DNA from: Pseudomonadales bacterium
GTDB taxonomy: Bacteria > Pseudomonadota > Gammaproteobacteria > Pseudomonadales > Azotimanducaceae
Direction of reading: 5' to 3'
Length of the DNA: 64,000 bases
Assembly: GCA_028285415.1 (NCBI GenBank)
Contig: JANQPF010000023.1
Coordinates: 124,001-188,000 of the forward strand
Shown here: positions 1 through 64,000 of the stretch, piece after piece
How the letters are laid out: the number at the start of each line of letters is the position of its first letter
Position numbering within the stretch: the stretch's first letter is position 1
Translations under genes and position numbers: made by a program
The notes under the pieces: generated by a model
What the model saw: the letters and a program-made list of their open reading frames with translations, nothing else
Databases searched by the model: none
Told to the model about the DNA's origin: nothing

Positions 1-2
1 TC

Positions 3-635
3 GTTCTGAAGACGGCCGTGCTCATCCTGCCGCAGCGCCAGGCGGTTCTCGTCGCCAAGCAGGCGGCAGAGCTCGACGTTTTGAGCGGCGGCAGGGTGCA
101 GCTTGGCGTCGGGCTCGGCTGGAACGAGCCCGAGTACGTGGCCCTCGACATGAACTTCAAGAACCGTGCAAAACGCTTCGTCGAGCAGATCGAGGTGTGT
201 CGTCTCCTTTGGACCGAACAGCACCCCACATTCAACGGCACCTGGCACGAATTCGAAGACGCGGGTCTCGCCCCGATGCCCATCCAGCGGCCCATACCCG
301 TCTGGGTCGGTGCATTTGCAGAGCCCGCCATCGTGCGGGCGGCCGCCATTGCCGACGGCTGGCAGGCGATGCTGCCGATGCCGGACGACAATGCGAAAGT
401 CACGTTTGCAAAATTCAAAAGCGCGGTCGAGGACAACGGACGCGATCCCGCGGACGTGGGTATTGAAGCGACCATATTCACCCGCGAGCTGGACCCACAG
501 GCCTGGCTGACGCAGGCGCGGCGCTGGCTCGAGATTGGCGCCACCCAGATCATGTTTCGCCCACAGGGCGAGTTTTCGTTCATCAAGGAAGCAACCGAAG
601 CGTATGCCAGGTTGCTCAACGAGCTGCGCGGTTGA
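3..635 (+). CDS. LLM class (luciferase-like) flavin/F420-dependent oxidoreductase, 5' truncated
   Basis: The frame is open from the first bases of the window, so the N-terminus lies outside it and only about 210 C-terminal residues are seen. The motif LILPQRQAVLVAKQAAELD followed by LSGGRVQLGVGLGW is the central TIM-barrel region of luciferase-like monooxygenases. Members use FMN or F420 to oxidise or reduce a small organic substrate; the substrate here is unknown. It is clearly paralogous to the enzyme at 22671-23555, which has the same PQRQ-VLVAKQAAE and GTGWN blocks. The stop lies 6 bases before the TetR gene, so the two are probably co-transcribed. Family assignment is secure; F420 versus FMN use is not decided. 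Confidence 0.85.
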   Translation, partial: VLKTAVLILPQRQAVLVAKQAAELDVLSGGRVQLGVGLGWNEPEYVALDMNFKNRAKRFVEQIEVCRLLWTEQHPTFNGTWHEFEDAGLAPMPIQRPIPVWVGAFAEPAIVRAAAIADGWQAMLPMPDDNAKVTFAKFKSAVEDNGRDPADVGIEATIFTRELDPQAWLTQARRWLEIGATQIMFRPQGEFSFIKEATEAYARLLNELRG

Positions 636-641
636 TCGACT

Positions 642-1262
642 ATGGCTGAAACAGCAAAAAAACGACGGACACAGGAAGAACGGAAGGCCGAATCGGAACG
701 CGAGATTGTCCGCGCAGCCTCCAAACTCTTCGCTGAGCAAGGCTATCTGCGAACGACATTGAACGAGGTCGGCAAAGCAGCGGGCTACACCGGCGGGCTC
801 GTCAGCCACCGTTTCGGCTCGAAAGAGGGCTTACTGCGCGCGGTCGTCAAAAACGCAACGGGCCGCTTTCAGGCTGATCAGATGGGCTCAGCCATCAGCG
901 AAGAAAGCGCCCAGCAGTCGCTCGACAACTACATCGAAATTTATCTGACCGAGGTCACGCTCCGCGAAGGCCACATGCGCACCCTCTACGTCATCATGGG
1001 CGAGGCGCTCGCGGCGGTGCCCGAAGTCGAGGAGGAAATCTCCCGTCTGAACGACGGCGTGCGCAAAGTGATTGCGAGCATCGTGCAACGCGGCATCGAC
1101 AACAAAGAGTTTCGCCCGGAAGTAAGTCCACAAATCTCTGCGGTGCTGATCCTGGGCATGCTCCGCGGCGTCGTCATGCAATACCTCGCCGACCGCAAAG
1201 CGTTCAACATGAAAAAGCTGCTCCCGGCCGTACAGCGGGCGGCGGTGGAGGGTCTCAAGTGA
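642..1262 (+). CDS. TetR/AcrR family transcriptional regulator
   Basis: A 206-aa one-component repressor. The N-terminal helix-turn-helix spans about residues 20-65 (ASKLFAEQGYLRTTLNEVG, then the recognition segment GGLVSHRFGSKEGLL). The C-terminal ligand-binding half is helical and divergent, as usual in the family. It sits between an LLM oxidoreductase and a nitroreductase whose ATG overlaps its stop codon by one base. It therefore probably controls this short catabolic operon and perhaps the P450 after it. Ligand and operator are not visible. It is a different TetR from the one at 52896. Confidence 0.9.
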   Translation: MAETAKKRRTQEERKAESEREIVRAASKLFAEQGYLRTTLNEVGKAAGYTGGLVSHRFGSKEGLLRAVVKNATGRFQADQMGSAISEESAQQSLDNYIEIYLTEVTLREGHMRTLYVIMGEALAAVPEVEEEISRLNDGVRKVIASIVQRGIDNKEFRPEVSPQISAVLILGMLRGVVMQYLADRKAFNMKKLLPAVQRAAVEGLK

Positions 1263-1927
1263 TGAACGTTACCGACGCCGTCCGCGCACGTCGCACGACC
1301 CGTGGTTTTCTGCCGGACCCCGTTCCCGAGGCGGTGATACGCGAGGTGCTCGAAGTAGCGCGATACGCACCATCGAACAGCAATACGCAACCATGGCACA
1401 TTGCCGTCGTGTCGGGCGCGGCGCGCGAGCGTCTGCAGAACGCCATTTTCGCCGAGATCAACGCCGGCAAGACACCCTACCCGACCTGGCCTTCCGGCGG
1501 CGTCGGCCTGAAGGGAGAATACAAAGACCGCCAGCGTGCCTGCGGCTTCGGCTACTACGCCACCATGGGCGTCGACCGTGACGACGCAGAGGGTCGTCGC
1601 GAGCTTCTTTTGAAGAACTGGGAGTTTTTCGGCGCTCCCCATGCGGCGTTTCTTTCGATGCCGGAGACGATGCACCGCGCAAACGCGCTCGACCTCGGCA
1701 TTTTCCTGCAGACGTTCATGCTTCTGTTGACCGAGCGCGGCCTTGCTGCCTGCCCGCAAGGCGCCCTCGGCAGCTACCCAGGGCCCGTGCGTGAGATTGC
1801 CGATGTCCCGGCAGGTAACGCCATTCTCTGCGGCGTCTCGTTCGGCTATGCCGACACGGCGGCGAAAATAAACACCGTGCACATGGACAGGGAACCGATC
1901 GAGAGAATCAGCTCGTTTACGTCGTAG
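1262..1927 (+). CDS. Nitroreductase family protein
   Basis: A 221-aa FMN-dependent nitroreductase-fold enzyme. The N-terminus has the family signature RRTTRGFLPDPVP (FMN phosphate site, about residues 10-22) and RYAPSNSNTQPWHI (about 38-51). The C-terminal half has LTERGLAACPQGALGSYP, the second FMN-contacting segment. Such enzymes reduce nitro groups, quinones or enones with NAD(P)H. I chose the ATG at 1262, which overlaps the TetR stop; a GTG one codon earlier is also in frame. Co-transcription with the LLM enzyme suggests a reductive detoxification or catabolic step. The substrate is unknown. Confidence 0.85.
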   Translation: MNVTDAVRARRTTRGFLPDPVPEAVIREVLEVARYAPSNSNTQPWHIAVVSGAARERLQNAIFAEINAGKTPYPTWPSGGVGLKGEYKDRQRACGFGYYATMGVDRDDAEGRRELLLKNWEFFGAPHAAFLSMPETMHRANALDLGIFLQTFMLLLTERGLAACPQGALGSYPGPVREIADVPAGNAILCGVSFGYADTAAKINTVHMDREPIERISSFTS

Positions 1928-1975
1928 CGGCAAGCCCCCATAATTTGCCGGACTCTTTCAAGCCGGATCGCTAAC

Positions 1976-3229
1976 ATGGATCTCTACACATCTTCCCCGG
2001 ACCTGGACAACGCCCTGGTCGATCCGGCCAACTGGGCTGACGAACCGGGCATACACGAGCAGTTCCGCTGGCTGCGGGCAAACGACCCGCTGCGCTTCCT
2101 CGAGCCGGAAGGGTTCGATCCGTTCTGGTCGGTAACGAAGTACGACGAGATCAAAGCCATCGAAGGCAACAAAAAGGTCTTCATCAACGACCCACGCCCC
2201 ACCCTTGGCCCCAAGGGGCTGCAGGAAATGGTCCAGATGATGACCGGCCGCCGGCACCTCATACGATCACTCGTGCAGATGGACGACCCGGATCATATGA
2301 AGTACCGCATGCTCACCCAGAGCTGGTTCATGGGCACGAACCTGCGCAAGCTGCAGACCCGCGTCGACGAGCTGGCCAGGATGTACGTCGACCGTCTGGT
2401 GGAGCTTGGCGGCGAGTGCGACTTCGTCAAAGACGTTGCCATCTGGTACCCGCTGCGCGTGATCATGGAAATCCTCGGGGTACCGGAAGAGGACGAAGCG
2501 CTGATGCTTAAGCTCACGCAGGAGCTCTTCGGCAGCTCCGACCCGGACAACCAGCGTTCGTTCGAACCAGAGGATTTCTTCAAGGTTGTGGAAGATTTCG
2601 AAAGCTACTTCGACGAGCTGACCGAAGCACGCCGCAAACAACCCACAGATGATGTCGCAAGTCTGATTGCGAACGCGCAGTTTGACGGCGAATACATGCC
2701 GCGATTGGATGCCAACGGCTACTACATCATCGTCGCCACCGCAGGGCACGACACGACAAGCGCCTCCACTGCCGGCGGCGTTCTGGCGCTGATCGAGAAT
2801 CCGGACCAGCTCGCGAAACTCCAGGCGGACCCGCAGCTGTACCCCACTGCCATTGACGAGGTGATTCGCTGGGTCACGCCCGTGCGCCATTTCATGCGAA
2901 CCGCAACCGAAGACTATGCGCTCGGCGACAAAACCATCAAGGCAGGGGAATCCGCCATACTGTGGTACCTCTCCGCCAACCGTGACGAAGACGTTTTCGA
3001 CGCGCCTTACGAGTTCCGCGTGGACCGCAAGGACGCCAAGCAGCTGGCATTCGGCTTCGGCGCCCATGTCTGCCTCGGCCAGCATCTTGCGCGTATGGAG
3101 ATGACGTCGCTCTACAAGGAGCTTTTCAGCCGCATTTCCGATCTCGAGCTTGCCGGTGAACCACAGTACACCCAGTCGACATTCGTTGGCGGCCTCAAGT
3201 CGCTACCGATCCGCTACAAGGTGCGGTGA
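1976..3229 (+). CDS. Cytochrome P450
   Basis: A 417-aa soluble bacterial class I P450. Landmarks: I-helix oxygen-activation motif TAGHDTTSAS, K-helix EVIR, and the haem loop FGFGAHVCLG with thiolate ligand Cys366. Length is normal for a bacterial P450. It needs a ferredoxin and reductase, neither of which is adjacent. The two ferredoxins in this window (48196, 52591) could serve. There is no convincing Shine-Dalgarno sequence before the ATG; the nearby TAACAT looks like a -10 element but lies too close to the start to serve this gene. It follows the nitroreductase by 48 bases on the same strand. The substrate cannot be read from sequence. Confidence 0.93.
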   Translation: MDLYTSSPDLDNALVDPANWADEPGIHEQFRWLRANDPLRFLEPEGFDPFWSVTKYDEIKAIEGNKKVFINDPRPTLGPKGLQEMVQMMTGRRHLIRSLVQMDDPDHMKYRMLTQSWFMGTNLRKLQTRVDELARMYVDRLVELGGECDFVKDVAIWYPLRVIMEILGVPEEDEALMLKLTQELFGSSDPDNQRSFEPEDFFKVVEDFESYFDELTEARRKQPTDDVASLIANAQFDGEYMPRLDANGYYIIVATAGHDTTSASTAGGVLALIENPDQLAKLQADPQLYPTAIDEVIRWVTPVRHFMRTATEDYALGDKTIKAGESAILWYLSANRDEDVFDAPYEFRVDRKDAKQLAFGFGAHVCLGQHLARMEMTSLYKELFSRISDLELAGEPQYTQSTFVGGLKSLPIRYKVR

Positions 3230-3387
3230 TTCCGCCATCTGATCCGACAGGGCCACGCATACGCTTCCGCCACCCGCGGCTTGGCGCTACACTCCGCTCG
3301 AAAGCACGCCACACTCAGGGGCAGGGTCGCGGCACTCCCTCCTCCTGAAGACACATCAGATTTGTTACTACAGGAGCACATCCGGCT

Positions 3388-3849
3388 ATGGCCAGACTGA
3401 ACATCAACGGCAAGGACGTCGAACTGGAGTTCGACGAAGGGACGCCACTACTGTGGGTTTTACGAGAACAGGCAGGCCTCACGGGCGCCAAGTACGGCTG
3501 CGGGATCGCCCAATGTGGCGCATGCACCGTGCACATCGACGGCAACCCCGTCCGATCCTGCATCTATCCGGCTGACGCCGTGCAGGCGGGCCAGAAGATC
3601 ACCACCATCGAAGGTTTGTCGGAGAACGGTGACCACCCGGTGCAGCAGGCCTGGGCGGAACTCGACGTTCCACAATGCGGTTACTGCCAGACAGGCATGA
3701 TCATGGCGGCAGCGGCACTTCTTGCCAAAAACGCCGCGCCCACCGATGACGATATCGATTCGGGGATCACCAACATCTGCCGCTGCGGCACGCTGCAGCG
3801 GGTACGCCGCGGCATCCATCGCGCGGCTGAGCTGGCGAAGGAGGCTTGA
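3388..3849 (+). CDS. (2Fe-2S)-binding small subunit of a molybdenum hydroxylase
   Basis: A 153-aa protein with the two-cluster layout of xanthine dehydrogenase family small subunits. Plant-type [2Fe-2S] ligands are Cys38, Cys43, Cys46 and Cys58 (GCGIAQCGACTVHI). The C-terminal helical cluster domain has Cys97, Cys100, Cys131 and Cys133 (CGYCQTG and CRCG). It carries electrons from the molybdenum site of the neighbouring large subunit to an external acceptor. The two-gene form without an FAD subunit matches the isoquinoline 1-oxidoreductase (IorAB) type. The next gene starts 2 bases after the stop, with an AAGGAGG ribosome site inside the end of this gene. This is the first gene of an operon running to 9499. 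Confidence 0.92.
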   Translation: MARLNINGKDVELEFDEGTPLLWVLREQAGLTGAKYGCGIAQCGACTVHIDGNPVRSCIYPADAVQAGQKITTIEGLSENGDHPVQQAWAELDVPQCGYCQTGMIMAAAALLAKNAAPTDDDIDSGITNICRCGTLQRVRRGIHRAAELAKEA

Positions 3850-3851
3850 GC

Positions 3852-6020
3852 ATGAACACGGAAAACCGAGTCAACCTGAGTCGCCGCAAGTTTCTTGTTT
3901 CCACCGCCGTAACGGGCGCCGGTCTGTCGCTGGGGCTCAGCCTGCCGCAGGCGCTGGCGGATACGCACGCAGATGAGGTCAACGCCTGGGTGGTGGTCCA
4001 TCCCGACGACACCGTTGTCATCCGCATTGCCCGTTCCGAGATGGGCCAGGGCACCCTCACCGGACTTGCCCAGCTCGCCGCGGAGGAACTGCAGTGCAAC
4101 TGGGACAAAGTCACCTGGGAATACCCGACGCCAGGTGAAAATCTGAAGCGGCAGCGCGTCTGGGGCAGCTTCGGAACCGGCGGCAGCCGCGGTATCCGCG
4201 AATCCCATCAGTACGTTCGCGAAGGCGGTGCGGCAGCGCGCATGATGCTCATCGAAGCCGCGGCCAATGAATGGGGTGTCCCCGCCGACGAATGCATGGC
4301 CCGGGACAGCGTCATCACGCACAAACCAACCGGCAAAACGACAACGTTTGGCAAAGTGGCCACGGCCGCATCCAAGCTGGTGCCGCCGGACGAGGTACCG
4401 CTCAAGGATCCAAAGGACTGGACGCTGATCGGACAACCCGTCAAACGTCTGGACACGGCGGACAAACTCACCGGCAAACAGATCTACGGATCAGATATCA
4501 ATCTGCCCGGCATGGTGAACGCCGCCATCAAACAGTCCCCGGTGCACGGCGGCAAACTGAAAAGCTACGATGCGGACAAAGTCAAAAACATGCGTGGCGT
4601 CAAAGCCGTCGTACGGGTGGATGACAACGCCGTGGCTGTGGTTGCCGACACGTGGTGGCGGGCGAAGACCGCTCTGGACGCCCTGCCTGTCGAATGGGAC
4701 GCCGGCGAGAGCGGGAAGGTCAATCAAAGCGACATTGCCGCTGCGGTCGAGGAAGGTCTGACGGCTGACGACGCATTCGTCGGAAACAAAGCGGGCGACG
4801 TAAAAGCCGGTCTCGCGGGGGCGGCCAAGACTGTATCGGCGACGTACAGCTATCCGTATCTGAACCACGCCACCATGGAGCCGATGAACGCAACGGCCAA
4901 GTGGACCGAAGACTCCTGCGAAGTCTGGTGCCCCACCCAGAACGGCGAGGCTGCGTTGGCTGCCGCGTCCGAAGCGGCTGGCCTGCCACTCGAACAGTGC
5001 GATGTTCATAAGCAGCTCCTCGGTGGAGGCTTCGGACGGCGCGGCGCTCCCGACTACGTGCGTCAGGCGGTGCTGATCGCCAAGCAGATGCCCGGCACGC
5101 CGGTGAAGCTGCTGTGGACGCGCGAGGAAGACATGCTGCACGGTCTTTATCACCCCATCACGATGGCACGCATCGAAGGTGGGCTCGATGAGGACGGCAA
5201 CCTGACGGCGCTGCACCTCAGAATTTCCGGCCAGTCGATTCTCGCCGGTCTCATGCCGCAGGCGCTGCAGGACGGTATGGATCCGGTGCAGTTTCAAGCG
5301 CTGGCGCCGTCTGGTGACCACGCGATCAGCTACAAGATCCCCAACCTGCTCGTCGATCACGCCATGCGCAACAGCCACATCACACCCGGCTTCTGGCGCG
5401 GTGTGAACGTCAATCAGAACGCCATCTACATGGAGTGTTTCATCGACGAGCTTGCCCACGAAGCCGGCGTCGATCCACTGGAGTTCAGACGGCGCCTGAT
5501 GAAAGACAATGCCAAAGGCTGGGCAGTTCTGAAGGCCGCCGCTGACGGCGCGGGATGGGGCACACCTGCGCCGGAAGGTATACACCGTGGTCTGGCAACC
5601 TGCTTTGCCTTTGGCAGCGCCGTCGCCGCCTGCGCGGAGGTTTCCGTCGACGAAAACGGCAGGCTGAAGATGCATCGAATCGTTGCCGCCACCGACCCCG
5701 GTTATGCCGTGAACCCGCAACAGATCGAAGCCCAGGTCGAAGGCTCGTTCGTGTACGGGCTCTCTGCGCTGCTGCACGGCGAGTGCACGGTCAAAGACGG
5801 TGTTATCGAGCAGGACAATTTCCACACGTATCCCTCGATGCGCATCAACGAGATGCCGGAGGTGGAAACGATTGTCATGCCTTCCGGGGGGGCCTGGGGC
5901 GGTGTGGGCGAGCCCACCATTGCGGTTGCGGCGCCAGCAGTGCTGAACGCAATTTTCGCAGCCACGGGCAACCGTGTTCGTACGGTCCCACTGAAAAACC
6001 GGAATCTCCGTCAGGCCTGA
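3852..6020 (+). CDS. Molybdopterin-binding large subunit, IorB-type molybdenum hydroxylase
   Basis: A 722-aa catalytic subunit of the xanthine dehydrogenase/isoquinoline 1-oxidoreductase family, which hydroxylates heterocycles or aldehydes with water as oxygen donor. The N-terminus is a Tat signal (LSRRKFLVSTAV, followed by a hydrophobic run ending PQALA), so the mature enzyme should be periplasmic. Visible cofactor motifs include EMGQGTLTG, LLGGGFGRRG and, near the C-terminus, GGVGEPTIA, whose Glu is the expected catalytic base. The ATG at 3852 has AAGGAGG about 8 bases upstream; an in-frame TTG at 3846 is less likely. The stop overlaps the following cytochrome c start (TGATG), which suggests that cytochrome is its electron acceptor. 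The substrate is unknown. Confidence 0.92.
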   Translation: MNTENRVNLSRRKFLVSTAVTGAGLSLGLSLPQALADTHADEVNAWVVVHPDDTVVIRIARSEMGQGTLTGLAQLAAEELQCNWDKVTWEYPTPGENLKRQRVWGSFGTGGSRGIRESHQYVREGGAAARMMLIEAAANEWGVPADECMARDSVITHKPTGKTTTFGKVATAASKLVPPDEVPLKDPKDWTLIGQPVKRLDTADKLTGKQIYGSDINLPGMVNAAIKQSPVHGGKLKSYDADKVKNMRGVKAVVRVDDNAVAVVADTWWRAKTALDALPVEWDAGESGKVNQSDIAAAVEEGLTADDAFVGNKAGDVKAGLAGAAKTVSATYSYPYLNHATMEPMNATAKWTEDSCEVWCPTQNGEAALAAASEAAGLPLEQCDVHKQLLGGGFGRRGAPDYVRQAVLIAKQMPGTPVKLLWTREEDMLHGLYHPITMARIEGGLDEDGNLTALHLRISGQSILAGLMPQALQDGMDPVQFQALAPSGDHAISYKIPNLLVDHAMRNSHITPGFWRGVNVNQNAIYMECFIDELAHEAGVDPLEFRRRLMKDNAKGWAVLKAAADGAGWGTPAPEGIHRGLATCFAFGSAVAACAEVSVDENGRLKMHRIVAATDPGYAVNPQQIEAQVEGSFVYGLSALLHGECTVKDGVIEQDNFHTYPSMRINEMPEVETIVMPSGGAWGGVGEPTIAVAAPAVLNAIFAATGNRVRTVPLKNRNLRQA

Positions 6021-6319
6021 TGGGGGTATTCCGGGCAGGCGTTCTGCTGCTGGTTGTACCGCTCACCGGCATGGCTTCGGAGCCGCCTGCCGCCATCGAC
6101 CAAGCCACCGTGGCTGCTGCCTGCAGCAGCTGTCACGGTGGCGGGCACAGCGCCGAAGCCCGGATACCGCGCCTTGGCGAACAGACCGCAGCCTCGCTGG
6201 AACGCAAACTCCTTGGTTTCCGCAGCGGTAGCTTGCAGGGCACCGTCATGAACCGTATTGCACGCGGATTTACCGAAGCGGAGCTACGCGCCATGGCTGA
6301 GGTGCTGGGCACCCCATGA
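6020..6319 (+). CDS. Small periplasmic c-type cytochrome
   Basis: A 99-aa monohaem cytochrome c with a short cleavable signal (MGVFRAGVLLLVVPLTGMAS) and one CSSCH haem site at residues 35-39. A Met in GTVMNRI is a candidate sixth ligand. It overlaps the molybdenum hydroxylase stop (TGATG) and is overlapped in turn by the flavoprotein gene (4 bases). It resembles the class I cytochromes that pair with flavocytochrome c sulfide dehydrogenase (SoxE/FccA role). It may equally collect electrons from the molybdenum enzyme. Which role applies cannot be told from sequence alone. Confidence 0.85.
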   Translation: MGVFRAGVLLLVVPLTGMASEPPAAIDQATVAAACSSCHGGGHSAEARIPRLGEQTAASLERKLLGFRSGSLQGTVMNRIARGFTEAELRAMAEVLGTP

Positions 6320-7572
6320 CAAACCGGCGCAGCTTACTCATCGGCGGCTTGGCAGCCCCGCTTGCCGGATGCGCCGGACGAGGCGCCAGTCCCGCCGCGC
6401 GGGTTGTCGTCATCGGCGGTGGTTTTGCCGGAGCCAGCGCCGCGGGTACGCTCAGGCAGCTGGCACCGGAGGTAGACGTCACGCTCATCGAGCCCAATCC
6501 GGTGTACACCGCCTGTCCTTTCAGCAATCTGGTGATCGCAGGGGAGCGGCGCCTAGACGCGCAGCAGTTCAGCTACCAGAACCTGAAAGCAGCCGGCATC
6601 AACCTTGTGCAGCAACGCGCCACGGATGTCGATCCTGCCACGCGTCAGGTGGTCCTCGAAAACCGTCAGGTGATCGCCTACGACAAACTGATCATGGCGC
6701 CCGGCATCGACTTTCAGTGGACGATACCCGGCTTGAGCGCGGGGAACGCCGATCGCATGCCGCACGCCTGGCGCGCAGGTGCGCAGACGGTGCTGCTGCG
6801 AGATCAGCTCAGAGGCATGCGACCCGGGGGCACCTTCGTCATGTCGATACCGGAGGCACCCTACCGCTGTCCTCCCGGACCCTACGAACGTGCCAGCCTG
6901 ATTGCGCATTACCTCAAACAGCACAATCCAAAAGCCAAGGTCCTGCTGCTCGATGGGAAAGACCAGTTCTCCAAAATGTCGCTGTTCCGGGCAGCATGGA
7001 CGACGCTCTACGGCGACATGGTCGAGTGGCAGGGTGCGGCTGACGGCGCTCGCGTCGTTGAAGTTGATGCTGGAAACAGGACTTTGCACACCGATTTCGA
7101 ATCCGTCAGTGCCGACGTTGCAAGCGTGATCCCGCCGCAACGGGCGGCAGCCATTGCAGAACGCGCCGGGGTAGCCGATGCCTCCGGCTGGTGTCCCATC
7201 GAGCCCCGGACATTTGCCTCAATGCTTCAGGACAACGTGCACGTCATCGGCGATGCCGCCATTGCCAACGCCATGCCGAAGTCAGCCTTTGCCGCCAACG
7301 CCCAGGCAAAGCTCTGTGCGCTGCAGGTGGTCAAAGCGCTGAACAGCGAAACGCCCGTGACGAGCAAGCTCATCAACACCTGCTACAGCCTTGCAGCACC
7401 CGACTACGGCATCTCCGTGGCCGGGGTGTACGCACCCGGCGACAGGGCCTGGCTCGACGTCGAAGGTGCGGGCGGGGTCAGTCCGCTCGACGCGGACATT
7501 GCGGTGCGCAGAGCAGAAGCGGGATATGCAGAAGATTGGTTTACGACCATTACACGGGAGGTATTCGGTTGA
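6316..7572 (+). CDS. fccB: Flavocytochrome c sulfide dehydrogenase-like flavoprotein (FccB/SoxF type)
   Basis: A 418-aa FAD protein. The N-terminus has twin arginines (TNRRSLLIGG) and a lipobox-like LAGC at residues 16-19, so export is expected. The dinucleotide-binding motif is VVIGGGFAGASAA (about 31-43). Redox cysteines typical of the family are candidates at Cys185 (YRCPPGPYERA) and Cys356 (INTCYSLAAPDYG), the latter inside the C-terminal flavin-binding domain of flavocytochrome c sulfide dehydrogenases. The family oxidises sulfide and passes electrons to a cytochrome c. Its position between the small cytochrome and soxX fits the soxEF arrangement. All junctions in this operon overlap, so expression should be coupled. 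Confidence 0.85.
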   Translation: MTNRRSLLIGGLAAPLAGCAGRGASPAARVVVIGGGFAGASAAGTLRQLAPEVDVTLIEPNPVYTACPFSNLVIAGERRLDAQQFSYQNLKAAGINLVQQRATDVDPATRQVVLENRQVIAYDKLIMAPGIDFQWTIPGLSAGNADRMPHAWRAGAQTVLLRDQLRGMRPGGTFVMSIPEAPYRCPPGPYERASLIAHYLKQHNPKAKVLLLDGKDQFSKMSLFRAAWTTLYGDMVEWQGAADGARVVEVDAGNRTLHTDFESVSADVASVIPPQRAAAIAERAGVADASGWCPIEPRTFASMLQDNVHVIGDAAIANAMPKSAFAANAQAKLCALQVVKALNSETPVTSKLINTCYSLAAPDYGISVAGVYAPGDRAWLDVEGAGGVSPLDADIAVRRAEAGYAEDWFTTITREVFG

Positions 7573-7967
7573 GACGCGTGAGCGGCGTTCTCTTCGCGCT
7601 GCTGCTGACACAGAATCTCACGGGCGAGCCGCTCACGAGCTCGCCGGGTGATGCCGCGCGTGGCAAAGCGGTCGTTCTCGACCGGGACCTCGGCCATTGT
7701 CTCTTATGCCACCAGATCAGCCAGCTCGACGAATCGTTCCAGGGTAATATTGGACCGGACCTGAGCAACGTAGGCGGCCGGTTGACGGCAGCCATGATCA
7801 GAGAAAGAGTGATCGATCCAACAAGGCTGAACCCGCAGAGCGTCATGCCGGCATACCACCGTACAGAAGGACTTGCGCAGGTGGCCCGCGAATACGCCGG
7901 CAAACCCATACTCGATGCGCAGCAGGTGGAGGATGTCGTGGCCTACCTCGAGACGTTGAAACAGTGA
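7569..7967 (+). CDS. soxX: SoxX-like monohaem cytochrome c
   Basis: About 132 aa, starting at a TTG that overlaps the fccB stop; an in-frame GTG at 7578 is the alternative. A hydrophobic signal is followed by one haem site CLLCH and a distal Met in SVMPAYHR, with the C-terminal segment VEDVVAYLETLKQ usual in SoxX. With SoxA it forms the SoxXA complex that links thiosulfate to the carrier cysteine of SoxY. The assignment is supported by the following soxY, soxZ and soxA genes in order. The unusual start codon implies translation by coupling to the upstream gene. Confidence 0.85.
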   Translation: MRRVSGVLFALLLTQNLTGEPLTSSPGDAARGKAVVLDRDLGHCLLCHQISQLDESFQGNIGPDLSNVGGRLTAAMIRERVIDPTRLNPQSVMPAYHRTEGLAQVAREYAGKPILDAQQVEDVVAYLETLKQ

Positions 7968-8419
7968 ACGCAACACGCCGCCAGTGGTTGGCAGGCAGCA
8001 TCGCTGCCGGTGCGTTTTCGCTCATACCCTCGGCGGCGAGAGCAACGCCTGAGGAGATGGCAACGGCCATGCGCAACGCCTTCGGGAACCGTCCAATTCA
8101 ACCCGGACGCGTAGCACTCAAGCTACCGGCGCTCGCCGAGAACGGTAACTCTGTGCGCATGCAGGTCAGCGTCGAGAGTCCCATGACGGACGCCGACCAC
8201 GTCAAGACGGTGCACGTTTTTGCCGAGGCCAACCCACTGCCCGACATCGTACGCTTTGAGCTCGGTCCCCTGTCTGGCCTGGCGCAGATCGAAACCCGCA
8301 TACGCGTTGCCGCAGAGCAGCACATTACCGCAGTTGCGGAATTGAGCGACGGCACCCTATGGTCGGGAAGCGCACACATAGTGGTCACCGAAGCGGCGTG
8401 TCTGGACGCGTTGATCTGA
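7964..8419 (+). CDS. soxY: SoxY-like sulfur carrier subunit with atypical C-terminus
   Basis: A 151-aa Tat-exported protein (ATRRQWLAGSIAAGAFSLIP signal) with the immunoglobulin-like SoxY core. It starts at a GTG overlapping the soxX stop by 4 bases. SoxY carries sulfur intermediates on a cysteine in a flexible C-terminal GGCGG-type tail. Here the protein ends TEAACLDALI: a cysteine is kept close to the terminus (Cys147), but the flanking glycines are absent and a hydrophobic extension follows. Identity rests on fold-like similarity and on the soxXYZA order. Whether it still works as a swinging-arm carrier is doubtful (see findings). Confidence 0.78.
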   Translation: MNATRRQWLAGSIAAGAFSLIPSAARATPEEMATAMRNAFGNRPIQPGRVALKLPALAENGNSVRMQVSVESPMTDADHVKTVHVFAEANPLPDIVRFELGPLSGLAQIETRIRVAAEQHITAVAELSDGTLWSGSAHIVVTEAACLDALI

Positions 8420-8742
8420 TGGCTGGCGCGCGCATCTCCGTACCCTCACGCGCCCGCTCCGGCGAGGTCATCAGTATAAAAACGCTCTTTTCTCACCCCA
8501 TGGAAACCGGCTACCGGCGCGATGCCCTCGGACTTGCCATCCCAAGAGACATCGTCAGCGAGTTCGTCTGCAGCTATGACGGACGCGCCGTGTTTCGCGC
8601 CGAGTTGAATCCGGGGATCGCCGCGAACCCCTATTTCGCGTTCAGCGTGCGGGCCGACCGGAGCGGCACGCTGGAATTCCGCTGGACCGATCAAGACGGC
8701 AACGTAACGGTCGAAACGCGTGAGCTGGCGGTCGAGCCTTAG
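8419..8742 (+). CDS. soxZ: SoxZ-like sulfur carrier partner
   Basis: A 107-aa single-domain protein matching SoxZ in length and pattern (PSRARSGEVISIKTLFSHPMETGYRR near the N-terminus, FSVRADRSGTLEFRW in the middle). SoxZ has no signal peptide and is exported with SoxY as a heterodimer, as would be the case here. The ATG overlaps the soxY stop by one base (TGATG). Its 3' end overlaps soxA by 23 bases. The HPMETG segment is the conserved SoxZ surface that contacts SoxY. Confidence 0.85.
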   Translation: MAGARISVPSRARSGEVISIKTLFSHPMETGYRRDALGLAIPRDIVSEFVCSYDGRAVFRAELNPGIAANPYFAFSVRADRSGTLEFRWTDQDGNVTVETRELAVEP

Positions 8743-9499
8743 TCCGCTGCTGATCCTGCTCTGCGGCTGCTCACCCGGAGCTTCGCCGCCGGTCAGCGGT
8801 ATCCCCGAACCGCGCTCGGGCTATCACTTTCAGTCGCAGGACACACAGAACCTGCAGGACGACGATTTTGCCAATCCCGGCATGTTATGGGTCGACGGCG
8901 GGATGGTCCTCTGGACCGAGGCGCCCGAGACAGGGAAACCCGCCTGCGCCGATTGCCACCACGCTGCCGATATGTCGGGCGTCGCCAGTCGCTATCCGGC
9001 ATACGACAAGTCGCTCGACACAGTGCTCAACCTCGAAGCCCGCATCAATCACTGCCGTACCGAACGACAAGGTGAGCCCGCCTACCCCTGGGAGTCAGAG
9101 CCACTTCTGAGTCTGACGGCTTACGTCGCGCACCAGTCACGGGGCGTGCCTGTAGAGGTGGACATCAGCGGTCCAGCCAGACCGTTTTTCGATGCGGGAG
9201 AAACCTACTTCCACGAGCGACGCGGCCAGATGAACCTCGCCTGCGTGCACTGTCACGAACACTACGTCGGACAGATGCTCCGCGGCGACAAGCTGAGTCA
9301 GGGACAGCCGGTTGGCTACCCGATCTACCGGCTGGAGTGGCAAACCCTGGGCTCGCTGCAACGGCGGCTGCGTTTCTGCAACACGGGGGTGCGCGCCGAG
9401 CCGCTGGCGTTCGGCGCACAAACCTGGACGAACGTGGAGCTTTATCTCAAGTGGCGCGCAACGGGTCTCCCTGGAGAAGCTCCCGCCGTGCGCCGTTGA
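8720..9499 (+). CDS. soxA: SoxA-like dihaem cytochrome c (L-cysteine S-thiosulfotransferase subunit)
   Basis: A 259-aa protein starting at a GTG inside soxZ, with a lipoprotein-like signal (LLILLCGCSPG). Both SoxA haem sites are present, CADCH at 76-80 and CVHCH at 175-179. The active-site cysteine is expected at Cys220 (RRLRFCNTG), the position that carries the persulfide in SoxA. The NHCR motif (Cys112) is also conserved. With SoxX it conjugates thiosulfate to SoxY. No soxB or soxCD follows: the next gene lies on the other strand 26 bases away, so this Sox set is incomplete locally. Confidence 0.88.
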   Translation: MSWRSSLSPLLILLCGCSPGASPPVSGIPEPRSGYHFQSQDTQNLQDDDFANPGMLWVDGGMVLWTEAPETGKPACADCHHAADMSGVASRYPAYDKSLDTVLNLEARINHCRTERQGEPAYPWESEPLLSLTAYVAHQSRGVPVEVDISGPARPFFDAGETYFHERRGQMNLACVHCHEHYVGQMLRGDKLSQGQPVGYPIYRLEWQTLGSLQRRLRFCNTGVRAEPLAFGAQTWTNVELYLKWRATGLPGEAPAVRR

Positions 9500-9524
9500 A
9501 TGCCCGGCGACGCCTGAGGAGCCG

Positions 9525-10661
9525 CTAGAATCCCAGCAGACGCGCGTAACGGTCGCGGTGATAGGCGCGATTGCCGAAAATTGCCTCCACGGCGCGCGCT
9601 CGCTTCAAATAGAAGCCTGCGTCGAACTCGTCCGTCATGCCGATACCACCATGAATCTGGATGAGCTGATTGGACATCGTGTGTAGAAACTCCCCTACCC
9701 GACACTTTGCCAGCGACGACATCAGGGCCACATCGTCGGCACCGCGATCAATTGCCTGCAGTGCCGCTTCGTGACAGGAACGCGCAAGCTCCATCGCGGA
9801 GAACAGGTCAGCGGCGCGATGGCCAAGCGCCTGGAAGGAACCAATCACGCGACCGAACTGTTCTCTTGTCTTGAGATACTCCAGCGTCATGTCGAACGCC
9901 TGCGCACCGGTCCCCATCATGTCGGCACAAATCCCCGCACGCGCCCGGTCGAGAACGGCATCCAGGAGCTCACTTCCGGCATCAACTTTGCCTAACACTT
10001 GATCGGCACCAACGGTGACGTCGGCAAAGCTCACGTTGGCGTAGCCTCGGCTGTCGACCATGCTGAGCCTTTCACGTTTCACACCGGCGGCATCCGCCGG
10101 TACAACAAAAAGTGTCAGTCCGGAACTCTCGCCCGCTGAGCCGCTCGTACGCGCCACGACGATCAGCGTTGTCGCCGCCATGCCTTCGAGCACGAAGGTT
10201 TTGCTGCCGTTCAGCACGTATCCGCCATCGGCACTACTTGCTGCAAGCGCCGTGTTTTCCGGTGCATGGCGGGGTCCTTCTTCCAACGCAAGCGTCAGAA
10301 TCTGTGAACCGTCGACCACGCCTGGCAGAAGGGCCTGTTGCTGACTTTCATTGCCACCCAGAAGCAGCGCGGTTGCTCCGACGTACGCTGATGCAAAGAG
10401 CGGTGATGCCGTCAGCTGCCGACCGAGTTCCTCGAGCACCACACCAAAAGTGAGATAGCCGAGGTCGGAGCCACCGTAAGCTTCGGGGATCAGAATCCCG
10501 GTCCAGCCCATCTCGACGATGGACGCCCAGGTGGTGTCGACATAGGCGGTCTCAACGCCGCTGTCCCGCATTTCGCGGAATTTCAGCACCGGCGCCTGCT
10601 CGCTGGCCCAGGCGCTTGCCTGGTCTTTCAGCATGTTTTGTTCTTCGGTTAATGCTGCCAT
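9525..10661 (-). CDS. Acyl-CoA dehydrogenase family protein (second subunit type)
   Basis: A 378-aa FAD-dependent acyl-CoA dehydrogenase. Landmarks: IPEAYGGSDLGYLTFGVV, the long C-terminal helices with YLKTREQFGRVIGSFQALGHRAAD, and IHGGIGMTDEFDAGFYLKRA near the end. I placed the start at the ATG at 10661 rather than at the longer in-frame extension, because it lies 5 bases after the upstream dehydrogenase stop. The C-terminus has the HGGIGMTDE form, whereas the partner gene at 10667 has the YGGSFEIQKN form. Adjacent unlike dehydrogenases of this kind form alpha2-beta2 enzymes in actinobacterial steroid side-chain beta-oxidation, which is the best guess for this pair. Confidence 0.9.
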   Translation of the reverse strand: MAALTEEQNMLKDQASAWASEQAPVLKFREMRDSGVETAYVDTTWASIVEMGWTGILIPEAYGGSDLGYLTFGVVLEELGRQLTASPLFASAYVGATALLLGGNESQQQALLPGVVDGSQILTLALEEGPRHAPENTALAASSADGGYVLNGSKTFVLEGMAATTLIVVARTSGSAGESSGLTLFVVPADAAGVKRERLSMVDSRGYANVSFADVTVGADQVLGKVDAGSELLDAVLDRARAGICADMMGTGAQAFDMTLEYLKTREQFGRVIGSFQALGHRAADLFSAMELARSCHEAALQAIDRGADDVALMSSLAKCRVGEFLHTMSNQLIQIHGGIGMTDEFDAGFYLKRARAVEAIFGNRAYHRDRYARLLGF

Positions 10662-10666
10662 GTCTA

Positions 10667-11872
10667 CTAACCCTTCTGCGTGGTCTCGGGCAGGCCGAGG
10701 ATGTTTTTCGAAATAATGTTCTTCTGGATCTCGAACGAACCGCCATAAATGGAAATCGCCTTGCCGGACAGCCATTCACGGACGCTCGCGAGTTCTTCCG
10801 ACGTGAACTGATCTCCTTCCCAGCCGAGGCCCTGACTGCCCATGAGCTCAACCAGCAGCTCGGACTTCGTCTGCGCCACGTTGGTCGCCGAGTTCTTCAA
10901 TATGGAGGCTGCCGCACTCACCTTCACCTGCCCCTTCGCCTCAGCAACGATGCGGGCCGCGGTGAGACCATGCGCCTGGGCGTCCATGAGATGGTTCGCG
11001 AGACGCACTCTGAGATCCGGATCGGCCAGGCGCCCGTCGTCATCCGTGCCGACGTAAGCCTTGGCAATATCCTCCAGGCCCGGCGCTTTTGCGCCGCCGC
11101 TCGAACCGCGGGCCTGGGTCTGACTCTGACGCTCGTGCTGCAGGAGTCGCTTGACCACGCTCCAGCCGTCGTTGAGGTCCCCGAGCAGGTCGCTCTTCTC
11201 TGCAACCGCGTCATCGAAGAACGTCTCGCAGAACGGCGACGCGCCCGCGATCAACTGGATCGGTTTGGTAGAGACACCATCCTGATCCATGGGCAGCATG
11301 ACAAAGCTGATGCCGTCGCGCTTGGCTGCATTCCCGTCCGTGCGCACCAGCGCACCGCACCACTGCGAAATGTCGGCACCCGAGGTCCAGATTTTCTGAC
11401 CGTTGATGACAAACGTATCGCCATTGTCTTCCGCCTTGGTGCTCAAGCTGGCAAGGTCCGATCCGGCGTTCGGCTCAGACAAACCCAGACACCAGCGAAT
11501 CTCGCCACTCGCAATGCCGGGCAGATGCCGTGCTTTCTGATCATCCGTGCCATATTCCAGCACGGTAGGCCCCACCATAGTGATGCCCATGCCGGTGATC
11601 ATCGGGATGTGATTGAACGCACCCGCCTTGCCGATTTCCTGACCGACCACTTTGGCTTCGGGATCGCTCAATCCGGCACCGCCGTATTCCTTGGGCCAGG
11701 TCGGCGCCCCCCAGCCTTTTTCCGCCAGGCGCTGGCGCCAGACTTCGAGATCCGCTTCCTTTGCGGGATCACTTTCGCCTTCAAAACCGAACTTCATACC
11801 CTGCAGCGAAGGCGGGAAGTTATCGCTGACCCAGGCGGCGGCCTCAGCCCGCAACGCGTCTAAATCACTCAT
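10667..11872 (-). CDS. Acyl-CoA dehydrogenase family protein (first subunit type)
   Basis: A 401-aa acyl-CoA dehydrogenase. Motifs: EYGGAGLSD, LGLSEPNAGSDLASLSTKA (FAD/substrate loop), INGQKIWTSGAD, and the C-terminal YGGSFEIQKNIISKNILGLPE. The ATG at 11872 is preferred over a TTG two codons upstream. It is first of a two-gene operon with the dehydrogenase at 9525 (5-base gap). It is closely related to the stand-alone enzyme at 23708, sharing EPGAGSDLASLSTKA-like and NIIAKRVLGLP-like segments. It should introduce a 2,3 double bond into an acyl-CoA; chain type is unknown. Confidence 0.92.
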   Translation of the reverse strand: MSDLDALRAEAAAWVSDNFPPSLQGMKFGFEGESDPAKEADLEVWRQRLAEKGWGAPTWPKEYGGAGLSDPEAKVVGQEIGKAGAFNHIPMITGMGITMVGPTVLEYGTDDQKARHLPGIASGEIRWCLGLSEPNAGSDLASLSTKAEDNGDTFVINGQKIWTSGADISQWCGALVRTDGNAAKRDGISFVMLPMDQDGVSTKPIQLIAGASPFCETFFDDAVAEKSDLLGDLNDGWSVVKRLLQHERQSQTQARGSSGGAKAPGLEDIAKAYVGTDDDGRLADPDLRVRLANHLMDAQAHGLTAARIVAEAKGQVKVSAAASILKNSATNVAQTKSELLVELMGSQGLGWEGDQFTSEELASVREWLSGKAISIYGGSFEIQKNIISKNILGLPETTQKG

Positions 11873-11909
11873 GTGCAACTCTGTCTATCTTCTTGAACCG
11901 AGCCCGCCA

Positions 11910-12689
11910 TTATACACCACGCATGGCAGCGAGCTTCTTCTGGTAGCCGGTTTGTATGACATCAACGGCCACGAGGACTGCAATGGAGAAGTAAAACGTG
12001 GTTTTAGCCATGGGCTCGACCGCAAAGCCAAAGAGCTTCAAATGCGCAATGTGTCCCCCTTCCCCGAGCAGCACAATGCCGACAATGAGCAGAATGAAAA
12101 GTCCCAACACTTCGTATTTCCGGTTCTTTTGCAGAAATTCGGACACGCGATCGGCCAGGAGCAGCATGGCAAGACCCGAACCCACAATCGCAATCGCCAG
12201 CACGACGAACACGTCTGTGATGGCAAGCGCCGAGAGAATGGAATCGAACGAAAAGATGAGATTCATGAAGACAATGAGCGCGATCACCTGCCCCACGCTC
12301 TTCTTGGCTTTGTCCGCTCCCTCATTCTGCAGATCCTCCACCGCAAGCATGTGGGTAATCTCCTTGACCGCGGTGTACATGATGAAGACCCCACCAAACA
12401 GAAACACAATGGTCGAAAAGTTGAAGCTGCCTTCGATGACCCCTGTCCAATGAATGCTGAAGAACGGCTCGGTCAGCACCTCGATGAGCTTGACCATGAC
12501 GTATAGAAGGACAATGCGCAGCGCAATGGCGATGAGGATTCCGTTGCGGCGCACTGCCGCCTGCTTTGCAACGGGCGCCCGCTTGGACTCAATGGATATG
12601 TAGAGCAGATTATCGAAACCGAGCACTGCCTGTAGGAAGAGCAGCACGCCGAGATTCGCCAGATTCTCGATTGTCAGGAGTTCAGCCAC
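11910..12689 (-). CDS. TerC family integral membrane protein
   Basis: A 259-aa protein of the TerC/YkoY family with about seven hydrophobic segments. Conserved acidic residues sit in membrane segments: LGFDNLLYIS (about residues 23-32) and LIFSFDSILSAL in the second half. TerC proteins are linked to metal (notably manganese) export and tellurite resistance. Translation starts at a GTG with AAAGGAA about 9 bases upstream. It stands alone on this strand, 37 bases before the acyl-CoA dehydrogenase start. I looked for a manganese riboswitch in the leader and could not recognise one. Confidence 0.88.
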   Translation of the reverse strand: MAELLTIENLANLGVLLFLQAVLGFDNLLYISIESKRAPVAKQAAVRRNGILIAIALRIVLLYVMVKLIEVLTEPFFSIHWTGVIEGSFNFSTIVFLFGGVFIMYTAVKEITHMLAVEDLQNEGADKAKKSVGQVIALIVFMNLIFSFDSILSALAITDVFVVLAIAIVGSGLAMLLLADRVSEFLQKNRKYEVLGLFILLIVGIVLLGEGGHIAHLKLFGFAVEPMAKTTFYFSIAVLVAVDVIQTGYQKKLAAMRGV

Positions 12690-12764
12690 GTGGATGTTTC
12701 CTTTATTTGTTGTTGTTTATTCGGCCGATTCTGGCAGGCCATGCGACCGAGCGTAAGGACCGCG

Positions 12765-12782
12765 ATGCGGCTCCAGCCGCAT
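12765..12782. repeat. Perfect 8-bp inverted repeat in the terC leader
   Basis: Arms ATGCGGCT and AGCCGCAT are separated by CC, giving a 6-7 bp hairpin with a tetraloop or hexaloop. It lies between the terC start (minus strand) and the small gene at 12883 (plus strand). In the terC transcript it would fall about 75 bases before the start codon. There is no good U-tract, so a terminator is unlikely. It may be a leader structure or a protein-binding dyad. Confidence 0.4.
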
Positions 12783-12882
12783 TTCGACTGTGTTGTGAGT
12801 GGAATCCAGAATGTGACGCAGTTGGCAGATTCTTTAGAACTGGTTCATAGACTAATACTCACGGTCAAACAGGGATCGAGTG

Positions 12883-13257
12883 ATGACACATTCAACACTG
12901 GCAAACCGGTTCGCCGGCCGCCTCTACACGGACGAAGGCCGCCTGCATCTCGTACTCGACGTAGACCTCGATAACGAGGTCGGACGCGTCAGCTGTCAAA
13001 TCGACGGCGAGCGTCAAATCGTCGACGTACCGCTGGACCATATCGGCGCTCATCTGGCGCTTGGTGGCGAGCTCAAACTGGATAGCCTCAACAACAAAAA
13101 GCAGTCACGAACCGTCGAGAAACCCGACGGCTGGTACTTCTCCACGCGGGAGGGCCTGAAAGGACCCTATCCGACGGATCAGGCTGCAAACGACGCGCTG
13201 AACGAGCACATTCTGACCTTCCAGGGTACTTCCCAGGAACGCGTTGCTTCGATGTAA
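12883..13257 (+). CDS. Small conserved protein, DUF6316-like
   Basis: A 124-aa acidic soluble protein. The C-terminal segment GWYFSTREGLKGPYPT resembles the WYF-TREG-GPF core of DUF6316 proteins found in gammaproteobacteria; this is from memory and only moderately certain. No signal peptide or membrane segment is visible. Start is the ATG at 12883, one codon after an in-frame GTG. A TTGGCA / TAGACT pair at 12822-12853 could be its promoter but the 20-base spacing is poor. It ends 3 bases before the convergent amidohydrolase gene. Function unknown. Confidence 0.65.
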   Translation: MTHSTLANRFAGRLYTDEGRLHLVLDVDLDNEVGRVSCQIDGERQIVDVPLDHIGAHLALGGELKLDSLNNKKQSRTVEKPDGWYFSTREGLKGPYPTDQAANDALNEHILTFQGTSQERVASM

Positions 13258-13259
13258 CG

Positions 13260-14552
13260 TCAGGGGCGCTTGAAAACAGCGCCACCTTTCATGACGAAGT
13301 GAACCCGCCCGAAGGCTTGCGTATCAGTCAGCGGGTTGCCGTCTGTGGCAATGATGTCGGCCAGCTTGCCAGGCTCGATTGAGCCGAGCTCTGCCGTCTG
13401 GCCCAGGAGATCAGCAGCACTCACGGTGGCGCTGACGATGGCTTCCATGGCAGGCATGCCGGCTTCCACCATGTAAAGAAACTCTTTCCAGTTGTCGCCG
13501 TGCGGCGAAACCCCCGTATCGGTACCAAACGCAATCGGTACGCCGGCTTTATAGGCACGGGCAAACGTTGCCTGGATGAGGGGACCAATGGCAGCCGCTT
13601 TGGGGCGCACCAGTTCCGAAAAGTACCCCGGCACCTGAGCTTTTTCGGCAACGAACCTGCCGGCCACTATGGTCGGAACATAGTAGGTGCCTCTGCGTTT
13701 CATGAGACGCATGACCTCGTCGCTCATGTAGGTGCCGTGCTCAATGGAATCCACGCCACCGAGCACGGCGCGCTTCATGCCCTCCGTGCCGTGTGCATGC
13801 GCGGCCACCTTGAAACCATAGTCTCTGGCCGCCGTCACGATGGCCTCGATCTCCGCGACCGTAAACTGCGGATTCTGCCCGCTGCGCGCCTGACTCAGCA
13901 CACCGCCGGTCGCCGTGATTTTGATGAGGTCCGACTTTTCCTTATAGCGCGCACGGACCCCTTTGTAGGCATCCGTCACGCTGTTGATGACACCATCGAT
14001 TGGCCCCGGATCTTTTGCCAGCGCACGATTTCTACCGTTGCTCGAGTCCGCATGCCCCCCGGTTGTGGCAATCGACTTTCCTGCCGTGAATATCCGTGGT
14101 CCGACCACCCAGCCTTCGGCGATGGCGTCCCTGAGCGACTGTGCAAGACTATGGCCAGTGCCCAGGTCGCGCACGGTCGTGAAGCCGACCATGAGCGTTC
14201 GCTCTGCGTACGCCACTGAACGAAACGCGAAGTCGGCTGGATCTTTCGTGAAGGCTTCAACCTGACGTCGCGGGCTTTGCTCACTGGCAATGTGCACGTG
14301 CATGTCGATCCAACCCGGCATGACCGTGGCGTCGCTGAGGTCGATGAGCTCATCACCGGCCCCGGGCGCAACATAGCGGGGCTCAATCCCGGCTATCCGA
14401 TCTTCCTCGACGATGATGGTCTGCGCTTCGAGCACCTCAGCCGCATTGACGTCGACCAGGCGCCCTGCATGGATGTAAGTGGCGGCCTCCAGCGTACCGA
14501 CAAACAGCACGGCAGACAGGAAGGCAACGGTTTGCGCAGGTTTTGCGAACAT
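13260..14552 (-). CDS. Exported metal-dependent amidohydrolase (imidazolonepropionase/prolidase-like)
   Basis: A 430-aa amidohydrolase-superfamily enzyme with a Sec signal (about residues 1-23, ending LEA). Metal-site motifs appear in order: MHVHI (HxH), IKITATGGV (carboxylated Lys), AAHAHG, SIEHGTY and FGTDTGV (Asp). The C-terminal composite beta-sandwich ends with [14 protein letters not shown]. This subgroup hydrolyses cyclic amides, dipeptides or lactone-like substrates. The signal peptide puts it in the periplasm. It follows the carotenoid oxygenase gene on the same strand with a 26-base gap, so the two may be co-transcribed. Confidence 0.88.
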
Positions 14553-14578
14553 GGCTACTCCCCTGGTGTCAGTCAGCG

Positions 14579-15952
14579 TCAGGCGTCGGCAATCCAGCTG
14601 CCATGAAATCCGTACGGCACTCGAACAGGCAGACGCACGCTCGCCAGCTGCACCATGGCCTGCGCGTCGAGCACCACAAACTCACTCACGTCTTTGTTCG
14701 GGTCGTACACCCAGGACATGAGGAAGCCATCGTCTTCGGCCGTGGCGCCTTCGCGTGGCACGAACACTGCCTCACCACTGCTGCGGCCACGCAGGTCGTG
14801 GACCATGGATTCACCAGTTTTGAGATCATGCTTGAGGATCTGCGGGAAGGTCGGTCCGTCGACGGTGACGGCGTAGCCATACCGATAAGGCTTGCTTTCG
14901 AGCGACGGGTGGGCGCGCGGAAATTCCTGCGCGCGATCGTCCACGCGATCCACGGAAACGGTGCGGCGCTTGGGATCCAGTACCCAGCGATCGAGCGTCA
15001 ATTCGACGTTACCGGCAAACGGGCCGTTGAAGTTACCGTCGAACATGCGATCGTAGCGGCACAGATCCACGCTGATCTTTCCGTCCTCAGTTTCGTATGC
15101 GTTCATCGGGTGAAATACGTAGCAAAGCGGCACGTCGATCCAGACCACGTCCGCCGCACCGCCGTTACGCGGCAGCAGACCAACGCGCGCGCCGTAATCC
15201 GGGTTCCACTGCATCGGGAAGCGGTAGCCCTGCTGGGCAAGCTGCGGATTGGCGGTGACCGGCAGGTCGTAGACCAGCACCCAGTTCCTGGTAATACTGG
15301 TGTCGTGGACCATGACCGGGCCTGCCACCGGAATGTCGACGACCTTGTCGACAACGCCGCCGGCGGTCACGCGCACGTACTGCACTTGAAACGGCGGCGG
15401 TCCCGGATTGTAGGTCATCACATGCAGATCACCGGTATCGGGATCGCGTTTGGGATGCGCACTGAAAGCGCCCGGGAGCGTGCCTTCGAAGTCGTAAAAC
15501 CCGACGGTTTCCAGATCCTCAGTCAGGTGGACCGGTTTGCCACCGGCCTCGACAATCGCCAGCGTCTTACCCGCATGACCGATCACGTGCGTGTTCGCGC
15601 CGCCTTTGACGTAGCGATTGCGATACCACGACACGCGACCTTCTTCGATCCTGATGCCGTGCACCATCCCGTCACCAATGAACCAGTGATGCCCTGCATC
15701 GGTTGGTGAGGACGGGTTGGGGCCGTTCCTGACATAACGCCCGATCAACTCTTTGGGTAACTCCCCCGTCACTTTGAGATCCACAACCGAAGATTCGACG
15801 GCAACCGGTCCGAAGTTGCCACTGACATAAGCATCAGCGCTCGCGGATTCTCCCCAGTTGCCAAGGTTTGCGGTTGCCCGTGCAAGCGGTGATAGAAGCG
15901 GTAAAGAGGCGGCGGCACCCATGGCGGCACCCAGAAAGCGGCGACGTTGCAT
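14579..15952 (-). CDS. Tat-exported carotenoid oxygenase family protein
   Basis: A 457-aa seven-bladed propeller enzyme of the carotenoid cleavage/lignostilbene dioxygenase family. The four iron-ligating histidines are visible in [24 protein letters not shown] and the C-terminal PYGFHGSW. The N-terminus [19 protein letters not shown] is a Tat-like signal, unusual for a family that is often cytoplasmic. I chose the ATG at 15952, which has GGGAG just upstream, over a longer in-frame start at 16003. Substrates of the family are conjugated polyenes, stilbenes or phenylpropenoids. It is divergent from the MFS carrier at 16095. Confidence 0.9.
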
Positions 15953-16094
15953 ACTGTCTCCCTCAGCATTGACTGTCCGTCCCAGTATGCTCGCAACCCG
16001 CAAGGCTTGCTACCGCCAGCCCGACACCAAAAAATTTTGAAGCACGTTTCACTTTTGAGGCAGAATGCCTGAATGACGGACGCAAGAATCGCCC

Positions 16095-17435
16095 ATGCCC
16101 GGTGAGCCACTGAGCAAACGCAGGCTCCTGACCTACAGCGCGGCGGAGCTGCCGATGTCGATGATCCTGACCCCAGTCACGCTCTTTCTGCCGGCTTTCT
16201 ACACCCAGGATCTGGGTCTCGGCATGGCTGCCGTCGGCTTTTTACTCATGCTCTCGAGGCTCTGGGACGTCGTGACGGACCCGGTCATCGGCTATCTGAG
16301 CGATCGCACCCACACCCGCATCGGCAGGCGCAAACCGTGGATCATTGCCGCCGTGCCGATCGCCATGATCAGCATCTATCAGCTCTTCTATCCGCCGGAG
16401 GGTGTCGGTGAACTACATCTCCTCGGCTGGATCATGCTGCTCTGGCTCGGCTGGACGCTGTTCAACATCCCCTACTTCGCCTGGGGCGCAGAGCTCTCCC
16501 AGGACTATACGGAACGGACCCGTATCACCGGATGGCGGACGATTGCCGGCCTCTGCGGGACGCTGCTTGCCATTGGGATCCCAGCAGGCAGTCAGGCCGT
16601 GTTCGGATGGGGAGGACGCAGCAGCGAAATGGTCACCATCATTGGAGCCGCGGCGCTGGTGCTGCTGCCCCTGCTGATCCTGCCCGCAACCGCGCTCGTT
16701 CCCGAACGCCGTGACTTCGTTCCCGCCCAGATCAAAATCTGGGCGGGCCTCAAGATCATGTGGCAGAACGGACCTTTCCGGCGTCTGCTGTTTGCCTTCG
16801 TGTTCAGCTCCACCGCGGTGGCGCTGGGGGCGCCGCTCTTCGTCATTTTCATCACCCACGTCATCGTCGATCCGACGGCCGCGTCGCTGGTGGTCCTCGG
16901 CTACTACATCGGTAACCTGCTGGGCGTACCGCTCTGGGTATGGCTCTCGCACAAGACGGACAAACACATCACCTGGCTCTGCTCTATTTCCCTCATGGCG
17001 TTCATGTTCCCGCAGTTCATGTGGCTCGGCGAAGGTGATCTCTTCTGGGCGGCAAGCATTCTCTTCATCCTCGGCATCGGCGGCGGGAATTTGAACGTGG
17101 TGCCCACCTCCATGAAAGCCGATGTCATCGACCTGGATACGCTCGAAAGCGGCGCTGATCGGGCCGGGCTCTTCTTTGCCGCCTGGTCGACGGCCACCAA
17201 GCTCGTCATGGCGTTCGGCGTAGGCATTTCGCTGCCGGTGCTTGCTTACCTCGGATTCAATCCGAGCGTGACAAACGGACCCGACGAGCTCTTTGCGCTA
17301 CGAGCGTGGTACGCGTTTTCACCCGTACCGTTTTATCTCTTGTCAGCAATCCTCATCATCCGCTACCCCATCACCCGCAAGCGTCATCAGGAAATGCGCG
17401 CGGCCCTCGAAGCTCGGGCCGCTGCAGCAACTTGA
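16095..17435 (+). CDS. MFS transporter, GPH (glycoside-pentoside-hexuronide) cation symporter family
   Basis: A 446-aa inner-membrane carrier with about twelve hydrophobic segments. The family hallmark LWDVVTDPVIGYLSDRT (about residues 56-72), followed by RIGRRKPWI, matches MelB-type symporters; the two Asp of VVTDPVIGYLSD are the cation/substrate residues. GPH members import sugars but also other organic solutes. It precedes an NTF2-like gene by 27 bases and a Rieske oxygenase, suggesting uptake of the Rieske substrate. The upstream region shares CACGTTTCACT with the Rieske promoter. Confidence 0.88.
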   Translation: MPGEPLSKRRLLTYSAAELPMSMILTPVTLFLPAFYTQDLGLGMAAVGFLLMLSRLWDVVTDPVIGYLSDRTHTRIGRRKPWIIAAVPIAMISIYQLFYPPEGVGELHLLGWIMLLWLGWTLFNIPYFAWGAELSQDYTERTRITGWRTIAGLCGTLLAIGIPAGSQAVFGWGGRSSEMVTIIGAAALVLLPLLILPATALVPERRDFVPAQIKIWAGLKIMWQNGPFRRLLFAFVFSSTAVALGAPLFVIFITHVIVDPTAASLVVLGYYIGNLLGVPLWVWLSHKTDKHITWLCSISLMAFMFPQFMWLGEGDLFWAASILFILGIGGGNLNVVPTSMKADVIDLDTLESGADRAGLFFAAWSTATKLVMAFGVGISLPVLAYLGFNPSVTNGPDELFALRAWYAFSPVPFYLLSAILIIRYPITRKRHQEMRAALEARAAAAT

Positions 17436-17462
17436 GAGCAGAAATATCAAAGGGAGAACTGC

Positions 17463-17939
17463 ATGATTGATCTCGACATGGCCGCCAACGACAACGAACG
17501 CCTCGCGCTCTCCATCTTCAAAGCCATGGAGGACGGTAACCTCATGGAGCAGATGGCGGCGCTTTGCACCGACGATTTTGTCTGGGCAAACAGCGGGCTG
17601 CCGACGCTATCCGGACAGGCAGCCGTTCGCGACCTGATGGCACGCGGCGGCTTTCGCAACGAAATTCCGATCTTAATAAACCAGACACACTTCAGCGCAG
17701 ACGTGCTCTACATGGCAAGCGCCGACAACGTGGTGTTCACGGAACGCGTTGATCACCACTGGGCGGCTGACGGGCGCGATCTCATGACGCCGCACATCGC
17801 CGGCGTCATCGAGATCAGGAACGGCAGAATTTCCGCCCTCCGGGATTTCTACGACATCGCCTGCTATGGCCAGGAACCCACTGATGTCCAGCCGGAGTTT
17901 ACGCTGGAGGCCTTCCGGGCGAGGCTGTCCGACGCCTGA
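17463..17939 (+). CDS. NTF2-like (SnoaL-type) protein
   Basis: A 158-aa cone-shaped alpha+beta barrel protein: an N-terminal helix LSIFKAMEDGNLMEQMAAL, then the pattern DDFVWANSGLPTLSGQAAVRDLM, ending with IEIRNGRISALRDFYDI. The fold occurs in isomerases, dehydratases and small hydrolases. A good ribosome site AAGGGAGA precedes the ATG. It lies between the GPH carrier and the Rieske oxygenase. Two other NTF2-like genes in the window (39722, 53562) also neighbour oxygenases, suggesting that these proteins process oxygenated products. The reaction is unknown. Confidence 0.82.
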   Translation: MIDLDMAANDNERLALSIFKAMEDGNLMEQMAALCTDDFVWANSGLPTLSGQAAVRDLMARGGFRNEIPILINQTHFSADVLYMASADNVVFTERVDHHWAADGRDLMTPHIAGVIEIRNGRISALRDFYDIACYGQEPTDVQPEFTLEAFRARLSDA

Positions 17940-18005
17940 AGCCTTCATTTTTAGCACACGTTTCACTCTGCTAACATCGACGCTTTCGAATCTGGGAGGA
18001 ATGAA

Positions 18006-19583
18006 ATGGCTGAAGCCGTCGACAACGGCGTCCGCACCATGGACGACGCATTTACCGCCATGCTGGAAGCGGATTCAAACGCCGCCAACATTACCGATGC
18101 CATGCGCCGGAATCAGCCGATGCCGCCGGGCCCCTCGCTCGTGCCGGTCGCGCGCTACATCGATCGCCGCTACCACGAGCTCGAGAAAGAAAAGCTCTGG
18201 CGCCGCGTCTGGCAGATGGCGGCGCATGAGGACGATTTCGAGAACGTCGGCGACGTTGTTCCTTACGACATTGCGGACCGCTCTTATCTGATCGTGCGCG
18301 TCGCTGACGACGAGTACAAAGCGTACTACAACGCCTGCCTGCACCGCGGTAGAAAGCTGCGCGAATCGCCGGCGAAGTCATTGGATGAGCTACGCTGCCC
18401 GTTCCACGGCTGGGCGTGGAACCTCGACGGCTCGTTGAAGCAGGTACCCTGCGCCTACGACTTTGCCGGACTCAAGCGCGAGGAGGAGTCACTGCCGGAA
18501 GTCAAACTCGAACGCTGGGGCCGCTTCATTTTCCTCAATCCCGACCCGGATGCCGAGCCACTGGCAGATCATCTCGGTGACCTCGGCACGCACTTTGAGA
18601 TTCTGCCCTACGACCGCCGCTTCAAGCAGGCCCACGTCGCAAAAGTCATTCGCGCCAACTGGAAAGTCGTGCAGGAAGCGTTCATGGAGTCCTACCACGT
18701 GCTCATGACGCACCCGCAGATCCTGACCGGCGGTGCCCATGATCTCTGCACCAAGTACGATGCGTTCGAAAACTACTCGCGCGCCATCCGCTGCGGTGCG
18801 CTGGAAACCGAAGGCTTGCCCTCATGGGAGCCGTACGAGAACGAAAACGGCGCCACCTGCCTCCGGCACCCCTTGAACGGTTGGATTTACGAGCACATCG
18901 GCGACGGCGTTGTTGAAGTGTCCACCCCCAAAGGTCTGTCCGGCAAATTCACCAGCGACGCCAAGTGGCTGGAAGGTGAGCTGAAAGACGCCAACCCACA
19001 CATGTGTCTGTGGGCAGGTGGCTACCAGCTGGGCGCCGACGCGGCCACCGCGCGGGCCCGGGACATGTCGCAGATACCGGACGAGGTCAAAGCCAGGCTG
19101 GGTGAGAATGCCCATCCGCGTCAGGTCATGGCAGAGATGCAGCGTTTCATGCTGCAAGGCGTGGTGCCATCCATCGCCGAGAGCATTCCCGACGTGGAGC
19201 TTCATTCCTCAATCTTTTTCACGGTGTTTCCAAACTGGCACCCGTGGGGTTCGTTCAATCTGATCAACTATCGTTTCCGACCGAACGGCGACAACCATGA
19301 AGAGTGCATCATGGAGTGTATGTACATGGCGCCAATTCCGGAAAACGGTGAGTACGAACCCGCCCGCGAGATTCACTGGCTGGATGTCGACGAAGATTGG
19401 ACCAACGCGCCGGAGCTCGGCATGCTCACCAAGATCTTCAATCAGGATCTACGCAACCTGCCGTTCGTGTTTCAGGGAATGAAAGCAACAGCTCGAGAAC
19501 ATCTGCGCGTCGGCGACTATAACGAGCTGAAGCTTCGCCACTTTCACCAACTCTATGAGCAATGGGTTGGCGACGTGGACTGA
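18006..19583 (+). CDS. Large Rieske-type ring-hydroxylating oxygenase alpha subunit
   Basis: A 525-aa oxygenase component. Rieske ligands are Cys111-x-His113 and Cys131-x2-His134 (CLHRGR and CPFHGW). The mononuclear iron site is Glu228, His231, His236 (ESYHVLMTH); Glu stands where naphthalene dioxygenase types have the bridging Asp, as in the carnitine/betaine-type enzymes. The C-terminal half carries FPNWHPWGSFNLINYRFRPNG, shared with the paralogue at 55492. It is about 74 residues longer than that paralogue; the excess includes an inserted domain at residues 285-340 homologous to the separate 78-aa protein at 56847. The ribosome site GGGAGGA precedes the ATG. No reductase is adjacent. Confidence 0.93.
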   Translation: MAEAVDNGVRTMDDAFTAMLEADSNAANITDAMRRNQPMPPGPSLVPVARYIDRRYHELEKEKLWRRVWQMAAHEDDFENVGDVVPYDIADRSYLIVRVADDEYKAYYNACLHRGRKLRESPAKSLDELRCPFHGWAWNLDGSLKQVPCAYDFAGLKREEESLPEVKLERWGRFIFLNPDPDAEPLADHLGDLGTHFEILPYDRRFKQAHVAKVIRANWKVVQEAFMESYHVLMTHPQILTGGAHDLCTKYDAFENYSRAIRCGALETEGLPSWEPYENENGATCLRHPLNGWIYEHIGDGVVEVSTPKGLSGKFTSDAKWLEGELKDANPHMCLWAGGYQLGADAATARARDMSQIPDEVKARLGENAHPRQVMAEMQRFMLQGVVPSIAESIPDVELHSSIFFTVFPNWHPWGSFNLINYRFRPNGDNHEECIMECMYMAPIPENGEYEPAREIHWLDVDEDWTNAPELGMLTKIFNQDLRNLPFVFQGMKATAREHLRVGDYNELKLRHFHQLYEQWVGDVD

Positions 19584-19666
19584 GGGGGTTCCAGAGCGGC
19601 CGTTCGGAGAGGGGAGGGAGAGAGAAACGAGCCGCCCTAAAACGCGTACAATCTTCGGGTTACCCG

Positions 19667-19696
19667 CGTGAACAGTTCGTGAACACAGCATTCACG
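19667..19696. promoter_or_regulatory. Direct and inverted CGTGAAC repeats upstream of the ArsA-like pair
   Basis: CGTGAACA occurs at 19667 and again at 19678 (direct repeat, 11-base period). The second copy forms an inverted repeat with TTCACG at 19691-19696 (CGTGAA - 7 bases - TTCACG). The cluster lies 38-67 bases before the first ATPase gene, where a regulator would overlap the promoter. No regulator gene is adjacent. It is a candidate operator from pattern only. Confidence 0.4.
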
Positions 19697-19733
19697 TTTG
19701 TACACACACATTTCACAAACTCGAAGAAGTCGC

Positions 19734-20612
19734 ATGCTGGGCAAGCTGCAGATCATTTCCGGCAAGGGCGGCGTCGGTAAATCCGTCGTCGCCGCCGCGC
19801 TCGCGGAGCAGCACGCGCAGGCTGGCCGACGCACCCTGCTGGTAAGCCAGGATCAGCTGGGCAAAGCCCATCCGATCTACGGCGGGACCGCCGGCTACGA
19901 GCCTACCGGCGTTCGTACCAATCTCGATATCAGCAGCCTGGATGCCCATGCGGCGCTGACCGAGTACGTCAAACGGAAGATGACGTTCTCGTTCGCCTAT
20001 CTGCCGATTCTGGAAAATCCCGCGGTGGTGAGATTCCTGGATGCCCTGCCCTTGTTCAACGAGCTTCTGGTGCTCGGCAAGCTCTATGATCTGGTCGACA
20101 AACATTCGCCATACGAGTCCGTCGTGTTCGACGCGCCCGCCACCGGCCACTGCAAAATCCTCTTGAACATGCCGGCGGTTGCGCTCGACACATTGATCGC
20201 GGGCCCCATCTACGACAACGCCCGGAAGATCCACAAGCTCCTCACCAACCCGGAGCGCGTTGAGCTGTTGGTGGTGACGCTGCCGGAAGAAACCCCGATG
20301 CGCGAGGCACGCGAGCTGGTGGAATTCGCCCGTGAGGAAGGCGCAATGGCATGCAACCAGCTGATCGTCAATCGGTACCGGGCACCACGGTTCAGCGCCA
20401 CCGAGCGCCGGCAGCTGGCCGCCTGGGGAGAAAGCGCCGCCGCGGCCAGCGCCCTCGTGCCCGTGATCGAGTTTGACGCACAGATTGCTGATTCCCACGC
20501 CGCTCAGGCGGATGCGCTCGATGACCTCAATCTCGGGACCATGCGGCTGCCTGATCTGCCGCCCGCCGACCCTCAAACGCTGGTGACGAGCCTGCTGAGG
20601 CACTTCCCATGA
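19734..20612 (+). CDS. ArsA/GET3-family ATPase, subunit 1
   Basis: A 292-aa deviant Walker A ATPase: IISGKGGVGKSVVAAALA at residues 5-22 retains the signature lysine of the ArsA/MinD class. VVFDAPATGH is the switch II region. The start at ATG 19734 gives a compact N-terminus; there is no strong Shine-Dalgarno. No arsenite-binding cysteine cluster is evident, so classical arsenite export is unlikely. The 4-base overlap with a second ArsA-like gene matches the paired anion-transporting-ATPase-like genes of mycobacteria (Rv3679/Rv3680). A heterodimeric chaperone-type ATPase is the likely product. Confidence 0.85.
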   Translation: MLGKLQIISGKGGVGKSVVAAALAEQHAQAGRRTLLVSQDQLGKAHPIYGGTAGYEPTGVRTNLDISSLDAHAALTEYVKRKMTFSFAYLPILENPAVVRFLDALPLFNELLVLGKLYDLVDKHSPYESVVFDAPATGHCKILLNMPAVALDTLIAGPIYDNARKIHKLLTNPERVELLVVTLPEETPMREARELVEFAREEGAMACNQLIVNRYRAPRFSATERRQLAAWGESAAAASALVPVIEFDAQIADSHAAQADALDDLNLGTMRLPDLPPADPQTLVTSLLRHFP

Positions 20613-21709
20613 CTCAGCCACTGGATGTCGTCAGCCTCACAAAAACCGGCCGGATCCTGCTCTGCGGCGGCACCGGTGGCGTGGGCAAAACCACAACCGC
20701 CGCCGCCATCGGGATGCTCGCGGCGAAACAGGGACGCCGTACGCTTGTCCTGACGATTGATCCCGCACGGCGACTGGCGGACGCAATGGGGCTGGCTGGC
20801 CTCGAGGCCAGACCGCAGGCAGTGCCCGGTCAACCCGGTCTACACGCGATGATGCTCGATCCGGGCAGTTCGCTGGACGAGCTGATTGCGCGCCACGCCA
20901 CGACACCGGAATCGGCCCGGGCTTTTCTCAAGAGCCCCTACTACCAGCAGGTCTCACGGACCGTGGCGGGCTCGCGGGAGTTTGTCGCCATGGAGAAGAT
21001 ACACGAGCTCGCAGACGATCCCGACTACGACCTGCTGGTTGTCGACACGCCGCCCTCCAGCCAGGCACTCGATTTCATTGATGCCCCCGCACGGCTGCTG
21101 GAGCTCCTTGACGGCAGCGGCCTGGGGCTCCTCCTGCGGGCAAACAGTCTCGCAAACCGCCTGACGTTTGGCCTTGCCGGTCGCAGCCAACGGCAGTTTG
21201 CACGCCTCTTCGAGCAGCTGACCGGGCACCGGATGATGATGGATCTGAATCTCTTCTTTGATGCCTACGGCGACATCATCGACGGCTTCCGCACGCGCGC
21301 ACAGCGTCTGCAGGCGCTGCTACGCGACCCGCAATGCGCGTTTGTCCTCATCATGACGCCGGCGAGTGACGTAGCCACCATGGCGTCACAATACGCGCAG
21401 CGGCTGCGCGCGGCGGACATTCGTATCACCGGTGCGATTTTCAACCAGTTTGTGGAGCCACCGCTCGAGATAGACGCGGCGGCGCTGCAAGGATCAGCCG
21501 AGCGTCGCGGCATCAGCGAAGATCTTGTCGCGCGCTCGCTCGCCTGTCACGACGAGTGGATGATGCGGGCGGAGCACGACCAATCTGTGCTCAAGCGCTG
21601 GCTGAGCGCAAGCAGCCTCCCTGTTCGCACCGTGCCGCGTCTGGCAGGCAACGTCAGCAGCCAGAGTGATCTCGAACGTATCGTCACGGCGCTCAACGAT
21701 CCCGATTGA
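20609..21709 (+). CDS. ArsA/GET3-family ATPase, subunit 2
   Basis: A 366-aa ArsA-like ATPase. Its P-loop reads GGTGGVGKTTTAAA: the core lysine is kept, but the signature lysine of the GKGGVGKT form is replaced by Thr. Later motifs are LTIDPARRLADAMG and VVDTPPSSQALDF, typical of the family. It is translationally coupled to subunit 1 (4-base overlap). The loss of the signature lysine, which in this class reaches across to the partner's nucleotide, suggests a heterodimer with unequal sites. It is followed after 51 bases by an LLM oxidoreductase. Confidence 0.85.
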   Translation: MTQPLDVVSLTKTGRILLCGGTGGVGKTTTAAAIGMLAAKQGRRTLVLTIDPARRLADAMGLAGLEARPQAVPGQPGLHAMMLDPGSSLDELIARHATTPESARAFLKSPYYQQVSRTVAGSREFVAMEKIHELADDPDYDLLVVDTPPSSQALDFIDAPARLLELLDGSGLGLLLRANSLANRLTFGLAGRSQRQFARLFEQLTGHRMMMDLNLFFDAYGDIIDGFRTRAQRLQALLRDPQCAFVLIMTPASDVATMASQYAQRLRAADIRITGAIFNQFVEPPLEIDAAALQGSAERRGISEDLVARSLACHDEWMMRAEHDQSVLKRWLSASSLPVRTVPRLAGNVSSQSDLERIVTALNDPD

Positions 21710-21760
21710 GTCCAACCGCCCGGCTGTCTATGCTGAAGACCGAAGGATAAGGGAGTTCGC

Positions 21761-22666
21761 ATGGACAAAGTCGAATTCGGAATAGGACTCCGGCGCATCG
21801 ACAACGCGGCCGAAGATGCACGCACGGCAGAAGCTCTCGGCTATGAGTTTGTCAGCACGGGCGAGCACGTCTTCTTCTACGGACCCATTGGCAACGGCTT
21901 GATACAGCTGGCAGCCGCCGCCGGAGCAACGGAAACGATCAAGCTGATGAGCACCATCACGCTCGTGCCCCTCTACCCACCAGCGCTCCTGGCCAAACAG
22001 GTGGCCACCCTGGCGCAGGTATCGAACGGCCGCTTCCACTTTGGCGTTGGCGTCGGCGGTGAGTTTGCGAAAGAGTTCGCCGCCTGCGGGGTTCCGGTCG
22101 GCGAACGCGGAGCGCGTACCAACGAAGCGCTGGAGGTCATGGAGCGCCTCTACGAGGGCAACAAAGTCACTTTCGATGGCCGGTTTACCCAACTCGACGG
22201 CGTGACGCTCGCACCCAGACCCGAGCCGCCGCCGCCCGTGTGGATCTCCGGCCGCAGCGACGCCGCGATGCGCCGTTGCGCGCGCTTTGGCAGCGGCTGG
22301 CTGCCGTATATGTACACACCCGAAATGCTCGCGGACAGCATCGCCAAAATCGAGAGCTTCAGCGAAGGTCTCGATCGTAACGAACCGGTGGCGCCGGGCC
22401 TTTTCATCTTTTTTGCGGTTCACGAAGATCGTAACATTGCGATCGACATGGCGTCTGAACGCTTGTCAAAACAATACAATCAGGACTTCTCCAAGCTTGT
22501 CCACCGCTACGCGCTGGCCGGCAACCCGGAAGACTGCATTCAACGTCTGCAGACTTACGTCAAAGCCGGCGCTCGAACCGTGATTCTGAACTCCGCCTGC
22601 CCGGCTGACTACGTCGACGCCAACGAGAGACTGTTCGCCGAGGCGGTGCTACCGGCGTTCCGTTGA
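21761..22666 (+). CDS. LLM class flavin/F420-dependent oxidoreductase
   Basis: A 301-aa luciferase-like TIM-barrel protein. Landmarks: FVSTGEHVFFYGP, KLMSTITLVPLYPPALLAKQVATL, VSNGRFHFGVGVGGE and PPPVWISGRSDAAMRR. It differs in detail from the two relatives at 3 and 22671, lacking the PQRQ-VLVAKQAAE block. A ribosome site AAGGATAAGGGAG lies upstream. It may be co-transcribed with the ATPase pair. It converges with the next LLM gene, only 4 bases separating the stops. Cofactor (F420 or FMN) and substrate are unresolved. Confidence 0.88.
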   Translation: MDKVEFGIGLRRIDNAAEDARTAEALGYEFVSTGEHVFFYGPIGNGLIQLAAAAGATETIKLMSTITLVPLYPPALLAKQVATLAQVSNGRFHFGVGVGGEFAKEFAACGVPVGERGARTNEALEVMERLYEGNKVTFDGRFTQLDGVTLAPRPEPPPPVWISGRSDAAMRRCARFGSGWLPYMYTPEMLADSIAKIESFSEGLDRNEPVAPGLFIFFAVHEDRNIAIDMASERLSKQYNQDFSKLVHRYALAGNPEDCIQRLQTYVKAGARTVILNSACPADYVDANERLFAEAVLPAFR

Positions 22667-22670
22667 AACT

Positions 22671-23555
22671 TCAGGAAGCCAGGTCTCCGACAACATCCCA
22701 GTAAGTGGAGAGCACATCAATGTGATCCTGCGGGGAGCTCAGGCCGTCACCCTGCCCGCGTAGCGCCTGCGCCCGCATGGCCACGTAGTCCGCGCCTTCG
22801 TCCTGCCAGGCGAGAATTTCGTCGCGCCAGGCTTCCGGTCCGGACTGATAGTTGAGAAGCGCTTCGATACCAAACTCCTCTGGCGCACGGCCTATCGTAT
22901 CCAGCTCTTTGCGCACCGCCGCAAGCGCTTCCAGATTCTGCGTCTGACCGCTACCGAAGATGAAGCCGTCGCCGATGCGCGCGGCACGCCGGAAGGCGAC
23001 CGGGGCAAAGCCACCGAACCAGATGGGAATGGCGCCGCCCGGCAGCGGTTTGAATCCGGCGCGCTCCACGCGATGGTAGTCACCCTCATAGTCGACGACC
23101 GGCTCGGTCCAGAGTTTGCGCAGGAGTTCCACCTGCTCCTCCTGCCGGCGGCCGCGGTTGTCGAAGTTCTCGTTCAGGCTGTCGTACTCGACGTAGTTCC
23201 AGCCGGTACCAATTCCAAGGCGCAGGCGCCCGCCGGAGAGAATGTCGATTTCAGCGGCCTGTTTGGCAACAAGCACAGTCTGGCGCTGAGGCAGAATGAG
23301 AATGCCGGTCGCAAGCTCCACCCGGCTGGTGCAGGCTGCAAAGTAGCCGAAGAGAACAAAAGGCTCGTGGAAGGCATCTTCTTCCGTATACGGACCCCAG
23401 AGTTTGGGGTCACGATCAGCGTGCACGGCGCCGATGACGTGGTCGTATGCCAGGATGTGCGAGTAGCCGAGATCCTCGACCGCCTGCGCCCAATCACGGA
23501 TCACAATCGGATCGTCGCCAATTTCCTGGTGTGGAAATACTGCGCCTATTTTCAC
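22671..23555 (-). CDS. LLM class flavin/F420-dependent oxidoreductase
   Basis: A 294-aa TIM-barrel oxidoreductase, complete from MKIGAVFPHQEIG. The blocks GILILPQRQTVLVAKQAAEID, LSGGRLRLGIGTGWN and PIWFGGFAPVAFRRAARIGDGF are characteristic. It is paralogous to the truncated enzyme at the window start. It is divergent from the acyl-CoA dehydrogenase at 23708, with about 150 bases of promoter region between them. The role is probably oxidation or reduction of a hydrophobic ketone or acyl substrate; this is inference from context. Confidence 0.88.
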   Translation of the reverse strand: MKIGAVFPHQEIGDDPIVIRDWAQAVEDLGYSHILAYDHVIGAVHADRDPKLWGPYTEEDAFHEPFVLFGYFAACTSRVELATGILILPQRQTVLVAKQAAEIDILSGGRLRLGIGTGWNYVEYDSLNENFDNRGRRQEEQVELLRKLWTEPVVDYEGDYHRVERAGFKPLPGGAIPIWFGGFAPVAFRRAARIGDGFIFGSGQTQNLEALAAVRKELDTIGRAPEEFGIEALLNYQSGPEAWRDEILAWQDEGADYVAMRAQALRGQGDGLSSPQDHIDVLSTYWDVVGDLAS

Positions 23556-23643
23556 GGTCCCTCCCCGGTGACTTCGATGTCTGGCTATCGTCGCTCAAAC
23601 CGACGCCACAAAAAAGGGCGCAGGCGGCCCGCACAAGCGGGGA

Positions 23644-23673
23644 TTGACACCGCGCTGATGCATTCTGTGATAG
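23644..23673 (+). promoter_or_regulatory. Candidate sigma70 promoter for acyl-CoA dehydrogenase
   Basis: A perfect -35 TTGACA at 23644-23649 is followed after 18 bases by TGATAG at 23668-23673 (preceded by TG). It lies 35-64 bases upstream of the ATG at 23708, in the divergent region between an LLM enzyme and the dehydrogenase. Confidence 0.45.
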
Positions 23674-23707
23674 CGTCTCCCACTGACCCAATGGAGCACT
23701 GACCGCC

Positions 23708-24892
23708 ATGACCGACCTTGCTGACTTTCGAGCCGAAACCCGCGCATGGCTCGAAGGCAACTGCCCCGAGGGCGCAAAAGGACCGGGCACCATACCGATC
23801 GGCAGCTCAACCATCGAGCTCGAGCCCGACACGCGGCTGTGGCTCGAGCGTATGGCCGAAAAAGGATGGACGGTGCCGACCTGGCCCCGCGAATACGGCG
23901 GGGCTGAGCTCAACCGGGAAGAGTACCAAGTGCTCATCGAAGAGCTGCAGCGGGTCGGCGCGCGCACGCCGCTGACCGGCCGCGGTGTCAACTACATTGG
24001 TCCGACGATCCTGGAATTCGGCACAGACGAGCAGAAAGCCAAGTGGCTGCCACGCTGTGCGCGGGGTGAAGGGGCCTGGGCCATGGGCTATTCCGAGCCG
24101 GGCGCGGGCTCGGACCTTGCCTCTCTCAGCACCAAGGCAGAACGCATCGGCGACAACTATGTGCTCAACGGTTCCAAGATCTGGACCAGCGATGCCACCT
24201 TCTGCGACTACATCTTCGTGCTTGTGCGTACCTCTCCAGACAAACCCAAGCATGAAGGCATCAGCCTCGTGCTCGTCGACATGCATCAGGAAGGCGTCAA
24301 GGTTTCTCCAATCCAGCTCATCTCCGGAGCGTCGCCTTTCTGCGAAACGCACTTCGACGATGCCATCGTTCCGGTGGAAGATTTGATCGGCGGCGTGGAC
24401 AACGGCTGGACCGTCGGGAAACGACTGCTGCAATTCGAACGATCAACTCACGCCGGCATCAACATTTCGGGCTCTCAAGGCGGACGCACCGAAGAAAACA
24501 ATCTTGTCGACGTCGTCCGCAACTACGCGGAAACCAAAGACGGCAAACTCGCCGACGGCGATCTGCGCGACTGGCTCACCCGTCACGCGATGAACACCCA
24601 TGCGCAGAAACTCACCCAGCGGCGTGCCATTGACGAGCTGCAGTCGCGCGCGCCCGGCTTCACGTCCTCCGCCGTCAAACTCTCCAACGCGCTGAACATT
24701 CAGGACGGTGACGAACTGCTGGTTGCCGCGATGGGCACTCAAGGGCTGCGCTGGCATGAGGACACTGCAGACGCCAGGGAGCTGGCAACGCTGAAGAAGT
24801 GGCTCTATCAGAAATCTCTCACGATTGCCGGAGGCACCAAGGAGGTGCAGTTGAACATCATCGCGAAGCGGGTTCTCGGACTGCCGGACTGA
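23708..24892 (+). CDS. Acyl-CoA dehydrogenase family protein
   Basis: A 394-aa FAD enzyme: WPREYGGAELNREE, MGYSEPGAGSDLASLSTKA, LNGSKIWTSDATF, and C-terminal IAGGTKEVQLNIIAKRVLGLPD. It resembles the first-type dehydrogenase at 10667 more than the one at 9525. It therefore might need a second-type partner encoded elsewhere. A near-consensus promoter lies upstream. It is followed by two small membrane protein genes (2-base gap, then overlap), whose relation to acyl-CoA oxidation is unclear. Confidence 0.92.
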   Translation: MTDLADFRAETRAWLEGNCPEGAKGPGTIPIGSSTIELEPDTRLWLERMAEKGWTVPTWPREYGGAELNREEYQVLIEELQRVGARTPLTGRGVNYIGPTILEFGTDEQKAKWLPRCARGEGAWAMGYSEPGAGSDLASLSTKAERIGDNYVLNGSKIWTSDATFCDYIFVLVRTSPDKPKHEGISLVLVDMHQEGVKVSPIQLISGASPFCETHFDDAIVPVEDLIGGVDNGWTVGKRLLQFERSTHAGINISGSQGGRTEENNLVDVVRNYAETKDGKLADGDLRDWLTRHAMNTHAQKLTQRRAIDELQSRAPGFTSSAVKLSNALNIQDGDELLVAAMGTQGLRWHEDTADARELATLKKWLYQKSLTIAGGTKEVQLNIIAKRVLGLPD

Positions 24893-24894
24893 CG

Positions 24895-25212
24895 GTGAAT
24901 CTCGAACCGCTGTTCGTCTCCAGAGCCGCGGCCGGTGCGGTGTGGGTCAACATGGCGATTACGCTCACCGTCATGATTTCTCCCATCGGCGTCGGTGAGG
25001 GTTCCGGTATGATTGGTTATTCGATCGTTCGCCTGATCATCCTGTGCGTTGTGCAGATGCCGATTGCGCTTGCGGCGATGGCTGCGAGCTTCTACTGCCT
25101 GGCCCAGCGTCATCCCTGGGTTGGCAGCCTCTTCTTCAATCTCGTCGTCAGCGCTGCAACCGTTTATCTCTATTTCGCTCAGATTGCGGCCGTGAAGGAC
25201 TTTTTCAGCTAA
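24895..25212 (+). CDS. Small integral membrane protein, unknown function
   Basis: About 105 aa, from a GTG 2 bases after the dehydrogenase stop; an internal ATG at 24952 is an alternative. Three hydrophobic helices are predicted by eye: around MAITLTVMISPIGVG, VRLIILCVVQMPIALAAMAASF and SLFFNLVVSAATVYLYFAQ. I do not recognise a family. The stop overlaps the start of the next membrane protein (TAATG), so they are probably made together and might interact. The gene is well coded but has no motif. Confidence 0.65.
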   Translation: MNLEPLFVSRAAAGAVWVNMAITLTVMISPIGVGEGSGMIGYSIVRLIILCVVQMPIALAAMAASFYCLAQRHPWVGSLFFNLVVSAATVYLYFAQIAAVKDFFS

Positions 25213-25679
25213 TGAGCAGCATACTGCCGAGCGTCTTCGCTCTCGGGCCCCTGGCTCTGATAGCGCTCTTGCTGGCGAAGCGCGTTCCCGGCATCGAAAC
25301 GACGCCGCGCTATCGCACACCGCTCATCGTGGCAACGATGGTACAGGCAGTGCATTTCGCCGAAGAAGCCGCCTTCGATTTTCACATTACGTTTCCCGCC
25401 TTGTTTGGACAGCCGCCTATGCCTTGGAGTGGATTTGTGGCGTTCAATCTTGGATGCCTGGCGCTCTGGTCAACCGCCGCCTATCGGGCTGTCCACGCGC
25501 CTCTCTGGGCAACCTGGGCAGCCTGGTTTCTTGCGCTCGCTGGCGTGCTGAATGGGGTGGCCCACCCTGCCATGGCCTGGATTGAAGGCGGTTATTTCCC
25601 GGGGCTCGTGACTTCTCCGTTGATCGCACTGGCTTGCCTGGTTCTTGTTTATCACCTTTCAAACGCAGAGCGACCATGA
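25212..25679 (+). CDS. HXXEE-domain-like integral membrane protein
   Basis: A 155-aa protein with four hydrophobic helices. The motif QAVHFAEEAAFD (about residues 45-56) has the H-F-x-E-E arrangement of HXXEE domain proteins. A second histidine occurs in NGVAHPAMAW on a later helix, and both could form a membrane metal or catalytic site. The family is poorly characterised. Start is the ATG overlapping the preceding stop. A strong hairpin follows 40 bases downstream, closing the acyl-CoA dehydrogenase transcript. Confidence 0.7.
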   Translation: MSSILPSVFALGPLALIALLLAKRVPGIETTPRYRTPLIVATMVQAVHFAEEAAFDFHITFPALFGQPPMPWSGFVAFNLGCLALWSTAAYRAVHAPLWATWAAWFLALAGVLNGVAHPAMAWIEGGYFPGLVTSPLIALACLVLVYHLSNAERP

Positions 25680-25718
25680 GTGCGGTAAGTCGTACTCACA
25701 CCCCTACCTCGGAATAAC

Positions 25719-25746
25719 GTGGCGAGGACGCGGTCGTCCTCGCCAC
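25719..25746. terminator. Bidirectional hairpin between convergent genes
   Basis: A perfect 12-bp stem, GTGGCGAGGACG pairing with CGTCCTCGCCAC around the loop CGGT, lies between the convergent HXXEE gene (ends 25679) and TonB receptor gene (ends 25767). The U-tract is weak on both sides (TACCTGATTT on the plus strand). It could be an intrinsic terminator acting in both directions or mainly an RNA 3'-end stabiliser. This is the strongest hairpin I found in the window. Confidence 0.65.
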
Positions 25747-25766
25747 TACCTGATTTCTACAAGCCG

Positions 25767-28385
25767 CTAGTTGAAGTTCACACCAATTCGTACGCCGTAC
25801 TCCCGCGGCGGGCCATAAACGGTGAAGTTCCACAGAAACGCCACCGAGTTTGCACCAACCCGCTTGACCTGATCCGTGAGATTACGGCCGTAAGCGGTAA
25901 TGTAGTAGCGATCATCTGCATCGCGCCAGGTCACACTCGCGTTGACAAGCGTGCGCGACTCAATCTGCGTGTTTGTGGGCTGACGAACAACCACCTCAGG
26001 TCGTGGGGCGAGGAACGAACCACCGCCTGCGGCGAGAGAGTCGAAGGGACTCGTTTCCGCTTCATCCTGATAGTTGGCGTTTATGTTGTAGGTGATGCTG
26101 CCACCGTCAGCGAGGATCTGGTCGTAGCTGATATCTATGTTTGCCTGCAACGGCGATGCAAAAGGAATGTCGAGTCCACTGAAATCCACGATGCCCGTTG
26201 CAGGATTATTCGGCTGCGGGTCGAACTCGAAATCCGTGTACTCTGCCTCCAGCACGCCGAGGCTGCCCCGAATTGTCAGATTTTCGGTCGCGAGCCACGT
26301 GGCTTCCATTTCAATGCCATACACCTCCGACTTACCGGCATTGACGGTGAGCGTTTCCTGCGCGGGGGTCCCCGCCGAGTTGATGAAGGGCACCACCTGG
26401 TTGCGCTGAATATCGTCGAAGTCGCTAAAGAACACCGCGGTGTTGAATCGCAGGGTCTTATCGAAGAAGTCAGCTTTATAACCAATCTCGTAGTTGATGT
26501 TGGTTTCCGCGTCATAGGGGACGCAGGTCACGATCGTGGAACAGGTTTCCGTATAACCACCGGAAATGTATCCCGTTGCCACAGATCCGTAGAGCAACTG
26601 GTCTTCCGCGAGCTGGTAGTCCACCACGAAACGCCAGCTCGTCTCGTCCCACTCTTCGCTTAGATCCAGGTTCAGCGCATATTGCTCAGGCGGCAACGGG
26701 TTCCTGCGCGGATTATATTGATCAAGCGTGATCCCGGCGCGGCTGATTCTGGTGGACTGGATGTCCAGACAGTTGGTCACCGGGTCAAAGGGCAAATTGG
26801 GATCCGCGGCCACCGAATCGATTGCGCGGGTGTACTGGTTGCACGGAGCACCGCCGCCGGCAAGGGCGCCAAAGTCCTTTTCGTCGTTGGTGTAACGAAC
26901 GCCAGCCGAGATACTCAGCCGTTCGGTCGCCTCCCAGGTACCGTCGAGGTAGAACGCATACGATTCACGCTCCTGGGAGCGGTTGTTAGTCGCCGGATCG
27001 GTTATCCAGTCCGTATCGAAGTTGATGACCCCGTCAGGATCCAGCAGCGTGCCTGTATCCGGGTGTGGGCTGAGAAAGAATGCAGAGAAGCCCTGCGAGG
27101 CAATAGAGCGGAATTCGACGTCATCGGTAAACCAGGCAGCACCAGCCACAAAGTTCAAAGGTCCGTTAAAATCCGAAACCGCGCGAAACTCCACTTGTGT
27201 CTGTTCGCGCTCCAGATTCCGGGACGCATCGAACAGCGGGAACGCTTCTCCCACGTAGTTGCTGGCGAGGGTCTCGTCCGTCTCCCGGTATCCGGCGATG
27301 AGCTTGAGCTCTACGTTATCCAGGTCCAGCCGCTGGGTCAGATAGAAGCCATCCGAATCCACGGTATGCTCGTCACCGAAGGTGGCGGTTGCGCCGGTGT
27401 TGTAGGGATCCTGGCCGGGTACGTCATCAATGGCAGGAAAGCCGAACACGGGAACAATGAACCCTTCATTCTGCGGAGATTCATGGACGTTCGGCACCGC
27501 GTCAGAGCTGTCGCGGAGATATTCCCAGGTAAAAAACGCCTCATACCGGTCGGTAGGCTGCCACAGCAGCTTCGCCTTCCACGCCAGAACGTTCTTGCCG
27601 TCGACGATATCACCGTTACCCCGTGCCGGACCCGAGACGATATCCGGCAGAGGGGCACCCGCTACGCCGTTGATGGCAAACCACGGCACCTGGCTGGTGT
27701 CCGGAAAAATTGCCGTATCCTTGCCGTTGCGCATATAACCCTCGTACGAGTCGTACACACCCGCAAACCGGAAAGCCAGCTTGCCTTCGATGAGCGGCAT
27801 GTCCACGGCAGCCGCAATTTTTATAATGTCCGTACCGCCGTGAACGTCGAACTGGCCATACGTGGCCTCCAGCTCGCCGTTGAAGTTTTCCAGATCCGGC
27901 TTTTTGCTGGTGATCGAGATCACACCCGCAGTGCTGTTCTTGCCGAACAATGTGCCCTGCGGGCCGCGGTAGACTTCGACCTGTTCTACGTCGAATACCT
28001 CGACAAATTGAGATTGCACCGAGCTGATGACAAAGTCGTCGATCACGATACCCACACTGGTGTCCTGCAAGACCAGGATGGACGTCGAACCCGTGCCGCG
28101 AATGCCACCGCTCAGAGCATTGAAGCCTGGCTGTTTGGTGAGCAGCACGTTGGGTGCCAGTTCAGCGACCGCACGTATGTCGTTGACGAAGGTTTTTGAG
28201 ATATCGCTCGCGGTCAGCGTCGACACGGTCAACGGCGTGTCCTGCTGAGAAGTTGCCCGCTTGGTGCCGGTTACGATGACTTCCTCGAGATAACCCGAGG
28301 TGTCCTGTTCCTGGGCTTGGGCATTCGGGAGCAAGCCGAGTGCCATAAGGGCGCAACACACCCTCAAGAGTTGTCGTTTGATCAC
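25767..28385 (-). CDS. TonB-dependent outer-membrane receptor
   Basis: An 872-aa TonB-dependent transporter. Signal peptide about residues 1-24 (ending NAQA); a TonB-box-like EEVIVTGTKR follows at about 34-43, then the plug domain (TPLTVSTLTASDI, DDFVISS, VEQVEVYRGPQGTLFGKNSTAGVI). The remainder is a 22-strand barrel, with the terminal strand ending in RIGVNFN. The family imports iron chelates, cobalamin and, in many marine and sphingomonad-like bacteria, hydrophobic carbon compounds. No siderophore genes are nearby, so uptake of a catabolic substrate is plausible. It stands alone between a hairpin and a divergent region of 281 bases. Confidence 0.93.
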   Translation of the reverse strand: MIKRQLLRVCCALMALGLLPNAQAQEQDTSGYLEEVIVTGTKRATSQQDTPLTVSTLTASDISKTFVNDIRAVAELAPNVLLTKQPGFNALSGGIRGTGSTSILVLQDTSVGIVIDDFVISSVQSQFVEVFDVEQVEVYRGPQGTLFGKNSTAGVISITSKKPDLENFNGELEATYGQFDVHGGTDIIKIAAAVDMPLIEGKLAFRFAGVYDSYEGYMRNGKDTAIFPDTSQVPWFAINGVAGAPLPDIVSGPARGNGDIVDGKNVLAWKAKLLWQPTDRYEAFFTWEYLRDSSDAVPNVHESPQNEGFIVPVFGFPAIDDVPGQDPYNTGATATFGDEHTVDSDGFYLTQRLDLDNVELKLIAGYRETDETLASNYVGEAFPLFDASRNLEREQTQVEFRAVSDFNGPLNFVAGAAWFTDDVEFRSIASQGFSAFFLSPHPDTGTLLDPDGVINFDTDWITDPATNNRSQERESYAFYLDGTWEATERLSISAGVRYTNDEKDFGALAGGGAPCNQYTRAIDSVAADPNLPFDPVTNCLDIQSTRISRAGITLDQYNPRRNPLPPEQYALNLDLSEEWDETSWRFVVDYQLAEDQLLYGSVATGYISGGYTETCSTIVTCVPYDAETNINYEIGYKADFFDKTLRFNTAVFFSDFDDIQRNQVVPFINSAGTPAQETLTVNAGKSEVYGIEMEATWLATENLTIRGSLGVLEAEYTDFEFDPQPNNPATGIVDFSGLDIPFASPLQANIDISYDQILADGGSITYNINANYQDEAETSPFDSLAAGGGSFLAPRPEVVVRQPTNTQIESRTLVNASVTWRDADDRYYITAYGRNLTDQVKRVGANSVAFLWNFTVYGPPREYGVRIGVNFN

Positions 28386-28617
28386 TATTTTCCCCTCTGC
28401 ATGTTACACAGATTCTGTATGAACACTGCAACTTAGCTCGCACGGAGCGAAGCCTCTCCACCTGTCATTTTCCTGAATCGGTCCGAATAACGCAACAAAG
28501 CGAATTTACCGCGCGTGATGGTAGCGGGCAGCGTCCGTGCACAACAGGACACCAGGGACTTTGGAACGCATGGAATCTACTGACGCCGCGGTTGCCTCGG
28601 CCAAGACTTTTAGCGCT

Positions 28618-28646
28618 TTGAGAATTTTGCCGCGCTTCCCTAGTAT
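28618..28646 (+). promoter_or_regulatory. Candidate sigma70 promoter for the MAPEG gene
   Basis: TTGAGA at 28618-28623 and TAGTAT at 28641-28646 are separated by exactly 17 bases. They lie 21 bases before the ATG at 28667. Five of six -35 and four to five of six -10 positions match consensus. The rest of 28386-28617 shows no gene or other clear element. Confidence 0.55.
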
Positions 28647-28666
28647 CGGCAGGATCAACTGGGGAG

Positions 28667-29077
28667 ATGATCTTGACGTTATTCGATCAACCGGGTGTTG
28701 CTGCCGTTGGGCTTTGGACGGGGATCCATCTCCTGCTGACGTTAGCCCTTGCGATCAACGTGACACGCCTGCGGTTTGCCTCGGCTCGGGGTGACATTGA
28801 CGATGCAACGCTCGAGCGCGGCGTAAGGGCTCACGGCAACAACATCGAGTACGTGCCGTTTGCGCTCTTCGCGCTCTTCGTTCTAGCGCAACAGGGATAC
28901 AGCGGTCTCTGGATACACACTCTGGCTGGCGCGCTCTTCATCGGGCGGATATGCCATGCCCATGGGATTCAGCAGAGCGGTCCCGGACTGCCGCCAACCC
29001 GCGTTGCGGGCAACGTGGTGACCTGGGCAGTATTCGCTATCTCAGCGCTCATGCTGATCTCTGGCTTCTTTTTCTAA
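28667..29077 (+). CDS. MAPEG family membrane protein
   Basis: A 136-aa protein with four hydrophobic helices and the family pattern RLRFASARGDIDDATLERGVRAHGNNIEYVPF (split over about residues 32-63) and a later RICHAHGIQQ. MAPEG proteins are glutathione- or lipid-related membrane enzymes; bacterial members are mostly uncharacterised. The GGGGAG ribosome site directly abuts the ATG at 28667, which is too close. A TTG two codons later (28673) has better spacing and may be the real start. It is followed by an SDR gene 17 bases downstream. Confidence 0.85.
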   Translation: MILTLFDQPGVAAVGLWTGIHLLLTLALAINVTRLRFASARGDIDDATLERGVRAHGNNIEYVPFALFALFVLAQQGYSGLWIHTLAGALFIGRICHAHGIQQSGPGLPPTRVAGNVVTWAVFAISALMLISGFFF

Positions 29078-29094
29078 TACTTCGGAGCAGATAC

Positions 29095-29844
29095 ATGACC
29101 GATGAAGTGGCACTCATTGTCGGCGGCGGACCCGGTGTCAGCGCCAGCTGCGCGCGGCTCTTTCGTCAGGAAGGTATGGCAGTCGCCGTCGCGGCGAGGC
29201 GACCGGACAAACCGGCGCTGCAAACGCTTGCGGCGGAGCACGGCGTGCATCTGTACGAATGCGACGCCGCCGACCCAGCAGCGGTGGCCGCTTTATTCGA
29301 CCAGGTGCGCGACAACCTCGGTTCGCCCAGGCTGGTCGTCCACAACATCGACGGCCGCGTGGAAGGCATCTTTCGTAAAACGATTACGGAAGCAGACCCG
29401 GAGCTTGCGCTTGCAACCCTGACAAACTCCGCCTTCAGCGCATTTCTCACCGGACGACAAGCCGCACAACACATGCTCGAAAACGACCTCGATGCAAACG
29501 GTAAGCGCGGCACCATCATCTACACGAACGCAAGCGCTGCCTTCAAGGGTTATCCTAAGAGCGGTGCGTTTGCGATGGCCTGTCAGGCGAAATCCGGGCT
29601 GGCGGAAAGCATGGCCCGCGAGCTCATGCCTGAGGGTATTCATGTCGCTCAGCTACCGATCGACGCCGCCATAGGCTGGACTCAGGAAGACGGCACGCGG
29701 GCTCACCGCCTCGCGGGTACCAGCGTCGATGACAACATGGCCGATCCCGACCGTATCGCTGACGCTTATCTTTTCCTGCACCGTCAGCACCGCTCCACAT
29801 GGACCTTCGAGATGGTGCTGCGGCCCTGGGTAGAAAACTGGTAA
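29095..29844 (+). CDS. SDR family protein lacking the catalytic tyrosine
   Basis: A 249-aa Rossmann-fold short-chain dehydrogenase/reductase. The coenzyme loop is GGGPGVSASCARLF (about residues 8-21), a variant of TGxxxGxG. At the active site, where YxxxK is expected, the sequence reads ACQAK (within FAMACQAKSGLAESMA): Lys is kept but Tyr is replaced by Ala. It may therefore bind NAD(P) without normal reductase activity, or use another residue. It ends 3 bases before the convergent esterase gene. Substrate unknown. Confidence 0.8.
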   Translation: MTDEVALIVGGGPGVSASCARLFRQEGMAVAVAARRPDKPALQTLAAEHGVHLYECDAADPAAVAALFDQVRDNLGSPRLVVHNIDGRVEGIFRKTITEADPELALATLTNSAFSAFLTGRQAAQHMLENDLDANGKRGTIIYTNASAAFKGYPKSGAFAMACQAKSGLAESMARELMPEGIHVAQLPIDAAIGWTQEDGTRAHRLAGTSVDDNMADPDRIADAYLFLHRQHRSTWTFEMVLRPWVENW

Positions 29845-29847
29845 GGC

Positions 29848-30798
29848 CTATTCGTTGTAGTGATCCGACCCGCCGGCGCGGCGTTTCATGGGCGCCAGGA
29901 ACCGGTCGACCGCACGCATGCGCCTGGTGACCGGCCACGGATTGTAAGAGCGGAATAGAAAACGGATCGCTTCGTCCATGCGCTCACCCATCGACGGACC
30001 TACGTGATCGGCACCACGTACCAGGTGGTACTCGTGCTTGATGCGCAAATCCCACAGCGTGCGGTGCAAAAACTCTGAGCCCTCATACAGCCAGAACTGA
30101 TCCTCGTCTCCGGCTTCCAGATAAATCTGTAAACCCGACGCGCGCAGCTCGTCCGCGTTCTGCGTGGCCATGGTTGCGGGATTGTTGGCCGCCCAATAGG
30201 CCTCGTCGACCGGTTTGCCGAAAGCCTGCTCCATGACCGCATCGTCCCGCCAGAAGCGGTGTTTGGGCAGCACGTCTGCGTACCGTAAAACGGGCTCGAT
30301 ACCGGGTTCCAGCGCGGCCACCGCGCCAAAACGTTCCGGATACCGGAAGGCGATGCGCAGTGAGCCCATGCCACCCATGGAAACACCGGTCAAGAAGGTA
30401 CGTTCCGGGTTCTTGCTCACGGGCAGGGTATCGTGCAGATGCTCGATAAACTCATGCACGAGGAAATCTTCCCAGCGTTCGCTGCCATCCTTGAAGTTCA
30501 TATAAAAACCGCGGGGTGTCACAGACGGCATCACCACCACTGCGGGCGGTATGGCTTCGCTCTGCCATAGCCGCTGCCAGAGCTCAGCCTGTTGCAGCAA
30601 TCGTGCGCGGCTGCCGCCGCCACCGTGGAGGTTCAGAACCAGCGGTAGATTGCGCATGTCCCGATAACCGTCCGGCGCAATTACCGCATACTCCACCGGG
30701 CTCGGCACTATCTCGGAGGCCACCTCGCTCAGCAGTTTTTCATACCCCCATGCCGGTATGCAGCAACCCATCAAGAATGCACCTATCCATCGTTTCAT
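29848..30798 (-). CDS. Exported alpha/beta hydrolase (esterase D/feruloyl esterase-like)
   Basis: A 316-aa serine hydrolase with a signal peptide (RWIGAFLMGCCIPAWG). The oxyanion region is LNLHGGGGSRARL, the nucleophile elbow is GVSMGGMGS (Ser), and the late His is in RGADHVGPSM. An acid is plausible in LEAGDEDQF. The fold matches the esterase D/putative esterase group that cleaves esters of phenolic acids or short acyl chains. The basic C-terminus (RRMRAVDRFLAPMKRRAGG) is an unusual tail. It has its own promoter region of about 186 bases shared with the SutA-like gene. Confidence 0.85.
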   Translation of the reverse strand: MKRWIGAFLMGCCIPAWGYEKLLSEVASEIVPSPVEYAVIAPDGYRDMRNLPLVLNLHGGGGSRARLLQQAELWQRLWQSEAIPPAVVVMPSVTPRGFYMNFKDGSERWEDFLVHEFIEHLHDTLPVSKNPERTFLTGVSMGGMGSLRIAFRYPERFGAVAALEPGIEPVLRYADVLPKHRFWRDDAVMEQAFGKPVDEAYWAANNPATMATQNADELRASGLQIYLEAGDEDQFWLYEGSEFLHRTLWDLRIKHEYHLVRGADHVGPSMGERMDEAIRFLFRSYNPWPVTRRMRAVDRFLAPMKRRAGGSDHYNE

Positions 30799-30984
30799 TT
30801 TTCAACTCCAGCTGACCGGCTCGAGGCTACACCGATGACCTCGCCTGCAAAAGAACCTGCAAGCGACATCCACGGCCCGTCGGTCGTGCTGAGCGCTGAG
30901 CCGTGGTAATCTACGCCCCAGATCTTTGACACCGCCTTGCGCAACGTCACAGGAAGTAATCACAGAGGAACGCTCCCAAAAGCT

Positions 30985-31176
30985 ATGAAAAACAATCAGA
31001 CAAACGCCGCCAGTGCCGCCCAACGCCGTGTCGATCTGGCCGCGGACATAGAGCGATTTCTGGCGGATGGAAACGAGATCCAGCAAATCCCCGACGGCGT
31101 GTCGGCACAGGATCCGCAGGGTCGCAGCCAGCCGCTGCGCCCCAACCAGGCGAAAGGTAAAAAAAGCGGTGCCTGA
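30985..31176 (+). CDS. Small SutA-like protein
   Basis: A 63-aa protein with a helical core DLAADIERFLADGNEIQQIP and a polar, basic tail ending KGKKSGA. The core resembles the conserved part of SutA, the small RNA-polymerase-binding regulator of slow-growing Pseudomonas (EEFLSRGGKVQEIEP-type segment); SutA itself has an additional acidic N-terminal region that is absent here. The resemblance is from memory. The gene overlaps the NYN-domain gene by 8 bases, so the two are co-translated. Start is ATG 30985. Confidence 0.6.
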   Translation: MKNNQTNAASAAQRRVDLAADIERFLADGNEIQQIPDGVSAQDPQGRSQPLRPNQAKGKKSGA

Positions 31177-31999
31177 TGCACAGGGCAACGCGAATATCGC
31201 GGTCTTCTGTGATTTCGAGAACGTTGCCCTCGGTGTCAAAGAAACAAAATATCCATCGTTCGATATCGCGCTGGTACTGGAGCGACTCCTGCTGAAAGGC
31301 AGCATTGTTGCCAGGAAGGCGTACTGCGACTGGCAGCGCTACGGCGAATTCAAATCGAACATGCACGAAGCCGCATTCGAGCTCATCGAAATTCCGCATC
31401 GGAGCATGACGGGTAAGAACTCAGCTGATATCCGCATGGTCGTCGACGCGCTCGATCTCTGCTATACGAAAGAGCACATTGATACGTTTGTCATCGTCAG
31501 CGGCGACTCCGATTTTTCACCGCTCGTCAGCAAGCTGCGCGAAAACGCCAAAACCGTCATCGGCGTGGGCGTCAAGAATTCCACCTCCACCCTCCTGGCC
31601 AGCACCTGCGACGAGTTCATTTTTTATGATGACCTTGCCGCAGAAGCGGCGCCGCCGAAAACCAAAAGTTCGCGCAAATCCGCTGCGAAGCAGTCCGCTG
31701 ACAAGCAGGAGGACAACCTCGACAAAGGCCTGCAGCTCGTCGTGCAGACGATTGATGCGTTGCGTAAGGAACGTGACGGTGACAGCAAAGTCTGGGGATC
31801 GATGGTGAAACAGACCCTCAAACGCACGCAGCCCGGATTCAGCGAGTCGAGCTACGGCTTCCGCTCATTTGGCGAACTCCTTGAAGAGGCCGCCAATCGC
31901 AAGCTGCTGCAGTTGGAGATGGACGAAAAGTCCGGCGGCTACATTGTTCTCGCCCCCAAACCGCCGCAGAAGCGCGCGCGCCGCAAGTCCAGCGCCTAG
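31169..31999 (+). CDS. NYN-domain (LabA/DUF88) RNase-like protein with C-terminal LOTUS/OST-HTH domain
   Basis: A 276-aa protein starting at a GTG inside the end of the SutA-like gene. The N-terminal NYN (PIN-like) nuclease domain has its acidic residues in VFCDFENV, SADIRMVVDALDL and IVSGDSDFSPLV. A lysine-rich linker of about 30 residues (TKSSRKSAAKQ) precedes a winged-helix OST-HTH domain (LQLVVQTIDALRKERDGDS, SSYGFRSFGELLEEAANR). The architecture suggests a metal-dependent ribonuclease with RNA-binding specificity. It ends by overlapping the convergent M50 gene by 4 bases. Confidence 0.88.
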   Translation: MPDAQGNANIAVFCDFENVALGVKETKYPSFDIALVLERLLLKGSIVARKAYCDWQRYGEFKSNMHEAAFELIEIPHRSMTGKNSADIRMVVDALDLCYTKEHIDTFVIVSGDSDFSPLVSKLRENAKTVIGVGVKNSTSTLLASTCDEFIFYDDLAAEAAPPKTKSSRKSAAKQSADKQEDNLDKGLQLVVQTIDALRKERDGDSKVWGSMVKQTLKRTQPGFSESSYGFRSFGELLEEAANRKLLQLEMDEKSGGYIVLAPKPPQKRARRKSSA

Positions 32000-32598
32000 C
32001 CTGTCAAAAACCCTCTGCCGACGAGGAGCGCCGCAAGCACCAACCAGCTCTGCCACGTACGGCGTAATATGACCGCGGCGCTAGCGCCGCTCTTATTCGT
32101 TTCGTAGGGGTCCGCGCCGCCTATGACTTTGAATATCTGCGGCAGGTCCACGGACAGGGACTGGAACACGAAAGCAAGACCACCAACGGCAAGACCGGCT
32201 GTGATTGGCCCCGCGGGCAGCGTCGCGTAAAGCACCACGCAGAGCGCCATGATCAGCAGATACCCGGTAACGCCACCCCAGGACAGAAAGAGAAACTGTC
32301 TGCGGCTGTGGCGGGTGATGTCGAAGTAGCCAATTGGCACCCCGCGATAGGGTGCCAGCGGCATATCGGCACCGCTCGCGCGAGCGCCGAGCAGGTGCCC
32401 CCATTCGTGGGTGATGTAGCAAACGACATAGGCGGCGATGAAACCAGACGTTGCGCAAACGCCGTAGCTCAGCCAGCCCGGGTAGGCCGCATGCCAGCCA
32501 TCGAGCGCGAAGAGCAACGCACCGGCAATTCCGGCAATACCGAGGTCACGGCTGAGCCAGCCACCGAGCGTTGCAGAAGATTGCACTGCTGCCGTCAC
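31996..32598 (-). CDS. M50-type (site-2-protease-like) membrane metallopeptidase
   Basis: A 200-aa integral membrane protein. The zinc motif HEWGH (HExxH) lies in VVCYITHEWGHLLGARASG at about residues 60-78. A candidate third-ligand region is FQSLSVDLPQIFKVIGGADP. Several hydrophobic helices surround these. There is no PDZ domain, so it is a minimal member. It starts with a GTG overlapping the upstream P450 stop by 4 bases and so is the third gene of the P450-P450-M50 operon. A link between a membrane protease and P450s is unexpected; its substrate is unknown. Confidence 0.78.
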   Translation of the reverse strand: MTAAVQSSATLGGWLSRDLGIAGIAGALLFALDGWHAAYPGWLSYGVCATSGFIAAYVVCYITHEWGHLLGARASGADMPLAPYRGVPIGYFDITRHSRRQFLFLSWGGVTGYLLIMALCVVLYATLPAGPITAGLAVGGLAFVFQSLSVDLPQIFKVIGGADPYETNKSGASAAVILRRTWQSWLVLAALLVGRGFLTG

Positions 32599-33764
32599 GC
32601 CCAGCGCACCGGAAGTCGGCGGCGCCCCCAGAGAAAGAAAGGCGCAATGCGTTCTCCAGCACCCTGCAGGGTCAGCTCGGGCAACCGTCCGGCCAGCTTC
32701 TCGAGCGCAATTTCCGCCTCCAGCCGCGCCATGGGCGCGCCCAGACAGAAGTGCACACCGAGGCCAAAAGACATGTGCCGCTTGCGCTCCCGGTTGAGAT
32801 CGAACGTGTCGGGCTCAGGAAAAACCTCCGCATCGCGATTGGCAGCGGCATAGTTGATGAGGACCTTGCTGTTGGCCGGAATGGTCACGTCATGCAGCGT
32901 CACGTCACGGGTTGTGTTGCGGTACAGGCCCAGCACCGGCGGATCGAACCGGAGGCTTTCCTCCACCGCCGCCTCGACGAGGCCCGGGTCAGCACATACG
33001 GCACGCCAGAGCGCCGGCTCTTCGAGCAGGCGCCAGAGCATGTTGGTGATCAGCGACGTGGTCGTTTCGTTACCGCCCACCAGTAGCTGGGTCAGCATGG
33101 AGAGCGCGTCCGCCTCGTCAACGAGGCTGCCATCGGGGTAATGCGCGTCGGCAATGATCGTCAAGAGATCGTCCGGCACCGCCGCCCCGCGCGCAATCTC
33201 TTCCCGGCGGGATTTGAGGTGGTTCGTCATGTAGGCCAGAAACGCCATCTGATCGTCCGCATAGACCGTCGGGTCTTCCGAACCCATGGCGGCAACCTGC
33301 ACGTCCGACCAGTGCTTGAAGCGTTCCAGGTCCTCCGTCGGCACGCCGAGCATACCTGCAATGACGATGACGGGGAGTGGGAACGCAAAGTCGTCGTGCA
33401 GATCAAACTCGGGACCCGCGGCGACGATCGCATCAATCAGCTCATCCGTCAGCGCATCTACCTGGAGACGGATCGCCTCCATGGCTTTCGGGGTGAAATA
33501 TGCCTGCACCACCTTTCGCAAGTGTGTGTGCTGCGGCGGATCGCAGAGCATCCCCTGCGGATCCGTAAAGCGCGGTCCCTGACCGAACTGCGACGAATAC
33601 GTCTCGATGTCACGCAGCGCTTCTTCGACATCGGCGTAACGCGACAGCGTGTAGAACGGCGGATCAAACTCTGCACACCGGTGCACCGGGCATTGCTGCA
33701 GGAGTTCCTGGTGGCCCGCAGCAGGATCGAGCATTACCTCGGGTGCAAACGGGCTCCAGCTCAT
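32595..33764 (-). CDS. Cytochrome P450
   Basis: A 389-aa bacterial P450: I-helix LLVGGNETTTS, K-helix EESLRF, haem loop FGLGVHFCLGAPMAR with Cys340 as thiolate. I chose the ATG at 33764, which overlaps the upstream P450 stop (ATGA), rather than a longer in-frame extension that covers the end of that gene. It is slightly short but complete. The tandem arrangement with a second, dissimilar P450 suggests sequential oxidation of one substrate. Confidence 0.93.
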   Translation of the reverse strand: MSWSPFAPEVMLDPAAGHQELLQQCPVHRCAEFDPPFYTLSRYADVEEALRDIETYSSQFGQGPRFTDPQGMLCDPPQHTHLRKVVQAYFTPKAMEAIRLQVDALTDELIDAIVAAGPEFDLHDDFAFPLPVIVIAGMLGVPTEDLERFKHWSDVQVAAMGSEDPTVYADDQMAFLAYMTNHLKSRREEIARGAAVPDDLLTIIADAHYPDGSLVDEADALSMLTQLLVGGNETTTSLITNMLWRLLEEPALWRAVCADPGLVEAAVEESLRFDPPVLGLYRNTTRDVTLHDVTIPANSKVLINYAAANRDAEVFPEPDTFDLNRERKRHMSFGLGVHFCLGAPMARLEAEIALEKLAGRLPELTLQGAGERIAPFFLWGRRRLPVRWA

Positions 33765-35086
33765 CAGCCCGCTTCTTTTTCGAACTTCAGGTTCAGTGCC
33801 AACGTGCCAAGCATGATGCCGGGCTGGTGCAGGAACGTATTCCCTTCGTCGTACTCGAAGCGCTTCACCCGGTCCAGCACCGCGTTCCACGCGACGAGCT
33901 GCTCCACGCGCGATAGCGTCGCTCCCGGACACACCCGCGCGCCCTGGGAGAAAGTCAGGTGGCGCGTACCCGCCTTGCGATCGAGCTTGAGGTCTTTCGC
34001 ATCATCCCACTCTTCCGGGTCGATGTTGGCCGCCGCCCAGCGCAGGTGCAGGAAAGAACCTTTCGGCACTTGAACCCCCTGGAACACTTCATCCCGGCTC
34101 GTAATGCGCGTCGACAATCCCTGAGTGGGTGAGCGCAGCCGCATACCCTCTTCCGTGAAAGGCCGCACCTTTTCACGATCCGCCTTGATCTCGTCCCAGA
34201 CGCCTTCACGCTCGATGAGGAGCTGGACCTGCTCGGCGAGCGCGTATTGGGTGGTTTCGAGCCCGCCGATGACCATGGCGTATACGATGCCGTTGATCTC
34301 GAGGTCCGTCAGCTTGCGCTCGAGCGGTGAGTACTCAACTTCCGTGAGGAAACTGATCATGTCCTCGGTGGGATTAGCACGCTTCTCGGCGATCAGCTTT
34401 GCCGTGTAGTCGCGAAACTCATCCAGCACCGCCATCTGCGAATCGATTTCTTCCTGTGGCAGAACGTTGCGATGACCGCTTCCGTAGACAAACGGCTTCA
34501 CACAGCCGTCGCCGTAGTACTTCAAGAGCTTCAAATCCTCGAGCGGCCAGCCCAGGATGTTGGCCATGACAATCTGCGGCAAGGGCTGGGCAAACTCCGC
34601 GACAAAGTCGACCGTACCGCGATCGATCCACTTGTCGATCAGATCGTGAGCCACCTGTCGCACCATGTCCTCGTTGCGCGGCGCGCCGGGTCCGACCCAG
34701 GGATCGGTGAGCTCCTGGCGGTGCGTGCGCCACATCTCTGGGTTCGGCCTCAGCGTCGTCATCGCCGCAATCATGGTGTTCACGTTGGGCATCTCGAAGG
34801 GGTCACCTTCCGCCTGGCAGAGCTGATCAACGAGAAGCGCGCCCGGCAACGGAAACCTGTCCTGATCGCGCACAACCGCGGCAATGTCCTCGTGCTTCGT
34901 GAGAACGAACGCATCGGTTCCTGGTTCGAACCCCTCGCCGGGGATACGGTGCACGGGCGCTTCGCTGTGCAGGATGTCGTACGCTTCGTACCAGTGTTCC
35001 GGTGCGCCCGCCGAAAAGAGATCCACGTCCTCCACGTGAACGGGACACTGCATGGCGCTCTGCTCGTGATCGGGTGTCTTACTCAC
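33764..35086 (-). CDS. Cytochrome P450
   Basis: A 440-aa P450. I-helix VIGGLETTQY, K-helix EEGMRL (ExxR), and haem loop FSQGARVCPGATLSR with Cys386. The FSQG form in place of FGxG is a mild variation. Start is a GTG at 35086 with GGGGAG 5 bases upstream; an ATG 15 bases earlier lacks a ribosome site. It is the first gene of the leftward operon. The candidate operator (35124-35147) lies 38 bases upstream of its start, so it should be directly controlled by that site. Confidence 0.92.
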   Translation of the reverse strand: MSKTPDHEQSAMQCPVHVEDVDLFSAGAPEHWYEAYDILHSEAPVHRIPGEGFEPGTDAFVLTKHEDIAAVVRDQDRFPLPGALLVDQLCQAEGDPFEMPNVNTMIAAMTTLRPNPEMWRTHRQELTDPWVGPGAPRNEDMVRQVAHDLIDKWIDRGTVDFVAEFAQPLPQIVMANILGWPLEDLKLLKYYGDGCVKPFVYGSGHRNVLPQEEIDSQMAVLDEFRDYTAKLIAEKRANPTEDMISFLTEVEYSPLERKLTDLEINGIVYAMVIGGLETTQYALAEQVQLLIEREGVWDEIKADREKVRPFTEEGMRLRSPTQGLSTRITSRDEVFQGVQVPKGSFLHLRWAAANIDPEEWDDAKDLKLDRKAGTRHLTFSQGARVCPGATLSRVEQLVAWNAVLDRVKRFEYDEGNTFLHQPGIMLGTLALNLKFEKEAG

Positions 35087-35123
35087 CTTGTCTCCCCTCA
35101 TCCATCGTCGTAGTATGGTACGG

Positions 35124-35147
35124 ATTTTTGTATTCAGGTACAAAAAT
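35124..35147. promoter_or_regulatory. Candidate TetR-type operator C (9-bp palindrome)
   Basis: Perfect arms ATTTTTGTA and TACAAAAAT flank a 6-base spacer TTCAGG. Its core TTGTATTCAGGTACAA (35128-35143) aligns with the sites at 52464 and 54036, fixed positions being TTGTA, GGT and CA. It lies in a 293-base divergent region between two operons, each containing P450 genes, 38 bases upstream of the left one. The rest of the region shows no gene. Confidence 0.65.
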
Positions 35148-35379
35148 TACCGCAGCAACGCGGCACAGCGGGCGGGGTTGTCGGCAACGACGAAGAACAA
35201 TGGGAAGACTGGGAAGGAAAAGAGGGGAGACGATCGCAGCCAGGGCTTTCTGAGCCTGACAGCTGACAACTCCATGGGGGGCGCTGGAACTTCACAGGTT
35301 AGTGCCGCTCTTTCCCCGACGGTCTGGAGTTTGCAGTTCACCTCGAGTAACTCTTAATTCATTAGAGGGTGGGCGGTAC

Positions 35380-36420
35380 ATGACCTATCGCGTGTTTCAG
35401 TGGGCCAGTGGCACGGTGGGCGGTCACGCCGCGCGGGTGGCACTCGAGCGGGACTCCCTGGAACTGGTGGGTCTGCACGTTTATTCAGATGACAAAGCCG
35501 GGCTCGACGTCGGCGAAATCCTCAACCTGCCGCCAACCGGCGTCGTCACGTCCAATGACAAGGCGCGCGTTCTCGAGGCTGATGCGGACGTGGTCATTCA
35601 CGTCCCACTGGCATCCATGGTTTATGGCGAAGATCCGGAACAGGACCTCAAGGACATCTGCGACATTCTCGCAGCGGGCAAGAATGTCATCACTGTCGTC
35701 GGCTACATGTACCCCAAGGTGTATGGCGCCGGCGTCATGGATGCGCTGGAGCGGGCCTGCGAACAGGGCGGCAGCACGTTCCATTCGACGGGTCTGAATC
35801 CCGGCTGGATGGGCGATCTCATCCCGCTGACGATGAGCGCACTTGCAGAACGCGTGGATCACGTCCACGTGCTCGAGATCAGTGATTTCGAGTACTACCC
35901 ATCACCCGAAATCATGTTCGAGTCAATGGGCTTCAACTCGACCCCGGAAGCGTTCGAACAACAGAACGCAAGGCGCAGCCCCTGGCTGAACGGGCTTTTC
36001 TCGGAAAGCGTGCAGATGGTGGCGGACGGCATTGGTCTCGACGTCACGGAACTCTCCATCAACATGCAGACGGCACTGGCGGACACCGATCTCGAAACTG
36101 CCTCCGGCACCGTCAAGGCAGGTACCGTCGCGGCCCAACATTGGAAGTGGTCGGGACTGAACGCGGCCGGCGAAGAAAAAGTTGTGCACGAAACCGTATG
36201 GCGAATCCACCACGACGCCGCCCCCGACTGGCCGCGGGGTAAACACTCGGTCAAGATTTCCGGCAGCCCGGCCATGAAGATCGAGTTCGAAGCCGACTAT
36301 GTCAGCGACGGGCTTCTGGCCACTGCCATGCACGCGATTAACGCAATCCCCCACGTGGTCGACGCGGAACCCGGCATCAAGACGTTCCTCGACCTTCCGT
36401 GGATATTCTCTCAACAGTGA
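35380..36420 (+). CDS. NAD(P)H-dependent dehydrogenase, DapB/diaminopentanoate dehydrogenase-like
   Basis: A 346-aa two-domain oxidoreductase. The N-terminus YRVFQWASGTVGGHAARV is a Rossmann coenzyme loop of dihydrodipicolinate-reductase-like proteins. Mid-protein motifs ADADVVIHVP and STGLNPGWMGDLIPL fit the 2,4-diaminopentanoate dehydrogenase-like C-terminal domain group. These proteins often occur in P450 and SDR catabolic clusters, where their substrate is not known. First gene of a seven-gene rightward operon; ATG chosen at 35380. The long upstream region carries operator C 233 bases away. Confidence 0.78.
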   Translation: MTYRVFQWASGTVGGHAARVALERDSLELVGLHVYSDDKAGLDVGEILNLPPTGVVTSNDKARVLEADADVVIHVPLASMVYGEDPEQDLKDICDILAAGKNVITVVGYMYPKVYGAGVMDALERACEQGGSTFHSTGLNPGWMGDLIPLTMSALAERVDHVHVLEISDFEYYPSPEIMFESMGFNSTPEAFEQQNARRSPWLNGLFSESVQMVADGIGLDVTELSINMQTALADTDLETASGTVKAGTVAAQHWKWSGLNAAGEEKVVHETVWRIHHDAAPDWPRGKHSVKISGSPAMKIEFEADYVSDGLLATAMHAINAIPHVVDAEPGIKTFLDLPWIFSQQ

Positions 36421-36429
36421 GGTAGCAAC

Positions 36430-37308
36430 ATGGTTGATCTGGCTGGCAGGAACGCCATCGTCACGGGGGCCGCGGTTGGTCTCGGTAACAGCTACGCCCA
36501 CGCACTGGCCCGGACCGGTGTCAACGTTGCCGTGTGTGACCTGCGCGATGAGATTCACGACGTAGCATCCGCGCTGCAGGCCCACGGCGTCAAAGCAGCT
36601 GCCTGGCAGGGTGACGTCGCCGATCCCGTCCACGTTCGCACCGTTGTCGACGGCGCGCGCGAGGCATTCGGCGGGATTGATATCCTGATCAACAACGCCG
36701 GCGTCTGGGGCGCAAGCGTTGCGGATGACAATCTGGACAAATCCCTCGCCGACTACGACCTCATTGTCGGCACCAATATGAAAGGTGAATACCTCTTCGG
36801 CCGCGCGGTCATTCCAATCATGATCGAGCAGGGTCGTGGCGGCGAGATTGTCAACATCGCCACGGACCACATGGTCACCTGCGGCACACCCTGGCACGTC
36901 TGCCCCGGGACGGACAAATGCCCGTGGGGCGACAGCCCCCGGCCAACCGGGGGTGGTGAAATCATGGATCTCTACGACGTCAGCAAGTGGGGCTTGAACG
37001 GTTTCCTGTACGGCTGGGCCAAAGCGCTCACCCCGCACAACATACGCGTCAACGCATTCTGCATGGGCGCCACGGACTCGCACATGCTGCGCTCGTTTCA
37101 CAACTTTGACCCCTCCCCCGAGGAAGAGGCTTCCTGGATGCGGGCTGAGGACAACGCTCAGGCGCTGATTGATCTGCTCGAGGAAGGTGCAACAGGGCGC
37201 AACGCGCAGAACATCAATTTCTGCGTCGGGCGACCGGTGAAGCTGGAACCTCCCCTCGAGCACGTCTATATCAAACCGGAGCAGGTCGAGATTGGAGGCG
37301 CATCATGA
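36430..37308 (+). CDS. SDR family oxidoreductase with a cysteine-containing insertion
   Basis: A 292-aa short-chain dehydrogenase: coenzyme motif VTGAAVGLG, INNAG, and catalytic YDVSK. Between the strand ending VNIATDH and the YxxxK helix it carries an extra loop containing HVCPGTDKCPWGD, absent from the next SDR. This loop may shape the substrate pocket or bind a metal. The C-terminal extension (PPLEHVYIKPEQVEIGG) is also longer than typical. It follows the DapB-like gene by 9 bases and overlaps the next SDR by 4. Confidence 0.88.
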   Translation: MVDLAGRNAIVTGAAVGLGNSYAHALARTGVNVAVCDLRDEIHDVASALQAHGVKAAAWQGDVADPVHVRTVVDGAREAFGGIDILINNAGVWGASVADDNLDKSLADYDLIVGTNMKGEYLFGRAVIPIMIEQGRGGEIVNIATDHMVTCGTPWHVCPGTDKCPWGDSPRPTGGGEIMDLYDVSKWGLNGFLYGWAKALTPHNIRVNAFCMGATDSHMLRSFHNFDPSPEEEASWMRAEDNAQALIDLLEEGATGRNAQNINFCVGRPVKLEPPLEHVYIKPEQVEIGGAS

Positions 37309-38063
37309 ACGTGACCGGCAAAGTTGCCATCGTTAGCGGTGCCGCCCAAGGCCTGGGCAAGGCGTTTGCAGAACGGCTGGCCGCAGAAGGCTGCAGAGTG
37401 CTGGCGTTCGACATCAACCCGGCCGTTCATGAGATTAGCGGCGTCGAGGCGATGACCGCTGATGTCAGCCAGCGCGGGGATGTCGAACGTGTCGTCGCGG
37501 CAGCCGCCGAGATCGGCACAATCGGCGTTCTGGTCAATAACGCGGGTGCCTGGAAACAGACCCCCGTGGACAGCCCGTGGGAGCAGGCGCTGGCGGACTG
37601 GGACGAGATCATGGATACCAATCTCAAAGGTGTCATGATGCTGTCGCGTGCTACCGTGCCGCACCTTCAGGCGGGCGGCGGCGGCGCCATCATCAACCTG
37701 TCGTCCTACTACGTGTTGCCGGCAAAGAGCGATGGCACAAATCCACCGGACACCGATCTCTATAACGCCTCCAAATGGGCGTTGAACGGCTTTACGGATG
37801 CATGGGCCAAATACCTCGCCAAGGACAACATCACCGTGAACGGTCTGGCCATGGGCGCGGTGGATACGCCCATGCTGCGGGGACTTTTTGCCGACGGCGA
37901 GCTGCCGGCGGCGCTCGGGGACGTCATGTCGGCCGCCGATATCGCCCAGCAGATGATGGACGTCATCGCCAGCGGCCGCAGCGGCGAGAACGTCGGCGCC
38001 TGGGTCGGCGAACTCGTCACCCTCAATGAACAGCCGGCTCTTCATCAAAGAATCACCGGATAA
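37305..38063 (+). CDS. SDR family oxidoreductase
   Basis: A 252-aa classical SDR: VSGAAQGLGKAFAERLA at the N-terminus, LVNNAG, INLSSYYV with the catalytic Ser, and YNASK. It is paralogous to the preceding SDR (shared WALNGF/WGLNGF after the catalytic Lys and similar MGAVDTPMLR/MGATDSHMLR) but lacks the cysteine-containing insertion. Tandem SDRs with overlapping ends (ATGA) point to successive alcohol/ketone steps in one pathway. A weak GGAGGCG ribosome site lies inside the previous gene. Confidence 0.9.
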   Translation: MNVTGKVAIVSGAAQGLGKAFAERLAAEGCRVLAFDINPAVHEISGVEAMTADVSQRGDVERVVAAAAEIGTIGVLVNNAGAWKQTPVDSPWEQALADWDEIMDTNLKGVMMLSRATVPHLQAGGGGAIINLSSYYVLPAKSDGTNPPDTDLYNASKWALNGFTDAWAKYLAKDNITVNGLAMGAVDTPMLRGLFADGELPAALGDVMSAADIAQQMMDVIASGRSGENVGAWVGELVTLNEQPALHQRITG

Positions 38064-38077
38064 AGGGGAGTAAAATC

Positions 38078-38851
38078 ATGGGTTTATACGAAAATTTTAG
38101 ACTCGATGGGCAAGTTGCCGTGGTGACCGGTGGTGGCCGCGGCATCGGCAGAGGCATTGCACTCGGCATGGCAGACTGCGGCGCTGACGTGGTTGTCATC
38201 GCCCGGCGCCAGGCAGACGTTGACGCCGTTGCCGGTGAGATCGAGGCGCGCGGCCGGCGGGGTCTCGGCATCTCCGCCGACGTGATGGATTGGGATGCCA
38301 TACCCGCAGCGCTCGATCGCGTGATTGACGAGTTCGGCCGGTTGGACATCATGGTCAATAACGCCGGCGGGAACCTCGATCGTAAGATGTACGATCTGCC
38401 CAACATCTCGATCGACAAATTCGACGAGCAGCTGCACCTCAACATGAAGACCAAATTCTGGGGTAGCCAGCAGGCAGCACAGCGCATGGAAGATGGCGGC
38501 AGCATCATCAACATCATTTCCATCGCCGCGCACAAACCGTCCCCAGGGTTTGGCGTCTACTCAGCGGCCAACATGGGCATGATCAGCATGACGCGCACGC
38601 TGGCGGTGGAGCTTGCGCCTCGCGGCATTACGGTCAACTGCCTGGCGCCCGGAATCATCGTCACCGACATGCTGGTCGAAACGATGAACATCGACGAGCA
38701 GCAGGCGCACGAGATGTTCGATGAGCAGATCCCGCTTGGGCGCACCGGCACGCCGGAAGACTGCGCCGCAGCCGCCGTGTTCTTTGCGGCACCCGCCTCG
38801 CGCTGGATTACCGGCCAGTTCATCGACGTGGCCGGCGGCCAGCCCAACTAG
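38078..38851 (+). CDS. SDR family protein with Lys-to-Asn change in the active site
   Basis: A 257-aa SDR similar to 3-oxoacyl-ACP reductases: VTGGGRGIGRGIAL, MVNNAGGN, IISIAAH, and C-terminal LGRTGTPEDCAAAAVFFAAPASRWITGQ. At the catalytic motif it reads YSAAN: the tyrosine is kept but the lysine that normally lowers its pKa is Asn. Activity may be lost or altered. A good ribosome site AAAGGGGAG precedes the ATG. It is the fourth gene of the operon and is followed 9 bases later by the ThuA-like gene. Confidence 0.88.
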   Translation: MGLYENFRLDGQVAVVTGGGRGIGRGIALGMADCGADVVVIARRQADVDAVAGEIEARGRRGLGISADVMDWDAIPAALDRVIDEFGRLDIMVNNAGGNLDRKMYDLPNISIDKFDEQLHLNMKTKFWGSQQAAQRMEDGGSIINIISIAAHKPSPGFGVYSAANMGMISMTRTLAVELAPRGITVNCLAPGIIVTDMLVETMNIDEQQAHEMFDEQIPLGRTGTPEDCAAAAVFFAAPASRWITGQFIDVAGGQPN

Positions 38852-38860
38852 GTCACGAAC

Positions 38861-39682
38861 ATGTCCATCAACGTATTGATCGTCAGCAAGGGTCACGACT
38901 ACGTCCATGACTCGTTTCTTGCCATGTTCGCAGCCATGGAAGGCATCACAACCACGCTGGTCGAGCAGCCGGCCGCGCAGGTTGTGCTGCAGCCTGAGAA
39001 CGCTGGCGCGTATGACGCGGTCCTGTTTTATGACATGTGCGGCATTCCCGGCGCAGGGCTGCTCCACGACGGCGCCAACGACACCGGCATTCCACCCGAG
39101 GCATACGTGGGCGCCATCGAAGGCTTGCTCGAGGCCGGCACCGGGCTCGTTCTGATCAACCACGCTACGGTCAGCTGGCCGCTGTGGCCTCTGTGGCGGG
39201 AAATCAGCGGCTCCTCATTCATGCTCACGGCAGGTGAACTCAACGGCAAAACCGTTCCCGGTTCCGGCTACCGCGGCGGCCATGGGCCGCTCGAGAACGC
39301 CACGATCCAGCTGCGACCGCAGGGTGATCACCCGGTGCTCGCCGGTCTGGAAAACGGTTTTGCAATCACCGACGAGCTGTATCTCAAGACGAGCGACTAC
39401 GAAGCCAATGTGACGCCGCTCCTGCGCGGCGAGTACAACTTCGTGATGGAAAACTTCACCCCGCCGCCGCTGGCACCGCCGGAAGAGCAGGCGAACTGGC
39501 AGCATCCGCCCGGCAGCGATCTCATCGTCTGGGCCAACGCCTGCCGGAATTCGCCAATCATCGTGTCCGACGTGGGCGACAGCCCGTTAGCGTATGATGA
39601 CGCCAACTACCGGCGGCTCATCGAAAATGCCCTGCGCTGGGTCGCTTCGGGCGAGGCACGGGACTGGGCCAAAGCCCGATAA
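38861..39682 (+). CDS. ThuA-like (glutamine amidotransferase-like fold) protein
   Basis: A 273-aa protein of the ThuA/class I amidotransferase-like group: VLIVSKGHDYVHDSF at the N-terminus, YDAVLFYDMCGIPG, GTGLVLINHATVSWP, and PGSGYRGGHGP. The classical Cys-His-Glu triad of amidotransferases is not evident. The HPVLAGLENGF-ITDELYLK segment is typical of ThuA, which acts on disaccharides in trehalose use. In this operon the role is presumably unrelated to trehalose. It may hydrolyse or rearrange an oxidised ring product; this is inference. Confidence 0.75.
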   Translation: MSINVLIVSKGHDYVHDSFLAMFAAMEGITTTLVEQPAAQVVLQPENAGAYDAVLFYDMCGIPGAGLLHDGANDTGIPPEAYVGAIEGLLEAGTGLVLINHATVSWPLWPLWREISGSSFMLTAGELNGKTVPGSGYRGGHGPLENATIQLRPQGDHPVLAGLENGFAITDELYLKTSDYEANVTPLLRGEYNFVMENFTPPPLAPPEEQANWQHPPGSDLIVWANACRNSPIIVSDVGDSPLAYDDANYRRLIENALRWVASGEARDWAKAR

Positions 39683-39721
39683 CAGGAACAACGAACCAAC
39701 ACATCAAGTGGGAGTAAACAA

Positions 39722-40129
39722 ATGATCAGCAGTGGACCTGTCGAAGATCGTCTGGCCATCCGAGAGCTGGTGGAGTCATACAACGACGCCGTCATGCGTT
39801 TCGACGGTGAAGCCTGGGCCGCCAACTGGACCGACGACGGTACCTGGGACACGGGTCAGGGCGAGCTGACCGGCAAGGACGTGTTCTATCCCGTCTGGCA
39901 GCAGGCCATGTCCGGCTTTTCGTTTGTCGGCTTCTTCGCTTCCGCGGGTCCGATCGTCGTGGACGGCGATACCGCCCACGGCACCTGGTATCAGCAGGAG
40001 TTTCTGCACCAGAAGGAAGGCGGCAAAATGAACATCACCGGCCAGTACGAAGACGACTACGTCAAAGTCGACGGGCGCTGGTATTTCAAGAAGCGCGTCT
40101 ACAAAATCCTCAATATGGAACAAAGCTGA
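39722..40129 (+). CDS. NTF2-like (SnoaL-type) protein
   Basis: A 135-aa alpha+beta barrel protein: RLAIRELVESYNDAVMRFDGEAWAANW at the N-terminus, a DDGTWDTGQGELTGKD strand region, and VKVDGRWYFKKRVYKIL at the end. The Asp and His positions could support dehydratase or isomerase chemistry like scytalone dehydratase. It lies between the ThuA-like gene and a P450. A GGGAGTAAACA ribosome region precedes the start. It is not closely similar to the NTF2-like proteins at 17463 and 53562. Confidence 0.82.
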   Translation: MISSGPVEDRLAIRELVESYNDAVMRFDGEAWAANWTDDGTWDTGQGELTGKDVFYPVWQQAMSGFSFVGFFASAGPIVVDGDTAHGTWYQQEFLHQKEGGKMNITGQYEDDYVKVDGRWYFKKRVYKILNMEQS

Positions 40130-40156
40130 CCCACGCTCGAGACTGACGGAGTAACC

Positions 40157-41416
40157 ATGTCTGACGTCGCCACCTGCCCGATTCACGAAATTGGCCCCAT
40201 GATGCCGGCCAACCTCGTCAGCCCCTGGCTGATGAACAAGCGCCTGCGGGACGAAGCCCCTGTCTTTCAGGATCCGATGAGCGGCATCTTTTTCATATCG
40301 CGTTACGAAGACGTGGTTGCAATGGCGCTGGACCACGAAACGTTCTCGAGCGTCATGCCAGGCGCGACCACCCGTGCGGTGAACTCCGAGGACGACGAGG
40401 TCATCGCGATCATGGAGCAGGGCTACCCCAACGTCGCTACCATGCTGACGCAGGATCCACCGCTGCAGCGCCGCTACCGCAAGTTCGTCGACAAGGCCTT
40501 TTCCCCGGCCAATCTGAAAAAGCTCGAGCCTTACATCGAGCAGGTCTCCAACGAGCTCATCGACCGGTTTGCGGACCGCGGCGAGTGTGAGTTCCTGAAC
40601 GACTTCGGCGTACCCCTGCCGCTGACAATCATCGCGTCGCAGATCGGCGTGCCGCTGGATGATCTGCCGAAGCTGAGGCGCTGGACTGAAGCGTTCATCG
40701 GCAATTTGAGCCAGCAGCTCGACCGCGACGGCATCATCGCAGCTGCCAAAGACATCCTCGAGTTCCAGCATTACTTCGTCGAGCGCATGGAAGAGCGTCG
40801 GGCTGAGCCAACGGAAGACATCCTTTCCATGGTCATCAACGCGAGTATCGATGGCAAACCCCTCGACAACGCCGAAGGTTTGTCGATGTTGTCGCAGATC
40901 CTGGTAGCGGGCAACGAAACCACCGCAGCGTCGCTCACCGAAGGCATCTGGCTCCTCATCAACAACCCGGACCAGTACGAGATTCTCAGACAAGACACGT
41001 CACCGGAACGCATCAGCGACTTCGTGGAAGAGGTGCTGCGTTACTCGAGCCCGTCCTCCAACATGTTCCGCCGCACCACACGTGACGTGACGCTGCACGG
41101 GGTTACCATTCCGGAAAACTCAATCTGCTTTGCGCGCTTCGCATCCGCCAACCAGGACGAGGCCCAGTTTGAGGACGCCGCGCGATTCGATATCACCCGT
41201 ACGAACCTGAAAGAGCACGTGGCTTTCGGCAAGGGCATCCACCACTGTCTGGGCGCCGCTCTTGCCCGTAGAGAGATGAACGGCGGCTTCAAAGTGATTT
41301 TCGAGCGCATGGAAAACTTCCGCTTGCAGGAAGGCGCCGCGGATCCGGAATTTTCACCCAACGCTTTGTTGCACGGGCTGACGGGGCTACCCCTGGCGTT
41401 CGATCTCATCCGCTGA
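40157..41416 (+). CDS. Cytochrome P450
   Basis: A 419-aa P450: I-helix LVAGNETTAA, K-helix EEVLRYSSP, haem loop FGKGIHHCLGAALARRE with Cys364. The N-terminal ATCPIHEIGPMMPANL has a leading Cys-Pro motif seen in several bacterial P450s. It is the last gene of the seven-gene operon. A 6-bp hairpin follows 20 bases after the stop, before the DUF6394 gene. Substrate unknown; operon context suggests a hydroxylation followed by SDR oxidations. Confidence 0.94.
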   Translation: MSDVATCPIHEIGPMMPANLVSPWLMNKRLRDEAPVFQDPMSGIFFISRYEDVVAMALDHETFSSVMPGATTRAVNSEDDEVIAIMEQGYPNVATMLTQDPPLQRRYRKFVDKAFSPANLKKLEPYIEQVSNELIDRFADRGECEFLNDFGVPLPLTIIASQIGVPLDDLPKLRRWTEAFIGNLSQQLDRDGIIAAAKDILEFQHYFVERMEERRAEPTEDILSMVINASIDGKPLDNAEGLSMLSQILVAGNETTAASLTEGIWLLINNPDQYEILRQDTSPERISDFVEEVLRYSSPSSNMFRRTTRDVTLHGVTIPENSICFARFASANQDEAQFEDAARFDITRTNLKEHVAFGKGIHHCLGAALARREMNGGFKVIFERMENFRLQEGAADPEFSPNALLHGLTGLPLAFDLIR

Positions 41417-41435
41417 CAGCCTATCCCGACCGGAT

Positions 41436-41454
41436 CGAGAGGAGTAAGCTCTCG
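41436..41454. repeat. Short hairpin after the P450 operon
   Basis: CGAGAG pairs with CTCTCG around a 7-base loop. It lies between the P450 stop and the DUF6394 gene. There is no U-tract, so a transcription terminator is doubtful. Confidence 0.3.
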
Positions 41455-41478
41455 TAGGTACCGGCTGGGGAGGGACTT

Positions 41479-41856
41479 GTGAATCTGGAGAAAGTCTTTT
41501 TCGGTTTCTTCATCGTTCTTGCGTTGACGCTGAACGTGGCCTTTGTTGTTGGAGAAACCTCGGACCCCGAGCATCACAGCATCTGGCTGCTCTTTGCCGC
41601 CGTTGTCGTGAACCTCGTTGCAACGGCGTTGAAGCTCGGTGACAGATCCCACGTCGGCGCGCTGCTGCTCGCAACCGCACTGGTAGCAGACCTGCAGCTC
41701 CTCGCTTCCGCCCTCATCTGGACTTTCGCGGATACTACGGCAGGGCTTGCACCGGGGACCCTGGCGACGATTGTCTCTCTCGCCACGGGCGCTCTGGTTG
41801 CAAACATCGTGTCGGTCACCCTGCTCGTCTGCGACGCGCTGATGTCGGGTCGGTAA
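41479..41856 (+). CDS. DUF6394-like membrane protein
   Basis: A 125-aa protein with about four hydrophobic helices. The N-terminus NLEKVFFGFFIVLALTLNVAF and the segment VVNLVATALKLGDRSHVGALL match my memory of DUF6394 proteins of gammaproteobacteria, which sit beside TrkA-type channel genes as here. Start is a GTG with GGGGAGGGA upstream. The channel gene follows after 4 bases, so the two probably form a unit; it may be an accessory subunit of that channel. The biochemical role is unknown. Confidence 0.75.
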   Translation: MNLEKVFFGFFIVLALTLNVAFVVGETSDPEHHSIWLLFAAVVVNLVATALKLGDRSHVGALLLATALVADLQLLASALIWTFADTTAGLAPGTLATIVSLATGALVANIVSVTLLVCDALMSGR

Positions 41857-41860
41857 GACC

Positions 41861-43558
41861 ATGGCCAAGGGATCGGACCTCGACCGCGTTACCGCCATTG
41901 TATTGCGGGAGATCCGTCCGCCGCTGATTGTCCTCATCGGTGTTTACTCTCTTGGTATCGGCGTGATGCTCGTCATTCCGGGAACCAATGGCGAGCCCAT
42001 GGGCATTTTTCATGCCTTCTATTTCATGACCTATACCGCAACCACCACGGGTTTTGGCGAGCTGCCGGTGGAGTTCAGCGACGCGCAGCGCTTGTGGGCA
42101 ACGGTTTGCCTGTACATGAGCGTGGTGGCCTGGATATACGCCATCGGCACCATCATCAGCAAAGTTCAGAATCCACACTTCACCCGTGCCATTGCGCAAG
42201 CCCGCTTCGCCCGCAACGTCCGGCGCATACACGATCCGTTCGTGATCATCTGCGGATTCGGTGACACGGGCAGTCTCCTCGCTCGCGGTTTGAGCGACCG
42301 TCGTCGCACCGCGGTAATCATCGACACTGACGTCGAGCGCATCAAGGCGCTGTCGATGCGTGACTACAAGGTGACGATGCCAGGCCTAGAAGGTGACGCC
42401 AGCGTACCCAAGGTGCTGCAGGATGCTGGGCTGACGCGGCCAAACTGCAAGGGGATTGTGCTCCTTACCGGTGACGAGGCCGTCAACCTCAAGATTGCCG
42501 TCATGACCCGGCTCCTGAACCCCAAGCTGCAGATCGTCTGCCGCTCGGTCGATCGCGCGCACGAAGCGGAGCTACAGGGTCTGGGTTCTGTCGATATCAT
42601 AGACCCCTTCGCCACCTGGGCGCGCGAGCTTGGCCTGGCGCTTTATCAGCCTGCCCTGCACACCCTCGATGAATGGCTGGTCGGCGCTCACGGCGTTACG
42701 CTCGAAAATCTCGTATCGCACCCACGCGGCCGCTGGATTCTCTGCGGGTTCGGCCAGATGGGACAAACCTTGTACCGCATGCTGGAAAAGTGGGGTGTGG
42801 ACATGGTTGTCATCGATCCCAATATCGAGGCCGCGGACCATGTCAGCAACGGCATTGCCGGTTTGGCAACGCGCGCGAATCTGGAGGCAGCAGGTATCGC
42901 TGAAGCCGCCGGCGTAGTCGCCGCCACCAACCGCGATACCGACAATCTTGCCATCCTGTTGGCGGCGCGCACGCTGAATCAGGATTCCCACCTCATCGTG
43001 CGCCAGAATCACCACGAGAACGAGCTGGCGTTCTCAGCGGCCTCTGCGGATCTCATCATGCAGCCGAGTCTCGTCACCGCCAGGCGCATACTCCTCCAGC
43101 TGATCTCACCGATCATTCAAGCCTGGCTCGACCACCTGGAAGCGCATCCAGACATGCTCGAGAATGACGTGTTTCCGCGCCTGCGCGCCAACGTCGGCGA
43201 CATCAATCCCGCACTCTGGACCGTGCGCATCGGCCCTGACGAAGCCTATGCGGTGTCCGAGCACCTCAAACACTCGAGCGTTACCGTCGCGGATTTGCTG
43301 CGCGACCCGCGCAACCGCAACCAGAGCCTTCCGTGCGTGGCGCTGGCGCTGCAGCGCGGTGACAACATCAGCATGCTGCCGTCGGACAAGGATGCCATCG
43401 TCGACGGCGATGAGGTGCTTTTCTGCAGCCGCAGCGGCGCTGAGCAACAGATTCGTGCCAACCTGGCCAACGTTTATACGTTCGGCTATCTCGCCGACGG
43501 CACGGTGCCGACCCGCAGCGCGCTTCTGAGCAAACTGTTTCCGCGATCTTCAACTTGA
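41861..43558 (+). CDS. Potassium-channel-like protein with two RCK/TrkA domains
   Basis: A 565-aa protein with two transmembrane helices (about residues 20-40 and 78-99) around a pore loop at about 52-68. The filter reads TTTGFGE rather than TVGYGD. Two RCK modules follow, with nucleotide loops VIICGFGDTGSLLARG (about 128-143) and WILCGFGQMGQTLYRM (about 292-307), each with a TrkA-C-like region. The dyad filter change suggests altered selectivity or a gating variant. It is a housekeeping-type unit interposed in the catabolic island. It is followed by a VOC protein 13 bases downstream. Confidence 0.88.
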   Translation: MAKGSDLDRVTAIVLREIRPPLIVLIGVYSLGIGVMLVIPGTNGEPMGIFHAFYFMTYTATTTGFGELPVEFSDAQRLWATVCLYMSVVAWIYAIGTIISKVQNPHFTRAIAQARFARNVRRIHDPFVIICGFGDTGSLLARGLSDRRRTAVIIDTDVERIKALSMRDYKVTMPGLEGDASVPKVLQDAGLTRPNCKGIVLLTGDEAVNLKIAVMTRLLNPKLQIVCRSVDRAHEAELQGLGSVDIIDPFATWARELGLALYQPALHTLDEWLVGAHGVTLENLVSHPRGRWILCGFGQMGQTLYRMLEKWGVDMVVIDPNIEAADHVSNGIAGLATRANLEAAGIAEAAGVVAATNRDTDNLAILLAARTLNQDSHLIVRQNHHENELAFSAASADLIMQPSLVTARRILLQLISPIIQAWLDHLEAHPDMLENDVFPRLRANVGDINPALWTVRIGPDEAYAVSEHLKHSSVTVADLLRDPRNRNQSLPCVALALQRGDNISMLPSDKDAIVDGDEVLFCSRSGAEQQIRANLANVYTFGYLADGTVPTRSALLSKLFPRSST

Positions 43559-43571
43559 GAAGGAGCCACCC

Positions 43572-44135
43572 ATGAGCGCGCTATTTGGTCCGGTCGTCCA
43601 ACAGGGTTACGTCGTTCCCGACGTGGAGGCGGCGATGCGGCACTGGCTGGCCCGCGGAGTGGGGCCGTTTGTCTTCGTCGATATCAGCAATTTCCCGGGC
43701 AGCTACGACGGTGAACCCATCATGGCGGCCATGCAAGCTGGCTTCGCCTATTCAGGCGACCAGCAGATTGAGGTGATTACGCCCGACGCAAGTCACCCCT
43801 CCATCTACAAAGACTTTCTGAAGCACACGCCACAGGGCGGCTTGCAGCATCTGGCATTCTGGGTCGATGACATCGATGCGAGTCTCGCGGAGCTCGACCA
43901 GCGGGAGGTTAACTACAAAGTCTGGCAACGCTACGGCGAACCGCCAGACTATCAGGCACATGCCTACATTGATCTCGCCGACGCGCCTGGTGTCATGATC
44001 CAGCTCATGGCGCGCAGCGACTTTTACGACATGATGTTTGGTCTGCTGCATGAGGCCGCCCGGACATGGGACGGCAGCACCGATCCAATCCGGGTAATGG
44101 ATCCCGCCTCCGGATCGCTGATCGCGCGCCGCTAG
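43572..44135 (+). CDS. VOC family (glyoxalase/dioxygenase superfamily) protein
   Basis: A 187-aa VOC-fold protein. The N-terminus GYVVPDVEAAMRHWLARGVGPF is the first beta-alpha-beta module; GGLQHLAFWVDDIDASLAEL carries a conserved metal His. The final strand DAPGVMIQLMARS lacks the usual Glu in ExxE form, so metal binding is incomplete or different. It is likely an isomerase, hydrolase or dioxygenase acting on a pathway intermediate. Preceded by AAGGAG. It converges with the carnitine-dehydrogenase-like gene 1 base downstream. Confidence 0.82.
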   Translation: MSALFGPVVQQGYVVPDVEAAMRHWLARGVGPFVFVDISNFPGSYDGEPIMAAMQAGFAYSGDQQIEVITPDASHPSIYKDFLKHTPQGGLQHLAFWVDDIDASLAELDQREVNYKVWQRYGEPPDYQAHAYIDLADAPGVMIQLMARSDFYDMMFGLLHEAARTWDGSTDPIRVMDPASGSLIARR

Positions 44136-44136
44136 C

Positions 44137-45108
44137 TCAGTCGGGTTGGAACTTCCGTTCAAACTTGTTGAGCCCAACCCCGGCCCCCGCATTCTGCGCT
44201 TTCAACGCGCGCAGAAGCGCAACCAGATTGCGGTCGCGCTGTGCGCGCTGCGCGTCCACGGTCAAATCTCCAGCCTGCTCATCTGACTGCGATACGATTC
44301 TGTCGATCAGCTCGGGGGACAGCTCCGGCACGTCCGTGAGCTTGCTCCAGGGCCATTCGAGCGCCGGACCGAACTGCTCGAGAAAGTGACGGAACCCCCG
44401 CTCACCGCCGCCGAGGCGATAGGTTTCGAAAAGTCCCATCTGCGCCCAACGCAACCCGAAACCATTGCGGATGACCGCGTCGATTTCACCGGTGCTCGCT
44501 ACACCATCGTGAACCAGCCAGAGGGCTTCACGCCAGATCGCTTCGAGCAAACGATCCGCAATGTGCGCATCAATTTCATGGCGCACGTGCGTCGGATGCA
44601 TGCCGATGTCGGCCAGGAGGGCCATCGCCCGGTCGCGGATCTGCACGCGTGTCGCTTTGCCCGGCACCACCTCTACCCCGGGCAGCAGGTAGACCGGATT
44701 AAACGGATGGCACACGAGCAGCTGTGTCGCAACGGGCGTTTCAGCGGCAAGCTCAGAGGGCTTGAAGCCCGAGGTGGAGGATGCAAGGGGGATGTCCGCC
44801 GGCAACGCATCAGCGATGGTCGTGAAGAGTTCACGCTTAACGGCAAAATCTTCGGGAATGCTCTCCTGCACCCAGTCCGCGGCGTGCACCGCCTCAGCCG
44901 GATCTTTGCAGATGCTGAACTCGCCACGAACAGGCAGCGGCACGTCATAGAGCTCAGAAAGCAGTGCACGTGCTTCGGCAGAAACGGCCAGAGCGCGGTC
45001 CACCGCACGCTGGTCCGGATCCCAGAGCGCAACGTCCCAGCCGTGGCAGACAAAACGCGCGGCCCATCCCGCACCGATGACCCCGGCCCCCAGTACCGCC
45101 GCTTTCAT
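44137..45108 (-). CDS. 3-hydroxyacyl-CoA dehydrogenase family protein, L-carnitine dehydrogenase-like
   Basis: A 323-aa NAD-dependent dehydrogenase. Coenzyme loop LGAGVIGAGWAARF at residues 5-18; SSTSGFKPSEL and CHPFNPVYLLPGVEVVPG carry the catalytic Ser and His. The last motif is characteristic of L-carnitine 3-dehydrogenases, which make 3-dehydrocarnitine. It overlaps the upstream BKACE gene by 4 bases; the carnitine cdh system has this same pair. It is the terminal gene of the eight-gene leftward operon. Whether the substrate is carnitine or a similar beta-hydroxy acid from this pathway is open. Confidence 0.85.
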   Translation of the reverse strand: MKAAVLGAGVIGAGWAARFVCHGWDVALWDPDQRAVDRALAVSAEARALLSELYDVPLPVRGEFSICKDPAEAVHAADWVQESIPEDFAVKRELFTTIADALPADIPLASSTSGFKPSELAAETPVATQLLVCHPFNPVYLLPGVEVVPGKATRVQIRDRAMALLADIGMHPTHVRHEIDAHIADRLLEAIWREALWLVHDGVASTGEIDAVIRNGFGLRWAQMGLFETYRLGGGERGFRHFLEQFGPALEWPWSKLTDVPELSPELIDRIVSQSDEQAGDLTVDAQRAQRDRNLVALLRALKAQNAGAGVGLNKFERKFQPD

Positions 45109-46013
45109 ACCGGATCGCGTTTACGCAGCTTAAGCTTCTCGCGGACGGCTGCCGGACCCAGAACTTGCGCCCCCAGACCTTCGATAATGCCCACCGCCCG
45201 CTCGACGAGCTGCGCATTCGTGGCGAGCTGTCCACGTCCGAGGTAAAGGTTGTCCTCGAGGCCAACGCGTACGTTTCCGCCCGCAAGCACCGCCGCGCCG
45301 ACATATGGCATCTGGTGGGCGCCGAGGCTGAACGCCGACCAGATCCAATCGTCGGGAACATTGTTGACCATCGCAAGCAGCGTCTGCAGATCGTCGGGGG
45401 CACCCCACGGCACGCCCATGCACAGCTGCACGAGCACCGGCGGCGGCAGAACCCCCTCGGCGACGAGCTGTTGGGCAAACCAGAGATGCCCGGTATCGAA
45501 CGCCTCAATTTCCGCCTGCACGCCCAGCGAGGCAATCTGCTCACCCATCGCGCGCAGCATCCCTGGGGTATTGGTCATGACGTAATCCACCTCGGCGAAA
45601 TTCATCGTGCCGCAATCGAGCGTGCAGATTTCCGGCAGACACAGCGCAATCGGCTCCATGCGTTCGCTGGCGCCCGCCATGTCTGTGCCACCGGCAGGAG
45701 GAAGCGGCGCCTCCACCGGGCCGAGATACAGGTCGCCGCCCATGCCGGTCGTCAAATTGAGGACTACGTCCGTATCTGATGCTCTGATCAACTCGGTGAG
45801 CTCGCGGTAGAGCGCAGGATCACGACTCGGCGCACCGGTGTCAGGATCGCGCACATGACAGTGCACAACCGCAGCACCAGCGCGTGCAGCTTCCAACGCG
45901 CTGTCAGCAATCTGTCGCGGGCTGCGCGGCACGTGTTCGCTGCGATCCTGGGTTGCCCCAGATCCCGTGACCGCGCAGGTAATGAAAACTTCTTCGTTGA
46001 GCGCCAGCGGCAT
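45105..46013 (-). CDS. BKACE family beta-keto acid cleavage enzyme (DUF849)
   Basis: A 302-aa TIM-barrel enzyme: VVHCHVRDPDTG (zinc ligands HxH, about residues 50-61), NLTTGMGGD, CTLDCGTMNF, and VRVGLEDNLYLGRG near the end (Glu in the active site). BKACE enzymes condense a beta-keto acid with acetyl-CoA to give acetoacetate and a new CoA ester. The dehydrocarnitine cleavage enzyme (CdhC) belongs here. Pairing with the dehydrogenase at 44137 supports oxidation of a beta-hydroxy acid followed by cleavage. It lies 3 bases after the SDR gene in the same operon. Confidence 0.88.
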   Translation of the reverse strand: MPLALNEEVFITCAVTGSGATQDRSEHVPRSPRQIADSALEAARAGAAVVHCHVRDPDTGAPSRDPALYRELTELIRASDTDVVLNLTTGMGGDLYLGPVEAPLPPAGGTDMAGASERMEPIALCLPEICTLDCGTMNFAEVDYVMTNTPGMLRAMGEQIASLGVQAEIEAFDTGHLWFAQQLVAEGVLPPPVLVQLCMGVPWGAPDDLQTLLAMVNNVPDDWIWSAFSLGAHQMPYVGAAVLAGGNVRVGLEDNLYLGRGQLATNAQLVERAVGIIEGLGAQVLGPAAVREKLKLRKRDPV

Positions 46014-46016
46014 GGT

Positions 46017-46859
46017 TCAGCCGCCAAAGCCGAAGTGGAGAGAATTGTCGGCAGCGAGCGCTGCAACTCTCTTCTGCAAGACGTTCTTCCACTCCGGGTG
46101 AGTAATGATCCAGAAGTCGTTAGAGCGGATCGCGTTGACGATCATGTCAGCTACCGCGGCAGGATCTTTACCCTGCTCTGCGAGGAGCTTGCCAGCATGA
46201 TTCTCGAAAGCCGCCTCCGCGGCCGAAGACTCGTGATCGGCGGCAGACTCCGCCGGACGATTGCGCTTGCTGGACACAATCTGCGTGTTGATGGCGCCAG
46301 GGCACAACACGGATGCCGACACAGGCGACTTTTCGGCATCGAGCTCCAGCCGCAACGTTTCCGTCAACGCCACAACACCAAACTTCGCGACGTTGTATGG
46401 CCCAATAGACGGGGACGCCTGCAATCCAGCCGTCGAGGCGGTGTTGACGATGTGGCCTTCGCCGCTCGCCTTGATGAGCGGTAGAAACGCTTTTACCCCG
46501 TAGATGACGCTCCAGAGGTCGACGCCAAGCACCCACTCCCAGTCAGAGATGGACAGCGCGTCGATGGGTCCTGATACGACCACACCCGCATTGTTGTGCA
46601 CAACGTGCACAGCGCCGAACGCTTCCATAGTCCGCTCCGCGAGCGCCTGTACCGCCTCCCAGCTGGAGACGTCCGTTGGCACGCCAAGCACTTCATGCCC
46701 GGCAGCGGTCAGATCACTGACCGCTTCCGCCAGCGCCGCTTCCTCGATGTCTGCAAGCACAACTTTCATGCCCTCCCCCGCCAGCCGTGTGGCTGTGGCT
46801 CGTCCTATGCCGCTCGCACTGCCCGTGACAACCGCAACTTTCCCTGCAAAATCCTGCAT
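46017..46859 (-). CDS. SDR family oxidoreductase
   Basis: A 280-aa classical SDR: VTGSASGIGRATATRLAGEG, NNAGVVVSG, VNTASTAGL and catalytic YNVAK. The long C-terminal part after TLRLELDAEKSP (including a Glu/Ala-rich stretch) resembles SDRs that oxidise hydrophobic or bulky alcohols. Start is the ATG at 46859; the open frame further upstream overlaps the FAD monooxygenase and is not used. It is the sixth gene of the leftward operon, 40 bases after the monooxygenase. Confidence 0.9.
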   Translation of the reverse strand: MQDFAGKVAVVTGSASGIGRATATRLAGEGMKVVLADIEEAALAEAVSDLTAAGHEVLGVPTDVSSWEAVQALAERTMEAFGAVHVVHNNAGVVVSGPIDALSISDWEWVLGVDLWSVIYGVKAFLPLIKASGEGHIVNTASTAGLQASPSIGPYNVAKFGVVALTETLRLELDAEKSPVSASVLCPGAINTQIVSSKRNRPAESAADHESSAAEAAFENHAGKLLAEQGKDPAAVADMIVNAIRSNDFWIITHPEWKNVLQKRVAALAADNSLHFGFGG

Positions 46860-46899
46860 ATCCAGACTCCAGAATGAGTAACATGTCCCTAAACGGGGC

Positions 46900-48156
46900 T
46901 CAAGGTAAATTGGACCAGATCGGCTCGCCGGCAATCTCCGTCGTAAACGCCTCGGAAAAAACCTCTGCCGGCAGCGCTTCCGGACCTCTGAAAGCGGCCG
47001 CCACGGGCGCGGCAAGCTCAGGTCGGGCATCAATCCGCTCGTGAATCTCCTGACGGAGCGCGCGCCCCGCCTCCCCGAAGGCCGCGTCCCGCAGGCTTGC
47101 AATCCGACACGCGACGCGCAGGCGCGACATACGCTCCCGACGTTCCGCGACGTAGTCATCGAAGATCGCCTGTGACCACTGGTCGGCGTCCAACAGCGCA
47201 TCGCGCACCAGTCGCACGTCGCGATGGGTAATCGACAATCCCTGCCCCAGAATCGGATCGTTGCGACCGGCGGCATCGCCGATCAGCACCACCCCTTCGC
47301 GCACGGGGTGATCCACCCAGGAGTCGTGGTTGGGGTAAGCAATACATGGGCTCGCGGGTGTCGCGTTGTAAATCGCCGCGGCGTGCGGCACACAGTCAAT
47401 GCGCCAGCTTCTGAGAAAGTTGTGTGGACCCTCCGGCCCCAGCAGCCGGGTGCGATCTTCTTTCGGCCAGCCGAGGTAGATACGCACGCGACCTTCGCCC
47501 TGCGGAAAGGCCAGCACATGCGCATCACCCTCCGACGCAATCACCTGCAGATCCTCGGGCCAGTCGTGGGCGTCCTCAACCAGCATGCCGGAAAAGAGAT
47601 GGTGCTCTTCATCGTGGGTCAGCTCAGCGCCGACCTGTTTTGCCACCACCCCGTTGCGGCCGTCGGCTCCGACCACCCAGCGCGGCTCGAGACTGAAATC
47701 GCGGCCCTGCCAGCTGAACTCCACACGCGGCGGGGTACCGGGCGTGACCTTCAGACGTTGTATTCCTCGAAAGAGCTGCGCGCCCGCCTGCTCAGCGCAG
47801 CGATTCAGCAGATTACACGCCTTCGGATGCCCGATGCAGAGCGGCTGCTCCGCCGGCGTGTTCCGCCAGTCGAGCGTTGCCGCCTCAGCCTGTTCCCGGG
47901 TAAGAAACTCACTGTATCCGACGTGGCGCAGTGGCCGGTGTGCGCCCGCCGCTTCGTAGACGCCGGTCAAGCCGAGCCGGTCCGCTTCAGCCACTCCCCA
48001 TGGCGCCATCCACTCGCCCCGCACGACGTCCTTGTGTTCGAGCGTCTTCTCCAGCACAACCACGCGCAATGCCGCCTCGCTGAGCGCATGCGCCAGCGCG
48101 CTGCCGCCAATACCGGCACCAACGATGACCACGTCGGGATTCTGATCCAGCTCCAC
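46900..48156 (-). CDS. FAD-dependent monooxygenase (PHBH/UbiH fold)
   Basis: A 418-aa flavoprotein. Motifs: dinucleotide loop VVIVGAGIGGSALAHAL (about residues 8-24), the DG motif in VVGADGRNGVVA, and the second FAD motif VVLIGDAAGRNDPILGQGL. These define group A flavoprotein hydroxylases and related dehydrogenases. The GTG start at 48156 is chosen because GGGGAGG lies just upstream. It follows the ferredoxin by 39 bases. It could hydroxylate a ring or epoxidise an intermediate made by the P450s. It is not a ferredoxin reductase by motif. Confidence 0.88.
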   Translation of the reverse strand: MELDQNPDVVIVGAGIGGSALAHALSEAALRVVVLEKTLEHKDVVRGEWMAPWGVAEADRLGLTGVYEAAGAHRPLRHVGYSEFLTREQAEAATLDWRNTPAEQPLCIGHPKACNLLNRCAEQAGAQLFRGIQRLKVTPGTPPRVEFSWQGRDFSLEPRWVVGADGRNGVVAKQVGAELTHDEEHHLFSGMLVEDAHDWPEDLQVIASEGDAHVLAFPQGEGRVRIYLGWPKEDRTRLLGPEGPHNFLRSWRIDCVPHAAAIYNATPASPCIAYPNHDSWVDHPVREGVVLIGDAAGRNDPILGQGLSITHRDVRLVRDALLDADQWSQAIFDDYVAERRERMSRLRVACRIASLRDAAFGEAGRALRQEIHERIDARPELAAPVAAAFRGPEALPAEVFSEAFTTEIAGEPIWSNLP

Positions 48157-48195
48157 ACTCCCTCCCCTGTGCAAGCCCGTAGCCGGGCGTCCGGC

Positions 48196-48390
48196 TTACT
48201 CGACGATTGAGATGGCAACCGCGGGACAGACTTCCCGCGCCTCTTCCGCATGCTGCACGAGTGTCGCGTCGTTGAGCTCGTCTACCAGCACCTGCGGAAA
48301 GCCTTCGTCATCCATCTTGAAAAGCTCGGGATGATTGTAATAACACTCGCCGGATTTGTAGCACTTGTCTTTGTCGATGACGACCTTCAC
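48196..48390 (-). CDS. Single-cluster ferredoxin, P450 redox partner type
   Basis: A 64-aa ferredoxin. Cluster ligands are visible in CYKSGECYYNHPELF and CPAVAI: a C-x5-C, then a distant CP, three cysteines in all, the pattern of [3Fe-4S] ferredoxins that serve bacterial P450s. It starts with a GTG overlapping the upstream P450 stop (GTGA). The tight coupling makes the P450 at 48387, and perhaps the other P450s of the operon, its electron acceptors. No ferredoxin reductase gene is in the window. Confidence 0.88.
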   Translation of the reverse strand: MKVVIDKDKCYKSGECYYNHPELFKMDDEGFPQVLVDELNDATLVQHAEEAREVCPAVAISIVE

Positions 48391-49667
48391 CGGTCGAACT
48401 CCAGCCACAGCTCGGCAGGTGCGCGAAAGCCGCCGGAATCGATGGAGGGTGCGGTGATGCCCACATGCTCTGCAAACTTGGGCCGAAGGTTCTTCACCCG
48501 CTCCGCAAGCAGTTTGCAAGCAATGGCCGCCTCCTGGCGCGCCATGGCATAACCCATGCAGAAGTGTTGACCGATGCCGAAACCAAGGTGACCGTTTTTG
48601 CCGTCCTTGTAGCGGCCGGAACGGTTTTCCCGCCCCATGTGCAGATCGTCGCGGTGAATGTCGAAGGTATCGGGATTCTCGAACGCGCGTTCGTCACGGT
48701 TGCCCGCCCCGAGATAAAGAATGACCCCCGCGCGCTCGGGAATGACCTTGCCGTGAACCGGTATCTCCCGGGTGGTGAAGCGAAACTGGGCATGCACCAC
48801 CGGGTCGTAGCGCATCATTTCGGTGAACACGTTTTCCCACAATGACGACTCGGCCACGACGTCAGCGTATTGATCGGGACGGGTGTACATCAGGTGGTAC
48901 CACATGTTGGCGATGGCTTTGTCCGTCGTATCGCCACCGGCAGCAAGCAGGAGCGCAACGAAACCTTTGACCTCCTCCGGCGTCATGCGCGTTCCGTTCA
49001 TTTCCGCCACGCAGATGCGCGACAGCAGATCCTCTCCTGGGTTTTTCGTGCGCTCTTCGATCATGGGATCGATGTAGTCCCACATATCGTTGCGGGCTTT
49101 GAGGCCCCGGGCGAGATGTTCTCCGCCGAATCCGAGACCGGCAATCAAATACTGGTACCACTGAACGAAGGTGTCTTCATCTTCCCGGGGTAACCCGAGC
49201 ATGTTCGAGATTACCCGGATCGGCACCTGGCTCGAGAACTGGCTGACAATCTCGACCTCACCATCATCGATGAACCGGTCGATCACTTCGTTGGAGATCT
49301 GGTCGATCATCGGCAGGAAGTCGTTCAGCTTCTGCCCGACAAACTGGCCTGCCACGATGTTTCTGAGACGCCGATGCTCGTCGCTGTTGCCATATTCGAG
49401 AATGTTGGGGCCGAAGACGTGACTCGAGCCGAAGTCGTATGGGCCGTCGGGCTTGTACATGGCCCGGTCGTAGCTCTCATTGTCCTGAAACGCGCCATCC
49501 ACGTCCCAATAGCGCGACAGGATCCAGCGGTTGTGAAAGCGGTCATGGTAGACCGGGTGGTAGTCCCGCAGCTGCTTGTAAACAGGAAACGGGTCGCGTT
49601 GAAATTCCTCTGAGTCGAAGACCCTCGGATCGAGCTCAGGACCCAGGTCAGCTACCGGTTCCGCCAT
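48387..49667 (-). CDS. Cytochrome P450
   Basis: A 426-aa P450, the third of a tandem triplet: I-helix LLAAGGDTTDK, K-helix TEMMRY, haem loop FGIGQHFCMGYAMARQE with Cys370. The N-terminus (PRVFDSEEFQRDPFPVYKQL, HPVYHDRFHN) is clearly paralogous to the first gene of the triplet at 51011 (PRIFDSPEFFRNPYPYYRIL, YPVYHDKLHN). It is coupled to a ferredoxin gene at its 3' end. The upstream P450-like gene ends 10 bases before its ATG. Confidence 0.94.
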   Translation of the reverse strand: MAEPVADLGPELDPRVFDSEEFQRDPFPVYKQLRDYHPVYHDRFHNRWILSRYWDVDGAFQDNESYDRAMYKPDGPYDFGSSHVFGPNILEYGNSDEHRRLRNIVAGQFVGQKLNDFLPMIDQISNEVIDRFIDDGEVEIVSQFSSQVPIRVISNMLGLPREDEDTFVQWYQYLIAGLGFGGEHLARGLKARNDMWDYIDPMIEERTKNPGEDLLSRICVAEMNGTRMTPEEVKGFVALLLAAGGDTTDKAIANMWYHLMYTRPDQYADVVAESSLWENVFTEMMRYDPVVHAQFRFTTREIPVHGKVIPERAGVILYLGAGNRDERAFENPDTFDIHRDDLHMGRENRSGRYKDGKNGHLGFGIGQHFCMGYAMARQEAAIACKLLAERVKNLRPKFAEHVGITAPSIDSGGFRAPAELWLEFDR

Positions 49668-49677
49668 GACAATTCCC

Positions 49678-51000
49678 CTATGTATTGACTGGCAGCTGCC
49701 AGCACGTATGCATCTCCCCGACGCTGAGCGCGCTGAGCCGCGGCTCGACGCCGTCAGCCAGCTTAAGCTCCGGACATTGCTCCACCAGCGCCATCGACGC
49801 GGCCACGGCGGCGTCCCTCACCAGCGCGTAGCGCGATCGCGGCCGGTCTTCTGGAACTGCCGGATGTTTCGACGGTTTGCCGAGACCGAAAGCGATACCG
49901 GACGCCAGCCCATCCGCACGGTACTGACCGCGCGGCTCCCGCTGGCACATATCGCGGCGGTCGACGACAAATCGGTCCGGGTCTTCAAACACACGCGGAT
50001 CCCGGTTGGCTGCCGCAGCAGAGCACATCATGAGTGCACCTTCCGGCAGCAGGCGTCCGAATCGCTCCACTTCGTGTCGCGCAAAGCGCTTTGCGGACAG
50101 CACCGGCGCCGAGTGGCGCAAGGTTTCGAGGTAAGCGAGCTTCATCAGGCGGCGATCGGATCGCGCCTTCTCGAATTCGTCCGGATGAGTAAGGAGCAGA
50201 AACCAGAGGTTGGCGAGTGTTCCGTGCAACGTCTCGTGGTCACCTTCAAGAAGCGTGGCGGCAACGTCCGCACCCGACGCCGGCCCACCGTCGAGCTCTG
50301 CGTTCGCAATGACCGACACCAGGTCTTCTCCTTCACCACCGCGCCGCGCCGAGACCAGCGGATCGAAGAGTTCAGCCATCCCGGCGAGCGCCGCTTCCCC
50401 TTTGCGCTGCAGCTCCGGCTGCCAGCCGGCACCCCGCTGCGCCTGCCAGTACAACGCGTAGAAACGCTCCCGTTCCGACTCCGGCAGTGCCAGCGTTTCC
50501 GCCAGTATTGTCAAAGGCAGGCGTGCGGCAAAGTCCCGGGCAAGGTCAGCCGTCCCGTCAACCTGCATGTTGCTGATCAGCCCGGCGGCGACGTTGCCGA
50601 CATGATCGTCGAGCCCGCGGGCGATCGCCGTTTCAACCGCGAGCAGGTGGCGTAAGTCCCGACCGAAGCCTTCCAGCCCGTAAAACCAGAGCTTGCTGCG
50701 GGTTTCGAAGTTGGCTTCGTCGGCAAACACCGACGTCACATCGTCATAGCGCGTCAGCCAGTAGCGATTGCCGAGCCAGTCGCGGTAGCAGGGATAGTGT
50801 TCGCGCAGGACTTCGAGCGTCGGATAAGGATCAACGCGGTAGGCATCGGAGACGAGCTGGATCGGCTTGATCTTCTCGGTGCTCTCCCCGACCCGCTCGC
50901 GCTGGTAGACCTCGTAGGTCCGGTAGCCGCTGCCGTCCCCATCAGATTTGGTCACCACAACGCCGTTGAGGCCGGCAATGGGTTCTGCTTTTTCCGCCAC
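49678..51000 (-). CDS. P450-like protein lacking the haem-ligating cysteine
   Basis: A 440-aa P450 homologue, middle gene of the triplet. The fold is intact by motif: RVDPYPTLEVLREHYPCYRD near the N-terminus, K-helix YLETLRHSAPV with ExxR, and AAAANRDPRVFEDPDRF. The I-helix reads EGDHETLHG, a poor match to AGxETT. The haem loop begins FGLGKPSKHPAVPEDRP: from Phe371, the cysteine expected at residue 378 is Lys, and about ten extra residues follow. No other frame restores a Cys loop. It therefore probably cannot bind haem as a P450. Start is a GTG with AGGGGG upstream. Haem-less P450 homologues such as EryCII and DesVIII act as partner activators. Confidence 0.88.
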   Translation of the reverse strand: MAEKAEPIAGLNGVVVTKSDGDGSGYRTYEVYQRERVGESTEKIKPIQLVSDAYRVDPYPTLEVLREHYPCYRDWLGNRYWLTRYDDVTSVFADEANFETRSKLWFYGLEGFGRDLRHLLAVETAIARGLDDHVGNVAAGLISNMQVDGTADLARDFAARLPLTILAETLALPESERERFYALYWQAQRGAGWQPELQRKGEAALAGMAELFDPLVSARRGGEGEDLVSVIANAELDGGPASGADVAATLLEGDHETLHGTLANLWFLLLTHPDEFEKARSDRRLMKLAYLETLRHSAPVLSAKRFARHEVERFGRLLPEGALMMCSAAAANRDPRVFEDPDRFVVDRRDMCQREPRGQYRADGLASGIAFGLGKPSKHPAVPEDRPRSRYALVRDAAVAASMALVEQCPELKLADGVEPRLSALSVGEMHTCWQLPVNT

Positions 51001-51010
51001 GCGCGACCCC

Positions 51011-52429
51011 CTACGGCTTGTCGAACTCGATCCAGAGATCACGCACCGACACGATACCCATGGGTGAAGGCCCGGCGCCGTCAATGTCACGCGGCATCTT
51101 GTCCTCGCGGATAACTGGATTCTTCATCGTTGCCGACAAGATCTTCGAGCCCACCACCGTTTCCTGGTGTGAAATCCAAGCGCCCGGACAGAGATGCGGT
51201 CCCACGCCGAATGCCATGTGACTGCAGCGCCCCTCTTTGCGGTAGCCGCTGCGCAGGAGCTTCCCGGAGTAGAGATCTTCACGAAAAATGTTGAACTTCT
51301 CCGGATCTTTGAAGATGCGCTCGTCGTGGTTGGCGGAAAAATCCACCATGTTCATGAGCGAGCCCGCAGGGATGTGCACACCGTGCATCTCGATGTCGAA
51401 GGTGTTGTGCCTGGGTTGACCGCCAATGGATGAGGAGTGGCGGAGCATCTCGTGGAACGCCTTGTCCCAGTTGCTTTCGTCATCGAGCACCGCGGCAAAT
51501 TGGTCCGGATGGCGCAGGAGCAGGCACCACAAATTCATGATTGCGCCGCGGGTCGTTTCGCCCCCACCGCCGACAATCAGCGCAATGTTGGACGTGATTT
51601 CCTCAGTGGACAGAAAGTCGCCGTCAACGCGTGTTTCACAGAGTTTGCTGATGATGTCCTTGCCAACGGGGTTGCCGTCTTTGTCGTAAAGATAAGTCGG
51701 CGCCTTGCGGCGGGCTTCCACGATCCCTTCGACATAATCCTCCAGATGCTGGCGCGCTTCGACGCCCTGCTTGTGGGTCTCGGAACCACCGAGGCCGCTC
51801 ATCATCGAGTTGTACCAGTAGTAAAAGTCGGCCTGCGCTTCCTGGGGAAATCCGAGCACTTCGCAAACCACGCGAATCGGAAACTCGTTGGCGAACATCC
51901 TGCCGAGCTCCACGGTGCGCCGCGCGCCCTCGTCGATGACATACTCGGACCCTGCCGCAGCCGCCTCATCCCACGCGCCAATCATGTCCCGCGCCAGGCG
52001 CTCGATAGCCGGAACCCTGAGCTGCAGGGATTTGCCAACCAGATGCTGCCCGTACAGATTGCGTCGGCGCCGGTGCTCTACGCCGGACAGCTCCAGCTGT
52101 GTGTTTCCCAGGACGCCGCTGGAACTGCCTTTGGGAATCGTGTTGAAACCTTCGTCATCGAAATAACATTCGGTGATGTCGTCGTAGCGCGTCACCCAGT
52201 AACAGTTGTGCAGTTTGTCATGGTAAACCGGGTAATGGTCCCTCAGGATCCGGTAGTAGGGGTACGGATTCCTGAAAAACTCCGGGGAGTCGAAAATCCG
52301 TGGATCAATCAGCGGGGTGCCATCCGGTGCGGTGCCCATGTCCACCGCCTCACCTTCCGGCATCAGCGGGAACGGACTGCCCTGCGCAGCCGGCTCGTCA
52401 CTGGTCAGATCGTCAAAGAAACCGTGCAT
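51011..52429 (-). CDS. Cytochrome P450
   Basis: A 472-aa P450, first gene of the triplet: I-helix LIVGGGGETTRG, K-helix HEMLRHSSS, haem loop FGVGPHLCPGAWIS with Cys414. It is longer than usual because of an N-terminal extension of about 40 residues and an insertion around APTYLYDKDGNPVGKD. The terminal FDKP/FDR ends are shared with the P450 at 48387. Its start lies 35 bases from candidate operator A. It leads the eight-gene leftward operon. Confidence 0.94.
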   Translation of the reverse strand: MHGFFDDLTSDEPAAQGSPFPLMPEGEAVDMGTAPDGTPLIDPRIFDSPEFFRNPYPYYRILRDHYPVYHDKLHNCYWVTRYDDITECYFDDEGFNTIPKGSSSGVLGNTQLELSGVEHRRRRNLYGQHLVGKSLQLRVPAIERLARDMIGAWDEAAAAGSEYVIDEGARRTVELGRMFANEFPIRVVCEVLGFPQEAQADFYYWYNSMMSGLGGSETHKQGVEARQHLEDYVEGIVEARRKAPTYLYDKDGNPVGKDIISKLCETRVDGDFLSTEEITSNIALIVGGGGETTRGAIMNLWCLLLRHPDQFAAVLDDESNWDKAFHEMLRHSSSIGGQPRHNTFDIEMHGVHIPAGSLMNMVDFSANHDERIFKDPEKFNIFREDLYSGKLLRSGYRKEGRCSHMAFGVGPHLCPGAWISHQETVVGSKILSATMKNPVIREDKMPRDIDGAGPSPMGIVSVRDLWIEFDKP

Positions 52430-52463
52430 TGTTCTCCCCCGGATTTGCGCGCGCCACGCAAAA

Positions 52464-52479
52464 TTGTAGTAAGGTCCAG
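52464..52479. promoter_or_regulatory. Candidate TetR-type operator A
   Basis: TTGTAGTAAGGTCCAG lies between the divergent P450 operon (start 52429) and the ferredoxin-TetR pair (start 52591). Ten of sixteen positions are invariant among this and the sites at 35128 and 54036. Downstream at 52488 the string TAGACTACTC, shared with the region at 54062, resembles a -10 element (TAGACT) 18 bases after TTGTAG. Confidence 0.6.
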
Positions 52480-52590
52480 TTTTCGATTAGACTACTCTCA
52501 CCATTAGAACAAGGCAATCCTGACGCGCTCCGGTCTATGACAGCGGCGCGCCGCAAGGGCCAGCCAGAAGCGCAACCGGGTCGAGTCAGA

Positions 52591-52893
52591 ATGACATTTG
52601 TTATTGCCAGCGCCTGCATAGACGTCATTGATCAATCGTGCATCGAAGTGTGTCCCGTCGACTGTATCTACATCGACGAGGACGAGGATCGAATGTGCTA
52701 CATCGAACCCGACGAGTGCATCGATTGCGCCGTCTGCGAAGCGGCCTGCCCCGTTGGCGCAATTTTCCGGGATGAAGACCTGCCGAACGAGGCGAGCGAG
52801 TTTCTGGAAATCAACGCGCTTTACTTCAAGGACAAAGACGCCGCGCGGGCGCGCGTCGAGCAGATCATGTCGGACGGCGTCTCGGTGACCTGA
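52591..52893 (+). CDS. fdxA: 7Fe-type ferredoxin (3Fe-4S/4Fe-4S)
   Basis: A 100-aa ferredoxin starting MTFVIASACIDV. Cysteines are at 9, 17, 21 and 25 (first cluster, CIEVCPVDC) and 43, 46, 49 and 53 (CIDCAVCEAACP), with an extra Cys36. The usual second cysteine of the first motif is Val12, consistent with a [3Fe-4S] cluster. The C-terminal extension (NALYFKDKDAARARVEQI) matches the actinobacterial/FdxA form. It is divergent from the P450 operon and 2 bases before a TetR gene. It may feed electrons to the P450s or Rieske enzymes here. Confidence 0.9.
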   Translation: MTFVIASACIDVIDQSCIEVCPVDCIYIDEDEDRMCYIEPDECIDCAVCEAACPVGAIFRDEDLPNEASEFLEINALYFKDKDAARARVEQIMSDGVSVT

Positions 52894-52895
52894 GT

Positions 52896-53549
52896 ATGGC
52901 TTCCACCGCAACTGCGCGAACCTTGACACCCAACCAGCAGGAACGCCGGCGTCGGATCCTGAGCGCCGCACGCGATCTGGTCGCCGAGCACGGCTACGAC
53001 GGCACCATCATGCGCGACGTGGCCATGCTGGCCAAAGTCTCTCCGACGACGCTCTACAACCTCTACAACACCAAAGACGAGCTGCTGCTGGCGGCGCTGC
53101 GGGAAAGCGTAGCTGAAGGCTGGAATCGCACGGCGGAGGAGTTTCACGAGCTCGGCTTCGATCGCCTGCTGGGTCAGATGCACAACTCGGTGGAGCAGAC
53201 CCGGGAGGAACCGGCTTACGCCAGGGCCATCACCCAGGCGCTACTGCGGGCCAATGAAGGTGATCAGATTGTCGACGTGCTGATTGGCGGTACAACCCGC
53301 GCGATTGTCGTCTCCCTCGAAGCCATGCTCGACAAAGGTGAGCTCAATCCCAGGGCCGACATTCAAAAGCTGGCCGAGACGATGGTCGCCGCATTCTGGT
53401 CGCAGTACATGATGTGGAGCAAAGGCCAGTACAATCTCGACCGGCTGGAGCGCGAGCTCAAGCGCAGCTATCTGTCCCTGCTGTTGCCGGTCTGCCTTGA
53501 TCCGTTGGAGCAGAAGATCGCGAAGGAGCTGAACGGCTTTCTGATCTGA
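52896..53549 (+). CDS. TetR family regulator, likely controller of the P450 regulon
   Basis: A 217-aa repressor. Helix-turn-helix at about residues 15-65: RRRRILSAARDLVAEHGYDG, then the recognition helix region KVSPTTLYNLYNTKDELLLAAL. The C-terminal helical domain would bind the inducer. It is co-transcribed with the ferredoxin and lies between operators A and B, 432 bases and 487 bases away respectively. A repressor controlling its own divergent promoter and a neighbouring one is the usual TetR arrangement, so it is the best candidate for the shared 16-bp dyad. This is inference. Confidence 0.9.
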   Translation: MASTATARTLTPNQQERRRRILSAARDLVAEHGYDGTIMRDVAMLAKVSPTTLYNLYNTKDELLLAALRESVAEGWNRTAEEFHELGFDRLLGQMHNSVEQTREEPAYARAITQALLRANEGDQIVDVLIGGTTRAIVVSLEAMLDKGELNPRADIQKLAETMVAAFWSQYMMWSKGQYNLDRLERELKRSYLSLLLPVCLDPLEQKIAKELNGFLI

Positions 53550-53561
53550 CGACTCGCTGCG

Positions 53562-54011
53562 TCAGAACTCCCTGAGACCGTAGAACTGGCGTTTCGGCCA
53601 GAGGAAATCGATGCGGGTGAGATGGATTCGCCAGCGCCCGTCGACCTTTTTATACACATCGTCGTAGATGCCGTAGAGGCCAAGCGGATTGTCCGAGCCT
53701 TCCGACGTAAAGAGATCATGCAGGTACCAGCGCCCGTTCGCCGTGGTCTCGTCGATGAGCCTGATCCACGGGTTGGTCACCGAGTGCAGCACCGCAAACG
53801 GCGGTCCCTCCTGGGCCATATACCCCGCGAAGTTGGTTCTGATCTGCTCTTTCCCGACCCAGTCGCCGCCATAGTCCGGACCGAACTCGCAGACGGCGTC
53901 GTCGGTAAACAGATCCACCAGCCCTTCCAGGTTTTTACCATCGAAGAAGTGGCTGTACATGATGCGCAGCTCCTTGATGGTCTCTTTTTCGAGCATTTCC
54001 TCGAGCGTCAT
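53562..54011 (-). CDS. NTF2-like (SnoaL-type) protein
   Basis: A 149-aa alpha+beta barrel protein: KETIKELRIMYSHFFDGKNLEGLVDLF, then DDAVCEFGPDYGGDWVGKEQI, and KKVDGRWRIHLTRIDFLWP. It is the type found beside ring-hydroxylating and P450 genes; dehydratase or isomerase activity is possible. I chose the ATG at 54011; a GTG two codons earlier (54017) is closer to the GGGGGAGG ribosome site. It converges with the TetR gene (12-base gap) and diverges from the P450 at 54132 across operator B. Confidence 0.82.
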   Translation of the reverse strand: MTLEEMLEKETIKELRIMYSHFFDGKNLEGLVDLFTDDAVCEFGPDYGGDWVGKEQIRTNFAGYMAQEGPPFAVLHSVTNPWIRLIDETTANGRWYLHDLFTSEGSDNPLGLYGIYDDVYKKVDGRWRIHLTRIDFLWPKRQFYGLREF

Positions 54012-54035
54012 GGTCACCGCCACCTCCCCCGGTTT

Positions 54036-54051
54036 TTGTACCACGGTCCAC
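54036..54051. promoter_or_regulatory. Candidate TetR-type operator B
   Basis: TTGTACCACGGTCCAC lies in the 120-base divergent region between the NTF2-like gene and a P450. It contains the full left half-site TTGTACC of the inferred palindrome TTGTACC-NN-GGTACAA. The string TAGACTACTC follows at 54062-54071, as at operator A. There it forms the short palindrome AGTAG-A-CTACT. Confidence 0.6.
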
Positions 54052-54131
54052 AAATTTCAAGTAGACTACTCCGCTCACCCAGCGTTGACAACAACACCGA
54101 TTCGATAGATTTTGGGCTCAGGGGAGAAGTC

Positions 54132-55499
54132 ATGAGCAAACAACCGTACGAGACCATCGTACCCGACTCGCTGGACGGCATTAATTTTCTCGACTCGGGG
54201 CTGCAGAACTGCCCCTACCATGCCTACCAGCAGCTGCGCGACGAAGCGCCGGTCTGGGTCGATCCGATCACCGGCTTTTACGTCATCACCCGGTTCGAAG
54301 ACCTGCGTGACGTTCTGCTGGATCCTGCGCACTATCTGAACAGCATGTCCGGCGGCCAGGGCGGCAGCCGCGACCGCTTGAACGCGGAGCGCGCCGAACG
54401 CATGCACCAGCTGTACAAGGAGAAAGGCTGGGTCCCGGCGCCTACGCTCGCCGGCCGCGACGATCCCAATCACAAACAGATGCGCGCGATGTTCAACGAG
54501 GCGTTCCGTCCCAAGAAGATCAACGCCATGGACCCATTCGTCCGCGACACCGCCTACAAGCTCATCGACGCGTTCGTCGATGACGGTAAATGCGACTGGG
54601 TGAAGCAATACGCCGTGCCTCTACCGCTCATTGTGATCGGCCAGCAGATGGGCGTTCCGGAAGAGGATATCTGGCGCATCAAAGCCTGGACCGACGCGTG
54701 GGTGCAGCGTCTGGGCATGATGCAGTCCGAGGAAGAGGAGCAGTGGTCGGTAGAGATGGAAATCGAGGCACAGCACTACTTCCAGCCGAAGTTCGAACGC
54801 CTGCGCGAGACGCCGGACGACACGCTGCTCTCCGAGATGGTCAACCGGGTGATTCCCGAGTGGGACCGCCCGCTCAACGACAACGAGCTCCACGCCGAAA
54901 TGATGGCCGACACCTTTGTAGGCGGGTCCGAGACCACCACCAACGCCATCGCGTACGGCATGAAGCTCCTGATCGAAAACCCTCAGGTGTGGCAGCAGCT
55001 GAAATCCGCTCCGGACAAATACCTCAAGACGTTCTGCGAAGAAGTTGTACGCCTCGAGGGTCCGGTGCAGGGTCTTTTCCGGATGGCTGCCGAAGACATT
55101 GAACTCCACGGCGTGACGATACCCAAAGGTGCCATGATCAACGTGCGCTATGCCGCCGCCAATCGCGACGAGCGCGAATTCGAGTGTCCGGCTGAGCTCG
55201 ATCTCGATCGAAATAAACCCGGACGCCACCTCGGCTACGGATCCGGCGTGCACCACTGCCTGGGCGCACCGCTGGCGCGCCGCGAGCTGTACTGGGCGTT
55301 TCGGGCGCTGATTGATCGTGTCGACGACATGCGCTTCACTGACGGCGCCAACGACTTTACTGTGGCGCCGAGCTTTTCACTCAGGGCCCTCAAAGAACTG
55401 CACATCGAGTTTGACGCAAAAGCGCCCGCCGATCGAATAGACCCCAACCAGATTGACGCCGCCGCCGGTGTCTCGGAACTAGGAGACGAAAATGGCTGA
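54132..55499 (+). CDS. Cytochrome P450
   Basis: A 455-aa P450: I-helix TFVGGSETTTNA, K-helix EEVVRLEGP, haem loop YGSGVHHCLGAPLARRE with Cys376 (Tyr in place of the first Phe). Start is the ATG at 54132 with GGGGAGAAG upstream; the open frame extends further but crosses the divergent promoter. Its end overlaps the Rieske oxygenase start by 8 bases, so the two oxygenases are co-translated. This implies both act on one substrate. Confidence 0.94.
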   Translation: MSKQPYETIVPDSLDGINFLDSGLQNCPYHAYQQLRDEAPVWVDPITGFYVITRFEDLRDVLLDPAHYLNSMSGGQGGSRDRLNAERAERMHQLYKEKGWVPAPTLAGRDDPNHKQMRAMFNEAFRPKKINAMDPFVRDTAYKLIDAFVDDGKCDWVKQYAVPLPLIVIGQQMGVPEEDIWRIKAWTDAWVQRLGMMQSEEEEQWSVEMEIEAQHYFQPKFERLRETPDDTLLSEMVNRVIPEWDRPLNDNELHAEMMADTFVGGSETTTNAIAYGMKLLIENPQVWQQLKSAPDKYLKTFCEEVVRLEGPVQGLFRMAAEDIELHGVTIPKGAMINVRYAAANRDEREFECPAELDLDRNKPGRHLGYGSGVHHCLGAPLARRELYWAFRALIDRVDDMRFTDGANDFTVAPSFSLRALKELHIEFDAKAPADRIDPNQIDAAAGVSELGDENG

Positions 55500-56847
55500 A
55501 GCCTACAAGGACCTCGATCCGGCCACGATGCCGCGTTCACCGGGCCTGACCTACCAGGATCTTTTGGACACGGATTCCCACGACGTCCCCGACGTCCTGC
55601 GTCTGCAATCGCCCAAGGACATGGGCGTGCGCGAGTATCCAGTGACCCGGTATACCACCAGGGAGTGGCACGACCGGGAGGTTGAGCACCTCTGGAAAAA
55701 AGTCTGGCAGATGGCCTGCCGGGAAGAGGAGATTCCACTCCCGGGCGATCATATGCGTTATGACATCGCCGGTATGTCGTTCCTTGTCGTGCGCACCGAT
55801 GCCGGTGACATCAAAGCGTTTCCAAACGCCTGCCTGCATCGCGGCCGTATGCTGAAAGAGTTCGACGGCAACGCCACGGAGCTGCGCTGTGCATTTCACG
55901 GCTTCGCCTGGCACCTCGACGGCAGCTTCTGCGACATCCCCGCGGACTGGGATTTTGCGCACGTCGACAAGAGCACGTTCAACCTGCCTGAGCTGCCCGT
56001 TGCCACCTGGGAAGGTTTCGTTTTCATCAATCCCGACCAAAACTGCGCCCCGTTCGACGACTTCATCAAAGACCTCGACGAACAGTTCCAGCGCTGGAAA
56101 CCCGCCACGCTTTATAAAGCGGCACACGTGGCCAAGGTGATGCCGTGTAACTGGAAAATCGCCCAGGAAGCGTTCTGCGAGGCGTACCACGTCAACGGCA
56201 CGCACCCACAGATTCTGCGTAGCCTCGGCGATGTAAACAGCCAGGTCGACATCTGGGAAAACTGCGCGCGGGTCATCACACCCGGCGGCACCTCGAGTCC
56301 TCTGCTGGACTATGAAGTGTCCGACCAGGAGGCACTGCGCGCCAATCTGGATCTGCCGCACGACGCCGACGTTCCGGAGATTCCGGAAGGCATGAACCTG
56401 CGGCAATACCTGGCCGAGCGATCACGCGAAAACCTGCGCCCGGTGGCCGGAACGCGGGTCGACGAATACTGCGATGCGGAGCTGGTCGATAGCATCGACT
56501 ACACGCTTTTCCCGAATTTCCACCCCTGGGGCGCCTTCAACGGCATCAACTATCGCTTCCGTCCGAACGGGAACGATCACCGCAGCGCCATCATGGAGTG
56601 CATCATGCTCGCACCTTACGAGGGTGAGCGACCACCGCCCGCACCCGTGGTCTGGCTCGAAGAAGATCAGTCCTGGTCCAGCGCGCTCGGCTTTCTCGGC
56701 AAAGTCTTCGATCAGGACGCGTTCAACATGCCGCGCGTTCAGGAGGGACTCGAATCTACCTATCAGACAGGGGTTGTCCTATCGGGCTACCAGGAGTCCA
56801 AGGTGCGCTGGCTGCATCATAAACTGACCGAATGGGTGGGTGAGTAA
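55492..56847 (+). CDS. Rieske-type oxygenase alpha subunit
   Basis: A 451-aa oxygenase component. Rieske ligands Cys114, His116, Cys133, His136 (CLHRGR and CAFHGF). Mononuclear iron site Glu230, His233, His238 (EAYHVNGTH). The C-terminal region DYTLFPNFHPWGAFNGINYRFRPNG is shared with the paralogue at 18006, from which it differs mainly by lacking the inserted domain. It overlaps the P450 upstream (8 bases) and the 78-aa gene downstream (1 base, TAATG). No reductase is adjacent; the 7Fe ferredoxin at 52591 is a candidate donor. Confidence 0.93.
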   Translation: MAEAYKDLDPATMPRSPGLTYQDLLDTDSHDVPDVLRLQSPKDMGVREYPVTRYTTREWHDREVEHLWKKVWQMACREEEIPLPGDHMRYDIAGMSFLVVRTDAGDIKAFPNACLHRGRMLKEFDGNATELRCAFHGFAWHLDGSFCDIPADWDFAHVDKSTFNLPELPVATWEGFVFINPDQNCAPFDDFIKDLDEQFQRWKPATLYKAAHVAKVMPCNWKIAQEAFCEAYHVNGTHPQILRSLGDVNSQVDIWENCARVITPGGTSSPLLDYEVSDQEALRANLDLPHDADVPEIPEGMNLRQYLAERSRENLRPVAGTRVDEYCDAELVDSIDYTLFPNFHPWGAFNGINYRFRPNGNDHRSAIMECIMLAPYEGERPPPAPVVWLEEDQSWSSALGFLGKVFDQDAFNMPRVQEGLESTYQTGVVLSGYQESKVRWLHHKLTEWVGE

Positions 56848-57083
56848 TGGCCAGTCTGACACATCCTTTCGACCCCGATACGCTCTACGAGCTCGACGGC
56901 GACGGCAATATCAAGATCTCGAACGGGAGCAAGACCGGCATCTTCACCAGAAAGGGGCAGTACATCTCCGGGGATATCAAGCAAGCCGATCCGCAGCTCT
57001 GCGTATGGGTGGGCAACAATCCCGGCGATGCGATGCAGCAGATGAGCGAAGGCGGCACCTCCATCACAGCCAAGCGAACCTGA
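56847..57083 (+). CDS. 78-aa stand-alone homologue of the domain inserted in the Rieske oxygenase at 18006
   Basis: A 78-aa soluble protein, start ATG overlapping the Rieske stop. Residues 3-57 align by eye with residues 285-339 of the Rieske oxygenase at 18006. Matching elements in order: LxHP, YE, GDG, a GxFT turn, G-x2-K-x-A-x-P, and C-x-W-x-G (here KQADPQLCVWVGN, there KDANPHMCLWAGG). I count about 19 identities over about 55 columns with two single-residue gaps. The neighbouring Rieske oxygenase lacks this insertion. It is therefore probably an accessory subunit that docks on that enzyme. The conserved Cys and Trp are candidate functional residues. No known family name comes to mind. Confidence 0.8.
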   Translation: MASLTHPFDPDTLYELDGDGNIKISNGSKTGIFTRKGQYISGDIKQADPQLCVWVGNNPGDAMQQMSEGGTSITAKRT

Positions 57084-57093
57084 GGAGGAGGCC

Positions 57094-57483
57094 ATGCCGC
57101 AATTCATGCTGATTGGGCTGTGTGAGCCGTTGAGCGCGGAAGACCAGGCTGCGTTCGACGAGTGGTTCATTGACCAGCACATCGAAGATACGACCCACTG
57201 CCCGAACTTCGTGCGCGGCCGCGTGTTCAAACTGTCGGGACCGCACCTCGATATCGAAACACCGTCCCGCTATATCTCGTTCTACGAGGTCGAGGCAGAC
57301 TCCTACGAAGAAGCCGAACGCGTGCTCAACGAATGGCAGGCAGACGAAAACGCCTGGCCGGGGCGGATGCGCCACCTGGAGACGATGCAGCGTCTCGGTG
57401 GCGACATTCCCATGAACATCCGCGGCGCAGGGTGGTACGAGCTTCTCGGATCCTTCGACGGACCCGGGCGAAGCGGCGGTTGA
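57094..57483 (+). CDS. Dimeric alpha/beta-barrel (DUF4286/EthD-like) protein
   Basis: A 129-aa protein of the ferredoxin-like dimeric barrel class: FMLIGLCEPLSAEDQAAFDEWFIDQHIED, a middle strand RYISFYEVEADSYEEAERVL, and a helix-rich end. The DEWF-x-H-IED segment is typical of DUF4286/EthD-like proteins, which accompany P450 and Rieske degraders. They may act as small isomerases or chaperones; the role is undefined. AGGAGG precedes the start by 5 bases and it lies 10 bases after the 78-aa gene. It is probably the last gene of the core Rieske operon. Confidence 0.8.
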   Translation: MPQFMLIGLCEPLSAEDQAAFDEWFIDQHIEDTTHCPNFVRGRVFKLSGPHLDIETPSRYISFYEVEADSYEEAERVLNEWQADENAWPGRMRHLETMQRLGGDIPMNIRGAGWYELLGSFDGPGRSGG

Positions 57484-57541
57484 TCTCTTCCCGTTCTGAA
57501 TCCATGCTGAGCTTCACTTACCCATCCGGCCAGGGGACGGA

Positions 57542-58363
57542 GTGGACACAGCACACCAAGCCGCAGATTTCATACGCGCGAACCTGCCGGGTGCCGCACC
57601 ACGCACGCTGATTGTGCTCGGTTCGGGACTCGCCAGTCTCGGCGACGAGCTGGCTGATCACACCGTACTCGAATACGAAGCAATCCCGGGCTTCACGGCC
57701 CCCACGACACCGGGACACGTCGGCGAGCTTGTGCTCGGCAATCTTGCGGACCAGCCAGTGGCGGTCATGAAAGGCAAGATTTTCAGCTTCGAGGCTGCCG
57801 GCATCAACGGTATGCGCGTGCCCATCCGTGCCATGCACCTTCTGGGCGTCGACACGCTGTTCTACTCTGCTTCCGTCGGCAGTCTCATCCCCGAAGCGGA
57901 CGTCGGCGCGTTGGTCATGATTACCGACCACATCAACGCCATGGGCACATCTCCCCTGCTCGGCGAAGACGAGGCGGCCTATGGTGACAAGTTCCCGGAT
58001 ATGGCGGTTGCGTACGACGAAGCGCTGCGCAATCTGGTCCGCAAGATTGCGGACGATCATGCCATCCCGTTGCACGAGGGCATCTACGGTGCGGTGCGTG
58101 GACCCGCGTTCGAAACCCCGGCTGAGGTACGCATGCTGAAGAGCTGGGGCGTGGATGTCGTCGGGATGTCCCTGGTTCCGGAAGCCCTCCTGGCGCGGCA
58201 TTGCGGGATGCGGGTTGTTGCGATTGCCAACGTCACCAATCTGGCGGTGGGTATGTCCACCATCCCGGTCAATCACGAGCAGACGCTGCAGGGCGCTGAG
58301 GAAGCCAAAAAACATCTACGGACCCTCCTCGAAGCTTTCATATCGCGAAGGAACGCTGAGTGA
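57542..58363 (+). CDS. Purine-nucleoside-phosphorylase-like protein with altered phosphate site
   Basis: A 273-aa protein with the PNP (trimeric) fold: GSGLASLGDEL, VRGPAFETPAEVRML, VVGMSLVPEALLARHCGMRV and NVTN followed by NHEQTL. Against human PNP, Ser33, Phe200, Glu201, Met219, Ser220, Asn243 and His257 equivalents are present. The phosphate/sugar site differs: GKIFSFE replaces GRFHMYE (Arg84 to Lys, His86 to Phe), and SASVGS replaces TNAAGG. It may be a hydrolase-like or differently specific member. Start is a GTG at 57542. It overlaps the MFS gene by 4 bases, so transport and processing of one ligand are likely. Confidence 0.83.
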   Translation: MDTAHQAADFIRANLPGAAPRTLIVLGSGLASLGDELADHTVLEYEAIPGFTAPTTPGHVGELVLGNLADQPVAVMKGKIFSFEAAGINGMRVPIRAMHLLGVDTLFYSASVGSLIPEADVGALVMITDHINAMGTSPLLGEDEAAYGDKFPDMAVAYDEALRNLVRKIADDHAIPLHEGIYGAVRGPAFETPAEVRMLKSWGVDVVGMSLVPEALLARHCGMRVVAIANVTNLAVGMSTIPVNHEQTLQGAEEAKKHLRTLLEAFISRRNAE

Positions 58364-59565
58364 TCAACCGCAACTCACTGCAGCTTCTGATTGCCTGCCA
58401 GCTGGCGACGCTCGTGATCGCAGGCGTGGTGACAACCATGGGTCTCATCGTCCCGGCCGCGGCTGAATACTATGGGGTCGCAGTCACCGACATGGCCGCG
58501 CAGTTCACCTGGTTTACCGGCGCAGGCCTGGTGGGGCAGATGGTCGCGTTTGTCGTATTTGACTACTTCTCCATCAAACGAGCGTTGCTGACCTCACATC
58601 TCATCTGCGCAGCGGCGTTGACTGCCATCCACTTCACGCTCCAGTTCGAATGGCTGGCTCTGTGGCTTTCCCTGTTCGGTCTGGCCATCAGCACGGCCAT
58701 ATGCGGGTCCAGCACGCTGATTACCCAGCTCTGGGACGGCCGCGCGCGCCAGGCTGCGATCGTTGCGCAGGATGCGATGTTCAACGGCGGGGGTGTCGTT
58801 TTCGCCGCGCTGACGTCCTACTTTCTAGCGCGTGAGCTGCCGTTCAGCAGCACCTATCTGATCACCGTTGGCGTCATCCTGTTTGTGATCATGTTGATAT
58901 TGCTGTCGCGTTTCGACCGAGGGGTGGCCGCCCCTGGACCGCACGGCGCAGAGCCGCTCAAAACCGAATGGAATTCGCGGATTATTCTGATCGGCATCAG
59001 CCTGCTGGTGTTCATGACAGCCAAAATCACGCTGTTCATCTGGGCACCGCAGTACATCACGAGCCACTTCAACGTCGAACCCGGCGTTGGCGGCACGTTC
59101 ATGTCGAACATTTTCACCGCAGCGCTGATTGGTTCCGTTGCCGGTACCTGGCTCGTAGCTCACATCAGCGTGCGCTACCTCGTTTATGCTTTTGTCACAC
59201 TGTCGCTCGCTTCCGCCTACCTGCTGACACAGCTCGAACAGGTTGAGCAGGTCCTGCTGCTCGCATTCGCCTATGGCATCTCGGTATCCGCCACTTTCAA
59301 CGCCTACGTTGCGTTTGCGCTCACCCAGGTAACCACACCCACGCACAGGAACATCGCCTATATGCTGCTGATGTCCTCGCTCGGCTCGTCAATTGCGCCA
59401 TTGGTGAGCAGCCACATCGTGGAGGTGAGCGGTGGCATCGAGTGGGCGCTGAATTCCGCGGTGATCATGCTGGCTGCAGTGATCGTCACGCTTGCGTTGG
59501 CGGAGCTCCTGAGCTGGCAACACCGTGCGCTACCGCGCGAAAGCACCCTGCCGGAAACGGACTGA
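58360..59565 (+). CDS. MFS transporter, TsgA-like
   Basis: A 401-aa major facilitator with about twelve hydrophobic segments. The N-terminus NRNSLQLLIACQLATLVIAGVVTT and the loop SIKRALLTSHL (after TM2, replacing the usual GxLADRxGRR) resemble TsgA. The start is a GTG overlapping the PNP-like stop by 4 bases. Coupling suggests uptake or efflux of the PNP-like enzyme's substrate, probably a nucleoside or analogue. It converges with the TauD-type gene (24-base gap). Confidence 0.85.
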   Translation: MINRNSLQLLIACQLATLVIAGVVTTMGLIVPAAAEYYGVAVTDMAAQFTWFTGAGLVGQMVAFVVFDYFSIKRALLTSHLICAAALTAIHFTLQFEWLALWLSLFGLAISTAICGSSTLITQLWDGRARQAAIVAQDAMFNGGGVVFAALTSYFLARELPFSSTYLITVGVILFVIMLILLSRFDRGVAAPGPHGAEPLKTEWNSRIILIGISLLVFMTAKITLFIWAPQYITSHFNVEPGVGGTFMSNIFTAALIGSVAGTWLVAHISVRYLVYAFVTLSLASAYLLTQLEQVEQVLLLAFAYGISVSATFNAYVAFALTQVTTPTHRNIAYMLLMSSLGSSIAPLVSSHIVEVSGGIEWALNSAVIMLAAVIVTLALAELLSWQHRALPRESTLPETD

Positions 59566-59589
59566 CCCGAGCCTGATCCCCACTGGATA

Positions 59590-60579
59590 TCACTCCAGAG
59601 ACAGCCAGAGCCGCAGAAGGTGCCTGGGATTGTCGGGATCATCATCGTAGGCCGTGCGCGCGTGAGCGATGCTGTGATTGGATAGAAACTGCATGTCGCC
59701 GGGCTGCAGCCACATGTCCAGCTGAATATCCGGGTCCGCGCCGAGCCTGTCGTAGAGCTCAATGAGCTCGGGCTGGCCCGGCGGCATCTCCAGGTCCACG
59801 TGGCGCGTCACCGATCGCATGTATTCGCTGTGGTAAAACGTACGAAGCTCACCCTTGGCGTAGGCACAGGGCGGCAGGAAGTAGTACGGGAGCGCATCGT
59901 CCGCGCCCTCACCGCGACGATCGAGGGCAAAAGGTTCGAAGAGCGCGGGAACGAGGTCCGGCGCTTCAGCCAGGGTACGGTTGAAAAGCTGTCCGGTGCT
60001 CACGATCCGGCTTTGACCGCCTGACGCGGCCGTAGACAGGCAGAGGAGACCGACCACATCGGCTGCGTCACAGTGGAACTCGATGTTTGCCGTGGTCCGA
60101 TACAAACGAACATGCGGATTGTCGTCCGCCTCCCGGTAGTCGCGCACATGTCCCAGGAGCTCCTGATCCGGATTCTGCGCGCCGGGGATACCCATATGAT
60201 GGCCAACGCCCCAGAAGGCCATCTCAGCTTCACGCGCGGAGAGCGCTGTAACCGGCAGTCCCCGGACGACAACAAAGCCGACGCCTTCCTCGATGCGGTT
60301 GCGCCATTCCCGGACTTTCGACCCGACGGTCGGGAGCGGAAACCGATCCCGATCGACGTCTTCCAGATCGTAGCCGGAAGCGACGGCGGACCGCGCCGCT
60401 CGGGTGATCTCGTCCGCTTCTTCCGTTGTCAGCGTAACCATCCAGAGATCTTCTCGATCAACGAGATCTGCACCGCGCCAGATACTCGGTCCGGTCAGCG
60501 GCAACGCGGGTACCGCTTCGTGGAGCCGGGTGAAATAGTGCCGGGTCTGATCTGCAAACGATCGGTAACGACTCGTCAT
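59590..60579 (-). CDS. TauD/TfdA-family Fe(II)/2-oxoglutarate dioxygenase
   Basis: A 329-aa dioxygenase. Iron ligands: HCD in IEFHCDAADVVG (HxD) and the distal His in FLSNHSIAHART; the 2-oxoglutarate Arg is in HLLRLWLSLE. GVGFVVVRGLPV is the usual N-terminal strand. TauD relatives hydroxylate or release sulfite, phenoxyacetates and many small acids. It overlaps the PQQ dehydrogenase stop by 4 bases and is therefore co-translated with it. The substrate is likely an oxidised product or a related alcohol. Confidence 0.88.
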   Translation of the reverse strand: MTSRYRSFADQTRHYFTRLHEAVPALPLTGPSIWRGADLVDREDLWMVTLTTEEADEITRAARSAVASGYDLEDVDRDRFPLPTVGSKVREWRNRIEEGVGFVVVRGLPVTALSAREAEMAFWGVGHHMGIPGAQNPDQELLGHVRDYREADDNPHVRLYRTTANIEFHCDAADVVGLLCLSTAASGGQSRIVSTGQLFNRTLAEAPDLVPALFEPFALDRRGEGADDALPYYFLPPCAYAKGELRTFYHSEYMRSVTRHVDLEMPPGQPELIELYDRLGADPDIQLDMWLQPGDMQFLSNHSIAHARTAYDDDPDNPRHLLRLWLSLE

Positions 60580-62414
60580 CCCGGCACCGCAAATACCATC
60601 AGGGCGTTGCCCGCCATCCGGTCGCCAAAGAGGTAGCCGGAGTTGACCAGCACGTGTCCTCGATAAACGACCGGCCCATCCGACTCTATGCTGCCGCCTT
60701 TTGCAGTTTCGCCGGAGACCGAGGTAAACGTGCCGCGGGTATTGAAGTCCCAGATGATCTCACCGCTGTCGCTCGCATACGCGCGCAGATGACCGTCAAA
60801 CGCTCCTGCAAAAACGACGCCTGGAATGGCGGTGACCGCCGCGGACAGCCCCGGATCGCAGGCGGGCTTGTCCACGGCCGGACAGACGTCCGGCGCCGGC
60901 GTGTGCCAGAGCACCTCTCCGTCAGCGGCGTTCAAGGCAAAAAGACCGGGCTTCCGGGGGCCGGTGAAGCGGCCCGTAAACACCGTGTCCGCGTTCGGAG
61001 CAAAGACCACGCCGTCCGCCGCGGCGAGTCCCCAATGCACGCCTCCGGCAAATCCGCCACGGCCAATTTTGTTCCGCCAGAGGAGCTGCCCGTCCGCGGG
61101 ATCGAGGGCAAATACGTCACCGGATTTCTGACCGGCAATCACCAGATCGCGACCGTCGACGTTCATCAACACGGGCGGTGCGCCGATGTCCAGATCCGGA
61201 CCGTCTTCTTCCGGGCAGTTAGCACCGCCGCCGATGAAACACGCCATGTTCCAGGCGTCACCCGCAATCGACTGGTAGTGCCAGACGACATCACCGGTGT
61301 CGAGATCGATGGCAAGCACGGAATCGCTGGTGTCCGCCGCCGGCGAGGTGTACGCCTCGCCGGTGCCGACGTACAGCAGATTGCGCTTTACATCGATGGT
61401 CGGTGAATTCCAGATCGGCGCGCCTGCCGGATGAAAAAGCTCGGCGCCCATCTCGTTTTTCTTACCTGTCGGGGACGGTGCGTCCGGAATTGCGTAAGCC
61501 GTCCAGCGTTTTTCGCCGGTTGCTGCACCAAACGCGGCGACACCGCCACGAAACGTGCAGCAGGCATATCCGGGATCGGCCGCGCTGGCCCACTCGGATG
61601 AAGACAACGGCACATACAGCACATCGCGGTACAGACGCGGAGATCCCGTGAGGGTCGTGTCCGGATGAGGGTCCGCAGTTGCACGCCATAGCTCGGTGCC
61701 GTCGCGGGGATCGATGGCATATACCGTCCCGCCGACGTCGCCGAAGTAAGCCCGCTTGCCGTCGTCGTCGAGCGCCAGCGCGCTGCGTACCTCGACGTCA
61801 GCCTCGTACTCCCAGTGCGCGCAGCCATCAGCCAGATTCAACGCATAGACGCTACCGCTCTGACTGCCCACCAGCACGGCATCGCCGTAGGGGACCGGCT
61901 GACTGCGGGCTCGCGTGGCACCGGGATAGGCAAATACCCATTTGAGGTCGAGATCTGGGACATCCTCGGCGTCGAGATCCGCGACGCTTGCGTCGATGAA
62001 GCGAGATCCTTCCAGCGTCAGGCTCCAACCCTGGGTTACCGGTGCGGCTGCAGCAACCGTCGCCTCTGCGCAGCGTTTTACTGGTTCGGCGGCCGCAACT
62101 GCGCCGCCGAGGAAGACCGCCAACTTGGTGATCTCAGAGGCGTCGAGTCCGGCTGCATGGGTAGCCATCAGCCCATCGGTCAGCGCCGCCTCGATCGCCA
62201 CAGCCCCGAGAAGCTGGAATTTGATGAGGTGAGGTGCTTTGGGCACGCTGCCGTCATGACAGTGTGCACAGCGGACGTCATAGGTTTCCTGCGGATCAAA
62301 CGCTCGCACAGCGGATGCCGTCGCCGTCTCACCGGTTGGTTCAACGCTACCGTCCCCGCATGCTGCAGACAGCACGGCCAGGGCGCCCAGAGCAGCGATT
62401 CCAAACATCTGCAC
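60576..62414 (-). CDS. PQQ-dependent dehydrogenase with N-terminal cytochrome c domain (lipoprotein)
   Basis: A 612-aa protein. The N-terminus is a lipoprotein signal (GALAVLSAAC), so it should be membrane-anchored in the periplasm. One haem site CAHCH lies at about 45 residues, in a short cytochrome domain. The rest is an eight-bladed quinoprotein propeller, seen as repeats such as VYALNLADGCAHWEY, VYAIDPRDGTELW, VLAIDLDTGDVVW, VFALDPADGQLLW and LFALNAADGEVLW. The haem-first order resembles polyvinyl alcohol dehydrogenase. A GTG start at 62414 is chosen because GAGGGGG lies 6 bases upstream. A TauD-type gene is co-translated. Confidence 0.88.
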   Translation of the reverse strand: MQMFGIAALGALAVLSAACGDGSVEPTGETATASAVRAFDPQETYDVRCAHCHDGSVPKAPHLIKFQLLGAVAIEAALTDGLMATHAAGLDASEITKLAVFLGGAVAAAEPVKRCAEATVAAAAPVTQGWSLTLEGSRFIDASVADLDAEDVPDLDLKWVFAYPGATRARSQPVPYGDAVLVGSQSGSVYALNLADGCAHWEYEADVEVRSALALDDDGKRAYFGDVGGTVYAIDPRDGTELWRATADPHPDTTLTGSPRLYRDVLYVPLSSSEWASAADPGYACCTFRGGVAAFGAATGEKRWTAYAIPDAPSPTGKKNEMGAELFHPAGAPIWNSPTIDVKRNLLYVGTGEAYTSPAADTSDSVLAIDLDTGDVVWHYQSIAGDAWNMACFIGGGANCPEEDGPDLDIGAPPVLMNVDGRDLVIAGQKSGDVFALDPADGQLLWRNKIGRGGFAGGVHWGLAAADGVVFAPNADTVFTGRFTGPRKPGLFALNAADGEVLWHTPAPDVCPAVDKPACDPGLSAAVTAIPGVVFAGAFDGHLRAYASDSGEIIWDFNTRGTFTSVSGETAKGGSIESDGPVVYRGHVLVNSGYLFGDRMAGNALMVFAVPG

Positions 62415-62541
62415 GTTTGTCCCCCTCGTGACGAACAGTGTTAGAGTGGGCTGAGAGCATAGCGGGGATGCCGGTCCGCAACCACCACAGCCGGGACGGC
62501 AATGAGGAAAAGATGGAGACGGAGAAAGGAAGGGGAGAAAC

Positions 62542-63003
62542 ATGAGCGATCCAGCAACTGATCCGGACGCCGCAGCAAAGCTTGCTCGCCGCGGACACCT
62601 TGCCTTCAGCTGGGAAGATCTCGAAGCCATAGAGCTGCCGTCGGGTATCGTGACACAAATGTTCCGCATGACGGATGCCGACGATGCGCCCACCATCTTC
62701 AACGTCTGGTACCCCCCGGGGTGTACCGTCGAAGCGCATACCCACGCGACGGACTACACCGAAATCATTCTCGAAGGCACGCAACGGGTGGGTGCCGAAT
62801 GGCACAAAGCCGGCGACGTTAGAATTGGTCTTGCAAACAGAGGCTACGGGCCGCTCGAGGCCGGACCGGATGGCGCTCGCGTGCTCTTCATGTTCAAAGA
62901 CGGCCGCTGGCCGGCCATTGCGCTCGGTAAAAACGATGGCAGCTCTCTCGGCAGTGACGTGATCGAGGCACACGTTGCCGCAAAGGTGGCCGAGAACAGC
63001 TGA
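62542..63003 (+). CDS. Cupin-domain protein
   Basis: A 153-aa small cupin. The first motif PGCTVEAHTHATDYTEIILEGTQ (split over about residues 54-76) carries the metal ligands HxH and Glu. The second motif, around GYGPLEAGPDGARVLFMF, is less conserved and lacks the usual His. It could be a metal-dependent isomerase, oxygenase or binding protein. GGAAGGGGAG precedes the ATG. It is divergent from the PQQ dehydrogenase and convergent with the amidase. Confidence 0.82.
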   Translation: MSDPATDPDAAAKLARRGHLAFSWEDLEAIELPSGIVTQMFRMTDADDAPTIFNVWYPPGCTVEAHTHATDYTEIILEGTQRVGAEWHKAGDVRIGLANRGYGPLEAGPDGARVLFMFKDGRWPAIALGKNDGSSLGSDVIEAHVAAKVAENS

Positions 63004-63028
63004 AAGCCAGAGTCTCGAACGTGAGTTG

Positions 63029-64000
63029 CTACAGAGGCGGTGCGCTGTAGCCGCCCAGCACCTCACTGACAAGCCCTGCGCAAGCGATGGTTGTGCGGTC
63101 TTGATAGGCACCGCCAATCGCCTGTAGACCAATCGGCAGCTTAGAGCTGGAGAGACCCGTTGGAAACACCGTGGCAGGCAAATAGCTCATGGTGGCCAAC
63201 CCCGCCCAGAACACGTGCTCCCAATAGCTGCGCTCTGCGCCGTTGACAGTCAGCGTGCGCGACATGGGTTCGCCATGATCGTGTGCAAACGCGACGGTAG
63301 CGTGTATCGGACAGATCAACACATCCCAGTCCTCAAAGAACCGTTGCCAGCTGAGCCGAAAGGCACCGCGCACTTTGTGCAGCTCGAGCCACGCCGAATA
63401 GTCGGTTTCAGCACCCGGCATGTTGCTCACCGCCATGACGAGGCTGCGGTAAGTCTGCCAGGCACGCTCAGCGTCGAACTCGGGTCGGGCTGAATCGGAT
63501 ACTCGTGCGCCTGCTTGTTTCAACACGTGGCCGAGATCGCTCACCCGCTCGCTGATCTCAGCATCCACCGGTGCGCCAGCGTGATCCGACCACAGCGCCA
63601 CGCGCATTCCTTCGAGGCTGTGACTCCTTGGTGACGGCAGCGCCAGCTGCCAGCCGTCCCGCGTAATCTCGTCCGGGCCGGCAAGGACGTCGAGAAGCAA
63701 TCGCAGATCCTGTGCCGAACGTGCCATCGGCCCGCCCACCGCCATGTCCATCTCCTGCGGGACGCTCAGCGCACCCGGCGCGTTCTGCGAGCGGAACGGC
63801 AGGATGCCCCACGTCGGTTTGTGTGCAAAAACCCCACAAAAGTGCGCGGGACTGCGCAGAGAACCGCCCATGTCCGAGCCGATGTCAAAACCGTTAAAAC
63901 CCGCTGCCACGGCTGCAGCGGACCCGCCGGAAGAGCCGCCCGGTGTGCGCTCCATGTCCCAGGGATTGTTCGTCTGGCCGTAGATCTCGTTGTAACTCTG
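63029..64000 (-). CDS. Amidase signature family protein, truncated by the window end
   Basis: The frame continues to the last base, so the N-terminus is outside the window and about 323 C-terminal residues are seen. The amidase signature YGQTNNPWDMERTPGGSSGG is present, including the cis-Ser and nucleophile Ser of the Ser-cisSer-Lys triad; the catalytic Lys would lie outside. GSDMGGSLRSPAHFCGVFAHK follows as expected. The family hydrolyses amides and some esters. The substrate is unknown. Confidence 0.88.
   Translation of the reverse strand, partial: QSYNEIYGQTNNPWDMERTPGGSSGGSAAAVAAGFNGFDIGSDMGGSLRSPAHFCGVFAHKPTWGILPFRSQNAPGALSVPQEMDMAVGGPMARSAQDLRLLLDVLAGPDEITRDGWQLALPSPRSHSLEGMRVALWSDHAGAPVDAEISERVSDLGHVLKQAGARVSDSARPEFDAERAWQTYRSLVMAVSNMPGAETDYSAWLELHKVRGAFRLSWQRFFEDWDVLICPIHATVAFAHDHGEPMSRTLTVNGAERSYWEHVFWAGLATMSYLPATVFPTGLSSSKLPIGLQAIGGAYQDRTTIACAGLVSEVLGGYSAPPL

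Follow-up and report, generated by a model that had tools for sequence, protein, structure and literature searches.

The 78-aa protein encoded at 56847..57083 (+) of the window, by which is meant the whole 64,000-nucleotide stretch of Pseudomonadales DNA analysed here, is probably an auxiliary subunit dedicated to the 451-aa Rieske oxygenase encoded directly upstream (55492..56847, +), judging from sequence, gene position and predicted structure. It would represent an undescribed module family, belonging to a clade of enzymes in which the module occurs as a gene just downstream of the catalytic subunit gene, as a gene just upstream of it, or as a domain within the catalytic subunit itself. The last arrangement is also present in the window, in the 525-aa Rieske oxygenase at 18006..19583 (+; Pfam and AlphaFold2), where BLASTP and the AlphaFold2 model place the built-in module at residues 286-339 (18861..19022, +).

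Both oxygenases possess a Rieske domain (PF00355, E 3.6e-16 for the 525-aa enzyme and 9.5e-14 for the 451-aa enzyme) as well as the catalytic domain (PF00848), the 451-aa enzyme being an alpha-type subunit by its Pfam matches to Rieske and Ring_hydroxyl_A. In a 40-row enzyme alignment, H231 and H236 are invariant and D481 nearly so; these are the residues that we take to be the iron ligands, as the 2-His motif and the later acid, respectively. The built-in copy follows the 2-His iron motif and precedes the third of the iron ligands. The matching loop of the 451-aa enzyme, at approximately residues 271-301 (56302..56394, +; from alignments), is of ancestral length and has no insert. The ORF for the small protein opens with an ATG that has one base in common with the TAA of the 451-aa gene, creating the arrangement TAATG.

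The original prediction held that the small protein aligns with an insertion in the 525-aa enzyme, that this insertion is absent from the 451-aa enzyme, whose stop the small gene overlaps, and that a single module occurs within one enzyme, in cis, and as a separate protein, in trans, next to that enzyme's paralogue; all of these claims stand. BLASTP pairs residues 4-56 of the 78-aa protein with 286-338 in the 525-aa enzyme at 43.1 bits, 19 of the 54 columns being identical, and the Smith-Waterman score of 98 was reached in none of 2000 shuffles (mean 28.6, s.d. 4.5, maximum 61). Comparison of a profile restricted to downstream stand-alone modules (A5, 18 rows) with one restricted to built-in copies (A6, 20 rows) aligned 57 columns with a probability of 99.5% and an E value of 1.7e-22, a significant likeness between the two regions, and the upstream stand-alone type gave 99.8% and 3.3e-29. 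For the 451-aa enzyme no significant match to the 78-aa protein was found (Smith-Waterman 29, equal to the shuffle mean), and its alignment with the 525-aa enzyme gaps at the insert. Residues H288, Y295, F315, G324 and W336 of the built-in module are the counterparts of H6, Y14, F33, G42 and W54 in the small protein, and the equivalents of these five conserved residues are retained in 96-100% of downstream, upstream and built-in copies (117 rows), which suggests a common job in all three arrangements. Across 32 rows from two phyla, Y14, F33, G42 and W54 are invariant and H6 is near-invariant, being lost in one Rhodococcus protein. Among six orthologues, dN/dS ranged from 0.08 to 0.35 in the five of 15 pairs with finite dS (the remaining ten being saturated), with a value of 0.12 for the 78-aa protein and its orthologue at locus L089.

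The predicted folds point in the same direction. AlphaFold2 places strands in the 78-aa protein at residues 3-5, 12-16, 22-26, 29-33 and 39-42, followed by a helix at 49-56, and strands in the 525-aa insert at 285-287, 294-299, 302-306, 312-316 and 321-324, with a helix at 331-338; the predicted elements match one-to-one, as a comparison of element order rather than a superposition. The model of the small protein has a mean pLDDT of 85, with 10-residue blocks of 94-98 over residues 1-50 and of 51-55 in the tail (61-78). That of the 525-aa enzyme averages 89, and its built-in module is predicted with 10-residue blocks of 93-97 (residues 291-330) and flanking blocks of 85 and 89. However, the linkers (74-83 for residues 261-280, 60-63 for 341-360) and the 2-His region (69-78 for residues 231-250) are of lower confidence, and thus the place of the built-in copy relative to the rest of the enzyme is uncertain.

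The module has no counterpart among the known families and structures that were searched. The only Pfam match of the 78-aa protein at E<=1 is to an unrelated family and falls far short of the cut-off; NCBIfam gave zero matches, and neither collection yielded one to the beta-subunit family of alpha3beta3 enzymes. No solved chain in the PDB resembles the module significantly by sequence, and Foldseek with the 78-aa model returned 187 PDB matches, none at E<=0.001, the best being a polo-box domain (E 0.92). A Rieske ferredoxin was also considered and rejected, as the C-x-H / C-x2-H ligands are absent, no Cys is invariant in 32 rows, and the profile match to 1fqt reaches only E 0.77. Both the polo-box and the Rieske-ferredoxin echoes are at chance level.

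The association of module and enzyme extends well beyond the window. The genome from which the window derives has four module copies, one downstream of the 451-aa enzyme, one upstream of another enzyme on contig C21, and two built in. In eight genomes of the genus, a profile search yields 24 copies, all accounted for: 14 built in, seven downstream (one of which spans two contigs joined by inference only) and three upstream. Among 40 aligned enzymes (the two in the window and 38 from 40 stretches of the same genomes, taken as the best of a longer list reaching about 30% identity, with the distant L088 and the fragment L094 dropped), these 24 enzymes are joined by 16 without a module in the fetched flanks. 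Within the family as a whole, the profile finds the module in 80 of 206 genomes and 23 of 37 genera. Stretches were fetched around 100 of the listed places, covering nearly all listed stand-alone modules and part of the built-in ones, and 141 loci, mostly picked by the module and including the window, were analysed. All 74 stand-alone modules in these loci (41 downstream and 33 upstream of the enzyme, alongside 51 built-in copies) lie within 185 bp of a same-strand Rieske oxygenase, measured from profile match to profile match, and not one of the 74 partner enzymes has the insert. An ATG was found for 39 of the 41 downstream modules; 13 of these overlap the stop codon of the enzyme gene by a single base and another 11 by more than that.

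Module-based picking of loci was balanced by an enzyme-picked control on loci outside those already fetched, in which a module was present beside 21 of 23 trans-type enzymes, the two misses (L246 and L250) being at contig ends, and beside none of 11 more distant oxygenases (41-46% identity). No loss of the module was seen at loci having both flanks. At L155 (1324-3630) a module gene sits between two same-strand Rieske oxygenase genes, the second truncated by the contig end, while at L230 (2636-5850) two oxygenases, each with a built-in module, occur in tandem; the genome of the latter (G503) has eight module copies, more than any other genome among the matches listed. At L147 (2678-4249), an oxygenase with a built-in module is broken by one in-frame stop, representing a pseudogene, an error or recoding.

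In a tree of 177 enzymes, the 144 that bear a module form one clade (SH-aLRT 99) with the 30 lacking it outside, and the association of module and enzyme has a single origin on this tree, which was obtained by a quick search and has long outgroup branches. Within the clade, the 57 downstream, 51 built-in and 36 upstream enzymes constitute one subclade each, requiring the minimum of three label changes; L095, L246 and L250, cut by contig ends, were left unlabelled, and the short pieces L094, L132 and the second L155 enzyme were dropped from the trees. The first tree, of the 40 enzymes above, likewise placed the 24 module-bearing enzymes in one clade (100/99) and each arrangement in a clade of its own. 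In the module tree the arrangements are not fully separated (three changes against a minimum of two), although few columns are available there. The length of the loop from the His motif to FPN, parsed in 131 of 135 enzymes, is 99-102 in trans-type enzymes and 97-113 in the module-free outgroup, as compared to 157-181 in cis-type enzymes, and a profile of module-free loops spans the trans loops end to end and the cis loops in part only. Since trans loops are of outgroup length, the simplest account is a single addition of the insert, to an enzyme with a module already as its neighbour. Thus, loop lengths and tree together favour a separate gene as the ancestral condition, with the built-in form probably a later fusion by a single insertion, an ordering that depends on the outgroup. 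The small protein had originally been described as the detached version of the inserted domain; by the same evidence, the direction was probably the reverse.

Outside the family, the module is rare in the genomes sampled. It was found in three of 390 genomes of the order, all from the same family and including the window's own, and in one of 398 genomes of the phylum, again the window's own, in searches that scored up to 14 candidates per genome. An exact short-peptide scan of the 78-aa protein, with one genome per species, found three loci only, all in Pseudomonadales; close relatives alone are visible to such a scan. Confinement to one Pseudomonadales family is nevertheless ruled out by plasmid records, in which a stand-alone module is present on five plasmids of Rhodococcus, from another phylum. 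The similarity is weak by single sequence (E 0.002-0.01), whereas a profile containing zero Rhodococcus rows recovers all five with E values of 7.5e-12 to 1.2e-18. Of 21 plasmid records with a related enzyme, 17 were examined (H30, H33, H35 and H36 were left out); the module lies directly downstream of the enzyme in these five and is absent, by profile, from the other 12. The Rhodococcus module gene either overlaps the enzyme gene or begins one base past it (in Rhodococcus sp. ZPP the two proteins are WP_208963840.1 and WP_208963839.1), and in the two annotated records the module is a 'hypothetical protein' beside an 'aromatic ring-hydroxylating dioxygenase subunit alpha'. A tree thinned to one in three of the module-bearing rows, with L088 and L095 excluded, places the Rhodococcus enzymes as the sister group of the downstream type (100/97) and keeps the enzymes of the 12 module-free plasmids outside the module clade (100/100). 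One Rhodococcus opacus plasmid (L267, NZ_CP130956.1) has a second place matching the module.

Taken with the constant adjacency, the mutual exclusion of cis and trans forms, the single clade and the shared order of predicted fold elements, the Rhodococcus pairs argue that the small protein and the catalytic subunit are very probably partners, as had been predicted. How such a partner would act can be suggested from the site of the built-in copy. In CARDO, the iron ligands lie just before two active-site entrance loops. According to the available part of one source, such loops, for example residues 202-214 and 229-238 of CARDO, close over the substrate (PMC12445004). Going by spacing, we place the entrance loops in the same region as the built-in copy. 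The separate module would then bind the catalytic domain of its neighbour where the built-in copy is anchored, near the gating loops of the active site, and would help to form or stabilise the substrate entrance, presumably with one module on each chain of a trimer. A binding surface was also sought among clade-specific enzyme residues, and this was set aside: at the thresholds applied, only seven positions distinguish the enzymes that have a module from those that lack one, and these lie scattered and outline no clear surface.

A role at the substrate entrance has to be weighed against other ways in which a small partner could serve an oxygenase. In one of these the module would serve structure or redox docking, in the manner of a beta subunit, by stabilising the trimer or helping the ferredoxin to dock, and would have no part in substrate choice. 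Beta subunits have been described in such roles (PMC12445004, in the sections available), and the module fold is predicted to be small and beta-rich and is devoid of conserved cysteine cluster ligands. However, the built-in copy lies among the loops that follow the 2-His motif, entrance loops gate several enzymes according to the same sections (PMC12445004), and the module has no match to the beta-subunit family, leaving this explanation rather unlikely. More doubtful still is a role as a dedicated chaperone or assembly factor, required for the enzyme to fold or to receive its cofactors, with the built-in copy as an internal chaperone. Each trans-type enzyme read has a single module gene next to it, often with an overlap, as would be expected of such a factor. 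Yet all three arrangements have long been kept at one module for each enzyme, and in one of them the fusion is permanent, which better fits a stoichiometric part, and the built-in copy is confidently predicted as a folded domain. That the small gene is what remains of a duplicated enzyme, a by-product kept by chance linkage, might be supposed from its shortness and its want of a known family, but is already contradicted by the conservation data (the low dN/dS values, the four residues invariant across two phyla, and the 74/74 adjacency with loss unseen wherever both flanks are present) and is barely credible.

In alpha3beta3 Rieske oxygenases the beta-subunit gene sits beside the alpha-subunit gene, and a dedicated auxiliary subunit would resemble the beta subunit in that placement, in its small size and in having no catalytic role. 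It differs from beta subunits in its size of about 67-94 aa, in its predicted five strands and a helix, and in being built into the alpha chain elsewhere. Similarly, entrance loops and the beta-sheet segment of KshA are variable, lie near the active site and affect substrate range, as stated in the available text (PMC12445004), whereas the module is a complete foldable domain that can be a separate protein. An extra protein required by a Rieske-family enzyme is known from the caffeine demethylase NdmCDE, where NdmE, in the portion of the report available, is GST-like and thought to align a split-off Rieske domain (PMC4408171); in the window enzymes the Rieske domain is intact. The best solved fold match of the 525-aa model is the carnitine monooxygenase CntA (6zgp, 6y9c; E 8e-22), the solved chains of which have about 340-365 residues and are 15-16% identical to the 525-aa enzyme.

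The nearest relative with known chemistry to be found is an alpha-type enzyme of pTML1, 31% identical to the 451-aa enzyme and named here as TmlW because the next gene matches MupZ (6fxd, 9e-44). From the available portions of two reports, MupW and TmlW act together with the epoxide hydrolase MupZ/TmlZ in the thiomarinol and mupirocin pathways, and initiate ring formation through oxidation of an unactivated carbon chain, as seen in whole-cell tests in E. coli (PMC8827043, PMC8159325). Enzymes of this kind therefore need not act on aromatic rings. Unlike the 451-aa and 525-aa enzymes, TmlW has no module in cis or in the fetched flanks; it is active in E. coli cells, in an account whose available text mentions no module (PMC8159325), and thus the enzyme fold can do without one.

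The genes around the two oxygenases offer further observations. Directly after the module, at 57094-57483, is a gene for a 129-aa protein that may be a third part of the operon; it has relatives at 13 other downstream-type loci (in two pieces at L132), no family and weak Pfam matches only, and was rejected as a MupZ relative (E 0.5). Upstream of the 451-aa oxygenase, three cytochrome P450 genes and a ferredoxin gene occupy 49678-55499, and one P450 ORF overlaps the start of the oxygenase gene (55492-55499). In the case of the 525-aa oxygenase, a protein resembling limonene-epoxide hydrolase (PF07858, E 3.8e-11) is encoded just upstream, at 17463-17939, with relatives in loci L086, L186, L250 and L251. 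This pair recalls the pairing of MupW with MupZ in function, although the hydrolase-like protein has no sequence likeness to TmlZ (zero matches), and is discarded as a relative of it.

The assemblies of Rieske oxygenases named in the available part of one source include alpha3, alpha3beta3 and alpha3alpha'3, among others (PMC12445004), and a search of the open-access literature, where broad terms gave mostly off-topic results, found no description of a subunit such as this one. A separate module that elsewhere is part of the catalytic chain would be a further type of assembly, and would provide a natural test of how the entrance region determines substrate choice. It is conceivable, if on present evidence somewhat less than probable, that the module represents a third kind of Rieske oxygenase subunit, of unsolved fold, acting as a detachable lid of the active site and long kept in two separate-chain arrangements and one fused arrangement; if so, one gate would be open to study both as an exchangeable and as a fixed part. 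The reading as an auxiliary subunit is testable in cultured Rhodococcus strains. As the module is common in one family and goes by 'hypothetical protein' in the two annotated Rhodococcus records, expression of such an oxygenase by itself may yield an enzyme that lacks one of its parts.
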